From positions 576,371-640,370 of the forward strand of contig NZ_WJII01000002.1 in NCBI RefSeq assembly GCF_009649635.1: 64,000 nt of DNA. The letters run 5' to 3'. Within the stretch, counting starts at the first letter, position 1; each line of letters begins with the position of its first letter. The position numbers were made by a program, and so were the translations under genes. The stretch is from Microbacterium sp. SYP-A9085. Its GTDB lineage: Bacteria > Actinomycetota > Actinomycetes > Actinomycetales > Microbacteriaceae. Below are positions 1 to 64,000 of the stretch, piece after piece. The notes under the pieces were generated by a model. It did no database searches. It was not told where the DNA came from and saw only the letters and a program-made list of their open reading frames with translations.

Positions 1-526
1 CGCCGATCATGGCGTCCATCACGGAGACAAGGTCGCGGCCGAAGTGCTCGTCGGGCGCGGAGGCGGCCGACGGCTGGGCGGGCAGCAGCGCATCCAGCAG
101 CGAGCGCGCGTGCTGCACGGCGCTGAGGTCGACGTTGACGCACAGCGCGGCGATGATGTCGCCCGCGCGGTTACGGAAGTAGACGCTCGAGCAGCGCAGC
201 TCGCGGCCGTCGGCCGTGAAGCCCCGATACCCGAACGCGTCGTGGTCGTCCTGCCGGTTCTGCAGCACCGTGAGCCCGAGGCTCGTGGACGGGCCTCCGA
301 CCTCGCGGCCGGTGACGTGCCCATTCTCGATCGCGGCGATGGTGTGCCCGAGGTCGACGTCGGCACCATCGAGATTGTGCAGCACGACCTCGCACGCCGG
401 CCCCCCGGCGGCCGCTATGGCGCGCATCACCGGCCGGAACGCGGCGAGCACCTCGGCCGCGTCCTCGTACGTGTCGTGTGTCTGCATGTGCACGCTGTCC
501 ACGGGTCCCCCGATCTCTGCCCCCAT
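1..526 (-). CDS. YheO-like PAS-domain transcriptional regulator (3' end outside window)
   Basis: About 175 codons of the N-terminal part are visible; the gene runs off the left edge. The protein reads as the YheO-like PAS domain family: a conserved stretch with CEVVLHNLDG, then AIENGHVTGREVGG, then a segment ending CVNVDLS. Family members carry a C-terminal helix-turn-helix, which would lie outside the window. It is divergent from the MFS-KDG-type catabolic operon, with a 33-bp inverted repeat between them, so it is probably the local regulator sensing a small metabolite. The start was taken as the ATG at 526; a GTG at 502 preceded by GGGGGA is a fair alternative because the ATG lacks a good ribosome binding site. 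Confidence 0.85.
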   Translation of the reverse strand, partial: MGAEIGGPVDSVHMQTHDTYEDAAEVLAAFRPVMRAIAAAGGPACEVVLHNLDGADVDLGHTIAAIENGHVTGREVGGPSTSLGLTVLQNRQDDHDAFGYRGFTADGRELRCSSVYFRNRAGDIIAALCVNVDLSAVQHARSLLDALLPAQPSAASAPDEHFGRDLVSVMDAMIG

Positions 527-534
527 TTTGTCAC

Positions 535-567
535 GAACACAATGTCTTTGCTATAGACAATGTGTTC
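535..567. promoter_or_regulatory. Near-perfect 13-bp inverted repeat, candidate operator of the YheO-like regulator
   Basis: The arms GAACACAATGTCT (535-547) and AGACAATGTGTTC (555-567) are inverted copies with one mismatch, separated by 7 nt. The element lies between the divergent regulator and the MFS operon. Its right arm overlaps the candidate -35 box of the MFS promoter, so a bound dimer would be placed to repress. Operator function is inferred from symmetry and position. Confidence 0.6.
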
Positions 568-582
568 GCGAGACGCTATTTT
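554..582 (+). promoter_or_regulatory. Candidate promoter of the MFS-kdgK-eda operon
   Basis: TAGACA at 554-559 (compare TTGACA), a 17-nt spacer, and TATTTT at 577-582. The spacing is ideal. The -35 box sits inside the right arm of the inverted repeat at 535-567. The start codon follows 59 nt downstream. Confidence 0.45.
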
Positions 583-641
583 TGCTTGCGGCCGCCATCG
601 AGGGCGGCCATTCAACCAGGGCACGGAGTAAGGAGGCTCTC

Positions 642-2015
642 ATGACCCGAGCCGACACCGGCAGAGGACTGACCGGCAAACAGCGACGGATGATCGCGGG
701 TGGTTCCATCGGCACGCTGATGGAGTACTACGACTACTACCTGTACGGTCTGGCATCCGCCGCCGTCTTCCCCGCGGTGTTCTTCTCCACCGACGACCCG
801 ATCATCGCGCAGCTCTCGTCGTTCGCGACGTTCGCGGTGGGCTTCCTGCTGCGGCCGGTCGGCGGCATAATCTGGGGCATCGTCGGCGACCGCGTCGGCC
901 GCAAGGCCGTGCTCATGATCACGGTCGTGGGGATGGGCATAGCGACCACCGCGATCGGCCTGATCCCGCCCGATCACATGATCGGGGTCGCCGCTCCCCT
1001 GCTCCTGCTGCTGTGCCGCATGTTCCAGGGCTTCTTCGTGGGCGGCGAGATGGGCGGCGCGGCCACGATGGTCGTCGAGAACGCGCCCACCGGCCGGCAT
1101 GGCCTGTACGGCGCATTCCTTATCAGCGGCGCCGGCGTCGCGAACCTCGTCTCCGGCGGCCTGATGGCCGCGCTCGGCCTGACGCCCTCGTCCTGGTTCC
1201 TCACGTGGGGCTGGCGCATCCCGTTCGTGTTCTCCATCGTGCTGGCGATCGTCGCGGTCCTGCTGCGGCGCAAGCTCGAAGAGTCCGACGAGTTCATCCA
1301 GACCCAGACCGCGCAGATCGCCGCCGCCGGCAAGCGGGCGAACCCGCTCGTGGAGGCGTTCCGGCACCCCAAGAACACGATCATGGGGGTGCTGATCGGC
1401 CTGCCGCAGTCGATCGCGGGGTACGTCATCCTCACCTACGGCCTCGGCTTCATGGTCACGAACAAGCACCTGCCCGCGTGGATGGGGTTCGCCGGCACCA
1501 TGATCGTGGGCCTGCTGCAGATCGTCGTCGCCCCCGCCTGGGGGGCGGTGTCGGACCGGATCGGACGCCGCACGGTCTACATCATCGGCTGCGTCGGCTT
1601 CGCCGCCATGGTCTATCCCGCGTTCATGCTGTTCTCCACCGGCAACCTGTGGCTCATCTGGCTCGGCCAGATCGTCGGCTTCGTGCTGTTCGGGGTGGCG
1701 ATGCAGGCCACGCTGGCGACGATGCTGGTCGAGATGTTCGACCCGGAAGCCCGCACCACCGGGGTCAACATCGGGTACCAGTTCTCGAACACGCTCGGCG
1801 GCGGGTTCGCCCCGCTCATCTGCGCGGCGCTGGTCGCCGGCGCCGGCGGCGCGTTCTGGCCCGTGGTGGTGTACTCGGCGGTGATCGCCGCGGTCGGCGT
1901 GATCGCCACGCTCATCGCCTCGATCCGGCCCGACCGGGAGGGAGCGGATCGGCTGCACGTGCTCGCGGCCACGCAGAGCATCCGCATCGACAAGGTCACG
2001 GCGTCCTTGCACTGA
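642..2015 (+). CDS. MFS transporter, metabolite:H+ symporter (MHS) type
   Basis: A 457-residue inner-membrane transporter with about 12 hydrophobic segments. The N-terminus has GGSIGTLMEYYDYYLYG, typical of the MHS branch (ShiA/KgtP/ProP-like proton symporters of carboxylates and related metabolites). The MFS signature GDRVGRKAVL follows TM2, and a second copy, SDRIGRRTVY, lies in the C-terminal half. The start is the ATG at 642 with an AAGGAGG ribosome binding site 5 nt upstream. It is the first gene of an operon; its TGA overlaps the next ATG (TGATG). From context the substrate is probably the sugar acid or N-acyl amino acid degraded by the downstream enzymes; this is inferred. Confidence 0.9.
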   Translation: MTRADTGRGLTGKQRRMIAGGSIGTLMEYYDYYLYGLASAAVFPAVFFSTDDPIIAQLSSFATFAVGFLLRPVGGIIWGIVGDRVGRKAVLMITVVGMGIATTAIGLIPPDHMIGVAAPLLLLLCRMFQGFFVGGEMGGAATMVVENAPTGRHGLYGAFLISGAGVANLVSGGLMAALGLTPSSWFLTWGWRIPFVFSIVLAIVAVLLRRKLEESDEFIQTQTAQIAAAGKRANPLVEAFRHPKNTIMGVLIGLPQSIAGYVILTYGLGFMVTNKHLPAWMGFAGTMIVGLLQIVVAPAWGAVSDRIGRRTVYIIGCVGFAAMVYPAFMLFSTGNLWLIWLGQIVGFVLFGVAMQATLATMLVEMFDPEARTTGVNIGYQFSNTLGGGFAPLICAALVAGAGGAFWPVVVYSAVIAAVGVIATLIASIRPDREGADRLHVLAATQSIRIDKVTASLH

Positions 2016-2929
2016 TGCGCACTCCGACATCCACTCCGCGCCTGATCACGGTGGGCGAGACCATGGTGATGATCACGCCCGCGCGCGCCGGGTCGCTGGC
2101 CACCGCCGACGACGTGCGGCTGCACGTGGCCGGGGCCGAGTCGAACGTGGCCACGCACGCGGCCGCGCTCGGCGTGGGCGCCGCCTGGGTGGGCGCCGTC
2201 GGCGCTGACGTGCTCGGCGAGCGCGTGCGCGACACCGTGGCGCGGCGGGGAGTGGATGTGCGGTGGGTGCGGACGGATCCGGATGCCCCGACCGGCGTGT
2301 ACCTCAAGGATCCCGGCCGCGGCGTCCTCTACTATCGCCGCGGCTCCGCCGCCTCGCGGATGGGCCCGGATGCCGTCGCCGATGTGCCACTGGAGGATGC
2401 CGACATCGTGCACGTCACCGGGATCACCCCGGCTCTGTCGGCGACGTGCGCGGCCCTCGTCGACCGGATCGTGGAGCGGGTGGCCGGCAGCGGTGCTGTC
2501 CTCAGCGTCGACGTGAACCACCGCGCCGCACTGTGGGCGCCGGGCGCCGCCGCGCCGGCGCTGCGGGCTCTCGCCCGACGCGCCGGCATCGTCTTCGTCG
2601 GCCTCGACGAGGCCGCGGCCGTGTGGGGATGCGCCACGGCGGACGACATCCGGACGCTGCTGCCGGAACCCGGCGTGGTCGTCGTCAAGGACGGCGCCGT
2701 CGGCGCCACCGAGTTCGCCCGCGTGGACGGCGCCGACACGGTGACGTTCGCCCCCGCGATCCCCACCGATGTGGTCGAGCCGGTGGGCGCGGGCGATGCG
2801 TTCGCCGCCGGATACCTCGCCGCGCACCTGCGCGGCGCCGACGCCGCCGCGCGCCTGGCCGCCGGCCACGCGCGCGCTCACCTCGTCCTGCTCTCGACGA
2901 GCGATTTCGTCGACGAGCCTCCCCAGTGA
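2015..2929 (+). CDS. kdgK: PfkB-family sugar kinase, likely 2-dehydro-3-deoxygluconate (KDG) kinase
   Basis: A 304-residue cytoplasmic ribokinase/PfkB-fold kinase. Visible are the N-terminal glycine-rich region with AGAESNVA (residues 40-46), the VDVNHRAALW segment (165-174) characteristic of KDG kinases, and the C-terminal signature VGAGDAFAAGYLAA with catalytic base Asp261. It would phosphorylate KDG to KDPG with ATP. The KDPG aldolase gene follows after 16 nt, which strongly supports this substrate over fructose-type sugars. The start overlaps the transporter stop by one base, so translation is coupled. Confidence 0.85.
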   Translation: MRTPTSTPRLITVGETMVMITPARAGSLATADDVRLHVAGAESNVATHAAALGVGAAWVGAVGADVLGERVRDTVARRGVDVRWVRTDPDAPTGVYLKDPGRGVLYYRRGSAASRMGPDAVADVPLEDADIVHVTGITPALSATCAALVDRIVERVAGSGAVLSVDVNHRAALWAPGAAAPALRALARRAGIVFVGLDEAAAVWGCATADDIRTLLPEPGVVVVKDGAVGATEFARVDGADTVTFAPAIPTDVVEPVGAGDAFAAGYLAAHLRGADAAARLAAGHARAHLVLLSTSDFVDEPPQ

Positions 2930-2945
2930 AAGGCTGGCACCGGTC

Positions 2946-3551
2946 ATGACAGACAATTCCTCCTTCGACGAGCTCTTCGGCGGAGTGCGCCTGATGGCGA
3001 TCCTGCGGGGCATGGGCGTCGAGCGCAGTCTCGCCGTCGCGACCACCGCGTGGGACCTCGGCATCGAGGCCGTCGAGGTGCCGGTGCAGACCCCGACGGA
3101 TGTCGAGGCGCTGCACGCCGTCGCCGAGGCGGCGGCCGCGCGCGGCCTGCGGGTCGGCGCCGGCACCGTCGTGTCGCCGGAGCACGTGCGCCAGGCGAAG
3201 GACGCCGGCGCCGCGTTCACGGTGAGCCCCGGCTTCGACGTCGAGATAGTGCGCGCCTCGCACGCGGCGGGGATGCCGTCGCTGCCAGGCGTGGGCACCG
3301 CCACCGAGCTGCAGCTCGCGCTGCGCGAGGGCCTGACCTGGGTCAAGGCATTCCCCGCCTCCGTCCTCGGCGCGGGGTGGTTCGGCGCCATGCGCGGGCC
3401 GTTCCCGCAGGCGCGGTTCGTCGCCACGGGCGGGATGGACGCCGCCACCGCGCCGTCGTTCCTTCAGACCGGGGTGCGGGTCGTCGCCGTCGGCTCCGCC
3501 CTCGAGGACCCGGCGCAGCTGCCGGCGCTCGCGCAGCTGCTCGCACGATGA
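2946..3551 (+). CDS. eda: 2-dehydro-3-deoxy-6-phosphogluconate (KDPG) aldolase
   Basis: A 201-residue class I aldolase of the KDPG/KHG family, splitting KDPG to pyruvate and glyceraldehyde-3-phosphate. Landmarks are MAILRG (residues 17-22), the acid/base Glu44 in VEVP, GAGTV (71-75), SPGF (94-97), PGVGTATE, and the Schiff-base lysine in VKAFPAS (Lys134). Length is normal for the family. It sits between the KDG kinase and the PLP enzyme; its TGA overlaps the next start (ATGA). A related 4-hydroxy-2-oxoglutarate aldolase activity is possible. Confidence 0.9.
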   Translation: MTDNSSFDELFGGVRLMAILRGMGVERSLAVATTAWDLGIEAVEVPVQTPTDVEALHAVAEAAAARGLRVGAGTVVSPEHVRQAKDAGAAFTVSPGFDVEIVRASHAAGMPSLPGVGTATELQLALREGLTWVKAFPASVLGAGWFGAMRGPFPQARFVATGGMDAATAPSFLQTGVRVVAVGSALEDPAQLPALAQLLAR

Positions 3552-4852
3552 CCGCCTCACGCCTGCGGGACGTCCCCGACGAGCCCCTCACCGCCCGCGA
3601 CAAGGGCATCCCCTCCCGCGCCGTCGGCATGACGATCGCCGAGTTCCTCGCGACCTCGCCGCGGCTGGACGAGTTCTGGACGCCGCTGGTCGTGCTCGAC
3701 GACGCCGCGATGCGCCACAACGTGGACACGATGGCGGCCTGGTGCGGCGAGCGCGGCCTCGCCCTGATGCCGCACGGCAAGACCACGATGGCGCCGACGC
3801 TGTGGCAGCGCCAGCTGGACGCCGGCGCCCTCGGGATCACGCTCGCGACGATGGGCCAGGTGCGCACCGCACGCAGTCTGGGCCTTGACTCGATCATGCT
3901 CGCCAACGCCGCCGTCGACGAGCGGTCGCTGCGCTATCTCGCCGCCGAGCTCGCCGACCCGAACCTGCGGTTCGTGTGCTGGGTCGACTCGGTCGACACT
4001 GTCGACGCGATGGCACGGGTGCTCGCGACGGTCGGCGCGCCGCGCCCGGTCGACGTGTGCGTCGAGCTCGGTGCGCCGGGCGGCCGCACCGGGGCGCGCA
4101 CGCTCGACGCGGCCGTGGCGGTGGCCGAGCGGGTCGCCGCGACCCCGACGCTGCGGCTGGCCGGGGTCGCCGGGTACGAGGGCAGCCTCGCGCACGACCG
4201 GTCGGATGCCGGGCTGCACGCCGTGCGCACCTACCTGCGGCAGCAGGTGACGCTGCATGAGCGCATCCGGAACGAATACGGACCGGGCGACGTGTACGTC
4301 ACCGCCGGTGGCAGCGCGTACTTCGACGTCGTCGCCGACGTGTACGCCGACGCCGGGGCGGGCGCGGCGCCCACCGGCGGCCAGCGCACCCACTTCACGC
4401 TGCGCTCGGGCGCCTACATCGTCCACGACGACGGCTTCTACCGGCTGATCTCCCCGTTCGACGAGGGCCGCAGCGCCGACGACGCGCCCCGGTTCCGCAC
4501 CGCTATGCACGGCATCGCCCGGGTCGTCTCGCACCCGGAGCCGGGCCTCGCGCTGCTGGACGGCGGCAAGCGGGATCTCCCGTACGACGAAGGCCTCCCG
4601 ATCCCGCGGGGCGCGGCATCCGACCTCGGCGCACCGTGGGCGCCGTTTGCCGATGCCGCGATCTCGGCGATGAACGACCAGCACAGCTACCTGCGACTCG
4701 GCGCCGACGCGCGGGATGTCGCCCCGGTGGGGTCGGTGGTGGCCCTCGGGCTGTCGCATCCGTGCACGGCGTTCGACAAGTGGCGAGTGCTGCCGGTCGT
4801 CGACGCGTGGGGATCGGGCGCGGTCGTCGACCTGGTGCGCACGTATTTCTGA
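3548..4852 (+). CDS. PLP-dependent D-serine dehydratase/D-threonine aldolase-like (alanine racemase fold) deaminase
   Basis: A 434-residue enzyme with an N-terminal alanine-racemase-type barrel. The PLP lysine is Lys78 in LMPHGKTTMAP. The C-terminal metal site typical of eukaryotic-type D-serine dehydratases is present as HPC (His404, Cys406) in LSHPCTAFDKW. This fold catalyses beta-elimination of D-serine and related 2-amino-3-hydroxy acids. Between KDPG aldolase and an N-acyl deacylase, a likely substrate is D-glucosaminate, whose dehydration and deamination gives KDG directly; D-serine or D-threonine are alternatives. Substrate is inferred. The start overlaps the eda stop by 4 nt. Confidence 0.85.
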   Translation: MTASRLRDVPDEPLTARDKGIPSRAVGMTIAEFLATSPRLDEFWTPLVVLDDAAMRHNVDTMAAWCGERGLALMPHGKTTMAPTLWQRQLDAGALGITLATMGQVRTARSLGLDSIMLANAAVDERSLRYLAAELADPNLRFVCWVDSVDTVDAMARVLATVGAPRPVDVCVELGAPGGRTGARTLDAAVAVAERVAATPTLRLAGVAGYEGSLAHDRSDAGLHAVRTYLRQQVTLHERIRNEYGPGDVYVTAGGSAYFDVVADVYADAGAGAAPTGGQRTHFTLRSGAYIVHDDGFYRLISPFDEGRSADDAPRFRTAMHGIARVVSHPEPGLALLDGGKRDLPYDEGLPIPRGAASDLGAPWAPFADAAISAMNDQHSYLRLGADARDVAPVGSVVALGLSHPCTAFDKWRVLPVVDAWGSGAVVDLVRTYF

Positions 4853-4861
4853 GGAGGAGCC

Positions 4862-6469
4862 ATGAGCGGATCGCCGCGACCGGCCCGCACCGTCCTGCGC
4901 GGCGGGCGAGTCGTCGACGCGTCCGGCGAACGGACCGCGGACGTGGCCATTGTCGGCCGCGAGGTCGCCGCGGTGGGCGACATCCCCGCCCGCCCCGGCG
5001 ACACTGTCGTGGACTGCATCGGCCGGCTCGTCCTTCCGGGGATCGTCGACGCGCACTCGCACGCGGACGGGCTGCTCGGCGACGACGCCGTGCAGCGCGC
5101 GCTGCTGCGCCAGGGCGTCACGACCGTGATCGTCGGTCAGGACGGCGTGTCGTACGCGCCCGGCGACGGGGGGTACGCGGCGGAGTACTTCGCCGCCATC
5201 GACGGCGACCGGCCCGTCGCCCCCGGCGGCGGGGTCGCCGGCTACCTCGCCGCCGTCGACGGGGCGTCCCGGCTGAACGCCGCGTACCTGGTGCCCGCCG
5301 GCACCGTGCGGTTCGAGGTAGCCGGCCGGTCGCAGGCCTCCGCCGGCCCGGCGCAGCGGGCGGCGATGGTGGGGCTCGTCGAGGAGGGCCTGCGCGCCGG
5401 CGCGGTCGGCCTGTCCACGGGGCTGGACTACGTCCCGGGGATGTTCCAGGATGCCGACGAACTGGCCGCCCTGTGCGCGCCGGTCGCCCGGGCCGGCGGC
5501 GTGTACGTCAGCCACATGCGCGGCGGCTACGAGGCGAACGCGGCGGCGGGGATCGCCGAGATCGCCGCCATCGCTCGCGCGGCATCCGCCGCGACCGGCG
5601 CAGCGCTGCGGGTGCACGTCTCGCACTTCCACGCCGACGCCGACATAGTGCTCGCACAGCTCGACGCGCTGGAGGCCGCCGGGGTGGATGCCACGTTCGA
5701 CGCGTACCCCTATATCCGCGGCTGCAGCCTGATGGGAATGCCGCTGCTGCCGCCGGAGCTGTCGGCCCGGCCGGTGGACGACATCCTGCACGCCCTCGGT
5801 GACCCGGAGCAGCGCGACCGGCTGGCCCGCGAATGGTTCCCGCGCGTCGCACAGAACCCGAGCCTCGGCCCCGACTGGGCGAGCATGATCACGCTGTCGC
5901 ACCTGGCCGCGCCCGAGCTGGCGTGGGCGCACGGCCTGACCATCGCGGAGGCCGCCGCCCGCGCCGGCACCGACCCGATCACGTTCGCGCTCGATGCTCT
6001 GCACGCGTGCCGGCTGCGCGCGAACATCGTGATGGCCGTCCGCAACGAGCGCCCCGTCGCCGAGCTGGCCCGCATCTTCGCGCATCCCGCGCACATGGGC
6101 GGCTCGGACGGCATCTTCATCGGCGCGCACCCGCATCCGCGGGCCCGCGGGACGTTCGCCCGCTACCTGCGCGAGTACGTCCGCGAGACCGGCACGTGGA
6201 CGTGGCGGGATGCCGTCCGGCATCTGTCCACCGGCCCGGCCGCCCGGTTCGGCCTCGGGCGGCGCGGCGCTATAGCGCCCGGTGCCGTCGCCGACCTCAT
6301 CGTCGTGGACCCGGATGCCGTCGCCGACACCGCGACGTACGCGCAGCCGCAGGGCGAGTCGGTGGGCATCGACGACGTCTACGTGGGCGGCATCCCGGTG
6401 CTCGCCGGCGGCGAGCTCACCGACGCGCTGCCCGGCCGCGGCCTGCGCCGCGCCGGATCCGACCGTTGA
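4862..6469 (+). CDS. N-acyl-D-amino-acid deacylase (D-aminoacylase) family amidohydrolase
   Basis: A 535-residue amidohydrolase of the D-aminoacylase family, hydrolysing an N-acyl group. The first metal motif is DAHSHADG (His65, His67); further His ligands are visible in SHMRGGYE and VHVSHFH, and the late aspartate lies in GGSDGIFIG. Where characterised D-aminoacylases have GNCG with a metal-binding Cys, this protein has VGQDGVSYAP with Asp94 instead. ATG at 4862 follows a GAGGAGG site. In this operon it would supply the free amino acid (for example deacetylating N-acetylglucosaminate) to the preceding PLP enzyme; the exact substrate is not provable here. Confidence 0.85.
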   Translation: MSGSPRPARTVLRGGRVVDASGERTADVAIVGREVAAVGDIPARPGDTVVDCIGRLVLPGIVDAHSHADGLLGDDAVQRALLRQGVTTVIVGQDGVSYAPGDGGYAAEYFAAIDGDRPVAPGGGVAGYLAAVDGASRLNAAYLVPAGTVRFEVAGRSQASAGPAQRAAMVGLVEEGLRAGAVGLSTGLDYVPGMFQDADELAALCAPVARAGGVYVSHMRGGYEANAAAGIAEIAAIARAASAATGAALRVHVSHFHADADIVLAQLDALEAAGVDATFDAYPYIRGCSLMGMPLLPPELSARPVDDILHALGDPEQRDRLAREWFPRVAQNPSLGPDWASMITLSHLAAPELAWAHGLTIAEAAARAGTDPITFALDALHACRLRANIVMAVRNERPVAELARIFAHPAHMGGSDGIFIGAHPHPRARGTFARYLREYVRETGTWTWRDAVRHLSTGPAARFGLGRRGAIAPGAVADLIVVDPDAVADTATYAQPQGESVGIDDVYVGGIPVLAGGELTDALPGRGLRRAGSDR

Positions 6470-6492
6470 CCATCCAGAGAAGGGAATCCCCC

Positions 6493-6873
6493 ATGACCAA
6501 GACCGCTCTCCGCACCGCGAACGCGCCTCAGCCTGCGGGCCCGTACAGCCAGGGCATCGTCGCGAACGGTTTCCTCTACACAGCCGGCTTCGGCCCGCAG
6601 GACCCGGCCACCGGGGCGGTGGCCGACACCGTCGCCGAGCAGACCCGGCAGGTGCTGCGCAGCATCGGGGCCGTGCTCGCCGAGCACGATCTCACCCTCG
6701 ACGACTGCGTGAAGACCACCGTGCACCTGGCCGACCTCGCCGACTTCGCGGAGTTCAACGCGGCGTACCAGGAGTTCTTCGCTGAGCCGTACCCGGTGCG
6801 CACGACGGTTGGGTCGCAGCTCGCCGGCATCCTCGTCGAGATCGATGTGGTGGCCGCGCTGCCGGCCGCGTAG
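6493..6873 (+). CDS. ridA: RidA family reactive enamine/imine deaminase
   Basis: A 126-residue small protein of the RidA (YjgF/YER057c/UK114) family, normal length. GPYSQ (Tyr18), the substrate-binding arginine in PVRTTVG (Arg103) and Glu116 in VEIDVV match the catalytic set. It hydrolyses 2-aminoacrylate-like enamines released by PLP-dependent dehydratases, so its place after the D-serine-dehydratase-like enzyme makes sense. The ATG follows the site GAAGGGAA. It ends the operon; the convergent glmS stop is 6 nt away and no terminator is visible. Confidence 0.93.
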   Translation: MTKTALRTANAPQPAGPYSQGIVANGFLYTAGFGPQDPATGAVADTVAEQTRQVLRSIGAVLAEHDLTLDDCVKTTVHLADLADFAEFNAAYQEFFAEPYPVRTTVGSQLAGILVEIDVVAALPAA

Positions 6874-6879
6874 GGGCCG

Positions 6880-8733
<1,854 letters not shown>

Positions 8734-8740
8734 GCCCCCC

Positions 8741-8746
8741 ATGGTA
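8741..8746 (-). promoter_or_regulatory. glmS: Candidate -10 box for a leaderless glmS transcript
   Basis: On the minus strand TACCAT is followed by seven bases and then the glmS ATG. TANNNT six to eight bases before a start codon is the usual picture of actinobacterial leaderless promoters, and it recurs at several genes in this window. Confidence 0.4.
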
Positions 8747-8827
8747 CGGAGCACCGATTGCGAAGCGCCTGAACAAACGCGCGCCGCGCGCGCCGCGCCG
8801 GGCCGCGCCCCGGCGCGGGCGCGATGC

Positions 8828-8899
8828 GCCGAACCCACCTCCCAGTGCCGAACCCATCCGCTATAGCGCGCGGGTTCGGCAACCTGTGGTGGGTTCGGC
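8828..8899. repeat. 72-bp nested palindrome, copy A
   Basis: Outer arms GCCGAACCCACC and GGTGGGTTCGGC are perfect inverted copies; inner arms GCCGAACCC and GGGTTCGGC enclose CGCTATAGCG. It lies between coaA (downstream end) and glmS (upstream end). Judged by its loop it is inverted relative to copies B, C, D, E and G. GC-rich low-complexity sequence flanks it on both sides. Confidence 0.9.
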
Positions 8900-8954
8900 G
8901 CGGGGCGCGCGCGCGGGATGCCGCGGGAGGGGGATGCCGCGGCGCGGCATCCCG

Positions 8955-9908
8955 CTACAGCTTGCGGAGTTGGATGCGCTCGACGGCGTGGTCGCGGCCC
9001 TTGCGCAGCACGAGCGACGCACGATGCCGGGTGGGCAGGACGTTCTCCTCGAGGTTGGGCAGGTTGATCTCGGTCCAGAACCCGAGCGCGCGGGCGACGG
9101 CGTCCTCGTCAGTGAGATCGGCGAACACGCGGAAGAACGAGCTCGGGTTGCTGAAGGCGCTGTGGCGCAGCGCGAGGAAGCGGTCCACGTACCACCGCTC
9201 GATGTGTGCGGGATCGGCATCCACATACACGGAGAAATCGAACAGATCGCTGACGGCGACGTCGTTGGGCGTGGGCGGCGGCTGCAGGACGTTCAGGCCC
9301 TCGACGATCAGCACGTCCGGACGCCGCACCGTGACGTGGGCGTCGGGGACGATGTCGTACCGCATGTGCGAATAGAAGGGGGCGCGGGCCTCGGGCACCC
9401 CGCTCTTTATCTGGATCAGGAACTCGACGAGCGCGCGCCGGTCATACGACTCCGGGAACCCCTTGCGCTCCATCAGCCCGCGCCGCTCCAGCTCAGCGTT
9501 CGGGTAGAGGAACCCGTCGGTCGTGATGATCTCGACGCGCGGTGTGTCAGACCACCGACTCATCAGCTCTCGCAGCAGCCGCGCGATCGTCGACTTGCCG
9601 ACCGCCACGGATCCGGCCACGCCCACGACAAACGGGGTCGTCGAGTCCGTCTCCTCGCCGAGGAACTCCGCGGTCTCCGCGCCGAGCCGCTTGGTCGCCG
9701 TCGCGTACAGGCTCAGCAGACGGCTCAGCGGCAGGTAGACGTCGCGTACCTCTACGAGATCGAGCCTGTCGCCGAGGCCCCGGATCTGGACGACCTCGGT
9801 CTCGGTGAGCGGCTGCGCCATCCCCGCGGCCAGGCGCGCCCACTCCGCGCGCGGGATCTCGCGGTACAGCTCCGGCGCCGGTGCCTGGGTGCTCATCTCA
9901 GGGGACAT
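8955..9908 (-). CDS. coaA: Type I pantothenate kinase
   Basis: A 317-residue cytoplasmic kinase, first step of coenzyme A synthesis. The P-loop is GVAGSVAVGKST, followed by IITTDGFLYPN and the FWTEINLPNLEENVLPTR block near the C-terminus. All match the CoaA/PanK-I family at normal length. The ATG at 9908 is preferred because TACGAT (9917-9922) stands 8 nt before it, as in other leaderless genes here; the ATG at 9896 gives 313 residues and is the alternative. The gene is divergent from the amine oxidase gene, with only 73 nt between them. Confidence 0.96.
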   Translation of the reverse strand: MSPEMSTQAPAPELYREIPRAEWARLAAGMAQPLTETEVVQIRGLGDRLDLVEVRDVYLPLSRLLSLYATATKRLGAETAEFLGEETDSTTPFVVGVAGSVAVGKSTIARLLRELMSRWSDTPRVEIITTDGFLYPNAELERRGLMERKGFPESYDRRALVEFLIQIKSGVPEARAPFYSHMRYDIVPDAHVTVRRPDVLIVEGLNVLQPPPTPNDVAVSDLFDFSVYVDADPAHIERWYVDRFLALRHSAFSNPSSFFRVFADLTDEDAVARALGFWTEINLPNLEENVLPTRHRASLVLRKGRDHAVERIQLRKL

Positions 9909-9916
9909 CGCGAAAC

Positions 9917-9975
9917 ATCGTAGCGGCAGGCGCCGTCGCGGCGGACGGCGCGTCGACACAGAGCCCCCCTATGCT
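9917..9975. promoter_or_regulatory. Divergent promoter region coaA / amine oxidase
   Basis: Two TANNNT boxes point in opposite directions: TACGAT on the minus strand (9917-9922), 8 nt before the coaA ATG, and TATGCT on the plus strand (9970-9975), 6 nt before the oxidase ATG. No ribosome binding site is visible at either start, so both are read as leaderless promoters. Confidence 0.4.
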
Positions 9976-9981
9976 GGCCGG

Positions 9982-11328
9982 ATGCGGACCCGTGTCTTCA
10001 CGGACGGCGACGACGCCGTCCCCGCCCCCGCCGACGGAGCGCCCGAGCGCGTGGTGGTCGTCGGCGCCGGCATCGCGGGGCTGACCGCGGCGAACGCGCT
10101 GCGCACCGCGGGCGTCGACTGCGTCGTGGTCGAGGCGCGCGACCGTATCGGCGGGAGGCTGCACACCGTCGACGTCGACGGGCACGCCGCCGACCTGGGC
10201 GGGTCGTGGGTGCATCATCCCGGGCACAACGTCCTCGCCGACTGGGTGGAGTTCGCGCAGGTGCCGTGGATCGCGGATCCGTCCGGCGCGTTCTTCGCCG
10301 GGTACGACCTGGGCGAGCGTCGGCCGCTGACGCCGGACGAGCTGGATGCCGCGGGATACGCGGCGCTGGAGCCGGTCGCCGCGATCGTGCGGGCGGATGC
10401 CGCGGCCGGCCGGCCGGACCGCTCGGCGGCCACGGTGATCGACGAGCATCTCGCCGGCATCCCGGAGCCGGAGCGCACCCGGCGCTGGCAGATCATGGCC
10501 GCCCTGATCGAGCAGGACGGTGCGGGCCTCCTGGACGACATCTCCGCGCGCTGGGCGTTCTCAACGACCGCGCTGGTCGGCGACGTCGTCGACAACGTGC
10601 CGATCGGCGGGTACCGGCGCGTGTTGGCGCCGCTGGCGGCGGGAAGCGACATCCGGCTGTCCGCTCCGGTGCGGCGCATCGCGCAGACCGCCGACGGCGT
10701 CGAGGTGTCCGGCGATGGGTGGTCCGAGGCGGGGTCGCACGCGATCGTCACGCTGCCGCTGGGGGTGCTGCAGTCCGGGAGCGTGGAGTTCGATCCGCCG
10801 CTGCCGGCCGCGCGCCGCGACGTGATCGCGGGCACCGGGTTCGGCAGCATGGAGAAGGTCGTGCTCGCGTTCGAGGAGCCGTTCTGGCGGGCCCGCGGCA
10901 TCCAGCACGCCGTGGTCCTGCCCGCCGACCGCACCCAGGCGTCGACGTGGATGTGGGACTTCGGGCTGACGCCGACGATGATGATCCTCATCGCGCAGAG
11001 CGGGACGGCCGCGGCCTGGCACGATCCGCGCGGCTGGGCGCTGGAGCAGCTCACCGCGCTGTGCGGCGGCGACATCCCGGAGCCGACCGGCCTCGCCGCG
11101 ACCGACTGGCTGCACGACGCGTACGCGCGCGGCAGCTACACGCACATCCGCCCCGGCCGCAGCGACGCCGACATCGACATCCTGGCGCAGCCGGTGGGGC
11201 GGATTCTGTTCGCCGGCGAGCACACGAGCCGGGCCCGGCTCGGATACGCGGACGGCGCGCTGTCGAGCGCCCTGCGCGAGGCGCGGCGCCTGCTGCGCAC
11301 GCCGCACATCGAGCTGTCCGCTCCCTGA
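9982..11328 (+). CDS. Flavin monoamine oxidase family protein
   Basis: A 448-residue FAD-dependent amine oxidase. The Rossmann fingerprint VVVVGAGIAGLTAANAL is followed by VEARDRIGGRLHT, which binds the FAD, and GGSWVHHPGHN. The C-terminal FAD-contact block is FAGEHTSRARLGYADGALSSA. It would oxidise a primary or polyamine to an aldehyde with release of ammonia and peroxide; the substrate cannot be told. It is monocistronic, with a leaderless-type start and the paired palindromes B and C downstream. No signal peptide is seen. Confidence 0.9.
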   Translation: MRTRVFTDGDDAVPAPADGAPERVVVVGAGIAGLTAANALRTAGVDCVVVEARDRIGGRLHTVDVDGHAADLGGSWVHHPGHNVLADWVEFAQVPWIADPSGAFFAGYDLGERRPLTPDELDAAGYAALEPVAAIVRADAAAGRPDRSAATVIDEHLAGIPEPERTRRWQIMAALIEQDGAGLLDDISARWAFSTTALVGDVVDNVPIGGYRRVLAPLAAGSDIRLSAPVRRIAQTADGVEVSGDGWSEAGSHAIVTLPLGVLQSGSVEFDPPLPAARRDVIAGTGFGSMEKVVLAFEEPFWRARGIQHAVVLPADRTQASTWMWDFGLTPTMMILIAQSGTAAAWHDPRGWALEQLTALCGGDIPEPTGLAATDWLHDAYARGSYTHIRPGRSDADIDILAQPVGRILFAGEHTSRARLGYADGALSSALREARRLLRTPHIELSAP

Positions 11329-11353
11329 CGCGCCGAATCCGCCGGCGCCGCGC

Positions 11354-11425
11354 GCCGAACCCACCCGTCATTGCCGAACCCACTCGCCATAGCGGATGGG
11401 TTCGGCACCAGCGGGTGGGTTCGGC
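11354..11425. repeat. 72-bp nested palindrome, copy B
   Basis: Arms GCCGAACCCACC and GGTGGGTTCGGC, inner arms TGCCGAACCCA and TGGGTTCGGCA, loop containing GCCATAGC. It starts 26 nt after the amine oxidase stop and is paired with copy C 189 bp further on. Confidence 0.92.
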
Positions 11426-11485
11426 GCGACGGGATGCCGAGGAGCAACACGGCGCGACGGGATGCCGCGGGGCAAAACGGCGCGG
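11422..11485. repeat. Period-28 direct repeat between palindromes B and C
   Basis: A unit starting CGGCGCGACGGGATGCCG begins at 11422 and again at 11450, with a decayed third start at 11478. It overlaps the last bases of palindrome B, so the palindrome edge may have been duplicated together with its flank. With copies B and C it fills most of the 343-bp gene-free stretch 11329-11671; the rest is GC-rich sequence and the promoter of the next gene. Confidence 0.65.
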
Positions 11486-11542
11486 GGGGCGACGCGGCCC
11501 AGGTTGACGCATCCCCCTCCCGCGCGCCGCCCCGCCGCGCGC

Positions 11543-11614
11543 GCCGAACCCACCCGTCAGTGCCGAACCCACCCGCTATAGCCGATGGGTTCGGCACCAG
11601 CGGGTGGGTTCGGC
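11543..11614. repeat. 72-bp nested palindrome, copy C
   Basis: Same structure and orientation as copy B: outer arms GCCGAACCCACC/GGTGGGTTCGGC, inner GCCGAACCCA/TGGGTTCGGC, loop with CCGCTATAGCCGA. It ends 58 nt before the Ppx/GppA start codon. Confidence 0.92.
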
Positions 11615-11659
11615 GCGATAGAGCACGCAACACGGCGCGAGTCCCGCCGCCGCGCGCAC

Positions 11660-11665
11660 TACGCT
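11660..11665 (+). promoter_or_regulatory. Candidate -10 box for a leaderless Ppx/GppA transcript
   Basis: TACGCT stands six bases before the GTG start and no ribosome binding site is visible. The identical box and spacing occur before truA on the other strand. Confidence 0.4.
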
Positions 11666-11671
11666 GGCCCC

Positions 11672-12616
11672 GTGCGCCTGGGAGTCCTCGATATCGGCTC
11701 GAACACCGTCCACCTGCTCGTGGCGGACGTGCGTCCGGGCGGACGGCCGCTCGCGACCACGAGCGAACGCGCGATTGTGCGGCTGATGCGGTTCCTCACC
11801 CCGGACGGCGCCATCAGCGAGGAGGGCGTCCGGGCGCTGGTGGATGCCGTGGCCCACGCCCGCGACCTCGTGGCCGCCGACCCCGTTGACGAGCTTCTCG
11901 CCACCGCCACGTCCGCGGTGCGCGACGCGACGAACGGCCCCGCCGTGATCGCGCAACTCGAGAGCACGCTCGGCCATCCGCTGCAGGTGCTGGATGGGGA
12001 GACCGAGGCGCGGCTGACGTTCCTCGCCGCCCGGCGCTGGTTCGGATGGGCGTCCGGGCGCATCCAGCTGTTCGACATCGGCGGCGGCTCGCTCGAGCTC
12101 GCGACCGGTCCCGACGAGGTGCCGGAGGTCGCGGCATCCGTCCCCCTCGGCGCGGGACGCATGACGCTCCGATTCCTGCCCGACGACCCGCCCGGCGAGG
12201 TTGCCGTCGACACGCTGCGCCGCCACGCCCGCGGGGTGCTCGCCCCGGTCGCCACCCGGTTCCGCGAACTGCCCCGCCCGGATCACGTGATCGGCTCGTC
12301 GAAGGCGATCCGCTCGCTCGCCCAGCTCGCCGGCTACCCACGCGCGGGATGGAGCGGGACCGAGCGGATGATGCTTCCCCGCGCCGCGCTCGGGTCGTGG
12401 ATCCCGCGCCTCGCGCGCATCCCGGCATCCTCCCGCCAGGAGCTGCCCGGAATCACCCCGGACCGCACGATGCAGATCGTCGCGGGCGCGGTGGTGCTGC
12501 ACACGGCGATGGAGCTGATGGATGTCGCGGAGCTCGAGGTGTGCCCCTGGGCGCTGCGCGAGGGCGTGCTGCTGCGCTACATCGAGTCGCTCGCGTGGCA
12601 GTCCGCCGCCGGCTGA
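11672..12616 (+). CDS. Ppx/GppA family phosphatase (exopolyphosphatase / pppGpp phosphohydrolase)
   Basis: A 314-residue protein with the ASKHA fold of the Ppx/GppA family: phosphate-1 motif VLDIGSNTVHLLV at the N-terminus, ATSAVRDA, the DGETEA element, and phosphate-2 motif LFDIGGGSLEL. The size matches the short actinobacterial type (Ppx1-like) without a C-terminal HD domain. It would hydrolyse polyphosphate or (p)ppGpp; the sequence alone does not decide. The GTG at 11672 is chosen since it places the DIGSNT motif at residues 6-11 and follows the -10 box at leaderless distance. Confidence 0.9.
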   Translation: MRLGVLDIGSNTVHLLVADVRPGGRPLATTSERAIVRLMRFLTPDGAISEEGVRALVDAVAHARDLVAADPVDELLATATSAVRDATNGPAVIAQLESTLGHPLQVLDGETEARLTFLAARRWFGWASGRIQLFDIGGGSLELATGPDEVPEVAASVPLGAGRMTLRFLPDDPPGEVAVDTLRRHARGVLAPVATRFRELPRPDHVIGSSKAIRSLAQLAGYPRAGWSGTERMMLPRAALGSWIPRLARIPASSRQELPGITPDRTMQIVAGAVVLHTAMELMDVAELEVCPWALREGVLLRYIESLAWQSAAG

Positions 12617-12673
12617 GCCCACGCGACACCCCGCACGCGCAACGCAGCGACGCGCGCCGCCCCGCAGAACCCC

Positions 12674-14035
12674 CTACGCCGGCAGCGCCAGATGCTCGCG
12701 CACGACATCCGCGAGCTGCCCGGCGATCTGCGACGCCAAATCCGCGTCGGCGGCCTCGACCATGACGCGCACGAGCGGCTCGGTGCCCGACGCGCGCAGC
12801 AGCACGCGGCCGGTATCGCCGAGGGATGCCTCGGCGTCGGCGACGGCCGCGGACACCCGCGGGTGCGCGACCTGCGTGCGATCCACGCCCTGGACGTTCA
12901 CGAGCACCTGCGGATACACCGTCATCACGGAGGCGAGCTCGGCCAGGGACCGCCCGGTGGATGCCATCCGCGACAGCAGGTGCAGGCCGGTGAGCAGGCC
13001 GTCGCCGGTCGTGGCGTACTGGCTCATGATCACGTGCCCGGACTGCTCGCCGCCCAGGGCGAACCCGCCCTCGGTCATCCGCTCCAGGACGTAGCGGTCG
13101 CCGACGGAGGTCTGCTCGACTCGGATGCCGTGCTCGGCCATCGCGCGGTGCAAACCGAGATTGCTCATCACGGTTGCGACGAGCGTGTCCGCCACGAGCG
13201 CCCCGCGCTCCTTCATCGCCACCGCGAGGATCGCCATGATCTGGTCGCCGTCGACGATGCGCCCGGCGGCGTCCACCGCCAGGCACCGGTCGGCGTCGCC
13301 GTCGTGCGCGATGCCCACGTCGGCGCCGAGGCGGACGACCTCCAGGGCGAGCTTGTCGATGTGCGTGGACCCGACGCCGTCGTTGATGTTCACGCCGTCG
13401 GGGTCCGCGCCGATCACGGTCACCCGGGCGCCCGCGTCGCGGAACGTCTCCGGGGAGACGCCGGAGGCGGCGCCGTTCGCGCAGTCCAGGACCACGTGGA
13501 TGCCGTCGAGCCGGTGGGGCAGCGACTGCAGCAGGTGCACGACGTAGCGGTCCTCGGCATCCGCGAACCGGCGGATGCGGCCGACGGCGGCGCCGGTCGG
13601 CAGCAGTTTGGGTCCGACCAGGGCGGCTTCGATGCGCTGCTCCACGACATCCGGGAGCTTCACCCCGCCGCGGGCGAAGATCTTGATCCCGTTGTCGGGG
13701 GCGGGGTTGTGGGATGCCGAGACCATGACGCCGAAGTCGGCGTCGATCGATCCGATGAGGAACGCGGCGGCCGGGGTCGGGATGACGCCGGCGTCCAGGA
13801 CGTCGACCCCGGATGCCGCGAGCCCGGCCGCGACGGCGGAGGCCAGGAACTCGCCGGACACGCGCGGGTCGCGGGCGACCACGGCGGTGAGGCGCTTGCC
13901 GGCGGCGCGACGCGCGTCGGCGGTACGACCCTGGCCCAGGACGACAGCGGTCGCCTGGGCCAGGGTGAGCGCGAGATCGGCGGTGAGGGGGCCGTTGGCC
14001 AGCCCCCGCACCCCGTCCGTGCCGAACAGCGGCAT
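12674..14035 (-). CDS. glmM: Phosphoglucosamine mutase
   Basis: A 453-residue cytoplasmic enzyme converting glucosamine-6-phosphate to glucosamine-1-phosphate. The N-terminus [11 protein letters not shown], the phosphoserine loop VSASHNP (Ser108), the metal loop DGDADR, the sugar loop GGEQSGH and the phosphate-binding RASGTEP are all in the expected order. It lies directly downstream of rplM-rpsI (14-nt gap), the usual actinobacterial arrangement, and is probably cotranscribed with them. Confidence 0.98.
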
Positions 14036-14049
14036 CGAGACGGTCCCGA

Positions 14050-14532
14050 TCAGCGCTTCGAGTACTGCGGAGCCTTGCGGGCCTTCTTCAGACCGGCCTT
14101 CTTGCGCTCCTTGACGCGGGCGTCGCGGGAGAGGAAGCCGGCCTTCTTCAGGGTCGGGCGGTTGTTCTCGACGTCGATGCCGTTCAGCGCGCGGGCGATG
14201 CCCAGGCGCAGGGCGCCGGCCTGGCCCGAGTCGCCGCCGCCGTGGATGCGGGCGATGACGTCGTACGCGCCGGTGAGGTTGAGCACCGTGAACGGGTCGT
14301 TGATCAGCTGCTGGTGCAGCTTGTTCGGGAAGTAGTCCTCGAGGTCACGGCCGTTGACCGTGATCTTGCCCTCGCCGGGGATCAGCCGCACGCGGGCGAT
14401 CGCCTGCTTGCGGCGGCCGACGGCCGCGCCGGGGACGCTGAGTACGGGGCGGGGAGCCGCCGCCTCGGCGGCCACGTCGGCCGTGCTCTCGGTGGTGTAG
14501 TTCGTGAGTTCGGTGGAGTCGTTGTTCGCCAC
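14050..14532 (-). CDS. rpsI: 30S ribosomal protein S9
   Basis: 160 residues. The conserved core begins at [12 protein letters not shown] and ends with the highly basic tail [12 protein letters not shown], whose last arginine reaches the P-site tRNA in known ribosomes. An N-terminal extension of about 40 residues rich in Thr, Glu and Ala precedes the core, common in actinobacteria. The GTG at 14532 follows AAAGGA. It is the second gene of the rplM-rpsI unit. Confidence 0.97.
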
Positions 14533-14558
14533 GAGTGTGTCCTTTGTGTCTGCGGCGC

Positions 14559-15005
14559 TTACTGGGCGACCTGATCGAAGGTGTACGTCTTGGGCTGCTG
14601 GGCGGCGTGCGGGTGCTCGGCGCCGGCGTAGACCTTCAGCTTGGTGAGCTGCTGGCGACCCAGGGTGTTCTTGGGGAGCATGCCGCGCACGGCCTTCTCC
14701 ACTGCGCGGACGGGGTTCTTCTCCAGAAGCTCCTCGTACGAGACGGACTTCAGGCCGCCCGGGTAGCCGGAGTGGCGGTAGGCCAGCTTCTTCTGGAGCT
14801 TCTGGCCGGTCAGGGCGACCTTGGCCGCGTTCACGATGACGACGAAGTCGCCCGTGTCGAGGTGGTTCGCGAAGGTCGGCTTGTGCTTGCCGCGCAGGAG
14901 CGCGGCCGCGTGCGAGGCCAGGCGGCCGAGCACGACATCGGTGGCGTCGATGACCAGCCACTCGCGCTGGATCTCGCCAGCCTTGGGGGTGAAAGTGCGC
15001 GTCAC
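14559..15005 (-). CDS. rplM: 50S ribosomal protein L13
   Basis: 148 residues, the family's usual length: [11 protein letters not shown] at the start, [12 protein letters not shown], and the [11 protein letters not shown] block. The GTG at 15005 has only a weak site (GAAAG). It leads the rplM-rpsI operon, with a clear promoter at 15139-15167. Confidence 0.97.
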
Positions 15006-15138
15006 AGTAGTGCTGCTTTCTGATCGAACGGAGACGTTCGTGAATCCCACTCCGGGGTGGTTCTGCGGCGAAGCCGCCGAACACGCCAGTGGAGGGCTCA
15101 CGTTCGCGGTGCACCCGCAGTGGACGCACCAACGGGAC

Positions 15139-15167
15139 AGTCTACGGCATCGGGATGCCGCGGCCAA
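15139..15167 (-). promoter_or_regulatory. rplM: Promoter of rplM-rpsI
   Basis: On the minus strand: TTGGCC (-35, 15162-15167), 17-nt spacer, TAGACT (-10, 15139-15144). The same -10 hexamer and spacing occur at the S10 operon promoter. The leader would be about 125 nt. Confidence 0.6.
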
Positions 15168-15203
15168 ACGCCCTACGTGGGGTGACGGGCCCGCAGCCTC
15201 CCT

Positions 15204-16037
15204 CTACCCCAGCAGCGTCCCCGCCAGCGCCAGCAGTACGAACGATCCGTTGTAGACGACGTGGATCAGCACGGCACCCCAGATCCGCCCGGTGAGCACG
15301 ACGGTCAGCCCGCACACGAGTCCGAGCAGCGCGAGCGACACGACCTGATCGAGGGCGACGGCATCCAGGCCGTGCGCCAGCAGGAACAGCCCCGTGCTCG
15401 CGACCACCGCGATGCCGCCGGCGATCACTCCCCCGAACGCACGCCGCAGCACGGCGTAGACCGAGACGAGGAGGACGGCGCGGAAGAAGAACTCCTCGAC
15501 CAGCGGGGCGATCACGACGGGCGAGACCGCGTCGGTGAACCACCATCCGTCCGGCAGCGACCCGCCGATCCGCGGGTACGAGGGCAGCGCACCGCTGCCG
15601 CCCGCGGCCATCTCCAGCCATCCCTGCGTCAGCCGCAGGATCAGCCCGAGCGCGACCCCATAAAGGAGGTCCAGCGGACGCAGGCGCAGAAGCCCGACGG
15701 GCCGCGACCGCGAGAACGCGATCACGATGGGCACGAGCATCCCGACCCAGGCCAGTCCCGTGCCGATCAGTGCGCCCAGGGTGCCCGGCAGGAAGACCTG
15801 CAGCGCCGATCCGGCGAGCAGCATGACTCCGAACACGATGCAGGCCCACGCCAGCATCCCCTCCCGCCAGCGCAGCACGGTGCGGCCCCCCAGGCGCCAG
15901 TCGGTGCGGCGTCGACGCCGATGACGCCGCGGGGTCGGCGCATCCGTGTCGTCGAGGTCGAGCCGTGCGCCGTCGAACCGCAGGGCGCTGAAGTCGACCT
16001 CGTCGAGGCGGATCGCGTCGCTAGAGTGGTCGGGCAC
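15204..16037 (-). CDS. CPBP family intramembrane glutamic endopeptidase
   Basis: A 277-residue membrane protein of the CPBP (CAAX protease/bacteriocin-processing, Abi) family with about seven to eight hydrophobic segments. The catalytic motif is EEFFFR (Glu181, Glu182, Arg186), with His222 in LLAHG and HVVYN (His259, Asn263) completing the active-site set. The first 55 residues are acidic, then very basic, and cytoplasmic. The GTG at 16037 follows TATCGT at leaderless distance (6 nt). It is divergent from the tyrosine phosphatase gene; the substrate is unknown. Confidence 0.88.
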   Translation of the reverse strand: MPDHSSDAIRLDEVDFSALRFDGARLDLDDTDAPTPRRHRRRRRTDWRLGGRTVLRWREGMLAWACIVFGVMLLAGSALQVFLPGTLGALIGTGLAWVGMLVPIVIAFSRSRPVGLLRLRPLDLLYGVALGLILRLTQGWLEMAAGGSGALPSYPRIGGSLPDGWWFTDAVSPVVIAPLVEEFFFRAVLLVSVYAVLRRAFGGVIAGGIAVVASTGLFLLAHGLDAVALDQVVSLALLGLVCGLTVVLTGRIWGAVLIHVVYNGSFVLLALAGTLLG

Positions 16038-16049
16038 GCGCCCACGATA
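16022..16049. promoter_or_regulatory. Overlapping divergent -10 boxes, CPBP protease / tyrosine phosphatase
   Basis: TATCGT on the minus strand (16044-16049) stands 6 nt before the CPBP GTG. TAGAGT on the plus strand (16022-16027) lies inside the 5' end of the CPBP coding region and would give the phosphatase mRNA a leader of about 40 nt carrying the GGAGG site. The two transcripts overlap at their 5' ends. Confidence 0.35.
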
Positions 16050-16074
16050 CCGGGGCGGACGATGGAGGTGCGTC

Positions 16075-16683
16075 CTGTTCGAGATCCTCACCGTCTGCAC
16101 CGGCAATATCTGCCGGTCGCCGCTGGCGGCGCTCGTGCTGCAGCAGCATCTCGGCCCGTTCGGCGCCCGCGTGTCCAGCGCCGGCACGCGTGGCCTGGCA
16201 TCCGCGTCGATGACGCCGGAGGCGCAGACGCTTGCGGCCGCCATGGGGGTGGCCGCCGACGAGAGTTCCGCGCACCGCTCGCGATTCCTGACGGAGCCGA
16301 TGATCGCGCCGGCCGATCTCGTCCTCACCATGACCCGCGAGCATCGGCGGGAGGTGGCCGAGCTGGCGCCGGCGCGTCTGGCGGCGGTGTTCACGGTGCG
16401 CGAGTTCGCGCGGCTGGCGGCAGATGTGCCCGATGTCGAGATCCTCACCGCGGCTGACGCCGCGGGGCCGGATGCCGCGGCGCGCGTGCGTGCAGCGACC
16501 CGCGCCGTCGCGTCCCGGCGGGGACTCGTCCTGCCGCCGGCCGACCCGTCCGACGACGACGTGATCGACCCGTATCGGCGTCCGTGGGCGGTGTATCAGC
16601 AATCGGCCTCGCAGCTGGCGCCGGCGCTGAACCGGGTGATCCGCACGGTGCGCGCCGCGCTCGAGGGAGCGCCCTCCTCCTGA
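16075..16683 (+). CDS. Low-molecular-weight protein-tyrosine phosphatase (Wzb-like), CTG start
   Basis: A 202-residue phosphatase. The P-loop CTGNICRS sits at residues 8-15, with the general-acid aspartate plausibly in DPYRRPWAVY near the C-terminus. In polysaccharide loci such enzymes dephosphorylate the BY-kinase, whose gene follows 68 nt downstream. No ATG, GTG or TTG is in frame between the overlapping CPBP gene and the P-loop; the only sensible start is CTG at 16075, six bases after a perfect GGAGG (16064-16068). An upstream in-frame ATG at 15946 would add 43 residues antisense to the CPBP N-terminus and is judged unlikely. Confidence 0.85.
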   Translation: MFEILTVCTGNICRSPLAALVLQQHLGPFGARVSSAGTRGLASASMTPEAQTLAAAMGVAADESSAHRSRFLTEPMIAPADLVLTMTREHRREVAELAPARLAAVFTVREFARLAADVPDVEILTAADAAGPDAAARVRAATRAVASRRGLVLPPADPSDDDVIDPYRRPWAVYQQSASQLAPALNRVIRTVRAALEGAPSS

Positions 16684-16751
16684 GGCTGGTGTGAACGCTG
16701 TGGCAATATGGGGCGCAGGCGACCGACGGGCCGCGGTACCCGAGAGGCATC

Positions 16752-18296
16752 ATGGAGCTCAGCGACTACATCCGCATCCTCCGCAAGAACTGGCTCGTGA
16801 TCATCATCGCGACCCTGCTGGGCATCGGCGCGGCCGCGGCGTACTCGATCACCCGCACGCCGCAGTTCGAGGCGGAGAGCACGGTCTTCGTGTCCACGCA
16901 GTCGAGTGACTCGGTGCAGGACTTGCAGCAGGGCAACAGTTTCACCCTCGCGCGCGTCACGACGTACACGAACCTCGTCACCACGCCGATCGTGATGAAC
17001 CCGGTGATCGCGAAGCTGGGCTTGAAGACGACCGCCAACCAGCTGTCTGAGAACGTCACCGCAACCAGCCCGCTGAACACCACGCTCATCACGATCACCG
17101 TGACCGACCCCGACCCGGTGAAGGCCGCCGATATCGCAAACGCCCTGGGCGCCAGTCTGACCAGCGCCGTCGAGTCGATTGAGACGCCGAAGGGCGGTGA
17201 GAACAGCCCCGTCCGGCTCACGCGCGTCAAGGACGCCATCCCGGCCCTCGTGCCGTCCAGTCCCAACGTCCCGCTGAACCTCGCGCTCGGCGCCCTGGTG
17301 GGCCTCGCCCTCGGCGTGGGCATCGCGGTGCTGCGCTCGGTGCTCGACACCCGGGTGCGGACCCCGCGGGATGTCGAGCTCGTCACCGAGGCGCCGATCA
17401 TCGGCGCCATAGCGTTCGACCCGAAGGCGAAGGAACGCCCCCTGATCGTGCACGCGGATCCGCGCAGCCCCCGCGCCGAGTCGTTCCGCGCGTTGCGCAC
17501 CAACCTGCAGTTCCTCGACATGGGCGGCCGTTCGAGCTTCGTGATCACCTCAAGCGTGCCCAGCGAAGGCAAGTCGACGACAACGATCAACCTTGCCATA
17601 GCACTGGCCGACGCCGGGAAACGGGTGGCCCTGCTGGACGCCGACCTGCGCAAGCCGAAGGTCGCCGAGTATCTCGGCATCGAGGGAGGCGCCGGTCTCA
17701 CCGATGTCCTGATCGGGCGCGCCCGGGTCGGTGATGTGATGCTGCCGTGGGGCCAGCGCAGCCTCTACGTGCTGCCGGCCGGCAAGATCCCGCCGAACCC
17801 GAGCGAACTGCTCGGCTCCAACCAGATGCACCTGCTGCTTCAGGTACTCGAGCGCGACTTCGACGTCGTGCTGTGCGACGCACCGCCACTGCTGCCGGTG
17901 ACGGATGCCGCGATTCTCGCCAAGGAGACCAGCGGCGCGATCGTCGCCGTGTCGGCCGGACGTACCAGCCGCCACCAGCTGGCGGGGGCGATCGAGGCGC
18001 TGGCGACGGTCGGCGCGAAGGTGGCCGGTGTCGTCATGTCGATGGTCCCGACCCGAGGGCCGGATTCTTACTACACGTATGGCTACGGGTATGGGTACGG
18101 CTACAAGGAGCCGGAACCCAAGAAGCAGCGAGCCCCCAAGCACCCGGCCGCGAAGCGCCGGAACGCCCCGGTAGCTCCGGCACCGTACGCGAACGCATCC
18201 GTCGAAGACCTGTTCGGCCCGCCTGCCGCGGCGCCCGACGGCACGGGGCCGGTGCGCAGCCGGTCCGCCGCAGCCGAGTCGCGCCGGACGCTGTAG
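16752..18296 (+). CDS. Polysaccharide co-polymerase / tyrosine autokinase (Wzc/CapAB-like)
   Basis: A 514-residue inner-membrane protein. A Wzz-type chain-length domain with two membrane segments (about 14-32 and 174-196) precedes a BY-kinase domain: Walker A around SEGKST (271-276), Walker A' LLDADLRKP (294-302), Walker B VVLCDAP (372-378). The C-terminal tail has a tyrosine cluster with seven Tyr between 440 and 451, alternating with Gly, followed by a basic Pro/Ala-rich end. Kinase and adaptor are fused, as in Proteobacteria and many actinobacteria. It should control polymer length and export; the phosphatase upstream would reset it. ATG follows GAGAGG. Confidence 0.93.
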   Translation: MELSDYIRILRKNWLVIIIATLLGIGAAAAYSITRTPQFEAESTVFVSTQSSDSVQDLQQGNSFTLARVTTYTNLVTTPIVMNPVIAKLGLKTTANQLSENVTATSPLNTTLITITVTDPDPVKAADIANALGASLTSAVESIETPKGGENSPVRLTRVKDAIPALVPSSPNVPLNLALGALVGLALGVGIAVLRSVLDTRVRTPRDVELVTEAPIIGAIAFDPKAKERPLIVHADPRSPRAESFRALRTNLQFLDMGGRSSFVITSSVPSEGKSTTTINLAIALADAGKRVALLDADLRKPKVAEYLGIEGGAGLTDVLIGRARVGDVMLPWGQRSLYVLPAGKIPPNPSELLGSNQMHLLLQVLERDFDVVLCDAPPLLPVTDAAILAKETSGAIVAVSAGRTSRHQLAGAIEALATVGAKVAGVVMSMVPTRGPDSYYTYGYGYGYGYKEPEPKKQRAPKHPAAKRRNAPVAPAPYANASVEDLFGPPAAAPDGTGPVRSRSAAAESRRTL

Positions 18297-18299
18297 GCG

Positions 18300-19205
18300 A
18301 TGCCCCGCCGGCGTCGCGGTCCGACCGTCTCCCGGGCCGTCGCCATCGTCGTGGTGGCCGTGGTCACCGTGCTCGTCGCCGTCGCAGCGGTCCTCGCCTT
18401 TCAGCATGCACGCCCCTCCGGCACAGCAGCCACCGCAGCCCCCGTCCCGACGTTCTCGCTGGGCGTCGACGTCGGCTCACCTGCGACGCCTTCCCCCACC
18501 GCGACGACGCCGCCGAGCGCGGGCGACCGGTTCCTGACGGTCGGGTCCGATGCACTGTGGCGTGCCACCGCGGGCCGGTGCGGCGTGACGGAACCTCGCG
18601 TTGAACGTTCCACCGACGGCGGCAGCAGCTGGACCGACATCACCCCGCGCTACAAGGGAATCGCCCAGGTGGGTGCCCTCGATCCCCTCGGCGACAGCGC
18701 GGCGCAGATGGTGGCCGCGCTCGGTGAGAAATGCGACGTGGAGGGCATTCGCACGTTCACGCGAGGCCGCTTCTGGGAGCCGAACAAGGACGTGATCGCC
18801 CCGGCCCGGTACATCGATTTCCACGATGCCGGCGTCGTCGTGACACCGGGCGGTGAGATCGCGGCACCGTGCGCCTCGGCGCACGGACTGCGCGCCACCG
18901 GCCCGGTCGTGGCGCTTGTGTGCGGGAAGACCGCATACGTAGTAACGGGTGACTCCTGGACGAAGCTGCCGGCGACGAGGGTCGCGGCCGTGGCCGTCTC
19001 CTCTGGGACGGTGATCGTGGCTCACGACGGCAACCAATGCCGCGGCCTGACGCTGACCGAGTACCCGGAGGGACACCCGTCGGCCGGCAACATGGTCGGC
19101 TGTGCGGTCGACGCGGATGCGGGGAAGCAGACGGCCATCGCCGTTGGCGGCGACGGCGGCATCTATGTGTGGTCCGGCGAGAGTTTCGAGCTCGTCCGTC
19201 CGTGA
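18300..19205 (+). CDS. Membrane-anchored protein with Asp-box motif, function unknown
   Basis: 301 residues. A basic N-terminus and one membrane segment (about 13-34) are followed by a Ser/Thr/Pro-rich linker (38-75) and an extracytoplasmic domain. An Asp-box, STDGGSSW (104-111), and short repeated beta-strand-like stretches suggest a small beta-propeller of the sialidase/YCF48 type, but no catalytic set is visible. It begins 3 nt after the BY-kinase gene, so it is almost surely cotranscribed, and it is the last gene before the A+T-richer cluster. A role in polymer binding or assembly at the cell surface is a guess from context. Confidence 0.8.
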   Translation: MPRRRRGPTVSRAVAIVVVAVVTVLVAVAAVLAFQHARPSGTAATAAPVPTFSLGVDVGSPATPSPTATTPPSAGDRFLTVGSDALWRATAGRCGVTEPRVERSTDGGSSWTDITPRYKGIAQVGALDPLGDSAAQMVAALGEKCDVEGIRTFTRGRFWEPNKDVIAPARYIDFHDAGVVVTPGGEIAAPCASAHGLRATGPVVALVCGKTAYVVTGDSWTKLPATRVAAVAVSSGTVIVAHDGNQCRGLTLTEYPEGHPSAGNMVGCAVDADAGKQTAIAVGGDGGIYVWSGESFELVRP

Positions 19206-19305
19206 TGTCGAAGCGCTACGCGCGTCACGTCGGCGAGTAGGATTCGAGGCGATGCACTTGGGAACGACATCCTTATAACACGAACACGAAAGCTCATCGC
19301 CATAT

Positions 19306-20898
19306 ATGACATCGGATGACCGACCTTCGCTGGGTGACGGAGGAAACAGACTTACCGAAACCTCGCTGACCACCGACTGGGAGCCGCAGCCAACGCGGCA
19401 CAGCGAGGGCCGCCTCAGCGGGGAAGTATGCAGGGATAACAAGCAGGCCTCCCCCGACGTCGCTCCACGCAGAGGCCCCACAAAGTGGCGGAAGATCTAC
19501 TCCCGCCGTGTGGCAGCGACGGATCTCCTCGTCCTGATCTGGGTCGTATACGGAACTCAGATCGGCTGGCTCGGCTTTGGAAACCCAGGACTAGACGGAC
19601 TTGACATCGTCTCCTACTGGGCGTTCTCCGCCTTCCTAGTCGCGACCTGGTTTTGCGCCCTGTCACTTGCTGACACCCGTAGCGATCGTGTCATTGGCAA
19701 GGAGAACACTGAGTATGTGCGCGTTGCTGACACAAGTTTACGCGTCTTCGGGGCACTCGCGATCGCCGCGTTCCTAATGCGGGTCGACATCGCCCGCGGA
19801 TTTCTCCTCCTAAGCCTACCCATCGGCATCATCGTGTTACTCGTCGAGCGATGGCTATGGCGTCAGTGGCTCGTTTCGAAGCGAGCGCTCGGCCAGTTCT
19901 CTGCACATGTACTCCTCGTCGGCTCAGAGGGCTCTGTCGTTCAAATATCACGGGAACTTAACCGAGCACCCGATGCTGGTTACAGGGTTGTGGGCGCCTG
20001 CGTACCCCGAGGTCAAGTCGGTGACCTGGTACCTGGCACCGAGATTGCCATCATGGGTGATCTCGATTCGATCGAAAATGCAATTGCTGCCACCGATGCC
20101 GACACGGTGGCTATTACAAGTACTGGAGATCTCCCACCAGGCAGAATCAAGCAGATCTCCTGGGGTCTCGCGGCCGGCCACCAGCATCTTGTACTTGCAC
20201 CAAGTGTCACCGACATCGCGGGGCCGCGAATACATGCGCGTCCAGTGGCCGGCCTTCCGTTAATCCACGTTGAGACGCCGCGATTTTCTGCCGGACAACG
20301 ATTCTCGAAACGAACCTTTGATATCCTCTTCTCGACGGTACTCCTGATTGTCCTTTTCCCGGTATTGCTCTTGGTCGCTATCCTCGTCAAGACAACCAGC
20401 CGCGGACCACTCATCTTTAGCCATGAACGCGTCGGCCTGAAGGGACAATCGTTCCGCGTCCTCAAGTTCAGATCGATGAAACAAGGTGCCGACCGAGAAC
20501 TAGCTGCACTGCTTGCCGACCAAGGTACAGCCGATTCCCCCCTGTTCAAGGTGAGAAACGATCCACGCATCACGCAAATTGGCCGCATCCTACGCAAGTA
20601 CTCGCTTGATGAACTTCCGCAACTGTTCAACGTAATTGCCGGGTCAATGAGTCTCGTGGGGCCGCGCCCCCAGGTCGCGGCCGAGGTGGCGCTCTATTCA
20701 GACGCGGCCAAGCGCCGACTACTCGCACGCCCTGGGATAACGGGTCTGTGGCAAGTAAGTGGCCGCTCATCGCTCGCGTGGGACGACGCCGTGAGACTCG
20801 ATCTCTATTACGTGGAGAATTGGTCGCTCCTTAGTGACATAGCAATCCTCGCTAAGACGCTGAAAGCCGTCGTGCGTCCTGGGAACGACGCCGTATGA
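19306..20898 (+). CDS. Exopolysaccharide polyprenyl-phosphate sugar-1-phosphate transferase (WbaP/CpsE-like)
   Basis: 530 residues: hydrophilic N-terminus, four membrane segments (about 70-190), a cytoplasmic nucleotide-binding-like middle domain, a fifth hydrophobic segment after KRTFDILFS, and the catalytic bacterial sugar transferase domain with HERVGLKG, FRVLKFRSM, DELPQLFNV and SLVGPRP. It would start each repeat unit by moving a sugar-1-phosphate onto undecaprenyl phosphate. Codon use is less GC-rich than in upstream genes and marks the left edge of the island. The ATG at 19306 lacks a strong ribosome binding site, so a later start is possible, but the membrane core is unaffected. Confidence 0.92.
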   Translation: MTSDDRPSLGDGGNRLTETSLTTDWEPQPTRHSEGRLSGEVCRDNKQASPDVAPRRGPTKWRKIYSRRVAATDLLVLIWVVYGTQIGWLGFGNPGLDGLDIVSYWAFSAFLVATWFCALSLADTRSDRVIGKENTEYVRVADTSLRVFGALAIAAFLMRVDIARGFLLLSLPIGIIVLLVERWLWRQWLVSKRALGQFSAHVLLVGSEGSVVQISRELNRAPDAGYRVVGACVPRGQVGDLVPGTEIAIMGDLDSIENAIAATDADTVAITSTGDLPPGRIKQISWGLAAGHQHLVLAPSVTDIAGPRIHARPVAGLPLIHVETPRFSAGQRFSKRTFDILFSTVLLIVLFPVLLLVAILVKTTSRGPLIFSHERVGLKGQSFRVLKFRSMKQGADRELAALLADQGTADSPLFKVRNDPRITQIGRILRKYSLDELPQLFNVIAGSMSLVGPRPQVAAEVALYSDAAKRRLLARPGITGLWQVSGRSSLAWDDAVRLDLYYVENWSLLSDIAILAKTLKAVVRPGNDAV

Positions 20899-22121
20899 CG
20901 AGCTCCGACTCCCTGCCGGACGACGCTGCGAGCGACCGACTTTCCCATAAACGTCCTCGGGTGCTGTTGGTTACACCATTCTCCCCCCGCTTCTTATACG
21001 GGCACGGAAGCGACGATATCGGGCGGTTTCTATACCAGGCACTCGGGTTCGTTTGCGATCTGACCGTTTATGCCCCCCGCCCAAGCGATAGGTGCCCCGT
21101 CACTGAAACCAGTAATCTCTCGTACGATCTTGTAGAAACTCCAGCGGGGAAACAATCTGTCACACGGTTTCTCGGCACGTACCCTGCCGCTGCGAGAAAG
21201 GACTGGGCGGCGATTCACACGGCACGGGTGCATGATCTACAGCAACGGCTCCGGCCCGATCACATCCATATCGAGTATCTACAGCCCGTCGAAGTGGGAC
21301 TTACTCAGTCAGCAGCGCCGTGGAGCATCACCTTCCATGACATCGGCACGATCGTAAGCCACGAATCAATCAGCGGCGCGGCCGGCCCGACCAAGATTCA
21401 TCGTGCCGTTGAATCGGCACGCATTCGACGGTTAGAAGCACGAACAATCCAAAAGGCGAACGGCATCTTCGTCCTGTCGGAGCGAGACCGCCAATGGATT
21501 CGCGAGCGCGGCGGACAGCCAACAGTCCTGCGGCTCGGGATTCAACCAGCAAGCATCCGGTGGATCCCTCCAACGGGTGATGCGAATCTGACGCTACTCT
21601 TCGCCGGAGCAATGTGGCGAGACGCCAACGAGCGCTCCGCCATCTGGCTGATGACGCAGGTTCTTCCACGCATACACGCCGAGATTCCCGATGCCCGCCT
21701 CCGAATTGTTGGTGAGCGTCCAACTCCCCGACTTATGGAATTTGCGCGCGCGTCCAACCGGGTGGACGTCGTCGGACACGTAGACAATCTTGACGCAGAG
21801 TATGCGGGCGCGGGCCTCATCTTGGCCCCCACGATGGTGAGTGCAGGAATTCTCCTAAAAGTACAGCGGGCACTCGCTTGCGGAGCGCCAATGGTCATCA
21901 ACAGCGCCGCCGCTCAGCCACTAGGTCTCACCAATGGGGTGAACGCCCTCATCGCTAACGACCCCCAAGGCTTCGCGGAAGCCGCAACCGCTGCCCTCAA
22001 GAGTTCAAGACTCCGTCGACTACTCGGATCGAATGCACACCACTATGCAACTGAGTACGGGAGTTGGGAGCACACTGCGCGGCAGTTCGTCCGACTAATT
22101 AGGACAGCGAGAGGGATATGA
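20895..22121 (+). CDS. Glycosyltransferase, GT4/GT1-like (GT-B fold)
   Basis: 408 residues. The N-terminal half begins VLLVTPFSPRFLYGHGSDDIGR and the C-terminal half has LLFAGAMWRDANERSAIW, RIVGERP and the acceptor-side block VSAGILLKVQRALACGAPMV, as in GT-B retaining glycosyltransferases. It would add one sugar to the lipid-linked repeat unit on the cytoplasmic face. ATGA overlap with the preceding and following genes shows one tight operon. Sugar specificity cannot be read. Confidence 0.87.
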   Translation: MTSSDSLPDDAASDRLSHKRPRVLLVTPFSPRFLYGHGSDDIGRFLYQALGFVCDLTVYAPRPSDRCPVTETSNLSYDLVETPAGKQSVTRFLGTYPAAARKDWAAIHTARVHDLQQRLRPDHIHIEYLQPVEVGLTQSAAPWSITFHDIGTIVSHESISGAAGPTKIHRAVESARIRRLEARTIQKANGIFVLSERDRQWIRERGGQPTVLRLGIQPASIRWIPPTGDANLTLLFAGAMWRDANERSAIWLMTQVLPRIHAEIPDARLRIVGERPTPRLMEFARASNRVDVVGHVDNLDAEYAGAGLILAPTMVSAGILLKVQRALACGAPMVINSAAAQPLGLTNGVNALIANDPQGFAEAATAALKSSRLRRLLGSNAHHYATEYGSWEHTARQFVRLIRTARGI

Positions 22122-22948
22122 TAGCACTCATCGTTGTCTATCAGTCGCAACAAACATTGCGTCAATGTGTCGACGCGGCCATCACCTCCGGGGTTGAAAG
22201 AGTCGTAATATGGGATAACTCACCTCGGCCAGTTGCAGAGCCAGCACTTCGTAGCCGGCGGTCATCGCACGTGACAATTTTTCACGACGGAAAAAATCTT
22301 GGCTTCGGCGCAGCAATGAATCGCGCCTTCGATCAGGTGGAACCGAGGCCGGATGAGGAAGTATTACTGCTGAACCCGGATTGTATTGCCTCGTACGATG
22401 CTCTGCAGCGGATGAGTTCGACACTATCCTCCCCCGGCATTGGAATCGTCGGGCCCCGTATGCACTATGCAGACGGGCGCGCGGGAATATCCGGCGGCAC
22501 GAAGCCAACACTGATCAAAGAGGCCCTGGCGCAGACCCGCGTCGACGACCTCCTGCCGGACCGTGCACGGCAATGGGCGGTCAACACAATCACAAGACGG
22601 CGCGGCAGTGGCGGATACGGAGACACTCTCGTCCAAGGGGACCCAATCCAAGTCGATTGGCTTTCGGGATTTTGCATGTTGATGCGGGCGGAAACATACC
22701 GCTCCGTTCGTGGATTCGACGAAGACTTCTTCCTGTACTTCGAGGACGTGGATCTCTGCGAACGTATTCGGCAGAGTGGCCTGGCCTGCGTCATTGATCG
22801 ACGCACTCAGCTCCTCCATTATGAGAGCACGAGTACATCAATGGCCGGCAAGAGCGCTCTATATCGTGCAGGAATGTGGACATACTTTTCAAAGCACGGC
22901 AACCCCTTCGAACGCGCGATAGCTCGAACAGTACGAGGAAGACGATGA
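22118..22948 (+). CDS. Glycosyltransferase family 2, rhamnosyltransferase-like
   Basis: 276 residues, GT-A fold. The strand-loop IVVYQS at the N-terminus, the NLGFGAAMNRAF segment, LLNPDC (a DXD-like position), WLSGFCMLMR and FFLYFEDVDLCERI are characteristic of GT2 rhamnosyltransferase-like enzymes. It acts in repeat-unit assembly, with a nucleotide-sugar donor that is probably dTDP-rhamnose but not proven. Starts and stops overlap both neighbours by four bases. Confidence 0.88.
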   Translation: MIALIVVYQSQQTLRQCVDAAITSGVERVVIWDNSPRPVAEPALRSRRSSHVTIFHDGKNLGFGAAMNRAFDQVEPRPDEEVLLLNPDCIASYDALQRMSSTLSSPGIGIVGPRMHYADGRAGISGGTKPTLIKEALAQTRVDDLLPDRARQWAVNTITRRRGSGGYGDTLVQGDPIQVDWLSGFCMLMRAETYRSVRGFDEDFFLYFEDVDLCERIRQSGLACVIDRRTQLLHYESTSTSMAGKSALYRAGMWTYFSKHGNPFERAIARTVRGRR

Positions 22949-24183
22949 GAGTTCTTGTGGTGACACCCTGGCAGATCGATCGAACGCGACCCCGCTCGCG
23001 TGGCCTCATCGCGATTCTTTCACAGCATTGTGAAGTACGAATCGTATCAGTGGTCTCCAGTTCCAGAAGTCCAAGGACCGCCAGGGCGACCTCGTCAGTT
23101 CAGAAGTCACCACCCGCGCCGACGCAAACTGTTCCTTTGTCGCCCGTCGGAGCGATCACACGCGTCGTCGCTGCGATCTTTAGAGGAGGATCACTTCAGC
23201 AAGCCTTTGTCAGTTCGGCACGCGCACGGCGAACGATCCAGAGAGCAGTGTCGGAATTTCATCCCGACTTTGTGTATTTCAATGTTCTGCGAACCGCGCA
23301 GTTCATCAAAGACGCAGCGGGAGTACCCGCCATAGTCGACCTCGACGAGTTTCGAAGCAAGTTTTATGACCAATTGGCAACTTCGAGTTCGAGCGCATTC
23401 TGGCGCCTCGTAGCACGCATTGAGTCAGCGCGCATGCGACGGGCCGAACACGACGTCATGACGAAAGCGGCGTTGATTCTGGTATCCTCACCTGCGGACC
23501 TGCGCCCCGACACGCGAGCTCCCATCCGGCTGGTCAGGAATCCGCACGAATTCGGCGGTCCGTTGGCCGTGGAAATGAGTGAGACGCTGCATCGAGAACA
23601 CGGCCGCGTCACCAAGCGGATAGTTTTTGTCGGGCGCCAAAGCTATCGCGCCAACCGCGAGGGGATTCTGTGGTTCGCGACGAGAATATTCCCGCGCGTA
23701 AAAGCTCTCGAACCTGGTTGCGTGCTTCAGATCGTAGGGGAGCGACCGCCTGCCGCGATTCGCGCCTTGGCCTCGCCCGACATTATGGTCACCGGCGGTG
23801 TCGAATCGGTCGAACCCTACTATCGGGGAGCCTGTATCTCTATCGCGCCAATACGCCAAGCAACCGGCGTCCAGATGAAGCTCGTCGAGTCGCTCGCGCT
23901 CCAGACACCCTGCGTCGTAACCCCCACGGTCGCAGTGGGAGCAGGCGTTTGTGACGGCATGGAGTGCCTTGTCGCGGATACCGAGGACGAATGGTTTGAC
24001 GCCGTTTGTCGTTTGATTCACGATCAAAAATTGAGGGAAGACCTGAAAGGGCACGGTAACTTGTGGGTGGATGAGATGCATTCCACTCCGGCCGTAGAAA
24101 AGCAGTTCATGGCTGCATTGACAGAAGCAGGTATTGTTCCGCCAGGCGCCGGCGGTTCAAGCGACTCCTTGGCCAGCGGATAG
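22945..24183 (+). CDS. Glycosyltransferase, GT4-like (GT-B fold)
   Basis: 412 residues. MRVLVVTPWQ opens an N-terminal Rossmann-like domain; the C-terminal domain has IVFVGRQSYRANREGI, LQIVGERPP and the GVQMKLVESLALQTPCVVT block of GT-B family 4. It resembles the other GT-B enzyme of this operon in layout, including the RIVGERP/QIVGERP element. It contributes one linkage of the polymer repeat unit. The ATG at 22945 overlaps the GT2 stop. Confidence 0.86.
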   Translation: MRVLVVTPWQIDRTRPRSRGLIAILSQHCEVRIVSVVSSSRSPRTARATSSVQKSPPAPTQTVPLSPVGAITRVVAAIFRGGSLQQAFVSSARARRTIQRAVSEFHPDFVYFNVLRTAQFIKDAAGVPAIVDLDEFRSKFYDQLATSSSSAFWRLVARIESARMRRAEHDVMTKAALILVSSPADLRPDTRAPIRLVRNPHEFGGPLAVEMSETLHREHGRVTKRIVFVGRQSYRANREGILWFATRIFPRVKALEPGCVLQIVGERPPAAIRALASPDIMVTGGVESVEPYYRGACISIAPIRQATGVQMKLVESLALQTPCVVTPTVAVGAGVCDGMECLVADTEDEWFDAVCRLIHDQKLREDLKGHGNLWVDEMHSTPAVEKQFMAALTEAGIVPPGAGGSSDSLASG

Positions 24184-24196
24184 GAGCAGGCCCGAC

Positions 24197-25666
24197 TTGG
24201 TCACCAATCTCGCATCCCACGCAGCACGTGGTGCCACGTTCACGATCGCTTTACAGGCGACCAAATTTTCGATTCAGCTCGTAGGCCTTGTTATACTTGC
24301 GCGGATCCTGCCACCGAGTGTATTCGGGCTCGTAGCGATGGTGACCGCGGTGGTAGGTGTGGCAGATGTGCTTAGAGATTTCGGGTTATCGTCCGCGGCC
24401 GTGCAACTCCGAGAACTGTCCGCGAAGCAAGCGTCGAACCTCTTTTGGATAAACTCCACTCTCGGCCTCTTTCTTGCAGCGTTGACCGCGGCCGCGGCCC
24501 CGCTACTAGTTAGTCTCTACGGTGATCCTCGTCTGCTTGAGATTGCTGTCGCGATTTCGCTCGTCTTCGCGTTCAATGGCGCACAAACACAATTCCAAGC
24601 ACACCTGACCCGGCAAATGCACTACCGGACTCTCGCGCTGACGGACCTGGGGGCACAGGCAGTAGCGCTTATAGTCGCAATTGGCGCTGCGTGGTGGGGC
24701 GCGGGGTATTGGGCGATAGTGCTCCAGTTGATATCTCAATCATTTTCGCTACTCGTGTTCAGGTTCTCGACTTCTGATTGGCGGCCCGGCCTGCCGGCTC
24801 GATCCGCAGACGTCCGCCCAGCGTTAAGATACGGCAGAAACTTGGCCGGGACGCAATTGCTGGTGTATGCGAGTGCGAACCTTGACTCGGTGCTGGTGGG
24901 AGCCAGGTTCAACGAGACACAGTTGGGCCTCTATAGCAGAGCGTATCAGTTGCTCGTGCTTCCCATAGGCCAGATTCTCTCACCGCTTACGGCGGTTGCC
25001 CTGCCAGTGCTATCACGTCTGCAGGATGACCGGAAGCGGTTTGTGGCGTATCTCCTGCGAGCACAAACTCTCGTCGTCTACTTGACAACTTCCCTCTTTG
25101 CCACGTCTGCGACATGTGCCACCTACGCGATTCCACTCATCCTCGGAACTGCCTGGTCGGAGTCGGCATTCATATTTCAGATATTGGCGGTCGGTGGCGC
25201 CTTTCAAGCCGTTAACTACGTAACATACTGGGTGTACATATCGCTTGGCCTCACGCCACAGCATCTTCGATATACACTTACTACGCGGTCCTTGCTCATT
25301 ATTCTCATGGTCGCAGGAAGTTTCTTCTCACCCGCTGGAGTTGCCGCTGGGTTCTCAGCGGGCATGGCACTGGCATGGCCGATCTCTCTCATGTGGGTGC
25401 GCCGAAGCGCGCACATCCCGATACGGGGGCTCGCGAGCGTTGGTATCCGAGGAATCACAATGGGGGTGGTTGGAGCAACAGTCGGCATGCTCGCGGGATA
25501 CATGACCGCTCACGCCGGTGACTTGACTCAGTTGATCGTCTCCGCACTTGCGTGTGTGGTGTCAATGGCGGTGATCACGCTCACCTTCCCTACCGGACGA
25601 CGTGATATCCGTGAGATCGCTCTCACGGTGTCCCTCCTCAGGCACAGGAAGGCAGGCAGGGAATGA
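24197..25666 (+). CDS. Oligosaccharide flippase (Wzx/MATE-like lipopolysaccharide exporter family)
   Basis: A 489-residue polytopic membrane protein with about 12-14 hydrophobic segments. The N-terminal block GATFTIALQATKFSIQLVG and the AVQLRELS/NLFWINSTLG region match the polysaccharide flippase superfamily. It should flip the completed lipid-linked repeat unit. No in-frame ATG exists after the preceding stop; TTG at 24197 has an AGGAG 10 nt upstream and is chosen. The ATG at 24134, overlapping the preceding gene by 50 nt, is the alternative start. Confidence 0.88.
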   Translation: MVTNLASHAARGATFTIALQATKFSIQLVGLVILARILPPSVFGLVAMVTAVVGVADVLRDFGLSSAAVQLRELSAKQASNLFWINSTLGLFLAALTAAAAPLLVSLYGDPRLLEIAVAISLVFAFNGAQTQFQAHLTRQMHYRTLALTDLGAQAVALIVAIGAAWWGAGYWAIVLQLISQSFSLLVFRFSTSDWRPGLPARSADVRPALRYGRNLAGTQLLVYASANLDSVLVGARFNETQLGLYSRAYQLLVLPIGQILSPLTAVALPVLSRLQDDRKRFVAYLLRAQTLVVYLTTSLFATSATCATYAIPLILGTAWSESAFIFQILAVGGAFQAVNYVTYWVYISLGLTPQHLRYTLTTRSLLIILMVAGSFFSPAGVAAGFSAGMALAWPISLMWVRRSAHIPIRGLASVGIRGITMGVVGATVGMLAGYMTAHAGDLTQLIVSALACVVSMAVITLTFPTGRRDIREIALTVSLLRHRKAGRE

Positions 25667-26568
25667 AAACCGCTTTCTGGTGGTCCCCACGCCGAATGGT
25701 CCGCCTACTGTGGCCAGAGGTTCGACAAAGCTCTCGGGCGTGGCTGTCCTTGCGCATAACCGGAGGAAGAGTACTTCGAAACTTTGGTGACGAACTTGCG
25801 CCACACCTGTTCGAGGCGGCGACTGGCGAATCGCTGAGATGGGCGCCACCATCGCATGCAGCAATAATCACGGTTGGCTCAATCATCGACCTTTACGCGT
25901 ATCATGCTCAGGGCGCTTCTGTATGGGGTGCGGGTCTTCGCCGTCTCCCCGCGAGTCCAGGCGAGGGCCGTGCGCTGCGAGCGCGACTCGGACGCTGCTA
26001 CGCCGTACGGGGCCCTCTCACCCGCGAAGCATTAGGGCTATCTGATGAGTGCATCCTCGGAGACCCCGGGATCCTCGCTCCGGAAATTTTGCAAGGCGAA
26101 GTGCCGCTGCCTACCGGGCGCCCACTGGTAATACCGCACTATCGGGCGTGGGGATCGAGGCAAGGTCGGGTCGTGATTAAAGAGTTTATGCGGGCTGGAT
26201 TCGATGTCGTCGGGCCGAATCAAGATCCGGTCAATATAGTTCGGCATATCCGGAATGCATCGGCTGTATTCGGGTCCAGCCTGCATGCGATAATCGTCGC
26301 CGACGCATTCGGGGTTCCGGCTAGCCTCACGACATTCGCGGAAAAGGCTCCTTTAGGAGAGCCCAACTTCAAGTATCGTGATTACTTTCAGAGCGTCGGC
26401 GCGATGCCCGAGTGGTTGAGCTGGCGCGACGTCATCTACGACTATGATGGTGCCGTGGAGTCCATCCGAACGGTGTCGGATATACGCTTCAATGCTTTGG
26501 TGGCTCTACGTGAGGGCCTGAAGACCTCGGCCAGGAGTGTCTTGACTGGAGCCGAGTCTGAACAATGA
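25663..26568 (+). CDS. Polysaccharide pyruvyl transferase family protein
   Basis: 301 residues. The NFGDELAPHLF motif near the N-terminus, the VWGAGLR and YAVRGPLT segments, GDPGILAP, and SSLHAIIVADAFGVP near the C-terminus are hallmarks of the CsaB/PssM pyruvyl transferase family. It would add a ketal-linked pyruvate from phosphoenolpyruvate to a sugar of the repeat unit, giving the polymer acidic groups. It is embedded in the operon with 4-nt overlaps on both sides. Confidence 0.88.
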   Translation: MKTAFWWSPRRMVRLLWPEVRQSSRAWLSLRITGGRVLRNFGDELAPHLFEAATGESLRWAPPSHAAIITVGSIIDLYAYHAQGASVWGAGLRRLPASPGEGRALRARLGRCYAVRGPLTREALGLSDECILGDPGILAPEILQGEVPLPTGRPLVIPHYRAWGSRQGRVVIKEFMRAGFDVVGPNQDPVNIVRHIRNASAVFGSSLHAIIVADAFGVPASLTTFAEKAPLGEPNFKYRDYFQSVGAMPEWLSWRDVIYDYDGAVESIRTVSDIRFNALVALREGLKTSARSVLTGAESEQ

Positions 26569-27911
26569 CAGTGCTACTTGTGACAACGCTGGCTATGGTC
26601 GGGGTTCTTATCGTTGCCCATTTCGGCGGCACTCTCGGCGCATCGATCGTGGTGCTCCTCTTCACATTGTCAGCTTACCCCAAGACGCTTACATCGGTTG
26701 CGGGCTCTCCAATCCCTCATGTCGGAATTGCCGCGGCAACACCTTCTTTGACAACATACTCGCTGGCACTCGTAGTCATTATTGTCGGACTATTTCTGCG
26801 ACATGGCATACCACGTTCGTTATGGTTGTGGGCGCCGTTCAGCCTCTGGTGCTGTGTAGCGCTGACCACCGGCTGGTGGCCAAATACTGACGAAGCATGG
26901 GCCGGCATATTTCAGCTCGCCTTAGCGCCCCTCGCGTGGTGGGTCGGGTGTGAAGCGGCAACTGGGGCTCGGAATCAACCGCGCATTGCACGGGTCGTTG
27001 TCTACGCGATCCTCGCGATCTTGATAATTCAGCTTGCCGTCGCGTCGCTGCAAGCCAGCGGTATTGCAATTAATCCGATGCCGCCAGCGAATGAGGCCCT
27101 GCTCGGCAATCGCTCGAATGGGACGCTTTCTCATCCGAACGACCTGGGCAAGATTGTCCTGTTGCTGACTGCGGTCAGTTTGCCCCTGTTCGCGGATCGT
27201 GATGGCATACGAGTGAGTAGGCGGTTCTTCTTACTTCTAATTCTGAGCTTCGCAATCCTTGTTCTAACTGGCGGCAGAGCTGTTCTCATCGGATCAGCGG
27301 CCACAATCATCCTTTGGTTCCTATTGCAACCGAACACACGCGCGGGGATGAACCGGAAATTTGTCGTCATAGGCTTTTCAAGTGTTGGCGCTCTTCTCGT
27401 CTGGATGGCACTCGCGGCACGGTTTGATGAAGACCCGACGGGTGGTGCACGTAACCAGCTCAGCGCGCTCGCGCTCCAACAGATCTCGATGCGGCCATTC
27501 ATTGGGACCGGCCCGAATTCTTATGTCTCTATTGTTGGCCAGTTCGATCCACTCACAGCGAGTGGGGTTCCCGTGCATAGTTCGTTCTTGCTCGCAGCAG
27601 CAGAATTGGGGATTCCTGGGGCCATCGCATTTGCGCTTCCGTTCGCGGTCGCTGTGCTACGCGCCTTGCGTAAGACTCCCGGACGAACAAGCGTCTCGGC
27701 CTGGTCACGGAGCCTCATTGCCGTCATTCCTGCGTGTGTGCTGATCGGCGCCACGGGCTGGGGACTGCTTGGGAGTTACGTCCTGCCCTTGCTTTCTTTC
27801 ATGTTCGGCTGGCTTGCCTTCGGGGAGGATCACTTAGTTGGAAGACGGCTCCCGCATCACTCTGGTCCACGTGCCACGCGACACTTCGTTTCGCGGTCGA
27901 GAGGACTTTAG
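26565..27911 (+). CDS. O-antigen ligase/polymerase family protein (Wzy-like)
   Basis: A 448-residue polytopic membrane protein with about 11-12 hydrophobic segments. A larger loop near residues 285-330 contains the family-typical stretch RPFIGTGPNSYVSIVGQFDP followed by HSSFLLAAAELG, as in the Wzy_C/O-antigen ligase domain. It should polymerise the repeat units on the outer face of the membrane. It is the last gene of the A+T-richer operon. Confidence 0.88.
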   Translation: MTVLLVTTLAMVGVLIVAHFGGTLGASIVVLLFTLSAYPKTLTSVAGSPIPHVGIAAATPSLTTYSLALVVIIVGLFLRHGIPRSLWLWAPFSLWCCVALTTGWWPNTDEAWAGIFQLALAPLAWWVGCEAATGARNQPRIARVVVYAILAILIIQLAVASLQASGIAINPMPPANEALLGNRSNGTLSHPNDLGKIVLLLTAVSLPLFADRDGIRVSRRFFLLLILSFAILVLTGGRAVLIGSAATIILWFLLQPNTRAGMNRKFVVIGFSSVGALLVWMALAARFDEDPTGGARNQLSALALQQISMRPFIGTGPNSYVSIVGQFDPLTASGVPVHSSFLLAAAELGIPGAIAFALPFAVAVLRALRKTPGRTSVSAWSRSLIAVIPACVLIGATGWGLLGSYVLPLLSFMFGWLAFGEDHLVGRRLPHHSGPRATRHFVSRSRGL

Positions 27912-27936
27912 CGATGAGTAGGACAGACTCAGTGGT

Positions 27937-27962
27937 CTGACGGGCGCGAATGGACCCGTCAG
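27937..27962 (+). terminator. Hairpin after the exopolysaccharide operon
   Basis: CTGACGGG and CCCGTCAG form a perfect 8-bp stem around a 10-nt loop, 25 nt after the polymerase stop, followed by CGTTTC. There is no clear U-run, so termination may be inefficient. Confidence 0.45.
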
Positions 27963-28003
27963 CGTTTCGCCAGGCCGCGCATCCGCACTAGTCAGGCGTC
28001 ATT

Positions 28004-28009
28004 TAGAGT
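28004..28009 (+). promoter_or_regulatory. Candidate -10 box, leaderless DUF4012 gene
   Basis: TAGAGT stands seven bases before the GTG start of the next gene, with no ribosome binding site between them. This suggests that the gene has its own promoter apart from the island operon. Confidence 0.4.
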
Positions 28010-28016
28010 TGATCAA

Positions 28017-29810
28017 GTGACCCAACCCGCCCTACCGCGCAGAGCGCGCATCGTCGGAGTCGCCATTGCATGGGCATTGGCGGTGTCCCTCGTGTCGTCG
28101 ATTTCAGTCACCGCTTGGGTCGCGGTACGCGGATTCCTGGCATATGGACATCTTCGCAACGTCGAGACGACGGCGCTCGCAGTAAAGGCCGACATGTCCG
28201 ACCCCGCCAAGGCCTCTGCCGCGATCACACGGCTTTCTGAAGACACCTCCGCCGCACGATCGCTGACATCGGACGCCATCTGGAAGGCGGCCGAAGGTCT
28301 GCCCTGGGTGGGGCCCCAGCTCAAGGCCGTATCAACGCTGACGGCCGCCGCCGACGACGTCACAAGCAAGGCGCTCGGTCCCCTCGCGCAGGTGGCAGCC
28401 TCCTTCTCCCTGGACTCGATCCACCCGAAGAACGGCGCCATCGACCTCTCGTCGTTCACATCGATCCGCACTGCCGCAACGACAGGCGCGACGCAGATTG
28501 GCGAAGCCGCGGCATCCGTGGATGCAATCGACAAGCGCCCGTTGGTCCAGCCGCTCCGTGACGCCATCGATCAGGTCAGCCAGATCTTCAGTGAGACCCA
28601 GGTAGCGGCGGAGGTCTTGGTCCGGACGACGACACTGCTGCCGCCAATGCTGGGCTCCGACGGCCCCCGCAACTACCTCGTCATCTTCCAGAACAACGCC
28701 GAGCTGCGCTCCCTCGGGGGGATCAGCGGCGCGATGGCGCTCATCCACACCGACAAGGGAAAGATGACGCTCGCCGCACAGGACTCGACGAGCGGATTTC
28801 CGCGATACGACAAGCCGGTCGTGCCGCTCGGCAAGGAGGTCCTGGGCATCTACGGCGAGCGCCCAGCGCAGTGGATGCAGAACGTGACCCAGGTTCCCGA
28901 CTTCGCGCTGACGGGCAGGATCGCGCGAGCGATGTGGGCACGGGAACACGACGGTCAGAAGGTCGACGGGGTGATCTCACTCGACCCCGTGGCACTCTCG
29001 TACCTGCTCCAAGCCACCGGGCCCGTCAAGCTGGCCACGGGCGACGAACTCACGAGCAAGAACGCCGTCTCACTGCTGCTCAACGACGTCTACAAGCGCT
29101 ACGACGACCCCCGCCGGCAGGACGCGTTCTTCGCCGCCGCGGCGGCCTCGGTGTTCCAGGCGCTGTCAGACGGACGCGCCCAGCCCGCCGAGCTCGTGAA
29201 GGCGCTGAGCCGTGCCGGGGACGAGCGACGTCTGCTGCTGTGGAGTGCCCACGCGGCCGACCAGAAGATCCTCGCCGATACGACGCTGTCTGGAGGGCTT
29301 CCCGTCACCGATGCGTCCGGCACGCGGTTCGGCGTCTACCTCAACGACGGCACGGGATCGAAGATGGACTACTACCTGCGCGACGACGTGAAAGTTGCCT
29401 GGCAGCAGTGCACCACGCGTAGCGGAAGCACATCTGGCACCGCCACGCTGACGGTGAAACTCACGAATGCCGCACCCAAGTCCGCAGTATCCCTCCCCGA
29501 CTACATCACCGGCGGCGGCGTTTACGGAGTCAAACCGGGCACCTCGCGGACCGTCGCGTACGTGTACCTTCCCGAAGGATTCCAGTTGCAGAACGCCGCG
29601 CTGAGCACGAATAAGGGCTTCGGCGGCGGAACCCACGAAGGCCGCCAGGTGCTCAGCTTCACCATGGATCTCAAGCCAGGGCAGTCGGCATCCGCCGTCT
29701 TCACAGGCCTGATCACCGCCGCCGCGTCACCGACTCTCGACGTCGCCTCTACTCCCACGGTTAACTCTGGTAACGCTACGCGGGTTGCTGCGAGTTGCCC
29801 CAATGCATAG
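28017..29810 (+). CDS. DUF4012 domain-containing membrane protein
   Basis: 597 residues: one N-terminal membrane segment (about 10-32), a helical region (50-200), then the conserved DUF4012 core with LGSDGPRNYLVIFQNNAELR, SLGGISGAMALI and DGVISLDPVALSYLLQATG. The protein is extracytoplasmic. DUF4012 proteins are repeatedly found beside polysaccharide genes in actinobacteria, but no activity is established to my knowledge. GC content returns to the genome norm here, so this gene lies outside the island although functionally near it. The GTG start is supported by the box at 28004-28009. Confidence 0.88.
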   Translation: MTQPALPRRARIVGVAIAWALAVSLVSSISVTAWVAVRGFLAYGHLRNVETTALAVKADMSDPAKASAAITRLSEDTSAARSLTSDAIWKAAEGLPWVGPQLKAVSTLTAAADDVTSKALGPLAQVAASFSLDSIHPKNGAIDLSSFTSIRTAATTGATQIGEAAASVDAIDKRPLVQPLRDAIDQVSQIFSETQVAAEVLVRTTTLLPPMLGSDGPRNYLVIFQNNAELRSLGGISGAMALIHTDKGKMTLAAQDSTSGFPRYDKPVVPLGKEVLGIYGERPAQWMQNVTQVPDFALTGRIARAMWAREHDGQKVDGVISLDPVALSYLLQATGPVKLATGDELTSKNAVSLLLNDVYKRYDDPRRQDAFFAAAAASVFQALSDGRAQPAELVKALSRAGDERRLLLWSAHAADQKILADTTLSGGLPVTDASGTRFGVYLNDGTGSKMDYYLRDDVKVAWQQCTTRSGSTSGTATLTVKLTNAAPKSAVSLPDYITGGGVYGVKPGTSRTVAYVYLPEGFQLQNAALSTNKGFGGGTHEGRQVLSFTMDLKPGQSASAVFTGLITAAASPTLDVASTPTVNSGNATRVAASCPNA

Positions 29811-29847
29811 GATGAGGTATAGGGGACACCGCAGCATTTCACTTTGA

Positions 29848-29885
29848 TGCCCCCTGGCCATCCATCAAGCCCTTCCCCAGGGGGC
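29848..29885 (+). other. Hairpin between DUF4012 and LPXTG genes
   Basis: GCCCCCTGG (29848-29856) can pair with the complementary run ending at 29885, around a loop of about 19 nt. It lies 38 nt after the DUF4012 stop and 18 nt before the LPXTG start, so it is either a terminator of the first gene or part of the leader of the second. Confidence 0.4.
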
Positions 29886-29903
29886 CGTCTAGAAAGTTGC
29901 GGA

Positions 29904-30470
29904 ATGAAGAACAAGTTGCTCAAGGCGGGTGTCATCGCGTCGGTTGCCGCTGGCGCTGCGCTGCTCGCACCCGCTGCGGCACAGGCCGCGACGATCTACC
30001 CGCCCACTAACGCCTGCTCCATCTCGCCGGCCACGATCACCCCTGGCGGCACCGTCGACTTCTCCTGCGGTGCGGGCACGTTCTCGGCCAACGAGAAGGT
30101 CACCATCACCATCACCGGTGAAGATGGCGCCAACGTGAAGATCGGCTTCGTCAAGTTCGCCATTTCGACCGCCAGCGGGACATCCACGTCCGCTGCCGAC
30201 GGCTCGCTCGCCGCGGTCCCCCTCGCCTTCCCGGCCGATGCCTCCGGCGCGTACAACATCGCCGCGGTTTCGCCGACCTCGGCCGGTGGCACCGCCAGCG
30301 TCGCCGTCGCCGCCGCGGGTGGCGGCAGCAGCGCTGAGCTGCCGGTCACCGGCATGGACAGCAGCCAGCTGCTCGGCTTCTGGATCGGCGGTGGGGCCCT
30401 TGTCCTCGCCGGTGGTGCGTTCGCCGTCGCCGCCAGCGTGCGTCGTAACCGCAAGCAGGCCCGCGCCTGA
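29904..30470 (+). CDS. LPXTG-anchored surface protein
   Basis: 188 residues. A signal peptide (basic MKNKLLKAG, hydrophobic core, cut after AQA at about residue 28) is followed by a beta-rich domain of about 100 residues with two cysteines, a Gly/Ser linker, the sortase signal LPVTG (146-150), a membrane segment and a basic tail (RRNRKQARA). It is expected to be covalently linked to peptidoglycan by a sortase, which is not encoded in the window. It may be a small adhesin or coat protein; nothing more specific can be read. Confidence 0.9.
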   Translation: MKNKLLKAGVIASVAAGAALLAPAAAQAATIYPPTNACSISPATITPGGTVDFSCGAGTFSANEKVTITITGEDGANVKIGFVKFAISTASGTSTSAADGSLAAVPLAFPADASGAYNIAAVSPTSAGGTASVAVAAAGGGSSAELPVTGMDSSQLLGFWIGGGALVLAGGAFAVAASVRRNRKQARA

Positions 30471-30484
30471 TCTCAGGCTTACGT

Positions 30485-30519
30485 CGAACGCCCCCGGGAG
30501 AGTCTCCTGGGGGCGTTCG
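30485..30519 (+). terminator. Terminator of the LPXTG gene
   Basis: CGAACGCCCCC and GGGGGCGTTCG form a perfect 11-bp stem 14 nt after the stop codon, followed by a short T-containing tail (GTTGT). Confidence 0.7.
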
Positions 30520-30598
30520 GTTGTCCGGGGTGCAACCCGGGGGCTTCTTCTCGCTGCGGCTCGCTCAGCGCCCGGTGTCGGGTCGTACAGACAAAGAG

Positions 30599-30637
30599 AA
30601 AGCGCCGGTGTCCGTGCGGGAGGACATCCGGCGCTTT
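30599..30637 (-). terminator. Terminator of the small membrane protein gene
   Basis: Read on the minus strand, AAAGCGCCGG and CCGGCGCTTT flank a loop with further GTCC/GGAC pairing, followed by TTTCTCTTTG. The stem starts 13 nt after the stop of the 58-residue protein. Confidence 0.65.
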
Positions 30638-30650
30638 CGTCGTCTGCGGG

Positions 30651-30827
30651 TTACGGCAGCTCGCCGCTCTTGTGCTCGTGACGCGAGTGGTGCATCGGGA
30701 TGCCGATCGACGTCGCACACAGCAGGATGCCGAGCACGAAGATCGCCGACTGCCAGCCGTCGACGAACGGGGCGTAGCCGAAGCATGCGAACCCTGCGAC
30801 GAAGAGCAGGAAGCAGAGGATGAACAT
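30651..30827 (-). CDS. Small membrane protein, 58 residues
   Basis: Two hydrophobic segments (about 2-18 and 26-46) joined by a short loop, then a His-rich, charged tail (MHHSRHEHKSGELP). The ATG at 30827 has a good AAGGAT site six bases upstream, and a terminator follows the stop, which together support a real gene. I do not recognise the family. Confidence 0.75.
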   Translation of the reverse strand: MFILCFLLFVAGFACFGYAPFVDGWQSAIFVLGILLCATSIGIPMHHSRHEHKSGELP

Positions 30828-30900
30828 TCGGATCCTTCCGGGACGGCGGTGCTGCTCCCAGGCTATCGCGTTTCGGCGGGCGTCCGCGAACACCGCGAGG

Positions 30901-31626
30901 TCAGGATGCGGTGGCCAGGCCGCCATCCGGGCCGGGCGGCATCGCGCGGCGCCGCGGACGCGACATCCGCGCCGTCACCAGGATCGGCAGGTGGTCGCTG
31001 CGGCCCTGCGGCAGTGTCCGGATGCGCTCGATGTCGAACCCCATCGACGTGGCGAAGTCGTAGTGCCCGCGGAAGTAGCGATACCGGGTGTACGTGCGGG
31101 CGTCGCTGAGGGTCAGCTCATACCCCTGCTCGCGCACCTTCTGCCCCAGGTTCTCCTTGAACACGGGGTAGTTGTAGTCGCCCACCATGAGCGTGGGAAG
31201 CCCGTTGCCGAGCTCCTGCAGCTCGGCCAGGGCGGCGCTGATCTGGTGACGCCGCAGCGAGTTCAGCGCGGTCAGCGGCGCCGCGTGGAATGACGCCACG
31301 ATGAGGTCGCGCCCCTGGTCGATGTCGTGCAGGCGCACCCCGAGCATCCGCTCCTCGGCGGGCTTGAGCACGCGGTCGTGCAGCGACTTCTTCAACGACA
31401 TCGAGCGGACCTCGAGCGGCCGGTACATGTCGATCCGGAAATAGACCGCCAGTCCGAGCCGGTTGCGGTGGGTCGCATCGGCCAGCCGGAGCCCGGAAAT
31501 CTCGTCCGGGATGTCGGAGGTGTCACACTCCTGCAGGCAGAGCAGGTCGGCTCCGTGGCCATCCACGAGCGCGGCCAGTTCGGTCGCGGCGCGGTGCTTG
31601 CGCAGGTTGTACGAGAGCAGCTTCAT
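30901..31626 (-). CDS. Endonuclease/exonuclease/phosphatase family protein
   Basis: 241 residues with the EEP fold markers in order: LSYNLRKH at the N-terminus, CLQECD (metal-binding Glu), ASFHAAPL, VGDYNYP and SDHLPIL at the end (catalytic Asp-His pair). No signal peptide is seen, so it is cytoplasmic; the substrate may be nucleic acid or a phosphoester. A TACCCT box with GGAAACAGG precedes the ATG, leaving a near-leaderless start. It is monocistronic. Confidence 0.88.
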   Translation of the reverse strand: MKLLSYNLRKHRAATELAALVDGHGADLLCLQECDTSDIPDEISGLRLADATHRNRLGLAVYFRIDMYRPLEVRSMSLKKSLHDRVLKPAEERMLGVRLHDIDQGRDLIVASFHAAPLTALNSLRRHQISAALAELQELGNGLPTLMVGDYNYPVFKENLGQKVREQGYELTLSDARTYTRYRYFRGHYDFATSMGFDIERIRTLPQGRSDHLPILVTARMSRPRRRAMPPGPDGGLATAS

Positions 31627-31680
31627 CCTGTTTCCAGGGTAGACCGGCTCTCCCGACAGCGGGCTGGGCGCCCGGACCGG

Positions 31681-32631
31681 CTACGCGGACGCGGCGCCCT
31701 GGGGAAGGATCGCGGCCCGCAGGTGGCCGTCCGCGGCGGCGAGCCGCGCGCGGGCCTCGTCCGGGGAGATGCCGGCCAGCAGCCCCAGCAACGCCACCTT
31801 CACCGACCCGTCCGACCGGTCGAGCGCCTGCTCGGCGACGTCCATCGTCACCTCGGCGATGCTCATCACGGTGCGGATCGAGCGCGCCCGCAGCTTCTCG
31901 TTGGTGGCCACCAGGTCCACCATGACGCCGTTGTAGGTCTTGCCCATCCGCACCATCGCGAGCGTCGAGAGCGTGTTGGCGATGAGCTTCTGCGCGGTGC
32001 CGGACTTGAGCCGGGTGGAGCCGGCGATGAACTCCGGGCCCACGACCACCTCGATGGGGACATCCGCGATGCGCCCGATCACCGAGCCGGCGTTCTGGGC
32101 GATCGCTATCGTCAGCGCGCCCACCTGCTTCGCGTACCTGAGTCCGCCCGCGACGTACGGGGTGCGACCGGACGCGGAGATGCCGACGACAGCGTCATCG
32201 GCGGTGAGACCGAGCTCGGCGAGCGTGGCCGGCGCCTCCGCGGTGTCGTCCTCGGCATCCTCGACCGCCTTCATGATGGCTGTCGGGCCGCCGGCGATGA
32301 GCCCGACCACCATTCCCGGATCCGTGCCGAACGTGGGCGGGCATTCGCTCGCGTCGAGGACGCCGATGCGGCCCGCGGTCCCCGCACCGAGGTAGATGAG
32401 GCGCCCGCCGCGGCGGAACCGCCCGACGATGCCGTCCACCGCGGCGGCGATCTCTGCGGCGCGCTGCCCCACGAGCAGCGGCACCGCCTGGTCGCCGGCG
32501 TTCATCAGCCGGACCAGCTCCAGGCTGCTCAGATTGTCCAGGTCGACGGCCGCGCCCCGCGTCTCCGTCGTAAGCTGTGACAGCTCGTGCAGGAGGTCGC
32601 GCAGTCGCGCCCCGGTCTCCTCGTCATGCAC
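31681..32631 (-). CDS. murQ: N-acetylmuramic acid 6-phosphate etherase
   Basis: A 316-residue SIS-fold lyase that cleaves MurNAc-6-phosphate to GlcNAc-6-phosphate and D-lactate in peptidoglycan recycling. The signature GAGTAGRIGVLDASE with catalytic Glu96, ECPPTFGT, GISASGRTPY and GPEFIAGSTRLKSGTAQK all match. The GTG start overlaps the stop of the upstream kinase gene by 8 nt, so both are translated together. It is divergent from a MurR/RpiR regulator, the common arrangement for this pathway. Confidence 0.96.
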   Translation of the reverse strand: MHDEETGARLRDLLHELSQLTTETRGAAVDLDNLSSLELVRLMNAGDQAVPLLVGQRAAEIAAAVDGIVGRFRRGGRLIYLGAGTAGRIGVLDASECPPTFGTDPGMVVGLIAGGPTAIMKAVEDAEDDTAEAPATLAELGLTADDAVVGISASGRTPYVAGGLRYAKQVGALTIAIAQNAGSVIGRIADVPIEVVVGPEFIAGSTRLKSGTAQKLIANTLSTLAMVRMGKTYNGVMVDLVATNEKLRARSIRTVMSIAEVTMDVAEQALDRSDGSVKVALLGLLAGISPDEARARLAAADGHLRAAILPQGAASA

Positions 32632-33511
32632 GGTGAATGCTCCCTTCCAGCGGCAGATTCGTCCGCTGCACCATGATCAGTGCGCCATCCAGCGCGTTCC
32701 CCTGCGCCGGAGCCACGCGCAGTCCGCGGGCGACCAGCGCGGTGCGCAGGCGTTCGCGGAACCCGGCATCGGCGGTGACACCGCCCACGAGCGACACGTC
32801 GGCGACGTCGACGTCGCCCGCCGATGCCGCCGCCGTCTGCACCACATGGGCGACGGCGCGGTCGACGACGTCCACGGCGACCTCGTCGCCCTCGGCCGCG
32901 CAGGCCAGGACGGCGGGGGCGTACGCCGCCAGCTTCGCGGCGGCGTCGGGATGCGCCACCGCCGCGTCGGCGGCTGTGCGCGGGTCGGCGATCCGGTCGA
33001 GGAGCGCCGTCGGCGGCCCGACCCGCACCTGCGCCGCCTCCGCGGCCCGCAGGCCCTCGCGCCCGATCCAGGATCCGGACCCCCAATCTCCCGCCAACAG
33101 ACCCCGGCCGTCGCGCATCGATGAGCGCCCGTCCGGGGAGACAGCGAGCGCGACGGCACCGGTGCCGACGATGAGGCACACCCCCGGTCCGCCGCCGAAC
33201 GCGCCGATATGGGCGGTGACGACATCCGATGCGACCGCCGCGGCGACGTCGTAGCGCGCCGCCACCAGCGCCGCGAGCCGCGCCGCGGCGCCGGGCGCCG
33301 CGAATGCGCCGGCGGCACCGATGCCGATCACCGCGAACCCCTCGGGCTCTCGGCCGTCGAGCAGCTCGCCGATCCGGGCCGCCGACCGCGCCGCCGACCC
33401 GTCCGCGCCGAGGCCGGCCAGGCCCTCGCCGACGACGACTTCGTCGCGCACCCGTATCCGGCAGCTCGTCTTGCCCAGGTCGACGCCGACGGCAGATCCT
33501 TCTCGCGGCAC
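32624..33511 (-). CDS. BadF/BcrA-type amino-sugar kinase (N-acetylglucosamine/MurNAc kinase)
   Basis: A 295-residue ASKHA-fold kinase. The phosphate-1 loop is VGVDLGKTSCRI at the N-terminus; VGTGAVALAV is the second phosphate element, with GDWGSGSWIG and the LVGGVTADAGFRERL block following. This is the BadF/BadG/BcrA/BcrD family that includes eukaryotic-type GlcNAc kinase and the dual GlcNAc/MurNAc kinases of actinobacteria. Next to murQ, its product is probably MurNAc-6-phosphate. The GTG at 33511 follows TGAGGA. Confidence 0.88.
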   Translation of the reverse strand: MPREGSAVGVDLGKTSCRIRVRDEVVVGEGLAGLGADGSAARSAARIGELLDGREPEGFAVIGIGAAGAFAAPGAAARLAALVAARYDVAAAVASDVVTAHIGAFGGGPGVCLIVGTGAVALAVSPDGRSSMRDGRGLLAGDWGSGSWIGREGLRAAEAAQVRVGPPTALLDRIADPRTAADAAVAHPDAAAKLAAYAPAVLACAAEGDEVAVDVVDRAVAHVVQTAAASAGDVDVADVSLVGGVTADAGFRERLRTALVARGLRVAPAQGNALDGALIMVQRTNLPLEGSIHRA

Positions 33512-33542
33512 ATCATCCTCACGAATCTCATGTCCAGTTTGA

Positions 33543-33581
33543 TTGACTGTACTGTAACTTGCTTCCAGGGCGGTGTATAGA
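33543..33581. promoter_or_regulatory. Divergent promoter/operator region of the murR and kinase-murQ genes
   Basis: On the plus strand a candidate promoter has TGTAAC (33553-33558), 17 nt and TATAGA (33576-33581). A box CTGTAACT (33552-33559), preceded by TTGACT (33543-33548), overlaps its -35. The same CTGTAACT box occurs inside the promoter at 34522-34549, so it may be the MurR/RpiR binding site. GGTGTA (33572-33577) and TACACC (33591-33596) form a further short inverted repeat. Confidence 0.4.
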
Positions 33582-33617
33582 TAGATGGAGTACACCCCGT
33601 CAGCGAGGGAGCAAGGC

Positions 33618-34466
33618 ATGAGCATCCAGTCGACGATCGAGGCAACCGCCGCATCTCTGTCACCATCCTTGCGCCGCATCGCGGAGGCCGTCGGCCGCAA
33701 CCCGCAACTGGTGCTCGAGAACACGATCAACCAGCTCGCCCAGACGTGCGACACCTCCGTCGCCTCCGTGGTGCGGTTCTGCCAGGCGATCGGCCTGTCC
33801 GGGTACGCGCAGCTGCGCGTCGCCCTGGCCACCGAGCTGGGCAAGCAGTCCGCGCAGTTCGGCCCCTCCGACTACGGGGCCGACATCTCGCCGACGGACT
33901 CGCTCGAGGACGCCGCCCGCAAGATCGCCGCGCTCGAGCTGATGGCGATCGACGAGACGGTGGGATCGATCGACTTCGCCGTGATGGAGCGCGTGATCGA
34001 TCGCTGCGAGACCGCGACGCGCATCCTGATCTACGGGATCGGCGCGAGCCAGTTCGTCGCCGACGACTTCCAGCACAAGCTGTTCCGGATCGGCCGCGAG
34101 GCGTTCGCGTTCCATGATCCGCACGAGGCGTGGGGGGCCGCCGCGCTGCCGATCGGCGGCGTCGTCGCGATCGGCATCTCGCACTCCGGCGAGACGCCGG
34201 AGACGAACAAGTTCCTCCGCGTGGCGAAGGAGAACGGCGCGTACACGATCGCCCTGACCGGCGTCCCCGGGTCGAGCCTCGCGGGGCTCGCGGATGTCGC
34301 GCTGCTGACCCGGGTGCGGGAGACCACGTTCCGAGCCGGCGCCATGGTGAGCCGCATCGCACAGCTCGCCCTCGTCGACTGCCTGTTCACCGGCATCGCC
34401 CAGCGCCGCTACCGGTTCACGGTGGATGCGCTGCGGCGCACCCGTGAGGTCACCCGCGCGCACTGA
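33618..34466 (+). CDS. MurR/RpiR family transcriptional regulator
   Basis: 282 residues: N-terminal HTH_6 domain (about 1-77, with TCDTSVASVVRFCQAIGLSG as recognition region) and C-terminal SIS domain (about 120-260, with IYGIGASQFVADDF and GISHSGETPETNKFLR) that binds phosphosugars. In known systems MurNAc-6-phosphate releases such regulators from DNA. It lies between murQ/kinase on one side and the acetyltransferase/ABC operon on the other and probably controls both. The ATG at 33618 is chosen for its GAGGGAG site; an ATG at 33585 lacks one. Confidence 0.92.
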   Translation: MSIQSTIEATAASLSPSLRRIAEAVGRNPQLVLENTINQLAQTCDTSVASVVRFCQAIGLSGYAQLRVALATELGKQSAQFGPSDYGADISPTDSLEDAARKIAALELMAIDETVGSIDFAVMERVIDRCETATRILIYGIGASQFVADDFQHKLFRIGREAFAFHDPHEAWGAAALPIGGVVAIGISHSGETPETNKFLRVAKENGAYTIALTGVPGSSLAGLADVALLTRVRETTFRAGAMVSRIAQLALVDCLFTGIAQRRYRFTVDALRRTREVTRAH

Positions 34467-34521
34467 CGGCCGGGCTCACCGGGCGGACACCCGCTCCTGA
34501 AACTTACGTCCGAATTGTGTC

Positions 34522-34549
34522 TTGACTCTGTAACTGAATGCCGTATTCT
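34522..34549 (+). promoter_or_regulatory. Promoter of the GNAT-PIG-L-ABC-oxidase operon
   Basis: TTGACT (34522-34527), 16-nt spacer, TATTCT (34544-34549). The spacer begins with CTGTAACT (34528-34535), the same octamer as in the murR promoter region. The start codon follows 33 nt after the -10 box. Confidence 0.6.
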
Positions 34550-34582
34550 CATCACAAGCCCATATCCGAGGAAGGACGACGA

Positions 34583-35566
34583 ATGTCCGATGGTCCGGCT
34601 GTCTTCCGGCACTACGCCCCAGGAGACGGTGCCCGCATCGCCGATGCATGGACCCTCGCCGCACCCGGCGACGGCATCACCCCGCGGCGGTTCCGCGACC
34701 TCGTCCTGCTCGACCGCAACTTCGATCCCGAAGGACTCGTCGTCGCCGAGGCGGACGGCCGCATCGTCGGCGCCGCCTACGCGGTCCGCCGGCGGGTCGC
34801 CGAGCAGGGCGACGACCTGGAACGAGGGCGCGGCTGGATCCTGTTCTTCTTCGTCGTCCCCGACGCGCAGGGCGCCGGCATCGGCCGCGCGCTGCTGACC
34901 CGCGCGATGGACTGGCTGCGCGGCCACGGCGCCGAGGAGGTCGTCTACTCCGGGTACACGCCGAACTACGTGCTGCCCGGCCTGGACGCCGACCGGTACC
35001 CGGCCGCGTTCGCCCTGATGTCCTCGCTGGGATTCACGACCCTCGAGAAGGCCGACGCGATGTCGCGGTCGCTGCGCGGCTACGCGATGCCGGCCGACGA
35101 GCGGGAGCGCGCCGACCGTCTGCGCGCCGAGGGCTGGTACCTGGGCACCCCGCAGGACGACGACCTCGTCCCCCTGATCGCGCTGGCCCGCGACGCGTTC
35201 AACGCCGACTGGGCCCGGGCGATCCGCGAAGGGATCGTCGCCGGCCTGCCGGCCGAACGCATCATGATCGCCCGGAACCCGGACGGCCGGGTGATCGGCT
35301 GGGCGATGCACGGGACGTACGAGGGCGTGATCGATCGCTTCGGCCCATTCGGCGTCCTCCCGCAGAGCCGCGGAACCGGACTCGGCCGCCTCCTGCTGCA
35401 CCTCACCCTCGAGCGGATGGTCGCCACCAACGCGCAGACCGCTTGGTTCCTCTGGGCCGACGAGGGCACCCCGGCATGGAACCTGTACCAGAAGACGGGA
35501 TTCGAGGTCACCCGCACGTTCTCGATCCTGCGCGCACCGCTGAAGCAAGAGGAGCACCAGGCATGA
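34583..35566 (+). CDS. GNAT family N-acetyltransferase with two tandem domains
   Basis: 327 residues carrying two GNAT domains. The first acetyl-CoA loop is QGAGIGRALLTRA after VVPDA; the second is SRGTGLGRLLLHL after LPQ. Each is preceded by the usual beta-strand-rich core (GLVVAEADGRIVGAAY and RNPDGRVIGWAMHG). It is the first gene of a seven-step catabolic locus next to murQ and overlaps the PIG-L gene by 4 nt, so it may acetylate an amino sugar or its product. The ATG at 34583 follows GAAGGA. Confidence 0.88.
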   Translation: MSDGPAVFRHYAPGDGARIADAWTLAAPGDGITPRRFRDLVLLDRNFDPEGLVVAEADGRIVGAAYAVRRRVAEQGDDLERGRGWILFFFVVPDAQGAGIGRALLTRAMDWLRGHGAEEVVYSGYTPNYVLPGLDADRYPAAFALMSSLGFTTLEKADAMSRSLRGYAMPADERERADRLRAEGWYLGTPQDDDLVPLIALARDAFNADWARAIREGIVAGLPAERIMIARNPDGRVIGWAMHGTYEGVIDRFGPFGVLPQSRGTGLGRLLLHLTLERMVATNAQTAWFLWADEGTPAWNLYQKTGFEVTRTFSILRAPLKQEEHQA

Positions 35567-36255
35567 GCAGCACCGTCATCGCCGTCGGCGGCCACATCGG
35601 CGACATGGAGCTGACCGCCGGCCCCACGCTGGCCAAGGCCGTCCTTGAAGGCGGCCGCGCCATCATCGTCGACTGCACATACGGCGAGCGCGGACATCCC
35701 ACCATCGCCCCCAGCGTCTACCGCGCGCAGAAGGTCGACGAGGCGCGGTTCTTCGCCGACGCCATCGGCGCCGAGGTCGTCACCCTCGACTACTCCGACG
35801 GCTTCCTGCCGGACACCGACGACGTCGCCGAGCAGATCGCCGCGATCATCCGCGACGCCAAGCCCGACCTGCTCATCACGCACTGGCTGCACTCGATGCA
35901 CCGCGATCACGAGCGGGCCGCGCAGACGGCGCTGCGCGCGGCGTTCCTCGCGTCCATCCCCATCGAGGAGATCGACACTCCCCGGCACTCGGTGCCCGCG
36001 ATCCTGCACGCCGAGAACTGGGAGGACATGGAGGGCTTCGAGGCCGACACGTTCTTCGAGATCCCGGATGCCGCGTACGACCGGTGGCGGACCGGCATCG
36101 AGCGCCACGCCTTCGCCCGCGGCGAGACCTACGGGTTCCGATACATCGACTACTACTCCGCGCTGATGGAGGTCAAGGGGTGCCTGGCGGGATGCCGTCG
36201 CGCCGCCGCCTTCAAGACATCCAGTCACGAGAAGTTCACCCTCGCCGGACCGTGA
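35563..36255 (+). CDS. PIG-L family deacetylase
   Basis: A 230-residue zinc deacetylase of the GlcNAc-PI/BshB/MshB-like family. The usual N-terminal HPDD appears as HIGD (His11, Asp14), and the second zinc motif HxxH is His113-Arg-Asp-His116 within THWLHSMHRDH. Proteins of this family remove acetyl groups from GlcNAc-containing substrates. In this operon it probably deacetylates the imported amino sugar or a derivative. Translation is coupled to the acetyltransferase gene by an ATGA overlap. Confidence 0.87.
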   Translation: MSSTVIAVGGHIGDMELTAGPTLAKAVLEGGRAIIVDCTYGERGHPTIAPSVYRAQKVDEARFFADAIGAEVVTLDYSDGFLPDTDDVAEQIAAIIRDAKPDLLITHWLHSMHRDHERAAQTALRAAFLASIPIEEIDTPRHSVPAILHAENWEDMEGFEADTFFEIPDAAYDRWRTGIERHAFARGETYGFRYIDYYSALMEVKGCLAGCRRAAAFKTSSHEKFTLAGP

Positions 36256-36296
36256 CCGCCGGCGTTCTGCACCCACACAAACAAGAGAGGTTGACC

Positions 36297-37616
36297 ATGC
36301 GTAAGCACAAGACATTGGCGTCCCTGGGCGTCGTGGCCGCAATCGCCCTCGCGGCGACCGGCTGCTCCGCCGGCGGCGGCGGCAACGACTCCGGAACCCA
36401 GCAGCTGACGTTCCTCACGCACTGGGGCCCCGACCAGGTGAAGCTGCTGGAGAACGCCGCGGCCGCATTCACGAAGAGCAACCCCGGCATCACCGTCAAG
36501 GTGCAGGCCGTCCCGTTCGCGAACCTGCTCTCCACGCTGCGCACGCAGGGCAGCTCCCCCGACGGCCCCACGATCGCGGGCATCTACGACGCGTGGCTGC
36601 CGGAGCTGGCCCGCGACCAGCTGGCCGCGCCCGCTCCGCAGGATGTCGTCAGCGACGTCACCGCGAACTGGCCGAAGGGGGTCGTCGGCGCCGCCACCCA
36701 GAACGACAAGGTGTACGGCATCCCGAACGAGGTGGACCTGTACCAGCTCAACTACAACAAGGCGATCTTCGCCGACGCCGGCCTGAAGGCCGCCCCCACC
36801 ACGTGGGACGAGGTCATCAGCGCCGCGAAGGCCATCACCGCGACCGGTCAGGGCCGGCAGGGCATCGGGTTCATCACGAACTGGAACTCCGGCGCCGTGC
36901 ACCCGTTCCTGTCCCTCCTGGCCTCCAACGGCGGCAGCTTCCTGAACGGCGCCGGCGACAAGGCCGACCTGCAGTCGCCGCAGGCTCTGGAAACCGCGCA
37001 GTTCTACCAGAAGCTCGTGGATGAGGGGCTCACGAAGGCGTCGATGTCGAACGCCAACGCGAACACCACCGGCCCGTACCTCGACAACTTCGTCAACGGC
37101 AAGACCGGCATGATCATCATGGCGAACTGGTGGGAGAGCTCCCTGAAGGACGCGATGGGCGACAAGTTCGCCGATGTCGCCACCGCCCCGATCCCGGTCG
37201 GTCCCAGCGGCGACGGGTCCCACTCGATCTCGTACTCGTGGGACACCATCGTCAACGCGAACGCGACGGATGCCAAGCAGAAGGCGGCCTGGAAGTTCCT
37301 CAGCTGGCTGAACGGGCCCGACTCGGGCAAGAACGGATCCTCGGCGATGGGTGACATCCTCATCTCCATGGGCATCCTGCCCAGCCGCACGTCCGACGTC
37401 GCCGCGCACGCGGACACGCTCAAGACGCCGTTCCTGAGCTCGTACGTGTCGGCGCTGGACAGCGCGGTGCCGTTCCCGACCGTGCTGGGCGCCAGCGCCG
37501 GGGCCGACGCGCTCCAGCGTCAGGTCGAGGCGCTGCTGAACAAGCAGGTGGATGCCGCGAAGGCGATGTCCACGGCCCAGTCGGACGTCGACAGCGCCCT
37601 GTCCTCGGCCCGCTGA
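36297..37616 (+). CDS. ABC transporter extracellular sugar-binding lipoprotein
   Basis: A 439-residue family 1 solute-binding protein. The signal peptide ends in the lipobox AATGC with the lipidated Cys23, followed by a Gly-rich linker. FLTHWGPDQVKLLENAAAAF, NEVDLYQLNYNKAIF and GKTGMIIMANWW match carbohydrate-binding proteins of the CUT1 type. It delivers an oligosaccharide or amino sugar to the two permeases that follow. ATG follows AAGAGAGG. Confidence 0.92.
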   Translation: MRKHKTLASLGVVAAIALAATGCSAGGGGNDSGTQQLTFLTHWGPDQVKLLENAAAAFTKSNPGITVKVQAVPFANLLSTLRTQGSSPDGPTIAGIYDAWLPELARDQLAAPAPQDVVSDVTANWPKGVVGAATQNDKVYGIPNEVDLYQLNYNKAIFADAGLKAAPTTWDEVISAAKAITATGQGRQGIGFITNWNSGAVHPFLSLLASNGGSFLNGAGDKADLQSPQALETAQFYQKLVDEGLTKASMSNANANTTGPYLDNFVNGKTGMIIMANWWESSLKDAMGDKFADVATAPIPVGPSGDGSHSISYSWDTIVNANATDAKQKAAWKFLSWLNGPDSGKNGSSAMGDILISMGILPSRTSDVAAHADTLKTPFLSSYVSALDSAVPFPTVLGASAGADALQRQVEALLNKQVDAAKAMSTAQSDVDSALSSAR

Positions 37617-37632
37617 CCGCCAAGGCGATCGG

Positions 37633-38586
37633 GTGGCCAGCACCGTCAATACCGTCCTCCCCGGGAGCGCCGCGCGCACGCGGCTCTCCCGGGGCGGCGC
37701 GCCCGGATCCGGTCTCGCCCAGCGCCGCTGGGTGACGACCCTGTTCCTCAGCCCCACCCTCGTGGTGATCGGGCTGTTCACGATAGTGCCGATGATCATG
37801 ACCGTGATCATCAGCTTCCACCGGTGGTCGATGTTCACGCCGATCACCAAGATGACGCCGGTCGGCTTCGACAACTACGCGCGCCTTTTCACCGACAGCG
37901 CCCGCGTGCAGGCGCTGGCCAACACCGGCGTGTACGTCGGCCTCAGCATCCTGATCACCGTTCCGCTCGCGTTCCTGGTGGCGATGCTCCTGTACTTCCC
38001 GCGGCTGCGCGGGCAGAGCGTGGTGCGCGTCATCCTGTTCGCGACGTACGTGATCCCGACGATCGCGATCGTGATCATCTGGAGCAACATCTACGCTCCC
38101 GGGTACGGACCGCTCAGCGCGATCCTGACCGCGATCGGCGTCACGCCCCCGGCCTGGCTGAGCGACCCGTCGTGGGCGCTGGTCTCGCTCGTGATCTTCA
38201 ACGTGTGGCAGATGCTCGGCTACTACGTGATCCTGCTCGTGGCGGGCCTGACGCAGATCCCCGCCGACCTATACGAGGCCGCCCGGATGGACGGGGCCGG
38301 CATCGTCCGGCAGACGCGGTCGATCACGATCCCGCTGCTGAGCCGCTCGCTGGTGTTCGTGATCCTGATGACGTTCATCAACTCGATCCAGGTGTTCGAC
38401 CCCATCTACCTGCTCACCCAGGGCGGGCCTGCCGGATCCACGAACGTGGTGTCGTTCGAGATCCAGCGCTCCGCGTTCCAGTACGGCCTCGCGGGAGACG
38501 CGAGCGCGCTGGCCGTCTCGGTGTTCCTTCTCATCGTGGTCGTCGGCGCGGTGCTGGGGACGATCATGAAGGTGAGGAAGCGATGA
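37633..38586 (+). CDS. ABC sugar transporter permease (MalF-like)
   Basis: A 317-residue inner-membrane permease with six main hydrophobic segments. The EAA loop that contacts the ATPase is present as YEAARMDGAGIVRQTRSITIPLL. The GTG at 37633 lies 16 nt after the binding-protein stop. It would form a heterodimer with the next gene's product. No ATPase gene is in the operon. Confidence 0.92.
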   Translation: MASTVNTVLPGSAARTRLSRGGAPGSGLAQRRWVTTLFLSPTLVVIGLFTIVPMIMTVIISFHRWSMFTPITKMTPVGFDNYARLFTDSARVQALANTGVYVGLSILITVPLAFLVAMLLYFPRLRGQSVVRVILFATYVIPTIAIVIIWSNIYAPGYGPLSAILTAIGVTPPAWLSDPSWALVSLVIFNVWQMLGYYVILLVAGLTQIPADLYEAARMDGAGIVRQTRSITIPLLSRSLVFVILMTFINSIQVFDPIYLLTQGGPAGSTNVVSFEIQRSAFQYGLAGDASALAVSVFLLIVVVGAVLGTIMKVRKR

Positions 38587-39431
38587 GCCCGCGTCGCCTG
38601 TCTCCGCGCACGCGCGCGCAGCGCGGCATCCTCTACCTGCTGCTCACGGTGGTCGCGGTGATCCCGCTGTTCCCGCTGTACTGGCTCGTGATCTCGGCGT
38701 TCAAGGCCCCGCGCGAGTTCGTCAGGATCCCGCCGTCGTGGGTGCCCACGTCGCCGACCCTGGACCCGCTGGGCACGGCGCTGACCGAGGTGCCATTCGC
38801 GCAGTCGATGCTCAACAGCATCATCATCGCGGGCGTGGCCACGATCGCCGTGATCATCACCAGCACGATGGCCGGGTACGTGTTCGCGAAGTACCGGTTC
38901 CGCGGGCGGGATGTCGTGTTCTGGACGATCGTGGCGACGATGTTCCTGCCGCCGATCGTCACCCTGGTGCCGCTGTACTACCTGGTCTCGTCGATGGGGC
39001 TGGCCGACTCGTACCTGGGCGTGCTGCTGCCGTGGCTGGCCAATCCGTTCGGGATCTTCCTGATGCGGCAGTTCATCATGGACGTGCCCGATGAGCTGAT
39101 CGAGGCCGCCCGTGTCGACGGCGCGGGCGAGTTCCGCATCGTCTGGCAGTTCGTCGTGCCGCTGATCAAGCCGGCCGTGGTGACGCTGGCCGTGTTCATG
39201 TTCGTGTTCTCGTGGAACAACTTCCTGTGGCCGCTGACGATCCTGCGGTCCGAGGCGCTGTACCCGGTGGTGCTGACCCTGAACCGGCTGATGTCGTACA
39301 CGATGAGCTTCGACTACCAGAACGTGGTCCTGGCCGGGGCGCTGGTGGCCTCGATCCCGACCCTCGTCGTGTTCCTGATCTCGCAGCGCGTGTTCGTGCA
39401 GGGGATCGCCTCGAGCGGAGTGAAGGGATGA
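38583..39431 (+). CDS. ABC sugar transporter permease (MalG-like)
   Basis: A 282-residue permease with six hydrophobic segments. The EAA loop reads IEAARVDGAGEFRIVWQFVVPL. The N-terminus LYLLLTVVAVIPLFPLYWLV is typical of MalG-type subunits. The start overlaps the MalF-like stop by 4 nt, and its own stop overlaps the following oxidase start. Confidence 0.92.
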   Translation: MSPRRLSPRTRAQRGILYLLLTVVAVIPLFPLYWLVISAFKAPREFVRIPPSWVPTSPTLDPLGTALTEVPFAQSMLNSIIIAGVATIAVIITSTMAGYVFAKYRFRGRDVVFWTIVATMFLPPIVTLVPLYYLVSSMGLADSYLGVLLPWLANPFGIFLMRQFIMDVPDELIEAARVDGAGEFRIVWQFVVPLIKPAVVTLAVFMFVFSWNNFLWPLTILRSEALYPVVLTLNRLMSYTMSFDYQNVVLAGALVASIPTLVVFLISQRVFVQGIASSGVKG

Positions 39432-40828
39432 CCACGGTCCGGCAGGATGAGTCGGTGCCCGAGCCGGACCTGGCGGCGCTCGCCGGCAGCCTGCCCGCGG
39501 GTGCCCTCGTCACCGACCCGGATGCGATGGCGGCGTACACGCGCGACCATGCGCAGCATGTCACGCCCGGGGTGCCGCTCGCGGTCGTCCGCGCCACGTG
39601 CACGGCCGACGTGCAGGCGGCGCTGCGGTTCGCGGCGGCGCACCGGGTGCCGGTGGTGCCGCGCGGGACGGGGTCGGGGCTGTCCGGAGGCAGCACGGCG
39701 ATCGACAGCTGCATCGTCGTCGCGCTGGACGAGATGCGCGCGGTGCGCATCGATCGCGCCACGCGCACCGCGACCGCGCAGCCGGGCGCGTTCAACGCGG
39801 AGGTGAAGGCCGCCGCGGCGGCGCAGGGCCTGTGGTACCCGCCGGACCCGTCGTCGTTCGAGTTCTGCTCGATCGGCGGGAACGTCGCCACGAACGCGGG
39901 CGGACTGTGCTGCGTGAAGTACGGCGTGACCGCCGACTATGTGCTGGGGCTGACCGTGGTGCTCGCCGACGGGCGCGCCGTGACGCTCGGCGGACCTCGC
40001 ATGAAGGATGTCGCGGGCCTGCCGCTCACGAAGCTGTTCGTGGGCAGCGAGGGCACGCTCGGGGTCGTCACCGAGGTGGTCCTCCGGCTCGTCCCGCCGC
40101 AGCAGCGGCCGGTGAGCCTGGTCGCGACGTTCGCGGAGATGGCCGCCGCGATCACCGCGGTGCGCGAGATCACCTCCCGGCTGCGGCCCTCGATGCTCGA
40201 GCTGATGGACCGCACCACGATCAACGCGGTCGAGGACCTGACGAGGATGGGCCTGGACCGGGACGCGGCGGCCATGCTCGTCATCCAGTCCGACGAGCCC
40301 GGTCCGCGCAGCGTCGAGGACCTCGCGGTGATCGAGCAGATCTGCACGGCTGCCGGTGCGTCCGAGTGCTTCGCGAGCGACGACCCCGACGACAGCGAGT
40401 CGTTCGTGGCGGCGCGGCGGATGGCGGTGCTCGCGGTCGAGAAGAAGGGCACGCTGCTGCTGGAGGATGCGGGGGTCCCGCTTCCGCGGCTCGGCGACCT
40501 GGCGGCGGGCGTCGAGCGCATCTCGGCCGACCGCGACACGCTGATCGCGCTGGTCGCGCACGCCGGCGACGGCAACACGCATCCGATGATCGTGTTCGAC
40601 GCGACGGATGCCGACGCCGTGACGCGCGCCGAGGCGGCGTTCGACGACATCATGCGCCTGACGATCTCGCTCGGCGGCACCATCACCGGAGAGCACGGCG
40701 TGGGCCGGCTCAAGCAGCCGTGGCTGGGCGATCAGCTCGGCCCGGACGTCGCCGCGCTGGGGCAGACCATCAAGGACGCGCTCGACCCGCTCGGCATCCT
40801 CAACCCCGGGGTGATCTTCGCGCGGTAG
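39428..40828 (+). CDS. FAD-linked oxidase, GlcD/D-lactate dehydrogenase family
   Basis: 466 residues: N-terminal FAD-binding (PCMH) domain with VPRGTGSGLSGGST, the IGGNVATNAGGLCCVKYG block and FVGSEGTLGVVTE, and a C-terminal FAD-oxidase domain ending in HAGDGNTHP and GEHGVGRLKQPW. The family oxidises 2-hydroxy acids such as glycolate and D-lactate. Because MurQ next door releases D-lactate from MurNAc-6-phosphate, D-lactate oxidation to pyruvate is the most economical reading; this is inferred. It is the last gene of the operon, coupled by an ATGA overlap. Confidence 0.88.
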   Translation: MTTVRQDESVPEPDLAALAGSLPAGALVTDPDAMAAYTRDHAQHVTPGVPLAVVRATCTADVQAALRFAAAHRVPVVPRGTGSGLSGGSTAIDSCIVVALDEMRAVRIDRATRTATAQPGAFNAEVKAAAAAQGLWYPPDPSSFEFCSIGGNVATNAGGLCCVKYGVTADYVLGLTVVLADGRAVTLGGPRMKDVAGLPLTKLFVGSEGTLGVVTEVVLRLVPPQQRPVSLVATFAEMAAAITAVREITSRLRPSMLELMDRTTINAVEDLTRMGLDRDAAAMLVIQSDEPGPRSVEDLAVIEQICTAAGASECFASDDPDDSESFVAARRMAVLAVEKKGTLLLEDAGVPLPRLGDLAAGVERISADRDTLIALVAHAGDGNTHPMIVFDATDADAVTRAEAAFDDIMRLTISLGGTITGEHGVGRLKQPWLGDQLGPDVAALGQTIKDALDPLGILNPGVIFAR

Positions 40829-40837
40829 CGGGCGGTT

Positions 40838-40935
40838 CGCGTCGCGGCTGGCGCGCGTTGCGGCTCGGCTCCTCGGCGGCGCGGCTCCTCGGCGTCGCGG
40901 CTGATGCGCGTCGCGGCTACTCCGCGTCGCGGCGC
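40838..40935. repeat. Imperfect GC-rich short repeats between oxidase and truA
   Basis: Variants of GCGTCGCGGCT recur, and GGCTCCTCGGCG occurs twice at a 16-bp interval (40867 and 40883). The run reaches into the 3' end of truA. It looks like low-complexity expansion; no hairpin terminator is obvious. Confidence 0.5.
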
Positions 40936-41762
40936 GCCCGGGTCTGCTCGGCGCGCGCGGCGAGCAGGTCGTCGGCCGGGTAGCCCACCTCGACGAGGGT
41001 CAGGCCGCGGGCGGCGAGGACCTTGAAAGCGCTCGTGCGCTCCCCGGCATCCCGCAGCAGCGCGGCATCCGCCGCCGTCAGCCGCCCCTCGCCCACCGCG
41101 ACGCAGGCGCCGACGAGGGCGCGCACCATCGAGTGGCAGAACGCGTCGGCCTGCACGGTGCCCACGAGCACCCCGTCCGCGTCGCGATGCCAGCCGAACG
41201 CGAGCAGGGTCCGGATCGTCGTGGCCTCGGGCCGCGGCTTGCAGTACGCCGCGAAGTCATGCAACCCGATGAGCGACCGGGCCGCGGCATCCATCGCCTC
41301 CACCTGCAGCGGGGCGTGCACGGTCGTGGTGCGGGCGCGTTCGAGCGGGTCATAGCCGGAGACGTCGTCGGCGACCCGGTACTCGTACCGGCGCCACACC
41401 GCCGAGAAGCGCGCGTCGAACCCGTCGGCGGCGACCGCGGTGCGGTGCACGGTGACGTCGGGATATCCGCCGAGCACGCCGCGTAGCCGGTGCGCGAGCC
41501 GGTCGACGGGATCGGATGTCCCGTCCCGGCGGGTGCGGGCGAACAGCCGTGCGCGCTGGTCGTCGTCGAGGTCGACATGCGCGACCTGACCGCGCGCGTG
41601 CACGCCGGCGTCGGTGCGGCCGGCCACCACGAGCCGTGGCGCGCCCCCGACGATGCGGGCGATGGCATCCTCGAGCACGCCCTGCACCGTGCGCAGCCCG
41701 GGCTGGCGGGCCCACCCGCGGAAATGGGTGCCGTCGTAGGCGATGTCGAGGCGGATGCGCAC
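40917..41762 (-). CDS. truA: tRNA pseudouridine(38-40) synthase
   Basis: A 281-residue cytoplasmic enzyme modifying the tRNA anticodon arm. The catalytic aspartate is Asp51 in AGRTDAGVHA; RLDIAYDGTHFRGWARQ at the N-terminus and FCHSMVRALVGACVAVGEG near the C-terminus are family signatures. The GTG at 41762 is preceded by TACGCT at 6 nt, suggesting a leaderless transcript. In many actinobacteria truA follows rplQ; here an acyltransferase gene and two palindromes separate it from rplQ. Confidence 0.95.
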   Translation of the reverse strand: MRIRLDIAYDGTHFRGWARQPGLRTVQGVLEDAIARIVGGAPRLVVAGRTDAGVHARGQVAHVDLDDDQRARLFARTRRDGTSDPVDRLAHRLRGVLGGYPDVTVHRTAVAADGFDARFSAVWRRYEYRVADDVSGYDPLERARTTTVHAPLQVEAMDAAARSLIGLHDFAAYCKPRPEATTIRTLLAFGWHRDADGVLVGTVQADAFCHSMVRALVGACVAVGEGRLTAADAALLRDAGERTSAFKVLAARGLTLVEVGYPADDLLAARAEQTRARRDAE

Positions 41763-41883
41763 GGAATCAGCGTAGCGGCGGCATCACGGCACGCCCGCGC
41801 CGCACGGTGTCGGGCGTGCGCGGAACGTAGACTGGAGGGGTCCCGGCGCGCTCCCCCGTTCCCCGCCGAGGCGAACCCCCGCC

Positions 41884-43800
41884 ATGACGCAGCCTGCCTC
41901 CATCCCGCCCCCGCGCGCCCGATACGCGGGTCTCGACGGGCTTCGCGCCATCGCGGTGGCACTCGTCGTCGTGTACCACCTGTTCCCGGGCTGGTGGCTG
42001 CGCAGCGGGTTCATCGGGGTCGACGTCTTCTTCGTCATCAGCGGCTTCCTCATCACGTCCCTGCTGCTGCGCGAGCGGGCGCGCGCCGGGCGCATCGACC
42101 TCGTCGACTTCTGGCGACGGCGCGCGCGACGGCTGCTGCCGGCCCTCGCGCTCCTCGTGACGGTGATCGCCACCGGTGCCCTGGCCGTGGGCGGCGACGC
42201 TCTCGTGCACCTGGGCCGCCAGGTGCTGGGCGCGGCCACGTTCAGCTACAACTGGCTCTCGGTCGCCGGCGGGGCCGACTATTTCTCCGCCGATACGCCG
42301 GAGCTGTTCCGCAACCTCTGGTCCCTCGCCGTCGAAGAGCAGTTCTACTGGGTGTGGCCGCTGCTGCTCCCCCTGCTCCTGCTGGTGCCGTGGCGTCCGG
42401 TGCGCGCGGTCGTGGCGATCGTCGCCGCGGCCGCCTCCGCCGTATGGATGGCGGATGTCGTCGCCACCGGCGGTGACGTCACCCGCGCGTACTTCGGCAC
42501 CGACACGCACGCGTTCGGCCTGCTGCTGGGCGTGGCGCTGGCCGTCGGCGCGGAGCGCGTGCTGGACGCCCCGCCGCGGTGGCTCGAAGGGCGCGGCGCG
42601 CGCATCGTGGGTGTTGTGCTCGGCGGCGGTGCGGTGGTCGGCCTGCTCGTGCTGGCCATCCTGCCGCCGCAGCAAGGGGTGGCGACGTTCCCCGGCATCC
42701 TGCTCGCTGCCAGCGCGCTGACGGTCTGTGCGGTCGCCGGCGGCGTCGCGCCCCGGTCCTGGCTCGGCCCGGTGCTGGACGCCCGGGCGCTGCGCTGGGT
42801 GGGCGACCGCTCGTACGGCATCTACCTGTGGCACTGGCCGCTGCTCGTGCTGGTCGGATCGATGGCCGGCGTCACGGCGGGGGCCGACACCATCCCGCTG
42901 TGGGTGGGAGCGGTCGCTCTGGCCGCGACGATCGCGTTCGCCGAGGTGTCGTACCGGTTCGTGGAGCGGCCGGTGCGCCGGCACGGCTTCCGCCACAGCC
43001 TCGATCGCGCCCGCGAGCACCTGGTCGGTCCGCCGCGCACCTTCTTCCCGGCGCTCGGCGTCCTGCTGGTCGCGATGGCGATGGTCACCGGCACCACGAC
43101 GGCGATAGCGCTGGCACCGACATCCACGTCCGGGCAGGATGCCGTCGCGGCCGGCCGCAGCGCCCTGCAGAAGCCGCGCGGTCCGCGGCCCCCGCTCGTG
43201 GACGGGGAGCCCGGCGCGCTCGGCGGGCGCGCGTCGGTGACGCCGGCGAAGGTCGACGGGCGGCAGATCGACGCGATCGGGGACTCGGTGATGCTCGCCT
43301 CCGCCGGAGCGCTGATGGACCGCTACCCCGGCATCCATATCGACGCGAAGGTGTCCCGGTCGATGTATGTCGCTCCGGGAATGGTCGAGCGGCTCGCCCG
43401 CGACGGCCGCCTGCGGCGGTACGTCGTGCTGGGACTGGGTACGAACGGGTTCATCGACAAGCGCTCGCTGGACCTCGTGGTGCAGGCGCTCGGGCCGCAG
43501 CGGCGCCTCGTCCTGGTCACGGCATTCGCGCCCCGGTCGTGGATCGCCGGCGTGAACAAGGAGCTGCGGGAGTACGCCGCGCGGAACCCGGACGTAGTGA
43601 TCGCCGACTGGGCCAGCGCCATCCGCCCGCACGCCGACCTGCTGGCCGGCGACGGCATCCATCCCGGCGACAGCGGCGGCCGGATCTACGCGAGCGCTGT
43701 CGCGCAGGCCATCGACGCCGCGCAGCTGGCGCAGGCGCAGCAACGGGAGCGCATGATCCTGCGTGCGGACCGCCTGGCCGAGCGCGCCCCCGCGCGCTGA
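41884..43800 (+). CDS. Acyltransferase-3 / SGNH-hydrolase fusion (OafA-like)
   Basis: 638 residues. The N-terminal acyltransferase-3 domain (about 10-400) has YAGLDGLRAIAVALVVVYH with the catalytic His, FIGVDVFFVISGFLI, and NLWSLAVEEQFYWVWPL, with about ten membrane segments. A linker leads to a periplasmic-side SGNH domain (about 460-620) with IGDSVM, GLGTNG and DGIHP, giving Ser, Gly/Asn and Asp-His positions. Such proteins O-acetylate cell-wall or surface glycans. A TAGACT box at 41828-41833 is a likely -10. Two palindromes follow the gene. Confidence 0.92.
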   Translation: MTQPASIPPPRARYAGLDGLRAIAVALVVVYHLFPGWWLRSGFIGVDVFFVISGFLITSLLLRERARAGRIDLVDFWRRRARRLLPALALLVTVIATGALAVGGDALVHLGRQVLGAATFSYNWLSVAGGADYFSADTPELFRNLWSLAVEEQFYWVWPLLLPLLLLVPWRPVRAVVAIVAAAASAVWMADVVATGGDVTRAYFGTDTHAFGLLLGVALAVGAERVLDAPPRWLEGRGARIVGVVLGGGAVVGLLVLAILPPQQGVATFPGILLAASALTVCAVAGGVAPRSWLGPVLDARALRWVGDRSYGIYLWHWPLLVLVGSMAGVTAGADTIPLWVGAVALAATIAFAEVSYRFVERPVRRHGFRHSLDRAREHLVGPPRTFFPALGVLLVAMAMVTGTTTAIALAPTSTSGQDAVAAGRSALQKPRGPRPPLVDGEPGALGGRASVTPAKVDGRQIDAIGDSVMLASAGALMDRYPGIHIDAKVSRSMYVAPGMVERLARDGRLRRYVVLGLGTNGFIDKRSLDLVVQALGPQRRLVLVTAFAPRSWIAGVNKELREYAARNPDVVIADWASAIRPHADLLAGDGIHPGDSGGRIYASAVAQAIDAAQLAQAQQRERMILRADRLAERAPAR

Positions 43801-43856
43801 CCCGCGCCGCCGCCGCCGCGCGGTGCCGCGCCGCGCGGTGCCGCGCCGCGCGGTTG

Positions 43857-43927
43857 GCCGAACCCACCCTCTATTGCCGAGCCCACTCGCTGTAGCGGAT
43901 GGGTTCGGCAACAGAGGGTGGGTTCGC
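43857..43927. repeat. 71-bp nested palindrome, copy D
   Basis: Outer arm GCCGAACCCACCC pairs with GGGTGGGTTCG, one base short at the right end; inner arms TGCCGAGCCCA and TGGGTTCGGCA; loop CGCTGTAGCGG. With the mid-arm pairing of CTCT and AGAG the whole element folds as one long hairpin. It is paired with copy E and lies between convergent genes. Confidence 0.9.
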
Positions 43928-43970
43928 GGGATGTCCCGCCCGCGCCGCGCGCGCCGCAGCGCGCCACCGC

Positions 43971-44042
43971 GCCGAACCCACCCTCTATTGCCGAGCCCAC
44001 TCGCTGTAGCGGATGGGTTCGGCAACGAGAGGTGGATTCGGC
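43971..44042. repeat. 72-bp nested palindrome, copy E
   Basis: Near-identical to copy D over the first 55 bases and in the same orientation; the right outer arm carries a G-to-A change (GGTGGATTCGGC). Copy starts are 114 bp apart. With the rplQ terminator these two fill the 319-bp gene-free stretch 43801-44119, whose first part is a GC-rich run of CGCGGTGCCG repeats. Confidence 0.9.
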
Positions 44043-44061
44043 GGGATGTCGCGCCGCAGAC

Positions 44062-44099
44062 GACGAGACCCGCACACCGTGCGGCGTGCGGGTCTCGTC
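44062..44099 (-). terminator. Terminator of the alpha operon (after rplQ)
   Basis: GACGAGACCCGCAC and GTGCGGGTCTCGTC form a perfect 14-bp stem with a 10-nt loop, 21 nt beyond the rplQ stop. No U-run follows on the minus strand. Confidence 0.65.
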
Positions 44100-44119
44100 T
44101 CGCGGGTGCGGGAAGGCGC

Positions 44120-44674
44120 TTACTCGGCCTTGTCGGCCTCGTCGGCAGCGGCATCCTCGGCGGGAGCGTCGGCGGCGGCATCCACCGTCTCCGTCTCCTC
44201 AGCCGGGGTCTCCTCGGCCGGGGTCTCCTCGGCCGGAGTCTCCTCGACGGGGGTCTCCTCAACGGGCGCCGCCTTCTTCGCGGTGCTCTTCTTCACGGCG
44301 GACGCCTTCTTCGTGACCGGCTCGAGCACGAGCTCGATCACGGCCATCGGCGCGTTGTCGCCCTTACGGTTGCCGACCTTCGTGATGCGGGTGTAGCCGC
44401 CGTCACGGTCGGCCACCAGCGGCGCGATCTCGGTGAAAAGGACGTGCACGACCTCCTTGTCGCCGATCACCGCGAGGACGCGGCGACGGGCGTGCAGGTC
44501 GCCGCGCTTGGCGAACGTGATGAGGCGCTCGGCCAGCGGGCGCAGGCGCTTGGCCTTGGTCTCGGTGGTCTTGATCGACTTGTGCGTGAACAGCGCAGCG
44601 GCGAGGTTCGCAAGCAGCAGGCGCTCGTGGGCGGGGCCGCCTCCGAGGCGGGGTCCCTTTGTGGGCTTAGGCAT
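44120..44674 (-). CDS. rplQ: 50S ribosomal protein L17
   Basis: 184 residues. The conserved part (about 1-118) has [23 protein letters not shown] and [15 protein letters not shown]-terminal extension of about 65 residues is first Lys/Ala-rich and then strongly acidic, with the pentapeptide [10 protein letters not shown] repeated five times. Such tails are common in actinobacterial L17 but this one is very regular. Last gene of the alpha operon. Confidence 0.97.
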
Positions 44675-44709
44675 TCTCAGTTACTCCCGTGTGAAAAGTC
44701 GATCGAGGA

Positions 44710-45705
44710 TCAAGCGTTCTCGGCGTCGTCGTCGTAGCCGCCGTAGAAGTGCGCGCCGTCGAAGCCCGGCACGGAGTCCTTCAGCGACAGGCCCAGCGAG
44801 ACGAGCTTGTCGCGCACCTCGTCGACCGACTTCTGACCGAAGTTGCGGATGTTCATCAGCTGCGTCTCGGACAGGGCGACCAGCTCGGACACGGTGTTGA
44901 TGCCCTCGCGCTTGAGGCAGTTGTACGAGCGGACCGACAGGTCCAGGTCCTCGATCGGCATCGACAGCTCGGTGGAGGCGACGGTCTCGACCGGCGCGGC
45001 GCCGATCTCGATGCCCTCGGCGTCGACGTTCAGTTCGCGGGCCAGGCCGAACAGCTCGGTGAGCGTGCGTCCGGCGGAGGCGACGGAGTCGCGCGGCGAG
45101 ATCGCCGGCTTGGTCTCGACATCCAGCACCAGCTTGTCGAAGTCGGTGCGCTCACCGGCGCGGGTCGCGTCGACGCGGTAGCTGACCTTGAGCACCGGCG
45201 AGTAGATCGAGTCGACCGGGATCTGACCGGCCTCGGCGTACTCGTTGCGGTTCTGCGTCGCCGACACGTACCCGCGGCCGCGCTCGATCGTGAGCTCCAG
45301 CTCGAAGCGCGCGGTGTCGTTCAGGGTCGCGATGACCAGCTCGGGGTTGTGCACCTCGACACCGGCCGGGGCCGAGATGTCGGCGGCGGTGACCTCGCCG
45401 GCGCCAGTCTTGCGCAGGTACGCGGTGATCGGCTCGTCGCGCTCGCTGGAGACGACCAGCTGCTTGATGTTCAGGATGATCTCGGTGACATCCTCCTTGA
45501 CACCGGGAATGGTGCTGAACTCGTGGAGGACCCCGTCGATGCGGATGCTGGTGACCGCGGCACCCGGGATCGAGGAGAGCAGGCTGCGACGCAGCGCATT
45601 GCCGATCGTGTAGCCGAAGCCGGGCTCCAGCGGCTCGATGACGAAACGGCTGCGGAACTCCCCGATCTTCTCCTCGGTCAGGGTGGGACGCTGTGCAATG
45701 AGCAC
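44710..45705 (-). CDS. rpoA: RNA polymerase alpha subunit
   Basis: 331 residues. The N-terminal dimerisation domain has [20 protein letters not shown] and [14 protein letters not shown]; after an acidic linker the C-terminal domain has [16 protein letters not shown] and [10 protein letters not shown], which bind UP elements and activators. The GTG at 45705 follows AAAGGA. A strong hairpin separates it from rpsK upstream. Confidence 0.98.
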
Positions 45706-45813
45706 TATGTGTTCCTTTCGTGCGACGTGCCCGCTATATGACACGTGCAGTGGGTGAGGTGTTGAGTTTTCTCCGAGGGATGCTGCCGGTCGTGCGCATC
45801 CGGAAGCGTGGGA

Positions 45814-45846
45814 GTGCCGGATGCCTCACCAGGAGGCATCCGGCAC
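45814..45846 (-). terminator. Strong hairpin between rpsK and rpoA
   Basis: GTGCCGGATGCCTC and GAGGCATCCGGCAC form a perfect 14-bp stem with a 5-nt loop, 7 nt after the rpsK stop. There is no U-run, so it may attenuate, stabilise or process the operon mRNA and not fully terminate it. Confidence 0.5.
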
Positions 45847-45853
45847 CGAGATC

Positions 45854-46252
45854 TCAGACCCGGCGACGCTTGGGCGGGCGGCAGCCGTTGTGCGCCTGCG
45901 GCGTGACATCCTGGATCGAGCCGACCTCCAGGCCCGCGGCCTGCAGCGAGCGGATCGCGGTCTCACGACCCGAGCCCGGGCCCTTCACGAAGACGTCGAC
46001 CTTCTTCACGCCGTGGTCGGCGGCCTGACGGGCGGCCGACTCGGCGGCCATGCCGGCCGCGTACGGGGTGGACTTGCGCGAGCCCTTGAAGCCCACGCCG
46101 CCCGAGGACGCCCAGCTGATCACGGCGCCCGACGGGTCGGTGATCGAGACGATCGTGTTGTTGAACGTCGACTTGATGTGGGCCTGGCCCAGCGCGATGT
46201 TCTTCTTCTCCTTGCGGCGCGGCTTGCGCGCCGCGGACTTGGCCTGTGCCAT
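45854..46252 (-). CDS. rpsK: 30S ribosomal protein S11
   Basis: 132 residues, normal length. A basic N-terminus ([19 protein letters not shown]) is followed by the core with [18 protein letters not shown] and the C-terminal [18 protein letters not shown]. Start MAQAK chosen by homology; an upstream in-frame start would add six residues. Confidence 0.98.
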
Positions 46253-46285
46253 GTGTTGTTCTCTCCTCAACCTGTCGCGGCGCGC

Positions 46286-46666
46286 TTACTTGCGGCCGGC
46301 CTTCTTCTTGCCGGCGACGGTGCGCTTCGGGCCCTTGCGGGTGCGGGCGTTCGTCTTGGTGCGCTGACCGCGCACGGGCAGGCCACGACGGTGGCGGATG
46401 CCCTCGTAGGAGCCGATCTCGACCTTGCGGCGGATGTCGGCGGCGACCTCGCGGCGCAGGTCACCCTCCACCTTGTAGGTGCCTTCGATGTGGTCGCGGA
46501 GCTGGACGAGCTGGTCGTCGGTGAGGTCCTTGACGCGGATGTTCTCGTCGATCCCGGTCGCAGCGAGGATCTCGTTCGAGCGGGTCCGGCCGATGCCGTA
46601 AATGTAGGTAAGCGCGATCACCACGCGCTTGTCGCGCGGGATGTCAACGCCGGCAAGACGTGCCAT
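46286..46666 (-). CDS. rpsM: 30S ribosomal protein S13
   Basis: 126 residues. [20 protein letters not shown] at the start, the helix-hairpin-helix region [14 protein letters not shown], and the basic tail [15 protein letters not shown] are typical. It contacts the head of the small subunit and the inter-subunit bridge. A 212-nt structured spacer separates it from rpmJ. Confidence 0.98.
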
Positions 46667-46860
46667 GCGTTTCTCCTAGGAGTGTTGTGGAGGTGTGGAG
46701 CAGGATCGGTGCCCGGGCCTCCAGCCCGAGGTGTCCCCCATACGGGTTCTGATCCTGCCGGTGTGTGTTGAGTTGTTGCGTGTCTTGCCTGCAGGGCGGC
46801 CCGTCGTCGGCCTGGGCCCGGGGCTGTGTCAGGCGGGCGTCGCCCGCTTCGCTCAGTCGC

Positions 46861-46880
46861 GAGTCGCCGGCGGGCGACTC
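46861..46880 (-). other. Hairpin at the rpmJ 3' end
   Basis: GAGTCGCC and GGCGACTC pair perfectly around a 4-nt loop and overlap the rpmJ stop. A second GGCGGGCGTCGCCC-type stem lies next to it. They sit in the 212-nt spacer between rpmJ and rpsM and may modulate expression within the alpha operon. Confidence 0.4.
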
Positions 46881-46995
46881 AGCCCTGGCGCTGCTTGTGG
46901 CGCGGGTTGGCCTTGCAGATCACCATCACGCGGCCGTGACGGCGGATCACCTTGCAGTGGTCGCAGATGCGCTTGACGCTCGGCTGAACCTTCAT
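46879..46995 (-). CDS. rpmJ: 50S ribosomal protein L36
   Basis: 38 residues, read directly from the sequence: [11 protein letters not shown] at the start, the zinc-ribbon set of the C+ form (C-x2-C, then Cys and His near NPRHKQRQG). It is too short to be obvious as an open frame but matches the canonical L36 and lies in its canonical place between infA and rpsM. Confidence 0.97.
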
Positions 46996-47060
46996 GATTT
47001 CCTTTTCGCTGTCTTCACCGGCGGGCACGGAGGTGCCCGGGGCGTTACTTCTCGACCGGA

Positions 47061-47282
47061 CTAGCGGTAGCGATAGACGATGCGGCCGCGGGTGAGGTCG
47101 TACGGGCTGAGCTCGACGACCACGCGGTCCTGAGGGATGATGCGGATGTAGTTCTGCCGCATCTTCCCCGAGATGGTGGCGAGCACCTTGTGTCCGTTGG
47201 TCAGCTCCACGCGGAACATCGCGTTCGGCAGAGCCTCGGAGATCACGCCCTCGATCTCGATGACACCGTCTTTCTTGGCCAT
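47061..47282 (-). CDS. infA: Translation initiation factor IF-1
   Basis: 73 residues, standard length: [12 protein letters not shown] at the start, the OB-fold core with [18 protein letters not shown] and [11 protein letters not shown], and the end [11 protein letters not shown]. It occupies the A site during initiation. First gene of the alpha operon. Confidence 0.98.
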
Positions 47283-47388
47283 AGCCTCGCTATCGATTCT
47301 GCAGACCGGTCGGTCTGCGGTGGATGGGATGTGGTGCCGATTCTCGGGAAAGAGACACGCCGAAACAGGCGCAAGGCACCAATGAATT

Positions 47389-47417
47389 AGTGTACGTCAC
47401 CCGCCCACCCCGGGCAA
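47389..47417 (-). promoter_or_regulatory. infA: Promoter of infA and the alpha operon
   Basis: On the minus strand: TTGCCC (-35, 47412-47417), 17-nt spacer, TACACT (-10, 47389-47394). The leader of about 100 nt contains the perfect inverted repeat GCAGACCG/CGGTCTGC at 47301-47318. Confidence 0.65.
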
Positions 47418-47508
47418 CTCGGCACCCGCCCGCGGCCCGCCGCGGCGCGGCATCCCGGCGCGGCGTCCCGGCGCGGCGCAGCCCGGCGCGGCGCCGCCCG
47501 CCCTGTTC

Positions 47509-47580
47509 GCCGAACCCACCCGCTGTTACCGAACCCACCAACTGTAGCGAGTGGGCTCGGCAGCAGCGGGTGGGTTCGGC
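47509..47580. repeat. 72-bp nested palindrome, copy F
   Basis: Outer arms GCCGAACCCACC/GGTGGGTTCGGC; inner arms ACCGAACCCAC and GTGGGCTCGGC. Its reverse complement matches copies D and E best, so it is inverted relative to copy G. It lies between the 3' end of the nuclease-like gene at 47608-48591 and the alpha-operon promoter. Confidence 0.88.
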
Positions 47581-47607
47581 AGGCCGGTCACGGCGGTCAA
47601 TGGCCGG

Positions 47608-48591
47608 TCAGCGGGGCGGGGAGATGTGGAAGGCGGCGAGGCGCCGCGCGAGCGCGGTCGGGGTCTGGATGTGCTGCATTCCCCACCGCGCCAGCGGGCG
47701 CCCCGTGGTGCCCCGAATCCAGTCCTCGCGCTCCTTCTCGGCCTGGAAGACGTCACGCGGGGTTGCGCCACGCACTACAGCGAGTTCGTGGTACTTCGTC
47801 TTGCCGTCGCTCTCACCCCAGGCATGCGCGTCATCCATCCCGAAGTCCACGGAGAAGAACCCTCCCCACGGATCTGGCACCGGGACCTGCAGCCGCGGGG
47901 CCGCGAAGCCGATCTCCGTCAGGCGGACCCGGCTGACGCTTTCCAGGGGCAGCTGGGCGCGGCCGTCGGCGAACTCGATGACGCGCCGCGCCTGCCGGAT
48001 GCCGCGGGCGCCGCGCGCGGCATCCACACGGTGCCTCATCGCGGCCTTCCAGCGCGCGGCGGCCCGCTCGTGGTAGGTGCGGGTGCGTTCATCCCATGCG
48101 ATGCGCCGCAACGCGGCATCCGCGCACGCGACGGCGGCATCGAACGAGAGGCTGCGGATCAGATCGAACACCGTGCGGTCGAGCGTCGTGCACGGGATCC
48201 CGAACAGTTCCATCGTGTCTTCGGCGGCGATCGTGACCTCGTGTCGGGCGACGAGTCGATCCGCGTGCACCCGGCCGTCCCCCGCGGGGGCCGCGACGTG
48301 CACGCGCTTGGGCCATGTGTTGTACAGGGGCAGTCCGTGTGCGACGACGGCGGACGCCCCCACGAACACAATGTCTGAGGAGCGGAGCCTCGCCGCGACG
48401 CCGATCACCTGCATGAGATGCCGCTCTTCGGGGTAGGCGCCCGTCCAATCCGCGCCGACGACGTAGGCGTCGCGGTGGATGCGCTCCAGGGTCCCGCCGG
48501 CCACGGCGGCGGCGATCGCATTGTCGCTCATGCCGCGCTGGCGCAGGATGCCGCGGTTCAGCACCTTCGCGCGGGTGGCATCGACATCCAT
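47608..48591 (-). CDS. AbiEi-like / DUF559-like protein with PD-(D/E)XK-type C-terminus (paralogue 1)
   Basis: 327 residues, function unproven. The N-terminal part resembles the winged-helix AbiEi antitoxin-like domain (RGILRQRGMSDNAIAAAV, LERIHRDAYVV), followed by a middle domain (FVGASAVVAHGLPLY, TTLDRTVFDLIRS). The C-terminal part has LESVSRVRLTEIGF (Glu217), SVDFG (Asp249) and GESDGKTKY (Glu260, Asp262, Lys264/Lys266), the spacing of a PD-(D/E)XK or Vsr-like nuclease core. No toxin partner is adjacent. It is bracketed by inverted palindromes F and G and lies just upstream of the alpha-operon promoter. The ATG start at 48591 is uncertain; GTG at 48612 is possible. Confidence 0.75.
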   Translation of the reverse strand: MDVDATRAKVLNRGILRQRGMSDNAIAAAVAGGTLERIHRDAYVVGADWTGAYPEERHLMQVIGVAARLRSSDIVFVGASAVVAHGLPLYNTWPKRVHVAAPAGDGRVHADRLVARHEVTIAAEDTMELFGIPCTTLDRTVFDLIRSLSFDAAVACADAALRRIAWDERTRTYHERAAARWKAAMRHRVDAARGARGIRQARRVIEFADGRAQLPLESVSRVRLTEIGFAAPRLQVPVPDPWGGFFSVDFGMDDAHAWGESDGKTKYHELAVVRGATPRDVFQAEKEREDWIRGTTGRPLARWGMQHIQTPTALARRLAAFHISPPR

Positions 48592-48713
48592 GCCCTCGAT
48601 GATCCAACGCACGCTGCCCGCCGCGCGCCCTTCAGCCGGATCTGTGGATGAAGCGCCGCCGCGCCGCACCTGTGCAGGAACCGCCGCGAACCACCCACCT
48701 CGCCACACACCTC

Positions 48714-48785
48714 GCCGAACCCACCCGTGAATGCCGAACCCACCCGCTATGGCCGATGGGTTCGGCAACAGAGGGTGGGTTCGGC
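48714..48785. repeat. 72-bp nested palindrome, copy G
   Basis: Outer arms GCCGAACCCACCC/GGGTGGGTTCGGC; inner arms TGCCGAACCCA/TGGGTTCGGCA; loop CCGCTATGGCCGA. It lies upstream of the nuclease-like gene, 123 nt before its start, and downstream of the DsbA-like gene. A run of GCGGC units (48785-48835) follows it directly. Confidence 0.92.
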
Positions 48786-48835
48786 GCGGCGCGGCGCGGC
48801 GCGGCGCGCGGCGGCGCGGCGCGGCGCGCGCGGCG

Positions 48836-49528
48836 CTACTTGAACAGGGTGCCGAGCTGGGCGGGCTCGGGGAGCGTCGAGTTGGCGATGGTCGTGCCGT
48901 TGATCGCTATCGTCGGCGTGCCGATCCCGGCCGAGCCGGGCGCGACCGGCGTCTTCGGCGTCATCGACTGCACGTATTTGGCGTATTTGTGCGACGTGAT
49001 GTCCGCCTTCAAGGCGTCCGTCACGTTCACGCCGGCACCCTCCGCTATCGCGATGATCTGGTCGTCGGTCAGGCCGGTCGAGCCCTCCTCCGGCTGATTC
49101 TGGAACATCCCCTGCATGAATGCGTACGCCTTCGCCGGGTCGGCGTCGGCCACCGCGTACATGGCGCTCGCGGCACGCGACGAGTAGTCGGTGCCCTGCG
49201 AGCGGCTGTCCAAAATCGCTATCGGGTGCACGTTCAGCGTGATGGTGCCGTCGCTGACCAGGCCCTGGATCGAGGAGCCGTACGACTGCTCGAACTGCCC
49301 ACAGATCGGGCACATGAAGTCGATGTAGGTGTCCATCGTCTTCGAGCCGCTGCCGAACGCTATCGCCCCGGTCTCGGTGTTCACGGTCTGGCTGCTGGGC
49401 GCGGCGCCCGGGCCGGAGGCGGCGCTGTTGATGGCGATCACGATGCCGGTCACCACGGCCAGCACCACCACCGCCGCCACGCTCACCCAGATGGCGAACC
49501 AGTTCGTCTTGCGCAAAGTGCTGGCCAT
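48836..49528 (-). CDS. Membrane-anchored thioredoxin-fold (DsbA-like) disulfide oxidoreductase
   Basis: 230 residues: an N-terminal signal anchor (about 11-33), an extracytoplasmic thioredoxin fold with the active site CPIC (Cys73, Cys76) in DFMCPICGQFEQSYG, an inserted helical domain, and the cis-proline loop GIGTPTIAING. It would form or shuffle disulfides in exported proteins. The start is the ATG at 49528 with GAGGAC upstream. It follows map after 13 nt and closes the secY-adk-map unit. Confidence 0.9.
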   Translation of the reverse strand: MASTLRKTNWFAIWVSVAAVVVLAVVTGIVIAINSAASGPGAAPSSQTVNTETGAIAFGSGSKTMDTYIDFMCPICGQFEQSYGSSIQGLVSDGTITLNVHPIAILDSRSQGTDYSSRAASAMYAVADADPAKAYAFMQGMFQNQPEEGSTGLTDDQIIAIAEGAGVNVTDALKADITSHKYAKYVQSMTPKTPVAPGSAGIGTPTIAINGTTIANSTLPEPAQLGTLFK

Positions 49529-49541
49529 TGATGTCCTCGCT

Positions 49542-50375
49542 CTACTTGATCGGGGCCGGTTCGATGCCGAACGGAGCCAGTCCCGCCGCCCCGCCATCGG
49601 GCGCGGTCAGCACCCAGATACCCTCATCATGCACGGCCACGCTATGTTCCCAATGTGAGCCGGCTGTACCGTCGACGGTGGACACCGTCCACCCGTCCTC
49701 ACCCACCCGCGTCGCCTGGTCGCCGATGACGACCATCGGCTCGATGCAGATCGCCAGGCCCGGGCGCACCTCGGGTCCCCGGTCGCTGACGCGGTAGTTG
49801 AACACGGACGGCGACTCGTGCATCCGCCGTCCGATGCCGTGCCCGACATAGTCGCGCAGGATGCCGTAGCCGTGGCCGGATGCCTCGATCGACCCCTGCA
49901 CGGCGGCACCCACCTCGGCCAGGTGCTGCGCGGATGCGAGCGCCGCGATCCCGGCCCACAGCGACCGCTCGGTCACCCGCGACAGCTCCTCGCGCTCGGC
50001 GACGAGCTCGGGCCGCGCCGGGTCCGGGACGACGACGGTGATCGCCGCGTCGCCGTTCCACGCGCGGTACTCGGCCCCGGCATCCACCGACACTATGTCG
50101 CCGGGCTCGAGCACCCGCCGGCCCGGGATGCCGTGCACGACCTCGTCGTTCACGGACACGCACACGGTGTGGCGGTACCCGCGCACCATCTGGAAGTTCG
50201 ACAGCGCGCCGCGGGAGCGGATCACGGCGGCGGCCGCGGCATCCAGCTGCAGCGTCGTGGTGCCGGCGACGATCAGCGGCCGCACGGCGTCGAGCATCGC
50301 GGCGGTGATCAGGCCGGGCTCGACCATCGCCCGCAGCTGCGCGGGCGACTTGTAGATGCCGCGTCGAAGGCCCAC
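49542..50375 (-). CDS. map: Type I methionine aminopeptidase
   Basis: A 277-residue metalloprotease removing the initiator methionine. NDEVVHGIPG, the metal-binding aspartates in VSVDAGAEYRAWNGDAAIT, YVGHGIGRRMHESP and the C-terminal glutamates in CIEPMV and SHWEHSVAV are in the expected order. The GTG start lies one base after the adk stop, so translation is coupled. The adk-map order is the classic actinobacterial one. Confidence 0.97.
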   Translation of the reverse strand: MGLRRGIYKSPAQLRAMVEPGLITAAMLDAVRPLIVAGTTTLQLDAAAAAVIRSRGALSNFQMVRGYRHTVCVSVNDEVVHGIPGRRVLEPGDIVSVDAGAEYRAWNGDAAITVVVPDPARPELVAEREELSRVTERSLWAGIAALASAQHLAEVGAAVQGSIEASGHGYGILRDYVGHGIGRRMHESPSVFNYRVSDRGPEVRPGLAICIEPMVVIGDQATRVGEDGWTVSTVDGTAGSHWEHSVAVHDEGIWVLTAPDGGAAGLAPFGIEPAPIK

Positions 50376-50376
50376 C

Positions 50377-50979
50377 TCAGACGGCCGCGGGACGGGTGAT
50401 GCCGCGCGCGGTCAGCGCCGCGACGATCCGCTCGGTGATCTCGTCGAGCGTGCCGACGCCGTCGATCGTGTCGACCGTGCCGCGCTCGCGGTACACGTCG
50501 AGGATCGGCGCGGTCTCGCTCTCGTAGATCGCCAGGCGCTTCGCGATGATCTCGTCGGTGTCGTCGGTGCGGCCCTGCTCCTTCGCGCGCAGCGCGAGCC
50601 GCTCGATGCTCTCGGCACGGGGGACGCTCAGTTCGATCACGGCGTCCAGGTGCGCGTCGCGCTCGGCGAGGAAGCCGTCCAGGTCCTGCACCTGCCGGAG
50701 GTTGCGCGGGTACCCGTCCAGCAGGAACCCGGCCGCGGCGTCGTCCTGGGACAGCCGGTCGCGCACTATCTGGCCGGTCAGCTCGTCCGAGACGAGGTTG
50801 CCGGCCGCCGTGATGGCCTTCACCTGCTCGCCGAGCGGGGTGCCCGCCGCGATGTTCGCGCGGAACACGTCGCCGGTGGAGACGGTCGGGATGCCGAGGG
50901 CCTGCGCAATCCGCGCGCCCTGCGTGCCCTTGCCCGACCCCTGCGGTCCGACGATCAGCAGGCGTGCTGTGCGGGTCAT
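50377..50979 (-). CDS. adk: Adenylate kinase
   Basis: A 200-residue short-form enzyme without the zinc-type lid, converting ATP + AMP to 2 ADP. The P-loop reads GPQGSGKGTQ (a variant of GPPGAGKGTQ); STGDVFRANI, FLLDGYPRN and the short lid RGTVDTIDG follow. The ATG overlaps the secY stop by 4 nt. Confidence 0.98.
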   Translation of the reverse strand: MTRTARLLIVGPQGSGKGTQGARIAQALGIPTVSTGDVFRANIAAGTPLGEQVKAITAAGNLVSDELTGQIVRDRLSQDDAAAGFLLDGYPRNLRQVQDLDGFLAERDAHLDAVIELSVPRAESIERLALRAKEQGRTDDTDEIIAKRLAIYESETAPILDVYRERGTVDTIDGVGTLDEITERIVAALTARGITRPAAV

Positions 50980-52298
50980 CGCAGGAGCCCTTCGTAGTGG
51001 CGCTGCTGCAGCTGCGCGTCGATCTGCTTCACGGTCTCCAGGCCGACACCCACCATGATGATGATGGACGCGCCGCCGAACGGGAAGTTCTGGTTGGCGC
51101 TGACGGTGGCCAGCGCGATCAGCGGGATCAGCGAGACGAGGCCCAGGTAGATGGCGCCGACGCTCGTGATGCGGGTGATCACGAAGTCGAGGTACTCGGC
51201 TGTCGGGCGGCCGGCCCGGATGCCGGGGATGAAGCCGCCGTACTTCTTCATGTTGTCGGCGACCTCGGTCGGGTTGAACGTGATGGCGACGTAGAAGAAC
51301 GTGAACCCGACCGTCAGCAGGAAGTAGATCAGCCAGTACAGCGGATGGTCGCCCTTGACGAGGTAGTTGTTGATCCAGACCACCCAGCCGGCGGGGCTCT
51401 CCCCCACGGCGGGCTGGTTGAACTGCGCGACCAGCGCGGGCACGTACAGCAGCGACGAGGAGAAGATGACCGGGATGACGTTGGCCATGTTCACCTTGAT
51501 CGGGATGTACGTGTTCGTCCCGCCGTAGGTGCGCCGGCCCACCATCCGTTTCGCGTATTGCACCGGCACCCGCCGCTGCGACTGCTCCACGAACACGATG
51601 AGCGTGATGATCACCAGGCCCACCAGGATCACGAGGAAGAACACGTCCCAGCCGCGGGCCTGCTTGATCGACCACATCGCCGACGGGAACGTCGCCAGGA
51701 TCGAGATCAGGATGAGGATCGACATCCCGTTGCCGATGCCCTTCTCCGTCATCAGCTCGGCCATCCACATGATCAGGCCGGTGCCGGCGGTGAGCGTGAG
51801 CACCATCAGCAGCTGCGCCCACCAGGCGTCGTTCGTGAGGATCCGCTGACACGCGGGCGCGGCGGAGCCGCCGAACAGCTGCCCGCTGCGGGCCACCGTG
51901 ACAAGCGTCGTGGACTGCAGCACCGCCAGCGCGATGGTGACGTAGCGGGTGTACTGGGTGAGCTTGGCCTGCCCGGACTGCCCCTCCTGGTACAGCGTCT
52001 CGAAGTGCGGGATCACCACGCGCAGCATCTGGACGATGATGGATGCCGTGATGTACGGCATCACGCCGAGAGCGAAGATCGACAGCTGCAGGAGCGCCCC
52101 GCCGCTGAACATGTTCACCATCGCAAGCAGGCCTTCGGTGCCGGCGCCGGTGGCGAGGCACTGCTGGACCTGAGGGAAACTCACGAACGGTGTCGGCACG
52201 TGCGACCCGAACCGGTACAAGACGATGATCAGCAGGCTGAACATGATCTTGCGCCGCAGGTCGGGCGTGCGCATGACGCGCTTCACGAGGGTGAACAA
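50976..52298 (-). CDS. secY: Preprotein translocase subunit SecY
   Basis: A 440-residue protein with ten membrane segments, the channel of the Sec system. Landmarks are RFGSHVPTP near the N-terminus, the SecY signature GVMPYITASIIVQML in TM2, and VPVQYAKRMVGRR in the large cytoplasmic loop. The start is TTG at 52298 with the excellent site GGAGGAAT. A terminator upstream separates it from rplO, so secY-adk-map-dsbA-like is probably its own transcription unit. Confidence 0.98.
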   Translation of the reverse strand: MFTLVKRVMRTPDLRRKIMFSLLIIVLYRFGSHVPTPFVSFPQVQQCLATGAGTEGLLAMVNMFSGGALLQLSIFALGVMPYITASIIVQMLRVVIPHFETLYQEGQSGQAKLTQYTRYVTIALAVLQSTTLVTVARSGQLFGGSAAPACQRILTNDAWWAQLLMVLTLTAGTGLIMWMAELMTEKGIGNGMSILILISILATFPSAMWSIKQARGWDVFFLVILVGLVIITLIVFVEQSQRRVPVQYAKRMVGRRTYGGTNTYIPIKVNMANVIPVIFSSSLLYVPALVAQFNQPAVGESPAGWVVWINNYLVKGDHPLYWLIYFLLTVGFTFFYVAITFNPTEVADNMKKYGGFIPGIRAGRPTAEYLDFVITRITSVGAIYLGLVSLIPLIALATVSANQNFPFGGASIIIMVGVGLETVKQIDAQLQQRHYEGLLR

Positions 52299-52406
52299 GC
52301 GGATTCCTCCAGAAAGGGTTCCCGGCGCGCTCGGGGGCGCGCACAGACAACCAGGGTATCCCAGGGCGGGGCGTGGGCGTTGCGGCCTTCGTCGCCGGAT
52401 GCGAAA

Positions 52407-52434
52407 ACGGGGCCGGAGGATCCTCCGGCCCCGT
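52407..52434 (-). terminator. Rho-independent terminator after rplO
   Basis: ACGGGGCCGGAGGA and its exact complement form a perfect 28-bp palindrome, followed on the minus strand by a TTTT run. It starts 10 nt beyond the rplO stop and marks the end of the spc operon before secY. Confidence 0.85.
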
Positions 52435-52443
52435 CTGCGACGC

Positions 52444-53043
52444 TTACTGGGCGGCTGCCACGGTGCCGCCGGCCGCCTCGATCTTCTGCTGGGCGGAGCT
52501 CGAGATCTTGTCGACGGCGACGTTCAGCTTGACCGAGATGTCGCCGGTCCCGAGGACCTTGACCTTCTCGTTCTTGCGCACCGCACCCTTGGCGACCAGG
52601 TCGCCGACGGTGACGTCGCCACCGGCGGGGTACAGCTCGGCGAGCTTGTCCAGGTTCACGACCTGGTACTCGACGCGGAACGGGTTCTTGAAGCCGCGCA
52701 GCTTCGGCGCACGCATGTGCAGCGGAAGCTGGCCGCCCTGGAAGCCCGGACGCACCTGGTAGCGCGCCTTGGTGCCCTTGGTGCCACGGCCGGCGGTCTT
52801 GCCCTTCGAGCCCTCACCGCGGCCGACGCGCATCTTGGCGGTGTTGGCGCCGGGGACCGGACGCAGGTGGTGCACCTTCAGCACACCCGGACGCGCCTGC
52901 GCGACATCCTTCTGCGCCGCCTTCTTCGCGGGCGCCGACTTGGCGGCGGCCGGCTTGGCAGCAGCCTTGGCGGCCGTGGCCTTCTTGGCGGGAGCCTTCT
53001 TCTCCGCCTCGGCGGCGGTGGTGTTCTCGGCCTTCTCAGCCAT
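52444..53043 (-). CDS. rplO: 50S ribosomal protein L15
   Basis: 199 residues. The core begins around residue 54 ([22 protein letters not shown], then [10 protein letters not shown]). The first 50 residues are an Ala/Lys-rich extension ([20 protein letters not shown]) resembling histone-like tails. One-base overlap with rpmD (TGATG). Last gene of the spc operon. Confidence 0.97.
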
Positions 53044-53228
53044 CAGTCGATCTCCTCAACCTTCACGAGGTGGGCGACGGTCTTGACGTAGCCGCGCGTC
53101 TGCGCGTCGTCGGGACGGACGACAGTGTCGCCGATCCGCTTGAGACCGAGGCTGCGCAGCGTGTCGCGCTGGTTCTGCTTCTCGCTCACCTTGGACTTGA
53201 TCTGTGTGACCTTCAGACGCTCGGCCAT
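53043..53228 (-). CDS. rpmD: 50S ribosomal protein L30
   Basis: 61 residues, standard for bacterial L30: [26 protein letters not shown] followed by [20 protein letters not shown]. One-base overlaps with rpsE and rplO. Confidence 0.97.
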
Positions 53229-53932
53229 CAGGCACCTACCTTCTGATCACGCGCGGCGGCGGCCGCAGCCGCCTCCTCGCGGACGAGACGGGCCGGCGCC
53301 ACCTGGTCGAAGTCCAGGCCGCGACGGGCGGCGACGGCGCGCGGCTCCTCGAGGCCCTTCAGGGCCTCGACGGTCGCGTGCACGATGTTGATCGTGTTCG
53401 ACGAGCCGAGCGACTTCGAGAGCACGTCGTGGATGCCGGCGCACTCCAGGACCGCGCGCACCGGGCCACCGGCGATGACGCCGGTACCGGCGGCGGCGGG
53501 GCGCAGCAGCACCACACCGGCGGCGGCCTCACCCTGCACCGGGTGCGGGATCGTCTTGCCGACGCGCGGGACGCGGAAGAAGTTGCGCTTGGCCTCTTCG
53601 ACGCCCTTCGAGATCGCCAGCGGCACCTCGCGGGCCTTGCCGTAGCCGACACCCACCACACCGTTGCCGTCGCCGACGACCACGAGGGCGGTGAAGCTGA
53701 AGCGGCGTCCGCCCTTGACGACCTTCGAGACGCGGTTGATGGTCACCACGCGCTCGAGGAACTGGCTGTCGTTGCGGTCGCGCGAACCACGGCCACCACG
53801 GTCGCCGCGCGCGTTGCGGTCGCGCCCGCCGCGGCGGGGCTCGCGCTCGTTCGTCGCCTGAGCCTCGGCCGAAGCCTCCTGCTCCGGCGCTGCCTGATCG
53901 GCGGTCACTTGGGTCTCCTTGTTGTCACTCAC
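53228..53932 (-). CDS. rpsE: 30S ribosomal protein S5
   Basis: 234 residues. An N-terminal extension of about 55 residues, acidic and then Arg/Gly-rich, precedes the core with [20 protein letters not shown] and [15 protein letters not shown]. The core is implicated in fidelity and mRNA unwinding. GTG start, overlapping the rplR stop by 4 nt. Confidence 0.97.
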
Positions 53933-54288
53933 AGGTTCAGGCCTCCTTCGCGGGCGCCCGAGGCCACCGCCGCGACGCGACCGGCGTAGCGGTTGCCGCC
54001 GCGGTCGAACACGACCTCGGCGACACCGGCGCTCTTCGCACGCTCAGCGACGAGCTCGCCGACCTTGCGGGCCTTGGCGGTCTTGTCACCGTCGAACGAG
54101 CGCAGGTCGACCTCGAGGGTGGAGGCGCTTGCCACGGTGTGGCCCTTGCTGTCGTCGACCAGCTGCACGAACACGTGCCGCGCGGAGCGGGTCACGACAA
54201 GGCGCGGACGCTCGGTGGTGCCGACGATCTTCTTGCGAAGACGGGCGTGGCGACGCGCGCGGGCGTCGGACTTCGACTTCACAGCCAT
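53929..54288 (-). CDS. rplR: 50S ribosomal protein L18
   Basis: 119 residues, binding 5S r[18 protein letters not shown] and [20 protein letters not shown] are typical, as is the end [17 protein letters not shown]. The ATG at 54288 gives the usual MAVKSK start; a GTG at 54294 overlapping the rplF stop has a better upstream site (GGAAAGG) and would add two residues. Confidence 0.96.
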
Positions 54289-54290
54289 GC

Positions 54291-54827
54291 TCACTTACCA
54301 GCCTTTCCGGCCTTGCGCCGAACTATCTCGCCGGCGTAGCGCACACCCTTGCCCTTGTACGGCTCGGGCTTGCGGATCTTGCGGATGTTCGCAGCCGCCT
54401 CGCCGACGGCCTGCTTGTCGATGCCGCTCACCGTCACCTTGTTGTTGCCCTCGACCGTGAACGTGATCCCGGTCGGCGGGTCCACGAGCACAGGGTGCGA
54501 GAAGCCGAGCGCGAACTCGATCGCGGCGCCCTTCTGCTGGACGCGGTAGCCGGTGCCGACGACCTCGAGGCCCTTCGTGTAGCCCTGGGTCACACCGATG
54601 ATGTTGTTGTTGATGAGGGTGCGGGTCAGCCCGTGCAGCGAGCGCGACTCGCGCTCGTCGTCGGGGCGGGACACGAGGACCTGGCCCTCCTGGACCGCGA
54701 CCTCGATGGGGGTGGCCACGGTGAGCGCGAGCTCACCCTTGGGGCCCTTGACCTGCACCTGCCGTCCGGCGACCTCGACGGTCACGCCGGCGGGGATGTC
54801 GATGGGAAGACGTCCGATTCGCGACAT
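54291..54827 (-). CDS. rplF: 50S ribosomal protein L6
   Basis: 178 residues with the two repeated domains of L6: [16 protein letters not shown] at the start and [23 protein letters not shown] at the end, where it contacts 23S rRNA near the factor-binding site. It starts 6 nt after rpsH. Confidence 0.98.
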
Positions 54828-54833
54828 CGTCGA

Positions 54834-55232
54834 TCACCACACGTAGGCGAGGACTTCCCCACCCACGCCCTTCTGCTCGGCCTGGCGGTCCGTGAGGAGG
54901 CCAGAGGAGGTGGACAGGATGGCTACGCCCAGGCCGCCGAGGACCTTGGGCAGCTCGTTCGAGCGTGCGTACACGCGCAGACCGGGCTTCGAGACGCGCT
55001 TGATGCCGGCGATCGACCGCTCACGGTTCGGGCCGTACTTCAGCGTCAGGGTCAGGGTCTGGCCCACGCGGGCGTCGGCGACCTCCCAGCCTGCGATGTA
55101 GCCCTCACGGGTGAGGATGTCGGCGATGGTCGTCTTCAGCTTCGAGCTCGGCAGTGCCACGGAGTCGTGGTGCGCCGAGTTCGCGTTGCGCAGACGGGTC
55201 AGCATGTCTGCGACCGGGTCTGTCATTGTCAT
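54834..55232 (-). CDS. rpsH: 30S ribosomal protein S8
   Basis: 132 residues: [19 protein letters not shown], the central [22 protein letters not shown], and the C-terminal [19 protein letters not shown]. In E. coli S8 represses the spc operon; no such site could be recognised here. It is preceded by a 180-nt spacer after rplE. Confidence 0.98.
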
Positions 55233-55412
55233 TGTGGTGTCCTTTGTTCATAAGGTTTCGGACGCGGGTACACCCACGGCCGACCTTCTATGACGGGTTC
55301 CCATCCCGCCGGGCCGGGCGCGGCATCCCGATCTCTCGGCACGCCGCTGACGCCGGGATCCGGCAGGAGGGGTGGATTTTCAGTTGTCAGTCTACGGGGC
55401 GCTCGCCGCGGC
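55233..55412 (-). other. 180-nt spacer inside the spc operon, no rpsN
   Basis: Many actinobacteria have rpsN between rplE and rpsH; neither strand codes for it here. The spacer has a TAGACT box on the minus strand 17 nt beyond the rplE stop, but no good -35 box. It also has GC-rich potential hairpins and an AAAGGA site before rpsH. It may hold an internal promoter or processing site. Confidence 0.5.
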
Positions 55413-56003
55413 TCACGCCGCCTGGTCGGCCGAGCGGAACGGGAAGCCCAGGTGGCGCAGCAGCGCCCGGCCCTCGTCGTCCGTGGTGGCGGTGGTGACG
55501 ATCGTGATGTCGAAGCCGCGCACCCGGTCGATGCGGTCCTGGTCGATCTCGTGGAAGACCGACTGCTCCTGCAGGCCGAACGTGTAGTTGCCGTGCCCGT
55601 CGAACTGCTTGTCGGACAGGCCGCGGAAGTCGCGGATGCGCGGCAGCGCCAGGTTGACGAGGCGGTCCACGAACTCCCAGGCGCGGTCGCCGCGCAGCGT
55701 GACGTGCGCGCCGATCGGCTGACCCTCGCGCAGCTTGAACTGCGCGATGGACTTGCGGGCCTTCGTGACGACCGGCTTCTGCCCGGTGATCTTCGTGAGG
55801 TCCTCGACCGCGCCGTCGATCACCTTGCTGTCGCGAGCTGCCTCGCCGACGCCGGTGTTGACGACGACCTTGACCAGACCGGGGATCTGCATGACGTTCG
55901 CGTAGCCGAACTCCTCCTGCAGCGCCTTCTTGATCTCGGTCCGGTACTTCTGCTTCAGGCGGGGCTGGATCTTGCCAGCCTCCACGGCAGTGGTGTTGCT
56001 CAT
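55413..56003 (-). CDS. rplE: 50S ribosomal protein L5
   Basis: 196 residues, 5S rRNA-binding. [49 protein letters not shown] and [19 protein letters not shown] are family blocks. One-base overlap with rplX. Confidence 0.98.
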
Positions 56004-56344
56004 CAGAGGTCCTTACCGCTGTTCTTCGCGTAGCGCACGCGGACGGTGCGCTTCACGCCGTCCTTGACCTTCTCCTCGACGCGGTGGCCGACACGGGTCG
56101 GCTTCTTGCTCGAGGGGTCGACGACGGCGACGTTGGAGATGTGGATCGGGGCTTCCATCGTCTCGATGCCGCCCGTCTTCGCACCGCGCTGGGTCTGCCC
56201 CACGCGGGTGTGCTTGGTGACGTAGTTCACGCCCTCGACGATGACGCGGTCCTGCTCGACGAGGACCTCGAGGACCTTGCCCTGCTTGCCGCGGTCACTG
56301 CCGGAGAGGACCTGGACCAGGTCGTCCTTCTTGATGTTCGCCAT
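56003..56344 (-). CDS. rplX: 50S ribosomal protein L24
   Basis: 113 residues with an N-terminal KOW motif ([20 protein letters not shown]), then [16 protein letters not shown]. It initiates 50S assembly. Starts 2 nt after the rplN stop. Confidence 0.97.
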
Positions 56345-56346
56345 GA

Positions 56347-56715
56347 TCAGATGACCTCCGGGGCCAGCGAGACGATCTTCATGAACTTCTTGTCGCGAAG
56401 CTCACGGCCGACCGGGCCGAAGATGCGGGTGCCGCGGGGCTCCCCGTCGTTCTTCAGGAGCACGGCGGCGTTCTCGTCGAACTTGATGTAGGAGCCGTCC
56501 GCACGCCGGGTCTGCTTGACGGTGCGCACGACGACGGCCTTGACGACATCGCCCTTCTTGACGTTGCCGCCGGGGATGGCATCCTTCACCGTCGCGACGA
56601 TCACGTCGCCCAGGCCCGCATACCGGCGGTTGGAGCCGCCGAGCACCCGGATGGTGAGCAGCTCCTTCGCGCCGGTGTTGTCGGCGACCTTGAGTCGGGA
56701 TTCGGTCTGAATCAT
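56347..56715 (-). CDS. rplN: 50S ribosomal protein L14
   Basis: 122 residues, invariant length. [35 protein letters not shown] and [29 protein letters not shown] end. Starts directly at the rpsQ stop, so the S10 and spc units may be read through. Confidence 0.98.
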
Positions 56716-57051
56716 TTACTTGGCCTTCTCGAGGATCTCGACCAGCCGCCAGCGCTTGGTGGCGCTCAGCGGCCGGGTCTCGTGGATGAGGACGAGGTCG
56801 CCGATCCCGGCCGTGTTGCCCTCGTCGTGCGCCTTGACCTTGCTGGTCACGCGGATGACCTTGCCGTAGAGGGGGTGCTTCACGCGGTCCTCGACCTCGA
56901 CGACGATCGTCTTGTCCATCTTGTCGCTGACGACGTAGCCGCGGCGGGCCTTGCGGTAGCCGCGGGCGCCGGCGGTGCGGACGTCGTGCTCAGCGTGCTC
57001 GTGGCCGGAGGTCTCGTCGACCTCGGCCGCAGCCTTCTTCGCAGTGGCCAT
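56716..57051 (-). CDS. rpsQ: 30S ribosomal protein S17
   Basis: 111 residues. The core has [19 protein letters not shown] and [19 protein letters not shown], and ends [15 protein letters not shown]. An N-terminal extension of about 30 residues is acidic and His-containing. The ATG at 57051 overlaps the rpmC stop by one base. Confidence 0.97.
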
Positions 57052-57365
57052 CACTCAGTCTCTTCCTTCGCCTCGGCGGAGGTCTCGGCATCCGCCTTCT
57101 TCGCCTTGCTCTTCTTCGGCTTGCCGGTCTCGACCGCGGTGGGGGTGGCACGGATGCCGAGCTCCCGCTCGCGGATCACGGTGTACAGCCGCGCGATGTC
57201 GCGCTTGACCGCACGGATGCGGCCGTGGCTCTCCAGCTGACCGGTGGCCGACTGGAAGCGCAGGTTGAACAGCTCTTCCTTGGCCTTGCGCAGCTCCTCG
57301 ACGAGGCGCTGGTCTTCGAACGTGTCGAGCTCGCTCGGGGCGAGCTCCTTGGTGCCGATCGCCAT
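57051..57365 (-). CDS. rpmC: 50S ribosomal protein L29
   Basis: 104 residues. The L29 core, two helices with [25 protein letters not shown], spans about 12-72. A Lys/Glu/Ala-rich C-terminal tail of about 30 residues makes the protein longer than typical L29. Overlaps rplP and rpsQ by one base each. Confidence 0.97.
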
Positions 57366-57784
57366 TACGCGTCGCCCTCCTCGCGCTTGATGATGCGTGC
57401 CTTCAACGGGAGCTTGTGGATGGCGCGGGTCAGCGCCTCACGAGCAAGCTCCTCGTTGACGCCGGCGACCTCGAACAGGACCCGGCCCGGCTTGACGTTC
57501 GCGACCCACCACTCGGGTGAGCCCTTACCGGAACCCATGCGGGTCTCGGCGGGCTTCTTGGTCAGCGGACGGTCGGGATAGATGTTGATCCACACCTTGC
57601 CGCCGCGCTTGATGTGACGGGTCATCGCGATACGAGCGGACTCGATCTGACGGTTCGTCACATACGCGGAGGTCAGCGCCTGGATGCCGTACTCGCCGAA
57701 GGAGACCTTCGTGCCGCCGGTGGCCTGGCCGCTGCGGCCCGGGTGGTGCTGCTTGCGGAACTTCACTTTGCGGGGGATAAGCAT
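57365..57784 (-). CDS. rplP: 50S ribosomal protein L16
   Basis: 139 residues: [38 protein letters not shown] and [19 protein letters not shown]. It contacts the A-site tRNA elbow. One-base overlap with rpsC. Confidence 0.98.
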
Positions 57785-58527
57785 TACGCCGATGCTCCTT
57801 CTGCGACGGGCGCCTCGCTGCGCGGGGCACGACGCGGACGGTCGCCGCGGGTCGGCTTCTGGTTCGCCTGCTCGCGCGCGAGCTCCTTGTTCGTGAGATC
57901 GCCCTTGTAGATCCAGACCTTCACGCCGATGCGGCCGAACGTCGTGCGCGCCTCGTAGAAGCCGTAGTCGATGTTCGCGCGCAGCGTGTGCAGAGGCACA
58001 CGACCCTCGCGGTAGAACTCCGAGCGGCTCATCTCAGCACCGCCGAGGCGGCCGGACACCTGGATCCGCACGCCCTTGGCGCCGGCGCGCTGCGCGCCCT
58101 GCAGACCCTTGCGCATGGCGCGGCGGAACGCCACGCGCGCCGAGAGCTGCTCGGCGACGCCCTGGGCGACCAGCTGCGCGTCGGCCTCGGGGTTCTTCAC
58201 CTCGAGGATGTTCAGCTGGATCTGCTTGGCGGTGAGCTTCTCCAGCTCACTGCGGATGCGCTCGGCCTCCGCACCACGACGACCGATCACGATGCCCGGA
58301 CGGGCGGTGTGGATGTCGACGCGGACGCGATCGCGGGTGCGCTCGATCTCGATGTTGCTGACACCGGCGCGGTCCAGCTGCTTCGCGAGCAGCTGCCGGA
58401 TCTTGATGTCCTCGGCAACGTAGTCGGCGTAACGCTGACCCGGCTTCGTCGAGTCGGAGAACCACCGCGACACGTGATCGGTGGTGATGCCGAGGCGGAA
58501 GCCGTACGGGTTGACCTTCTGTCCCAT
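57784..58527 (-). CDS. rpsC: 30S ribosomal protein S3
   Basis: 247 residues: [18 protein letters not shown], the KH domain with [14 protein letters not shown], and the C-terminal [20 protein letters not shown] block (here [16 protein letters not shown]). A basic tail with Pro and Arg ends the protein. One-base overlap with rplV. Confidence 0.98.
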
Positions 58528-58919
58528 TACTTGCTCGCCTTCTTGGTTGCTGCGCCGGCCTCGGCGACCTCGGGGGTCGTCAGCACGACGGTGATGTGAC
58601 TCGTGCGCTTCTTGATCTGGAAAGCGCGGCCCTGTGCACGGGGCTGGAAGCGCTTGAGCGTCGTCCCCTCGTCCACGAAAGCGTTGCTCACGTACAGATC
58701 CTGCTCATCCAGGAACTCGCCGGCCTGGTCGGCCTTCACGCGGGCGTTCGCGACGGCGGATGCCACGAGCTTGTAGATCGGCTCACTGGCGCTCTGCTGC
58801 GCGAACTTCAGAATGGCAAGGGCCTCTTCGGCCTGCTTGCCCTTGATCAGCGCGACGACACGACGAGCCTTCTGAGGGGTCACGCGGATGTGTCGCACGC
58901 GTGCGATGGACTCCACCAT
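58527..58919 (-). CDS. rplV: 50S ribosomal protein L22
   Basis: 130 residues: [20 protein letters not shown], then the tunnel-lining loop [20 protein letters not shown]. An Ala/Lys tail follows HITVVL. A 22-nt gap separates it from rpsS. Confidence 0.98.
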
Positions 58920-58941
58920 TTCTTCTCCTCTAGCCGACGCC

Positions 58942-59223
58942 TCAGCGACGGCGGCCCTTCTTGTCGTCCTTCTCGTGGCCGCGGAAGGTGCGGGTGGGCG
59001 CGAACTCGCCCAGCTTGTGGCCCACCATGCTCTCGCTGACGAACACGGGGATGTGCTTGCGGCCGTCGTGCACCGCGATCGTGTGGCCGAGCATGGCCGG
59101 CACGATCATGGAGCGGCGCGACCACGTCTTGATGACGTTCTTCGTACCCGACTCGTTCTGGACGACGACCTTGCGAAGCAGGTGCTCGTCGACGAAGGGG
59201 CCCTTCTTGAGACTGCGTGGCAT
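58942..59223 (-). CDS. rpsS: 30S ribosomal protein S19
   Basis: 93 residues: [39 protein letters not shown] and [21 protein letters not shown]. In the head of the small subunit beside S13. Confidence 0.98.
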
Positions 59224-59236
59224 CTTCTGTTCCTAC

Positions 59237-60076
<840 letters not shown>

Positions 60077-60101
60077 AATTCTTAGTCCTTCGTCCCGACC
60101 G

Positions 60102-60401
60102 TCAGCCGACTGCCGTGAAGATGTCGATGGTGCCCGACTTGAGCGTGACGACGGCGCGCTTGGTGTCCTTGCGCTTGCCGGTGCCGAAGCGGGTGCGGCG
60201 GGCCTTGCCGACGCGGTTCAGGGTGTTCACCGACGCGACCTTGACGGAGAAGATCTTCTCGATGGCGAGCTTGATCTCGGTCTTGTTCGCGCGGGGGTCC
60301 ACCAGGAACGTGTACTTGCCCTCGTCGATCAGCCCGTAGCTCTTCTCGGAGACCACCGGCTTCAGGATGATGTCGCGCGGGTCCTTGTTCACGGCGGTCA
60401 T
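60102..60401 (-). CDS. rplW: 50S ribosomal protein L23
   Basis: 99 residues: [20 protein letters not shown] and [20 protein letters not shown]. At the exit tunnel it is the docking site for trigger factor and SRP. Overlaps rplD by 4 nt. Confidence 0.98.
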
Positions 60402-61054
60402 GCCGAGACCTCCTGGGTGGCGGCGGTCTTGGACGCGACGAACGCGTCGAAGGCGGCCTTGGTGAAGACGATGTCGTCGGAGACGACGACATCGTAGGCG
60501 TTGAGCTGGTCGAAGCTCAGCACGTGCACGTACTCGAGGTTGCGCACGCTCAGCAGCGTCAGCTCGTCGTCGCGCTCGATGACCACGAGGACGTTCTTCG
60601 TGGCGCCCAGCGTGGCCAGGACCGACTTGGCGGCCTTCGTCGACGGGGTGCCGTCGATGCCGAACGACTCGACGACGTGCAGACGCTCGCCGCGGGCACG
60701 GTCGCTGAGCACGCCGAGCAGGGCGGCCGCGATCATCTTCTTGGGCGTGCGCTGCGCGTAGTCGCGCGGCTTCGGCCCGTGGACGACGCCACCGCCGGTG
60801 TGCTCGGGTGCCCGGATCGAGCCCTGACGGGCGTTGCCGGTGCCCTTCTGCTTGAACGGCTTGCGGCCGGAACCGGAGACCTCACCGCGACGCTTGGTCG
60901 AGTGGGTGCCCTGGCGCGCCGCGGCGAGCTGGGCGACGACCACCTGGTGGATCAGGGGGATGTTGGTGTTGACGTCGAAGATCGCGGCGGGCAGCTCCAC
61001 GGAGCCGGCCTTCTTTCCGTCTGTCTTGCGGACGTCAAGGGTCGTGTCAGCCAT
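60398..61054 (-). CDS. rplD: 50S ribosomal protein L4
   Basis: 218 residues. The tunnel loop [20 protein letters not shown] and [22 protein letters not shown] are clear. In E. coli L4 represses its own operon through the S10 leader, relevant to the long leader at 62036-62352. The ATG at 61054 is 4 nt after the rplC stop. Confidence 0.98.
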
Positions 61055-61058
61055 GGCC

Positions 61059-61718
61059 TCAGGCACCCTTCACTGCGTTGCGGACGTAGACGATGCGGCC
61101 GCGCGCACCGGGGACGGCGCCCTTGACGAGCAGCAGACCCTTCTCCGCGTCGACGGCGTGCACCGTGAGGTTGAGGACGGTCACGCGCTCGCCGCCCATG
61201 CGGCCGGCCATGCGCATGCCCTTGAAGACACGGCTCGGGGTCGCCGAGGCGCCGATCGAACCGGGCTTGCGGTGGTTGCGGTGTGCACCGTGCGAGGCGG
61301 AGACGCCCTTGAAGTTGTGGCGCTTCATGACACCCGCGGTGCCCTTGCCCTTGCTGGTGCCGACGACGTCGACCAGCTGACCGGCCTCGAACGTGGCATC
61401 CACGGTCAGCTCCTGACCGAGTGAGTAGTCAGCGGCATCCGCGGTGCGCACCTCGGTGACGTGACGGCGCGGCGTGACGCCGGCCGCCTCGAAGTGGCCC
61501 TCGAGGGGCTTGGTGACCTTGCGGGGGTCGATCTGGCCGGCGGCGATCTGCACGGCGCTGTAGCCGTCCTTCTCGGGCGTGCGAACCTGGGTGACCACGT
61601 TCGGCGCGACCTGGATCACGGTGACGGGGACGAGCTTGCCCTGCTCGGTCCACACCTGGGTCATGCCGAGCTTGGTGCCCAGCAGACCCTTCGAAGTCTT
61701 GTTGTTGATGGCAGCCAT
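61059..61718 (-). CDS. rplC: 50S ribosomal protein L3
   Basis: 219 residues: [40 protein letters not shown] and [14 protein letters not shown]. One of the first proteins in 50S assembly. Starts 8 nt after rpsJ. Confidence 0.98.
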
Positions 61719-61726
61719 GTCGAACC

Positions 61727-62035
61727 TCAGAGCTTGATCTCGATGTTGACGTCGGCCGGCAGGTCGAGGCGCATCAGCGAGTCGACGGCCTTGGGCGTCG
61801 GGTCGATGATGTCGATCAGGCGCTTGTGGGTGCGCATCTCGAAGTGCTCGCGGCTGTCCTTGTACTTGTGGGGCGACCGGATGACGCACACGACGTTCTT
61901 CTCGGTCGGCAGCGGCACCGGGCCCACGACGGATGCGCCGGCTCGGGTCACGGTGTCGACGATCTTGCGGGCCGAGGAGTCCAGGCCGGCATGATCGTAC
62001 GACTTCAGGCGAATGCGGATCTTCTGTCCCGCCAT
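61727..62035 (-). CDS. rpsJ: 30S ribosomal protein S10
   Basis: 102 residues, invariant in size: [28 protein letters not shown] and [16 protein letters not shown]. First gene of the S10 operon; ATG at 62035 preceded by AGAGAGTGAG. A promoter is placed 324 nt upstream. Confidence 0.98.
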
Positions 62036-62352
62036 TGTCTGCTCACTCTCTTTATCGCGTCTTACGCTTTCGCGCATTGGACGCACGGCGACGCTTGCGC
62101 GCCGGGGCACGTGCACCGGCTGTCGCCGGCGATGCTGCACCGCTGTTCTGCTGTCACACCGGGCGCGGTGCGCCCGGACCCGCACGCACACCTGTCCGGG
62201 AATCCGGGAGGAGGGGTGCGGGATATGGCGCGCAGCCTGTCGGGATCGAACCCATGCTGCGCTGTTCTGCTGCCCGCGGCCTAGGCTCTCGCCTATGCAC
62301 TGCCCTGGCAGTGATCCGAGCGCGCGCCGAAGCACACGCTGGAATATGGAAC
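62036..62352 (-). other. Long 5' leader of the S10 operon
   Basis: If the promoter at 62359-62387 is used, the mRNA has a leader of about 317 nt. No open frame of note lies in it. It contains a perfect hairpin CCGGGCGC/GCGCCCGG with a 3-nt loop (62159-62177) and other GC-rich foldable segments. A regulatory role, for example feedback by L4, is plausible by analogy only. Confidence 0.45.
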
Positions 62353-62358
62353 CTCAAC

Positions 62359-62387
62359 AGTCTACGTGCATCCCGGGCGTGTCGCAA
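62359..62387 (-). promoter_or_regulatory. rpsJ: Promoter of the S10 operon
   Basis: On the minus strand: TTGCGA (-35, 62382-62387), 17-nt spacer, TAGACT (-10, 62359-62364). It shares the -10 hexamer and spacing with the rplM promoter. It lies between the left 20-bp repeat array and rpsJ. Confidence 0.6.
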
Positions 62388-62450
62388 ACCGACCCCCTCT
62401 CCCCCCGCATCTCCCCTCGGTTGCGTCTCTTCTCGGCTGCGTCTCTTCTC

Positions 62451-62565
62451 GCGAGACAGCCCCCAACTTCGCGAGACATCCCCCAAGTCCGCGAGGCAGC
62501 CCTCAAGTTCGCGAGGCAGCCCCCAAGTTCGCGAGGCAGCCCCCAAGTTCGCGAGGCAGCCCCCA
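62451..62565. repeat. 20-bp tandem repeat array, left (about 5.7 units)
   Basis: Consecutive 20-bp units of the type CCCCAAGTTCGCGAGGCAGC, with small changes in the first units (AACTTC, AAGTCC, GAGACATC). The unit's reverse complement differs from the right-array unit (63641-63834) at only about two of 20 positions, so the arrays are inverted copies. The array lies 23 nt beyond the 3' end of the nuclease-like gene. Just before it, a TGCGTCTCTTCTCGG-like 16-mer occurs twice. Confidence 0.9.
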
Positions 62566-62587
62566 GCGGGCCGGCTGTGATCGGCGT

Positions 62588-63544
62588 TCAGCAGAACCCG
62601 ATGGATCGGAGGAAGCGGGCGAAGTCGTCGATCGACGCCATCTGCTCGAACCCCCAGCGGTCACAGCGCCACTGCGTGGCGGACTCGACCTTCCGCTGTC
62701 GCGCGTCTTGGGCCCTCCGGATGTCCTCGCTCGAGCGCCCAGCGAGAAGCGCCGGATCGCTGTACTTGATCAGTCCATCGAACTCCGCCCACCGGCCGAG
62801 CCCCGGCCAGCAGAGGTCGAGCAGCGCGTAGGTGCCGTCTGCGAAGTCGACCCGGTACTGCAGCACCGGGTCGGCCACGCCCAGCTGCCAGCACCACAGG
62901 CGCGACAGCGACTCGCCGGGCGATCCCGCGCGGCCGTCCGCGAATTCGACGACGAAGCGAGCCTGCCGGATCCCGCGAGCGCCGGCGTGGGCGATGACGC
63001 GACGGCGCACGCGTGCGCGGAACTCCGAGTCCGCAGCGATGTCGTACGTGTTGTGGATGTCGTCCCATGCGACGGCGTGGAGCGCGGCATCCATCACCAT
63101 CACGGCGGTCTCGACGGACCCGAGCCGGATGACGTCGTATACCGTGCGTTCCAGGGATGTCGACCGCAGCCCCTCCAGCTCGACGATGTCGTCGTCCGGG
63201 ACCGGAACATGGTGCCGACGCACGTCCGCAACGCTGCGTCGCCCGCGGACATCCGGGCAGATGACGTCGATCCGATCGGCGCGCACCTTGTAGAGCGGGA
63301 GGCCGTGGAGCGCGGCGGCCGTCGCGTAGGCGAAGACGCCCGTCTCGACACGCGTCAGCTCCTGGACCGCGTGCGCACGAGTGCGCAGCCGGGCGTCGCC
63401 GAACAGATCCGACCACTCCTGCTCGAGCACATACGCACCGCGATGAACACGCATGAGATCTCCGGGCTCCACGCCCACGCGCGGACGCACCCACGGACGC
63501 TGAGGGGCCGGAACGATCCGTGCAGATGACTGCGTCTGGTGCAT
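62588..63544 (-). CDS. AbiEi-like / DUF559-like protein with PD-(D/E)XK-type C-terminus (paralogue 2)
   Basis: 318 residues, function unproven. It is homologous to the protein at 47608-48591: both share RGIRQAR.V.EFADGRA, HGLPLY, and an LERTVYD/LDRTVFD segment. The N-terminus reads like the AbiEi antitoxin-type domain (PGDLMRVHRGAYVL). The nuclease-like part has GESLSRLW (Glu211), ALLDL (Asp243) and AEFDGLIKY (Glu254, Asp256, Lys260). No partner toxin gene is adjacent. The gene is bracketed by inverted 20-bp repeat arrays and lies between the 5S rRNA and the S10 promoter. The ATG at 63544 has GGTGGATGA directly upstream. Confidence 0.78.
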   Translation of the reverse strand: MHQTQSSARIVPAPQRPWVRPRVGVEPGDLMRVHRGAYVLEQEWSDLFGDARLRTRAHAVQELTRVETGVFAYATAAALHGLPLYKVRADRIDVICPDVRGRRSVADVRRHHVPVPDDDIVELEGLRSTSLERTVYDVIRLGSVETAVMVMDAALHAVAWDDIHNTYDIAADSEFRARVRRRVIAHAGARGIRQARFVVEFADGRAGSPGESLSRLWCWQLGVADPVLQYRVDFADGTYALLDLCWPGLGRWAEFDGLIKYSDPALLAGRSSEDIRRAQDARQRKVESATQWRCDRWGFEQMASIDDFARFLRSIGFC

Positions 63545-63640
63545 TCATCCACCATGTCGGAACCCACGCATGGGATCCGTGGAGCCGGCACATCTGTGCA
63601 GAACCAGCCGGCGACCCGCGCCTGGGGAGGACGCGACGCC

Positions 63641-63834
63641 GGGATGCCTCGCGAACTTCGGGGATGCCTCGCGAAGTTCGGGGATGCCTCGCGAACTTCG
63701 GGGATGCCTCGCGAACTTCGGGGATGCCTCGCGAACTTCGGGGATGCCTCGCGAACTTCGGGGATGCCTCGCGAACTTCGGGGATGCCTCGCGAAGTTCG
63801 GGGATGCCTCGCGAAGTTCGGGGATGCCTCGCGT
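63641..63834. repeat. 20-bp tandem repeat array, right (9 units plus a partial)
   Basis: Units GGGATGCCTCGCGAACTTCG repeat with exact 20-bp periodicity from 63641; the second, eighth and ninth units read GCGAAGTTCG instead. The C/G change falls at the centre of the palindrome CGAA-N-TTCG and leaves its symmetry intact. A partial unit ends in GCGTTAACGC just before the 5S terminator. With the 5S terminator it fills most of the gene-free stretch 63545-63880; the remaining 96 bp before the nuclease-like gene hold its presumed promoter. Confidence 0.95.
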
Positions 63835-63838
63835 TAAC

Positions 63839-63873
63839 GCAAAGAAGCCGCCCCGGAGGGGCGGCTTCTTTGC
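63839..63873 (-). terminator. Terminator of the rRNA operon
   Basis: GCAAAGAAGCCGCCCC and GGGGCGGCTTCTTTGC form a perfect 16-bp stem with a 3-nt loop, just beyond the 5S 3' end. The T-rich half of the stem (CTTCTTTG) serves as the tail. Confidence 0.9.
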
Positions 63874-63880
63874 AATGGAA

Positions 63881-63998
63881 GTCCGGCGGTGTCCTACTCT
63901 CCCACAGGGTCGCCCCTGCAGTACCATCGGCGCTGAGAGGCTTAGCTTCCGGGTTCGGAATGGGACCGGGCGTTTCCCTCTCGCTATGGCCGCCGAAA
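63881..63998 (-). rRNA. rrf: 5S ribosomal RNA
   Basis: Read on the minus strand, the sequence has the 5S layout: GGCGGCCATAGCG at the 5' end, CGGTCCCATTCCGAACCCGG in loops B/C, GCGCCGATGGTACTGC and GGGAGAGTAGGACACCGCC at the 3' end. About 117 nt; the 5' boundary is close to the window edge, so a base or two may be missing. It is presumably the last gene of an rrn operon continuing to the right. Confidence 0.95.
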
Positions 63999-64000
63999 CA

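Follow-up and report, generated by a model that had tools for sequence, protein, structure and literature searches.

We find that a family of AbiEi-like proteins is associated with private, dispersed hairpin repeats, an association that we hold to be nearly certain. One member is encoded in the 64,000-nucleotide stretch of Microbacterium sp. SYP-A9085 DNA analysed here (the window). We observe directly that repeats bracket this gene, that the bracket recurs with different repeats at most of the related genes tested, that the repeats are dispersed, the strays examined being intergenic and sharp-ended with no target duplication, that repeat and protein change in parallel, and that the locus is inherited in place in the pairs compared. 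The explanation we favour, at a probability of about 0.5, is that this AbiEi-like, nuclease-like protein recognises and cuts its private repeat and so spreads and maintains it as non-autonomous elements, in the fashion of RAYTs and REPINs; recognition of the repeat by the window protein is likely, and cutting and spreading are steps that we infer.

The window gene and its arrays are located as follows:

62449..62565, + strand: left array of a 20-bp repeat, 5.8 units, at the gene's 3' end (Tandem Repeats Finder)
62588..63544, − strand: window gene, encoding a 318-aa AbiEi-like protein (ORF)
63641..63833, − strand: right array of the 20-bp repeat, inverted, 9.6 units, at the gene's 5' end (Tandem Repeats Finder)

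Tandem Repeats Finder gives a period of 20 for both, with 5.8 copies at 91% matches on the left (unit TCGCGAGGCAGCCCCCAAGT) and 9.6 copies at 98% matches on the right (unit GGGATGCCTCGCGAACTTCG), and the right-array unit is the reverse complement of the left-array unit with about 2 differences. The inverted arrays claimed around 62588–63544 in the original prediction are thus real, and its description of the units as reverse complements that differ at about two positions is borne out. Read on the + strand, the left-array units carry G at position 10 in 5 of 6 cases and C at position 15; in the right-array units these positions are T and G. A period-16 tandem repeat, CTCGGCTGCGTCTCTT (62416–62451, 2.2 copies; Tandem Repeats Finder), abuts the outer end of the left array. 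Further left lie what we take to be ribosomal protein genes, and to the right of the gene and the right array is a 5S rRNA gene (63881–63997), 3 bases beyond which the contig ends. Between the right array and this gene, at 63838–63876, a G+C-rich inverted repeat (GAAGCCGCCCC..GGGGCGGCTTCTTT) followed by T's looks terminator-like by eye.

The PADLOC models assign AbiEi both to the window protein (E 2.4e-11) and to its paralogue in the window (E 9.3e-10). Pfam contains no family that matches the window protein, DUF559 included, NCBIfam gives no match for it, and the Pfam matches of the paralogue are all below threshold, so that of the earlier description as AbiEi/DUF559-like the first half holds and the second finds no support in Pfam. 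The predicted fold of the window protein, compared with known structures by VIA-align, combines an AbiEi-like part with a Vsr/I-Bth0305I-like nuclease, and residues ~207–318 are predicted to form a Vsr/EDxHD-type nuclease domain; a Foldseek search of the PDB returns nothing at E 0.001 or better, and the fold claims rest on the VIA-align comparison. Residues E211, D243, E254 and G257 are kept in 22 of 22 aligned members, and D256 and K260 in at least 90%. Those of the listed relatives of the window protein that have a name are mostly called 'hypothetical protein' and sometimes AbiEi antitoxin.

The paralogue, which is 38% identical to the window protein, has a hairpin repeat of its own:

47608..48591, − strand: paralogue, 327 aa, with predicted N-terminal winged helix, AbiEi-like domain and nuclease-like domain
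47509..47580, unstranded: paralogue's hairpin repeat, 3' side, GCCGAACCCACCC family
48714..48785, unstranded: paralogue's hairpin repeat, 5' side
11354..11425, unstranded: stray copy of the paralogue-type hairpin repeat (G000:C5:587724-587795)
11543..11614, unstranded: stray copy of the paralogue-type hairpin repeat (G000:C5:587913-587984)
43856..43926, unstranded: stray copy of the paralogue-type hairpin repeat (G000:C5:620226-620296)
43971..44042, unstranded: stray copy of the paralogue-type hairpin repeat (G000:C5:620341-620412)

Both paralogues are therefore enclosed by inverted repeat material, as first described, with the amendment that each has a private repeat on its two sides and that the repeats differ between them. 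Simple CCGCG/CGGCG repeats lie beside hairpins of the paralogue family at 43802–43851, 47431–47502 and 48782–48836, and also fall within the paralogue's flank-to-flank alignment.

The same arrangement recurs throughout the source genome (2.92 Mb), which contains six genes of the protein family by protein search and nine by class profile. The six genes of the protein-search set were used for flank analysis, and at 6 of 6 we find private repeats on both sides: alignment of left against right flank gives own-pair scores of 80, 49, 36, 44, 72 and 54, as compared with at most 20 for the 30 cross pairs taken between loci. Bracketing of this kind is indeed unlikely to be chance, as had been supposed. 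The repeat is different for each gene: the window gene has the 20-bp unit, the paralogue GCCGAACCCACCC hairpins, L004 GTGAGGTGGCACGAATGGCGGGAAT, L006 GAGAGTGCATCTGACGG, and the rest yet others. A gene-level control took in genes of 450–2000 bp in the window and in 27 other stretches (26 from the source genome, picked for the repeats or family genes in them, and one from G031; L069–L071, which are single-unit matches, served as control stretches only), and here 5 of 147 testable genes reach a score of 22, all five of them known family members, as against 0 of the 142 other genes.

A homologue is present in 51 of 59 genomes of the genus and 69 of 100 of the taxonomic family, and a profile search detects genes of the protein family in 154 of 197 genomes of the class. 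Genus and family supplied 163 loci, of which 149 remained once each place was counted a single time; a further 11, in which one flank was shorter than 350 bp, were set aside, leaving 138. At a threshold of 22, picked after the first runs had been viewed, 104 of these 138 loci have flanking repeats; the same score is reached by none of the 134 outer-flank control pairs, drawn from farther out at these loci, and by 32 of the 1370 cross pairs, the highest-scoring of which we take to reflect shared neighbouring genes; at stricter cut-offs of 25 and 30 the counts are 98 and 81 of 138, with 0 of 134 outer controls each time. This result merges and supersedes two partial tests (76/104 and 14/19), and an earlier test of 35 loci gave 27 at 22 or more, with 5.5% of 1190 cross pairs. 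In a class-wide set, three members of which (L260, L262, L263) are places already in the 138-locus set and one of which (L277) offers just 121 bp of right flank, 25 of 29 loci reach the threshold (outer control 0/27; cross pairs 44/812); 24 of the 29 come from outside the window's taxonomic family, and 20 of these 24 reach the threshold. At the weaker loci L273 and L275 the flank match could be coding similarity. At many class-wide loci the repeat takes the form of a long hairpin or of inverted ends; one family of the class, for instance, repeatedly shows GAAATGATCACGTTCA ends. The flanking repeat is absent at about a quarter of loci, which counts against the favoured explanation. The case raised in the original prediction as one that would tell against it, namely that most homologues lack flanking arrays, is thus not what we find, and the bracket is tied to the gene family by the own-genome, 138-locus and class-wide counts and by its absence from the control genes. 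Chance and plain tandem-repeat slippage are ruled out as explanations by the cross-pair, outer-flank and gene-level controls.

The repeats also occur far from their genes. The exact 13-base core of the 20-bp unit, CGCGAGRCANCCC, is present in 160 copies in the source genome (81 and 79 by strand; reversed-pattern control, 0), which establishes the unit as genome-wide, and in 0–7 copies per genome in 58 further members of the genus, about the chance level given by the control pattern. Wide occurrence of the arrays without any such gene had been put forward beforehand as a result that would refute the prediction; to the letter this is what is seen, yet it is also what is expected of a dispersed element. 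The other five repeat families of the source genome are found at 2, 5, 6, 8 and 15 places away from their own gene. Stray copies of the L005 and L003 types stand in rows of three, ~130–165 bp apart (G000:C10:153543-153893 and G000:C1:20044-20435).

Among the matches listed for 12 further genomes, a repeat type occurs chiefly in the genome that carries its gene. Places away from the gene, counted by hand and all lower bounds, number at least 19 in G014, 14 in G026, 10 in G035, 9 in G009, 6 in G054, 5 in G025 (including one just 1.9 kb away from its gene), 3 each in G051 and G033, 2 each in G036 and G013, and 1 in G031, with 0 among the matches listed in G006. Foreign repeats are present at no fewer than 11 places in G031 (L074 type) and at least 3 in G033 (L089 type, one matching both types); among the matches listed, a single foreign one each belongs to G036 and G025. 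At homologous sites in other genomes the 20-bp element of the source genome is absent in 9 of 9 cases for a first site and 3 of 3 for a second, these 12 loci coming from a longer list in which the first-site genomes were picked with flanks within ~300 bp, a choice that favours empty sites; the absence agrees with the near-chance core counts in other genomes of the genus, and does not itself give exact borders. At L233 (G164:C1:1135700-1137000), one of the nine first-site loci, between two converging genes, another inverted repeat, GAGGCATCCAC, stands where the source genome has the 20-bp element L050, and one intergenic site may thus be used by different repeat families.

Twenty-one stray 20-bp clusters among the matches listed were examined. 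None is spanned by an ORF in a simple caller (0/21), though in two cases the cluster runs into the end of an ORF, by 9 and 29 bases. The neighbouring genes are in mixed orientations by this crude caller, and no preference of the strays for sites between converging genes is claimed. The order found in the window, a + arm followed by a − arm, recurs in 15 of 21 with two or more units per arm. When these 15 are taken together with the window element, the commonest base differs between the arms at unit position 10 in 13 of 16 and at position 15 in 15 of 16, so that the arms carry different unit types and pair with regular mismatches; such mismatches could mark left and right ends, guide a cut or protect the palindrome. 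The outer ends are sharp: among twelve elements (that of the window and 11 strays), one starts with CACGAG and the others with CGCGAG, and all end with CTCGCG except L053, whose printed end coordinate fell short. By eye, no direct repeat indicative of target duplication is seen outside these twelve, nor any gene remnant in the short spacers of a few stray elements viewed. Folding of five elements gives z of −7.9 to −12.6. One stretch (L042, G000:C1:706000-717000) contains three 20-bp clusters ~2 kb apart with other ORFs between them, a + array (3296–3448), a two-armed form (5354–5508) and a − array (7362–7434); L041, L044 and L045 likewise have one-armed forms.

Repeat and protein change in parallel. 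Among the 104 repeat-bearing loci, repeat similarity of 22 or more is found in 31 of 102 pairs at protein identity of at least 60%, in 6 of 262 at 50–60% and in 8 of 4992 below 50%. The repeat therefore changes alongside the protein, and once members have diverged their repeats are unrelated, although common ancestry of the loci may account for some of this parallel. In eight similar pairs compared over the whole locus, 5 align over nearly its full length (L100/L165 at 90%, L130/L132 at 89%, L079/L132, L100/L157 and L085/L132, where L079 is the same place as L130) and 3 share parts, which indicates that in these pairs the gene stays in place while the repeat drifts. This comparison weakens the view that gene and both arrays travel as one composite transposon, a possibility raised at the outset and one that would fit both the inverted repeats with sharp outer ends and the long inverted ends in other families of the class. 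We consider it very unlikely, since near-identical gene copies are absent from the source genome, where the five other members are 29–38% identical to the window protein, and from G306, where six others are 29–32% identical to the best member there; in addition, the 21 stray clusters all stand at least 10 kb away from the six family genes of the source genome, and the stray elements inspected for it show no target duplication. The other two possibilities raised, that the repeats are the protein's binding sites or are expanded by its activity, are consistent with the dispersal of the repeats and with their covariation with the protein.

If the gene were instead a passenger that merely tends to sit among repeats that slippage or some unrelated enzyme has spread, the presence of private repeats on both flanks at 104 of 138 loci and at none of the 142 other genes would be hard to explain, and we regard this reading as highly improbable. 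It draws on G031, which has many arrays of the L074 type, including one-way arrays of CGAGTGAGTATTCGCG at L223 (G031:C1:3055000-3068500), and in which an L074-like gene was not found; these may have outlived a lost gene or point to a different way of spreading, and they count against the favoured reading. Y1_Tnp (PF01797), the one transposase type searched for, is found in 0 of 13 genomes as compared with 5 of 14 control genomes, which also speaks against a passenger, and a RAYT-type transposase was rejected as the spreading enzyme in these genomes. A further reading, which we think rather unlikely, makes the protein a DNA-binding regulator or chromosome organiser whose flanking repeats are self-regulation operators and whose strays are further binding sites or transcription stops, the repeats having spread by another route and the nuclease-like part having another job. 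PMC3985639 describes an AbiEi that represses its own promoter through inverted repeats, a 20-bp spacing would set neighbouring units on one helix face, and several stray elements sit a few bases past the end of a called gene, all as a regulator would have it; set against these are the repeats on both sides of the gene, beyond the promoter alone, the intergenic position of stray copies with mixed orientations of neighbouring genes (both by a crude gene caller), and the retention of the presumed nuclease-site residues in all or nearly all of the 22 aligned members.

On the favoured reading, that the protein cuts and spreads its own repeat, the AbiEi-like part would read the private unit, by analogy with the binding of inverted repeats by a known AbiEi, and pairing of the two inverted arms would give a hairpin or cruciform that the predicted nuclease part may cut; repair or copying of the cut could then leave copies of the element at new sites, and the gene might be kept for the element's sake or for a use of the protein to the cell. 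Extended to the class, the proposal is of a previously undescribed actinomycete system in which private hairpins are copied around the genome by a fusion of an AbiEi-like reader with a Vsr-type nuclease, a second, independently evolved REPIN/RAYT-like solution in which each gene has its own DNA code word; this we put forward tentatively, at just short of an even chance. A literature search, beyond the reach of which lay most subscription papers and preprints, returned no report tying AbiEi, DUF559 or Vsr-like proteins to dispersed repeats. If each gene of the family has a dispersed hairpin repeat of its own, some of the intergenic repeats in these genomes can be assigned an owner, a large orphan protein family gains a likely role, and the spread of bacterial palindromic repeats becomes open to tests on an enzyme that has no relation to RAYT. 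For every protein the neighbouring repeat is the predicted recognition sequence, which makes the claim directly testable, and the family offers a large set of nuclease/sequence pairs.

Four known systems invite comparison. Insertion sequences and MITEs likewise have inverted ends and short gene-free relatives dispersed between genes, but here the protein has no known transposase domain, no target duplication is seen and the gene is not seen to be multiplied. With AbiE type IV toxin-antitoxin systems the window protein shares the AbiEi-like domain (PADLOC profiles and predicted fold), and for a known AbiEi, binding to inverted repeats in its own promoter is described (PMC3985639); unlike AbiE, the window gene lacks an adjacent AbiEii nucleotidyltransferase toxin gene, going by the ORF list and the match to 5S rRNA, and it encodes an additional nuclease-like domain and has dispersed repeats. 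The EDxHD homing endonuclease I-Bth0305I and Vsr resemble residues 207–318 in predicted fold and in the conserved acidic residues, but the window gene is flanked by repeat arrays whose repeats also occur elsewhere, and a single interrupted target site is not seen.

The closest parallels are with REPIN-RAYT systems (TnpA-REP, REPtron), where, on the RAYT side, PMC3116915 and PMC8266576 likewise describe a gene flanked by its own palindromic repeat, intergenic dispersal of that repeat as inverted pairs, several gene/repeat types per genome, covariation of repeat and enzyme, and a gene that mostly stays in place. RAYTs are single-copy genes, each with its own REPIN type (PMC3116915), and a single-copy gene with a cognate flanking palindrome is also what we find here, at all six own genes and most of the 138 loci, as is intergenic dispersal mostly as inverted pairs (the 15 of 21 stray clusters with two or more units per arm). 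The GTAG or CGTC tag is absent from the window's 20-bp unit, the one unit read for it, and GTAG is present in some other repeats, for example L096. The enzyme here is AbiEi-like with a predicted Vsr-type nuclease, unlike RAYT, which is an HUH Y1 transposase (PF01797); the window system thus works like a REPIN-RAYT system, yet with an enzyme other than the one that defines that family.
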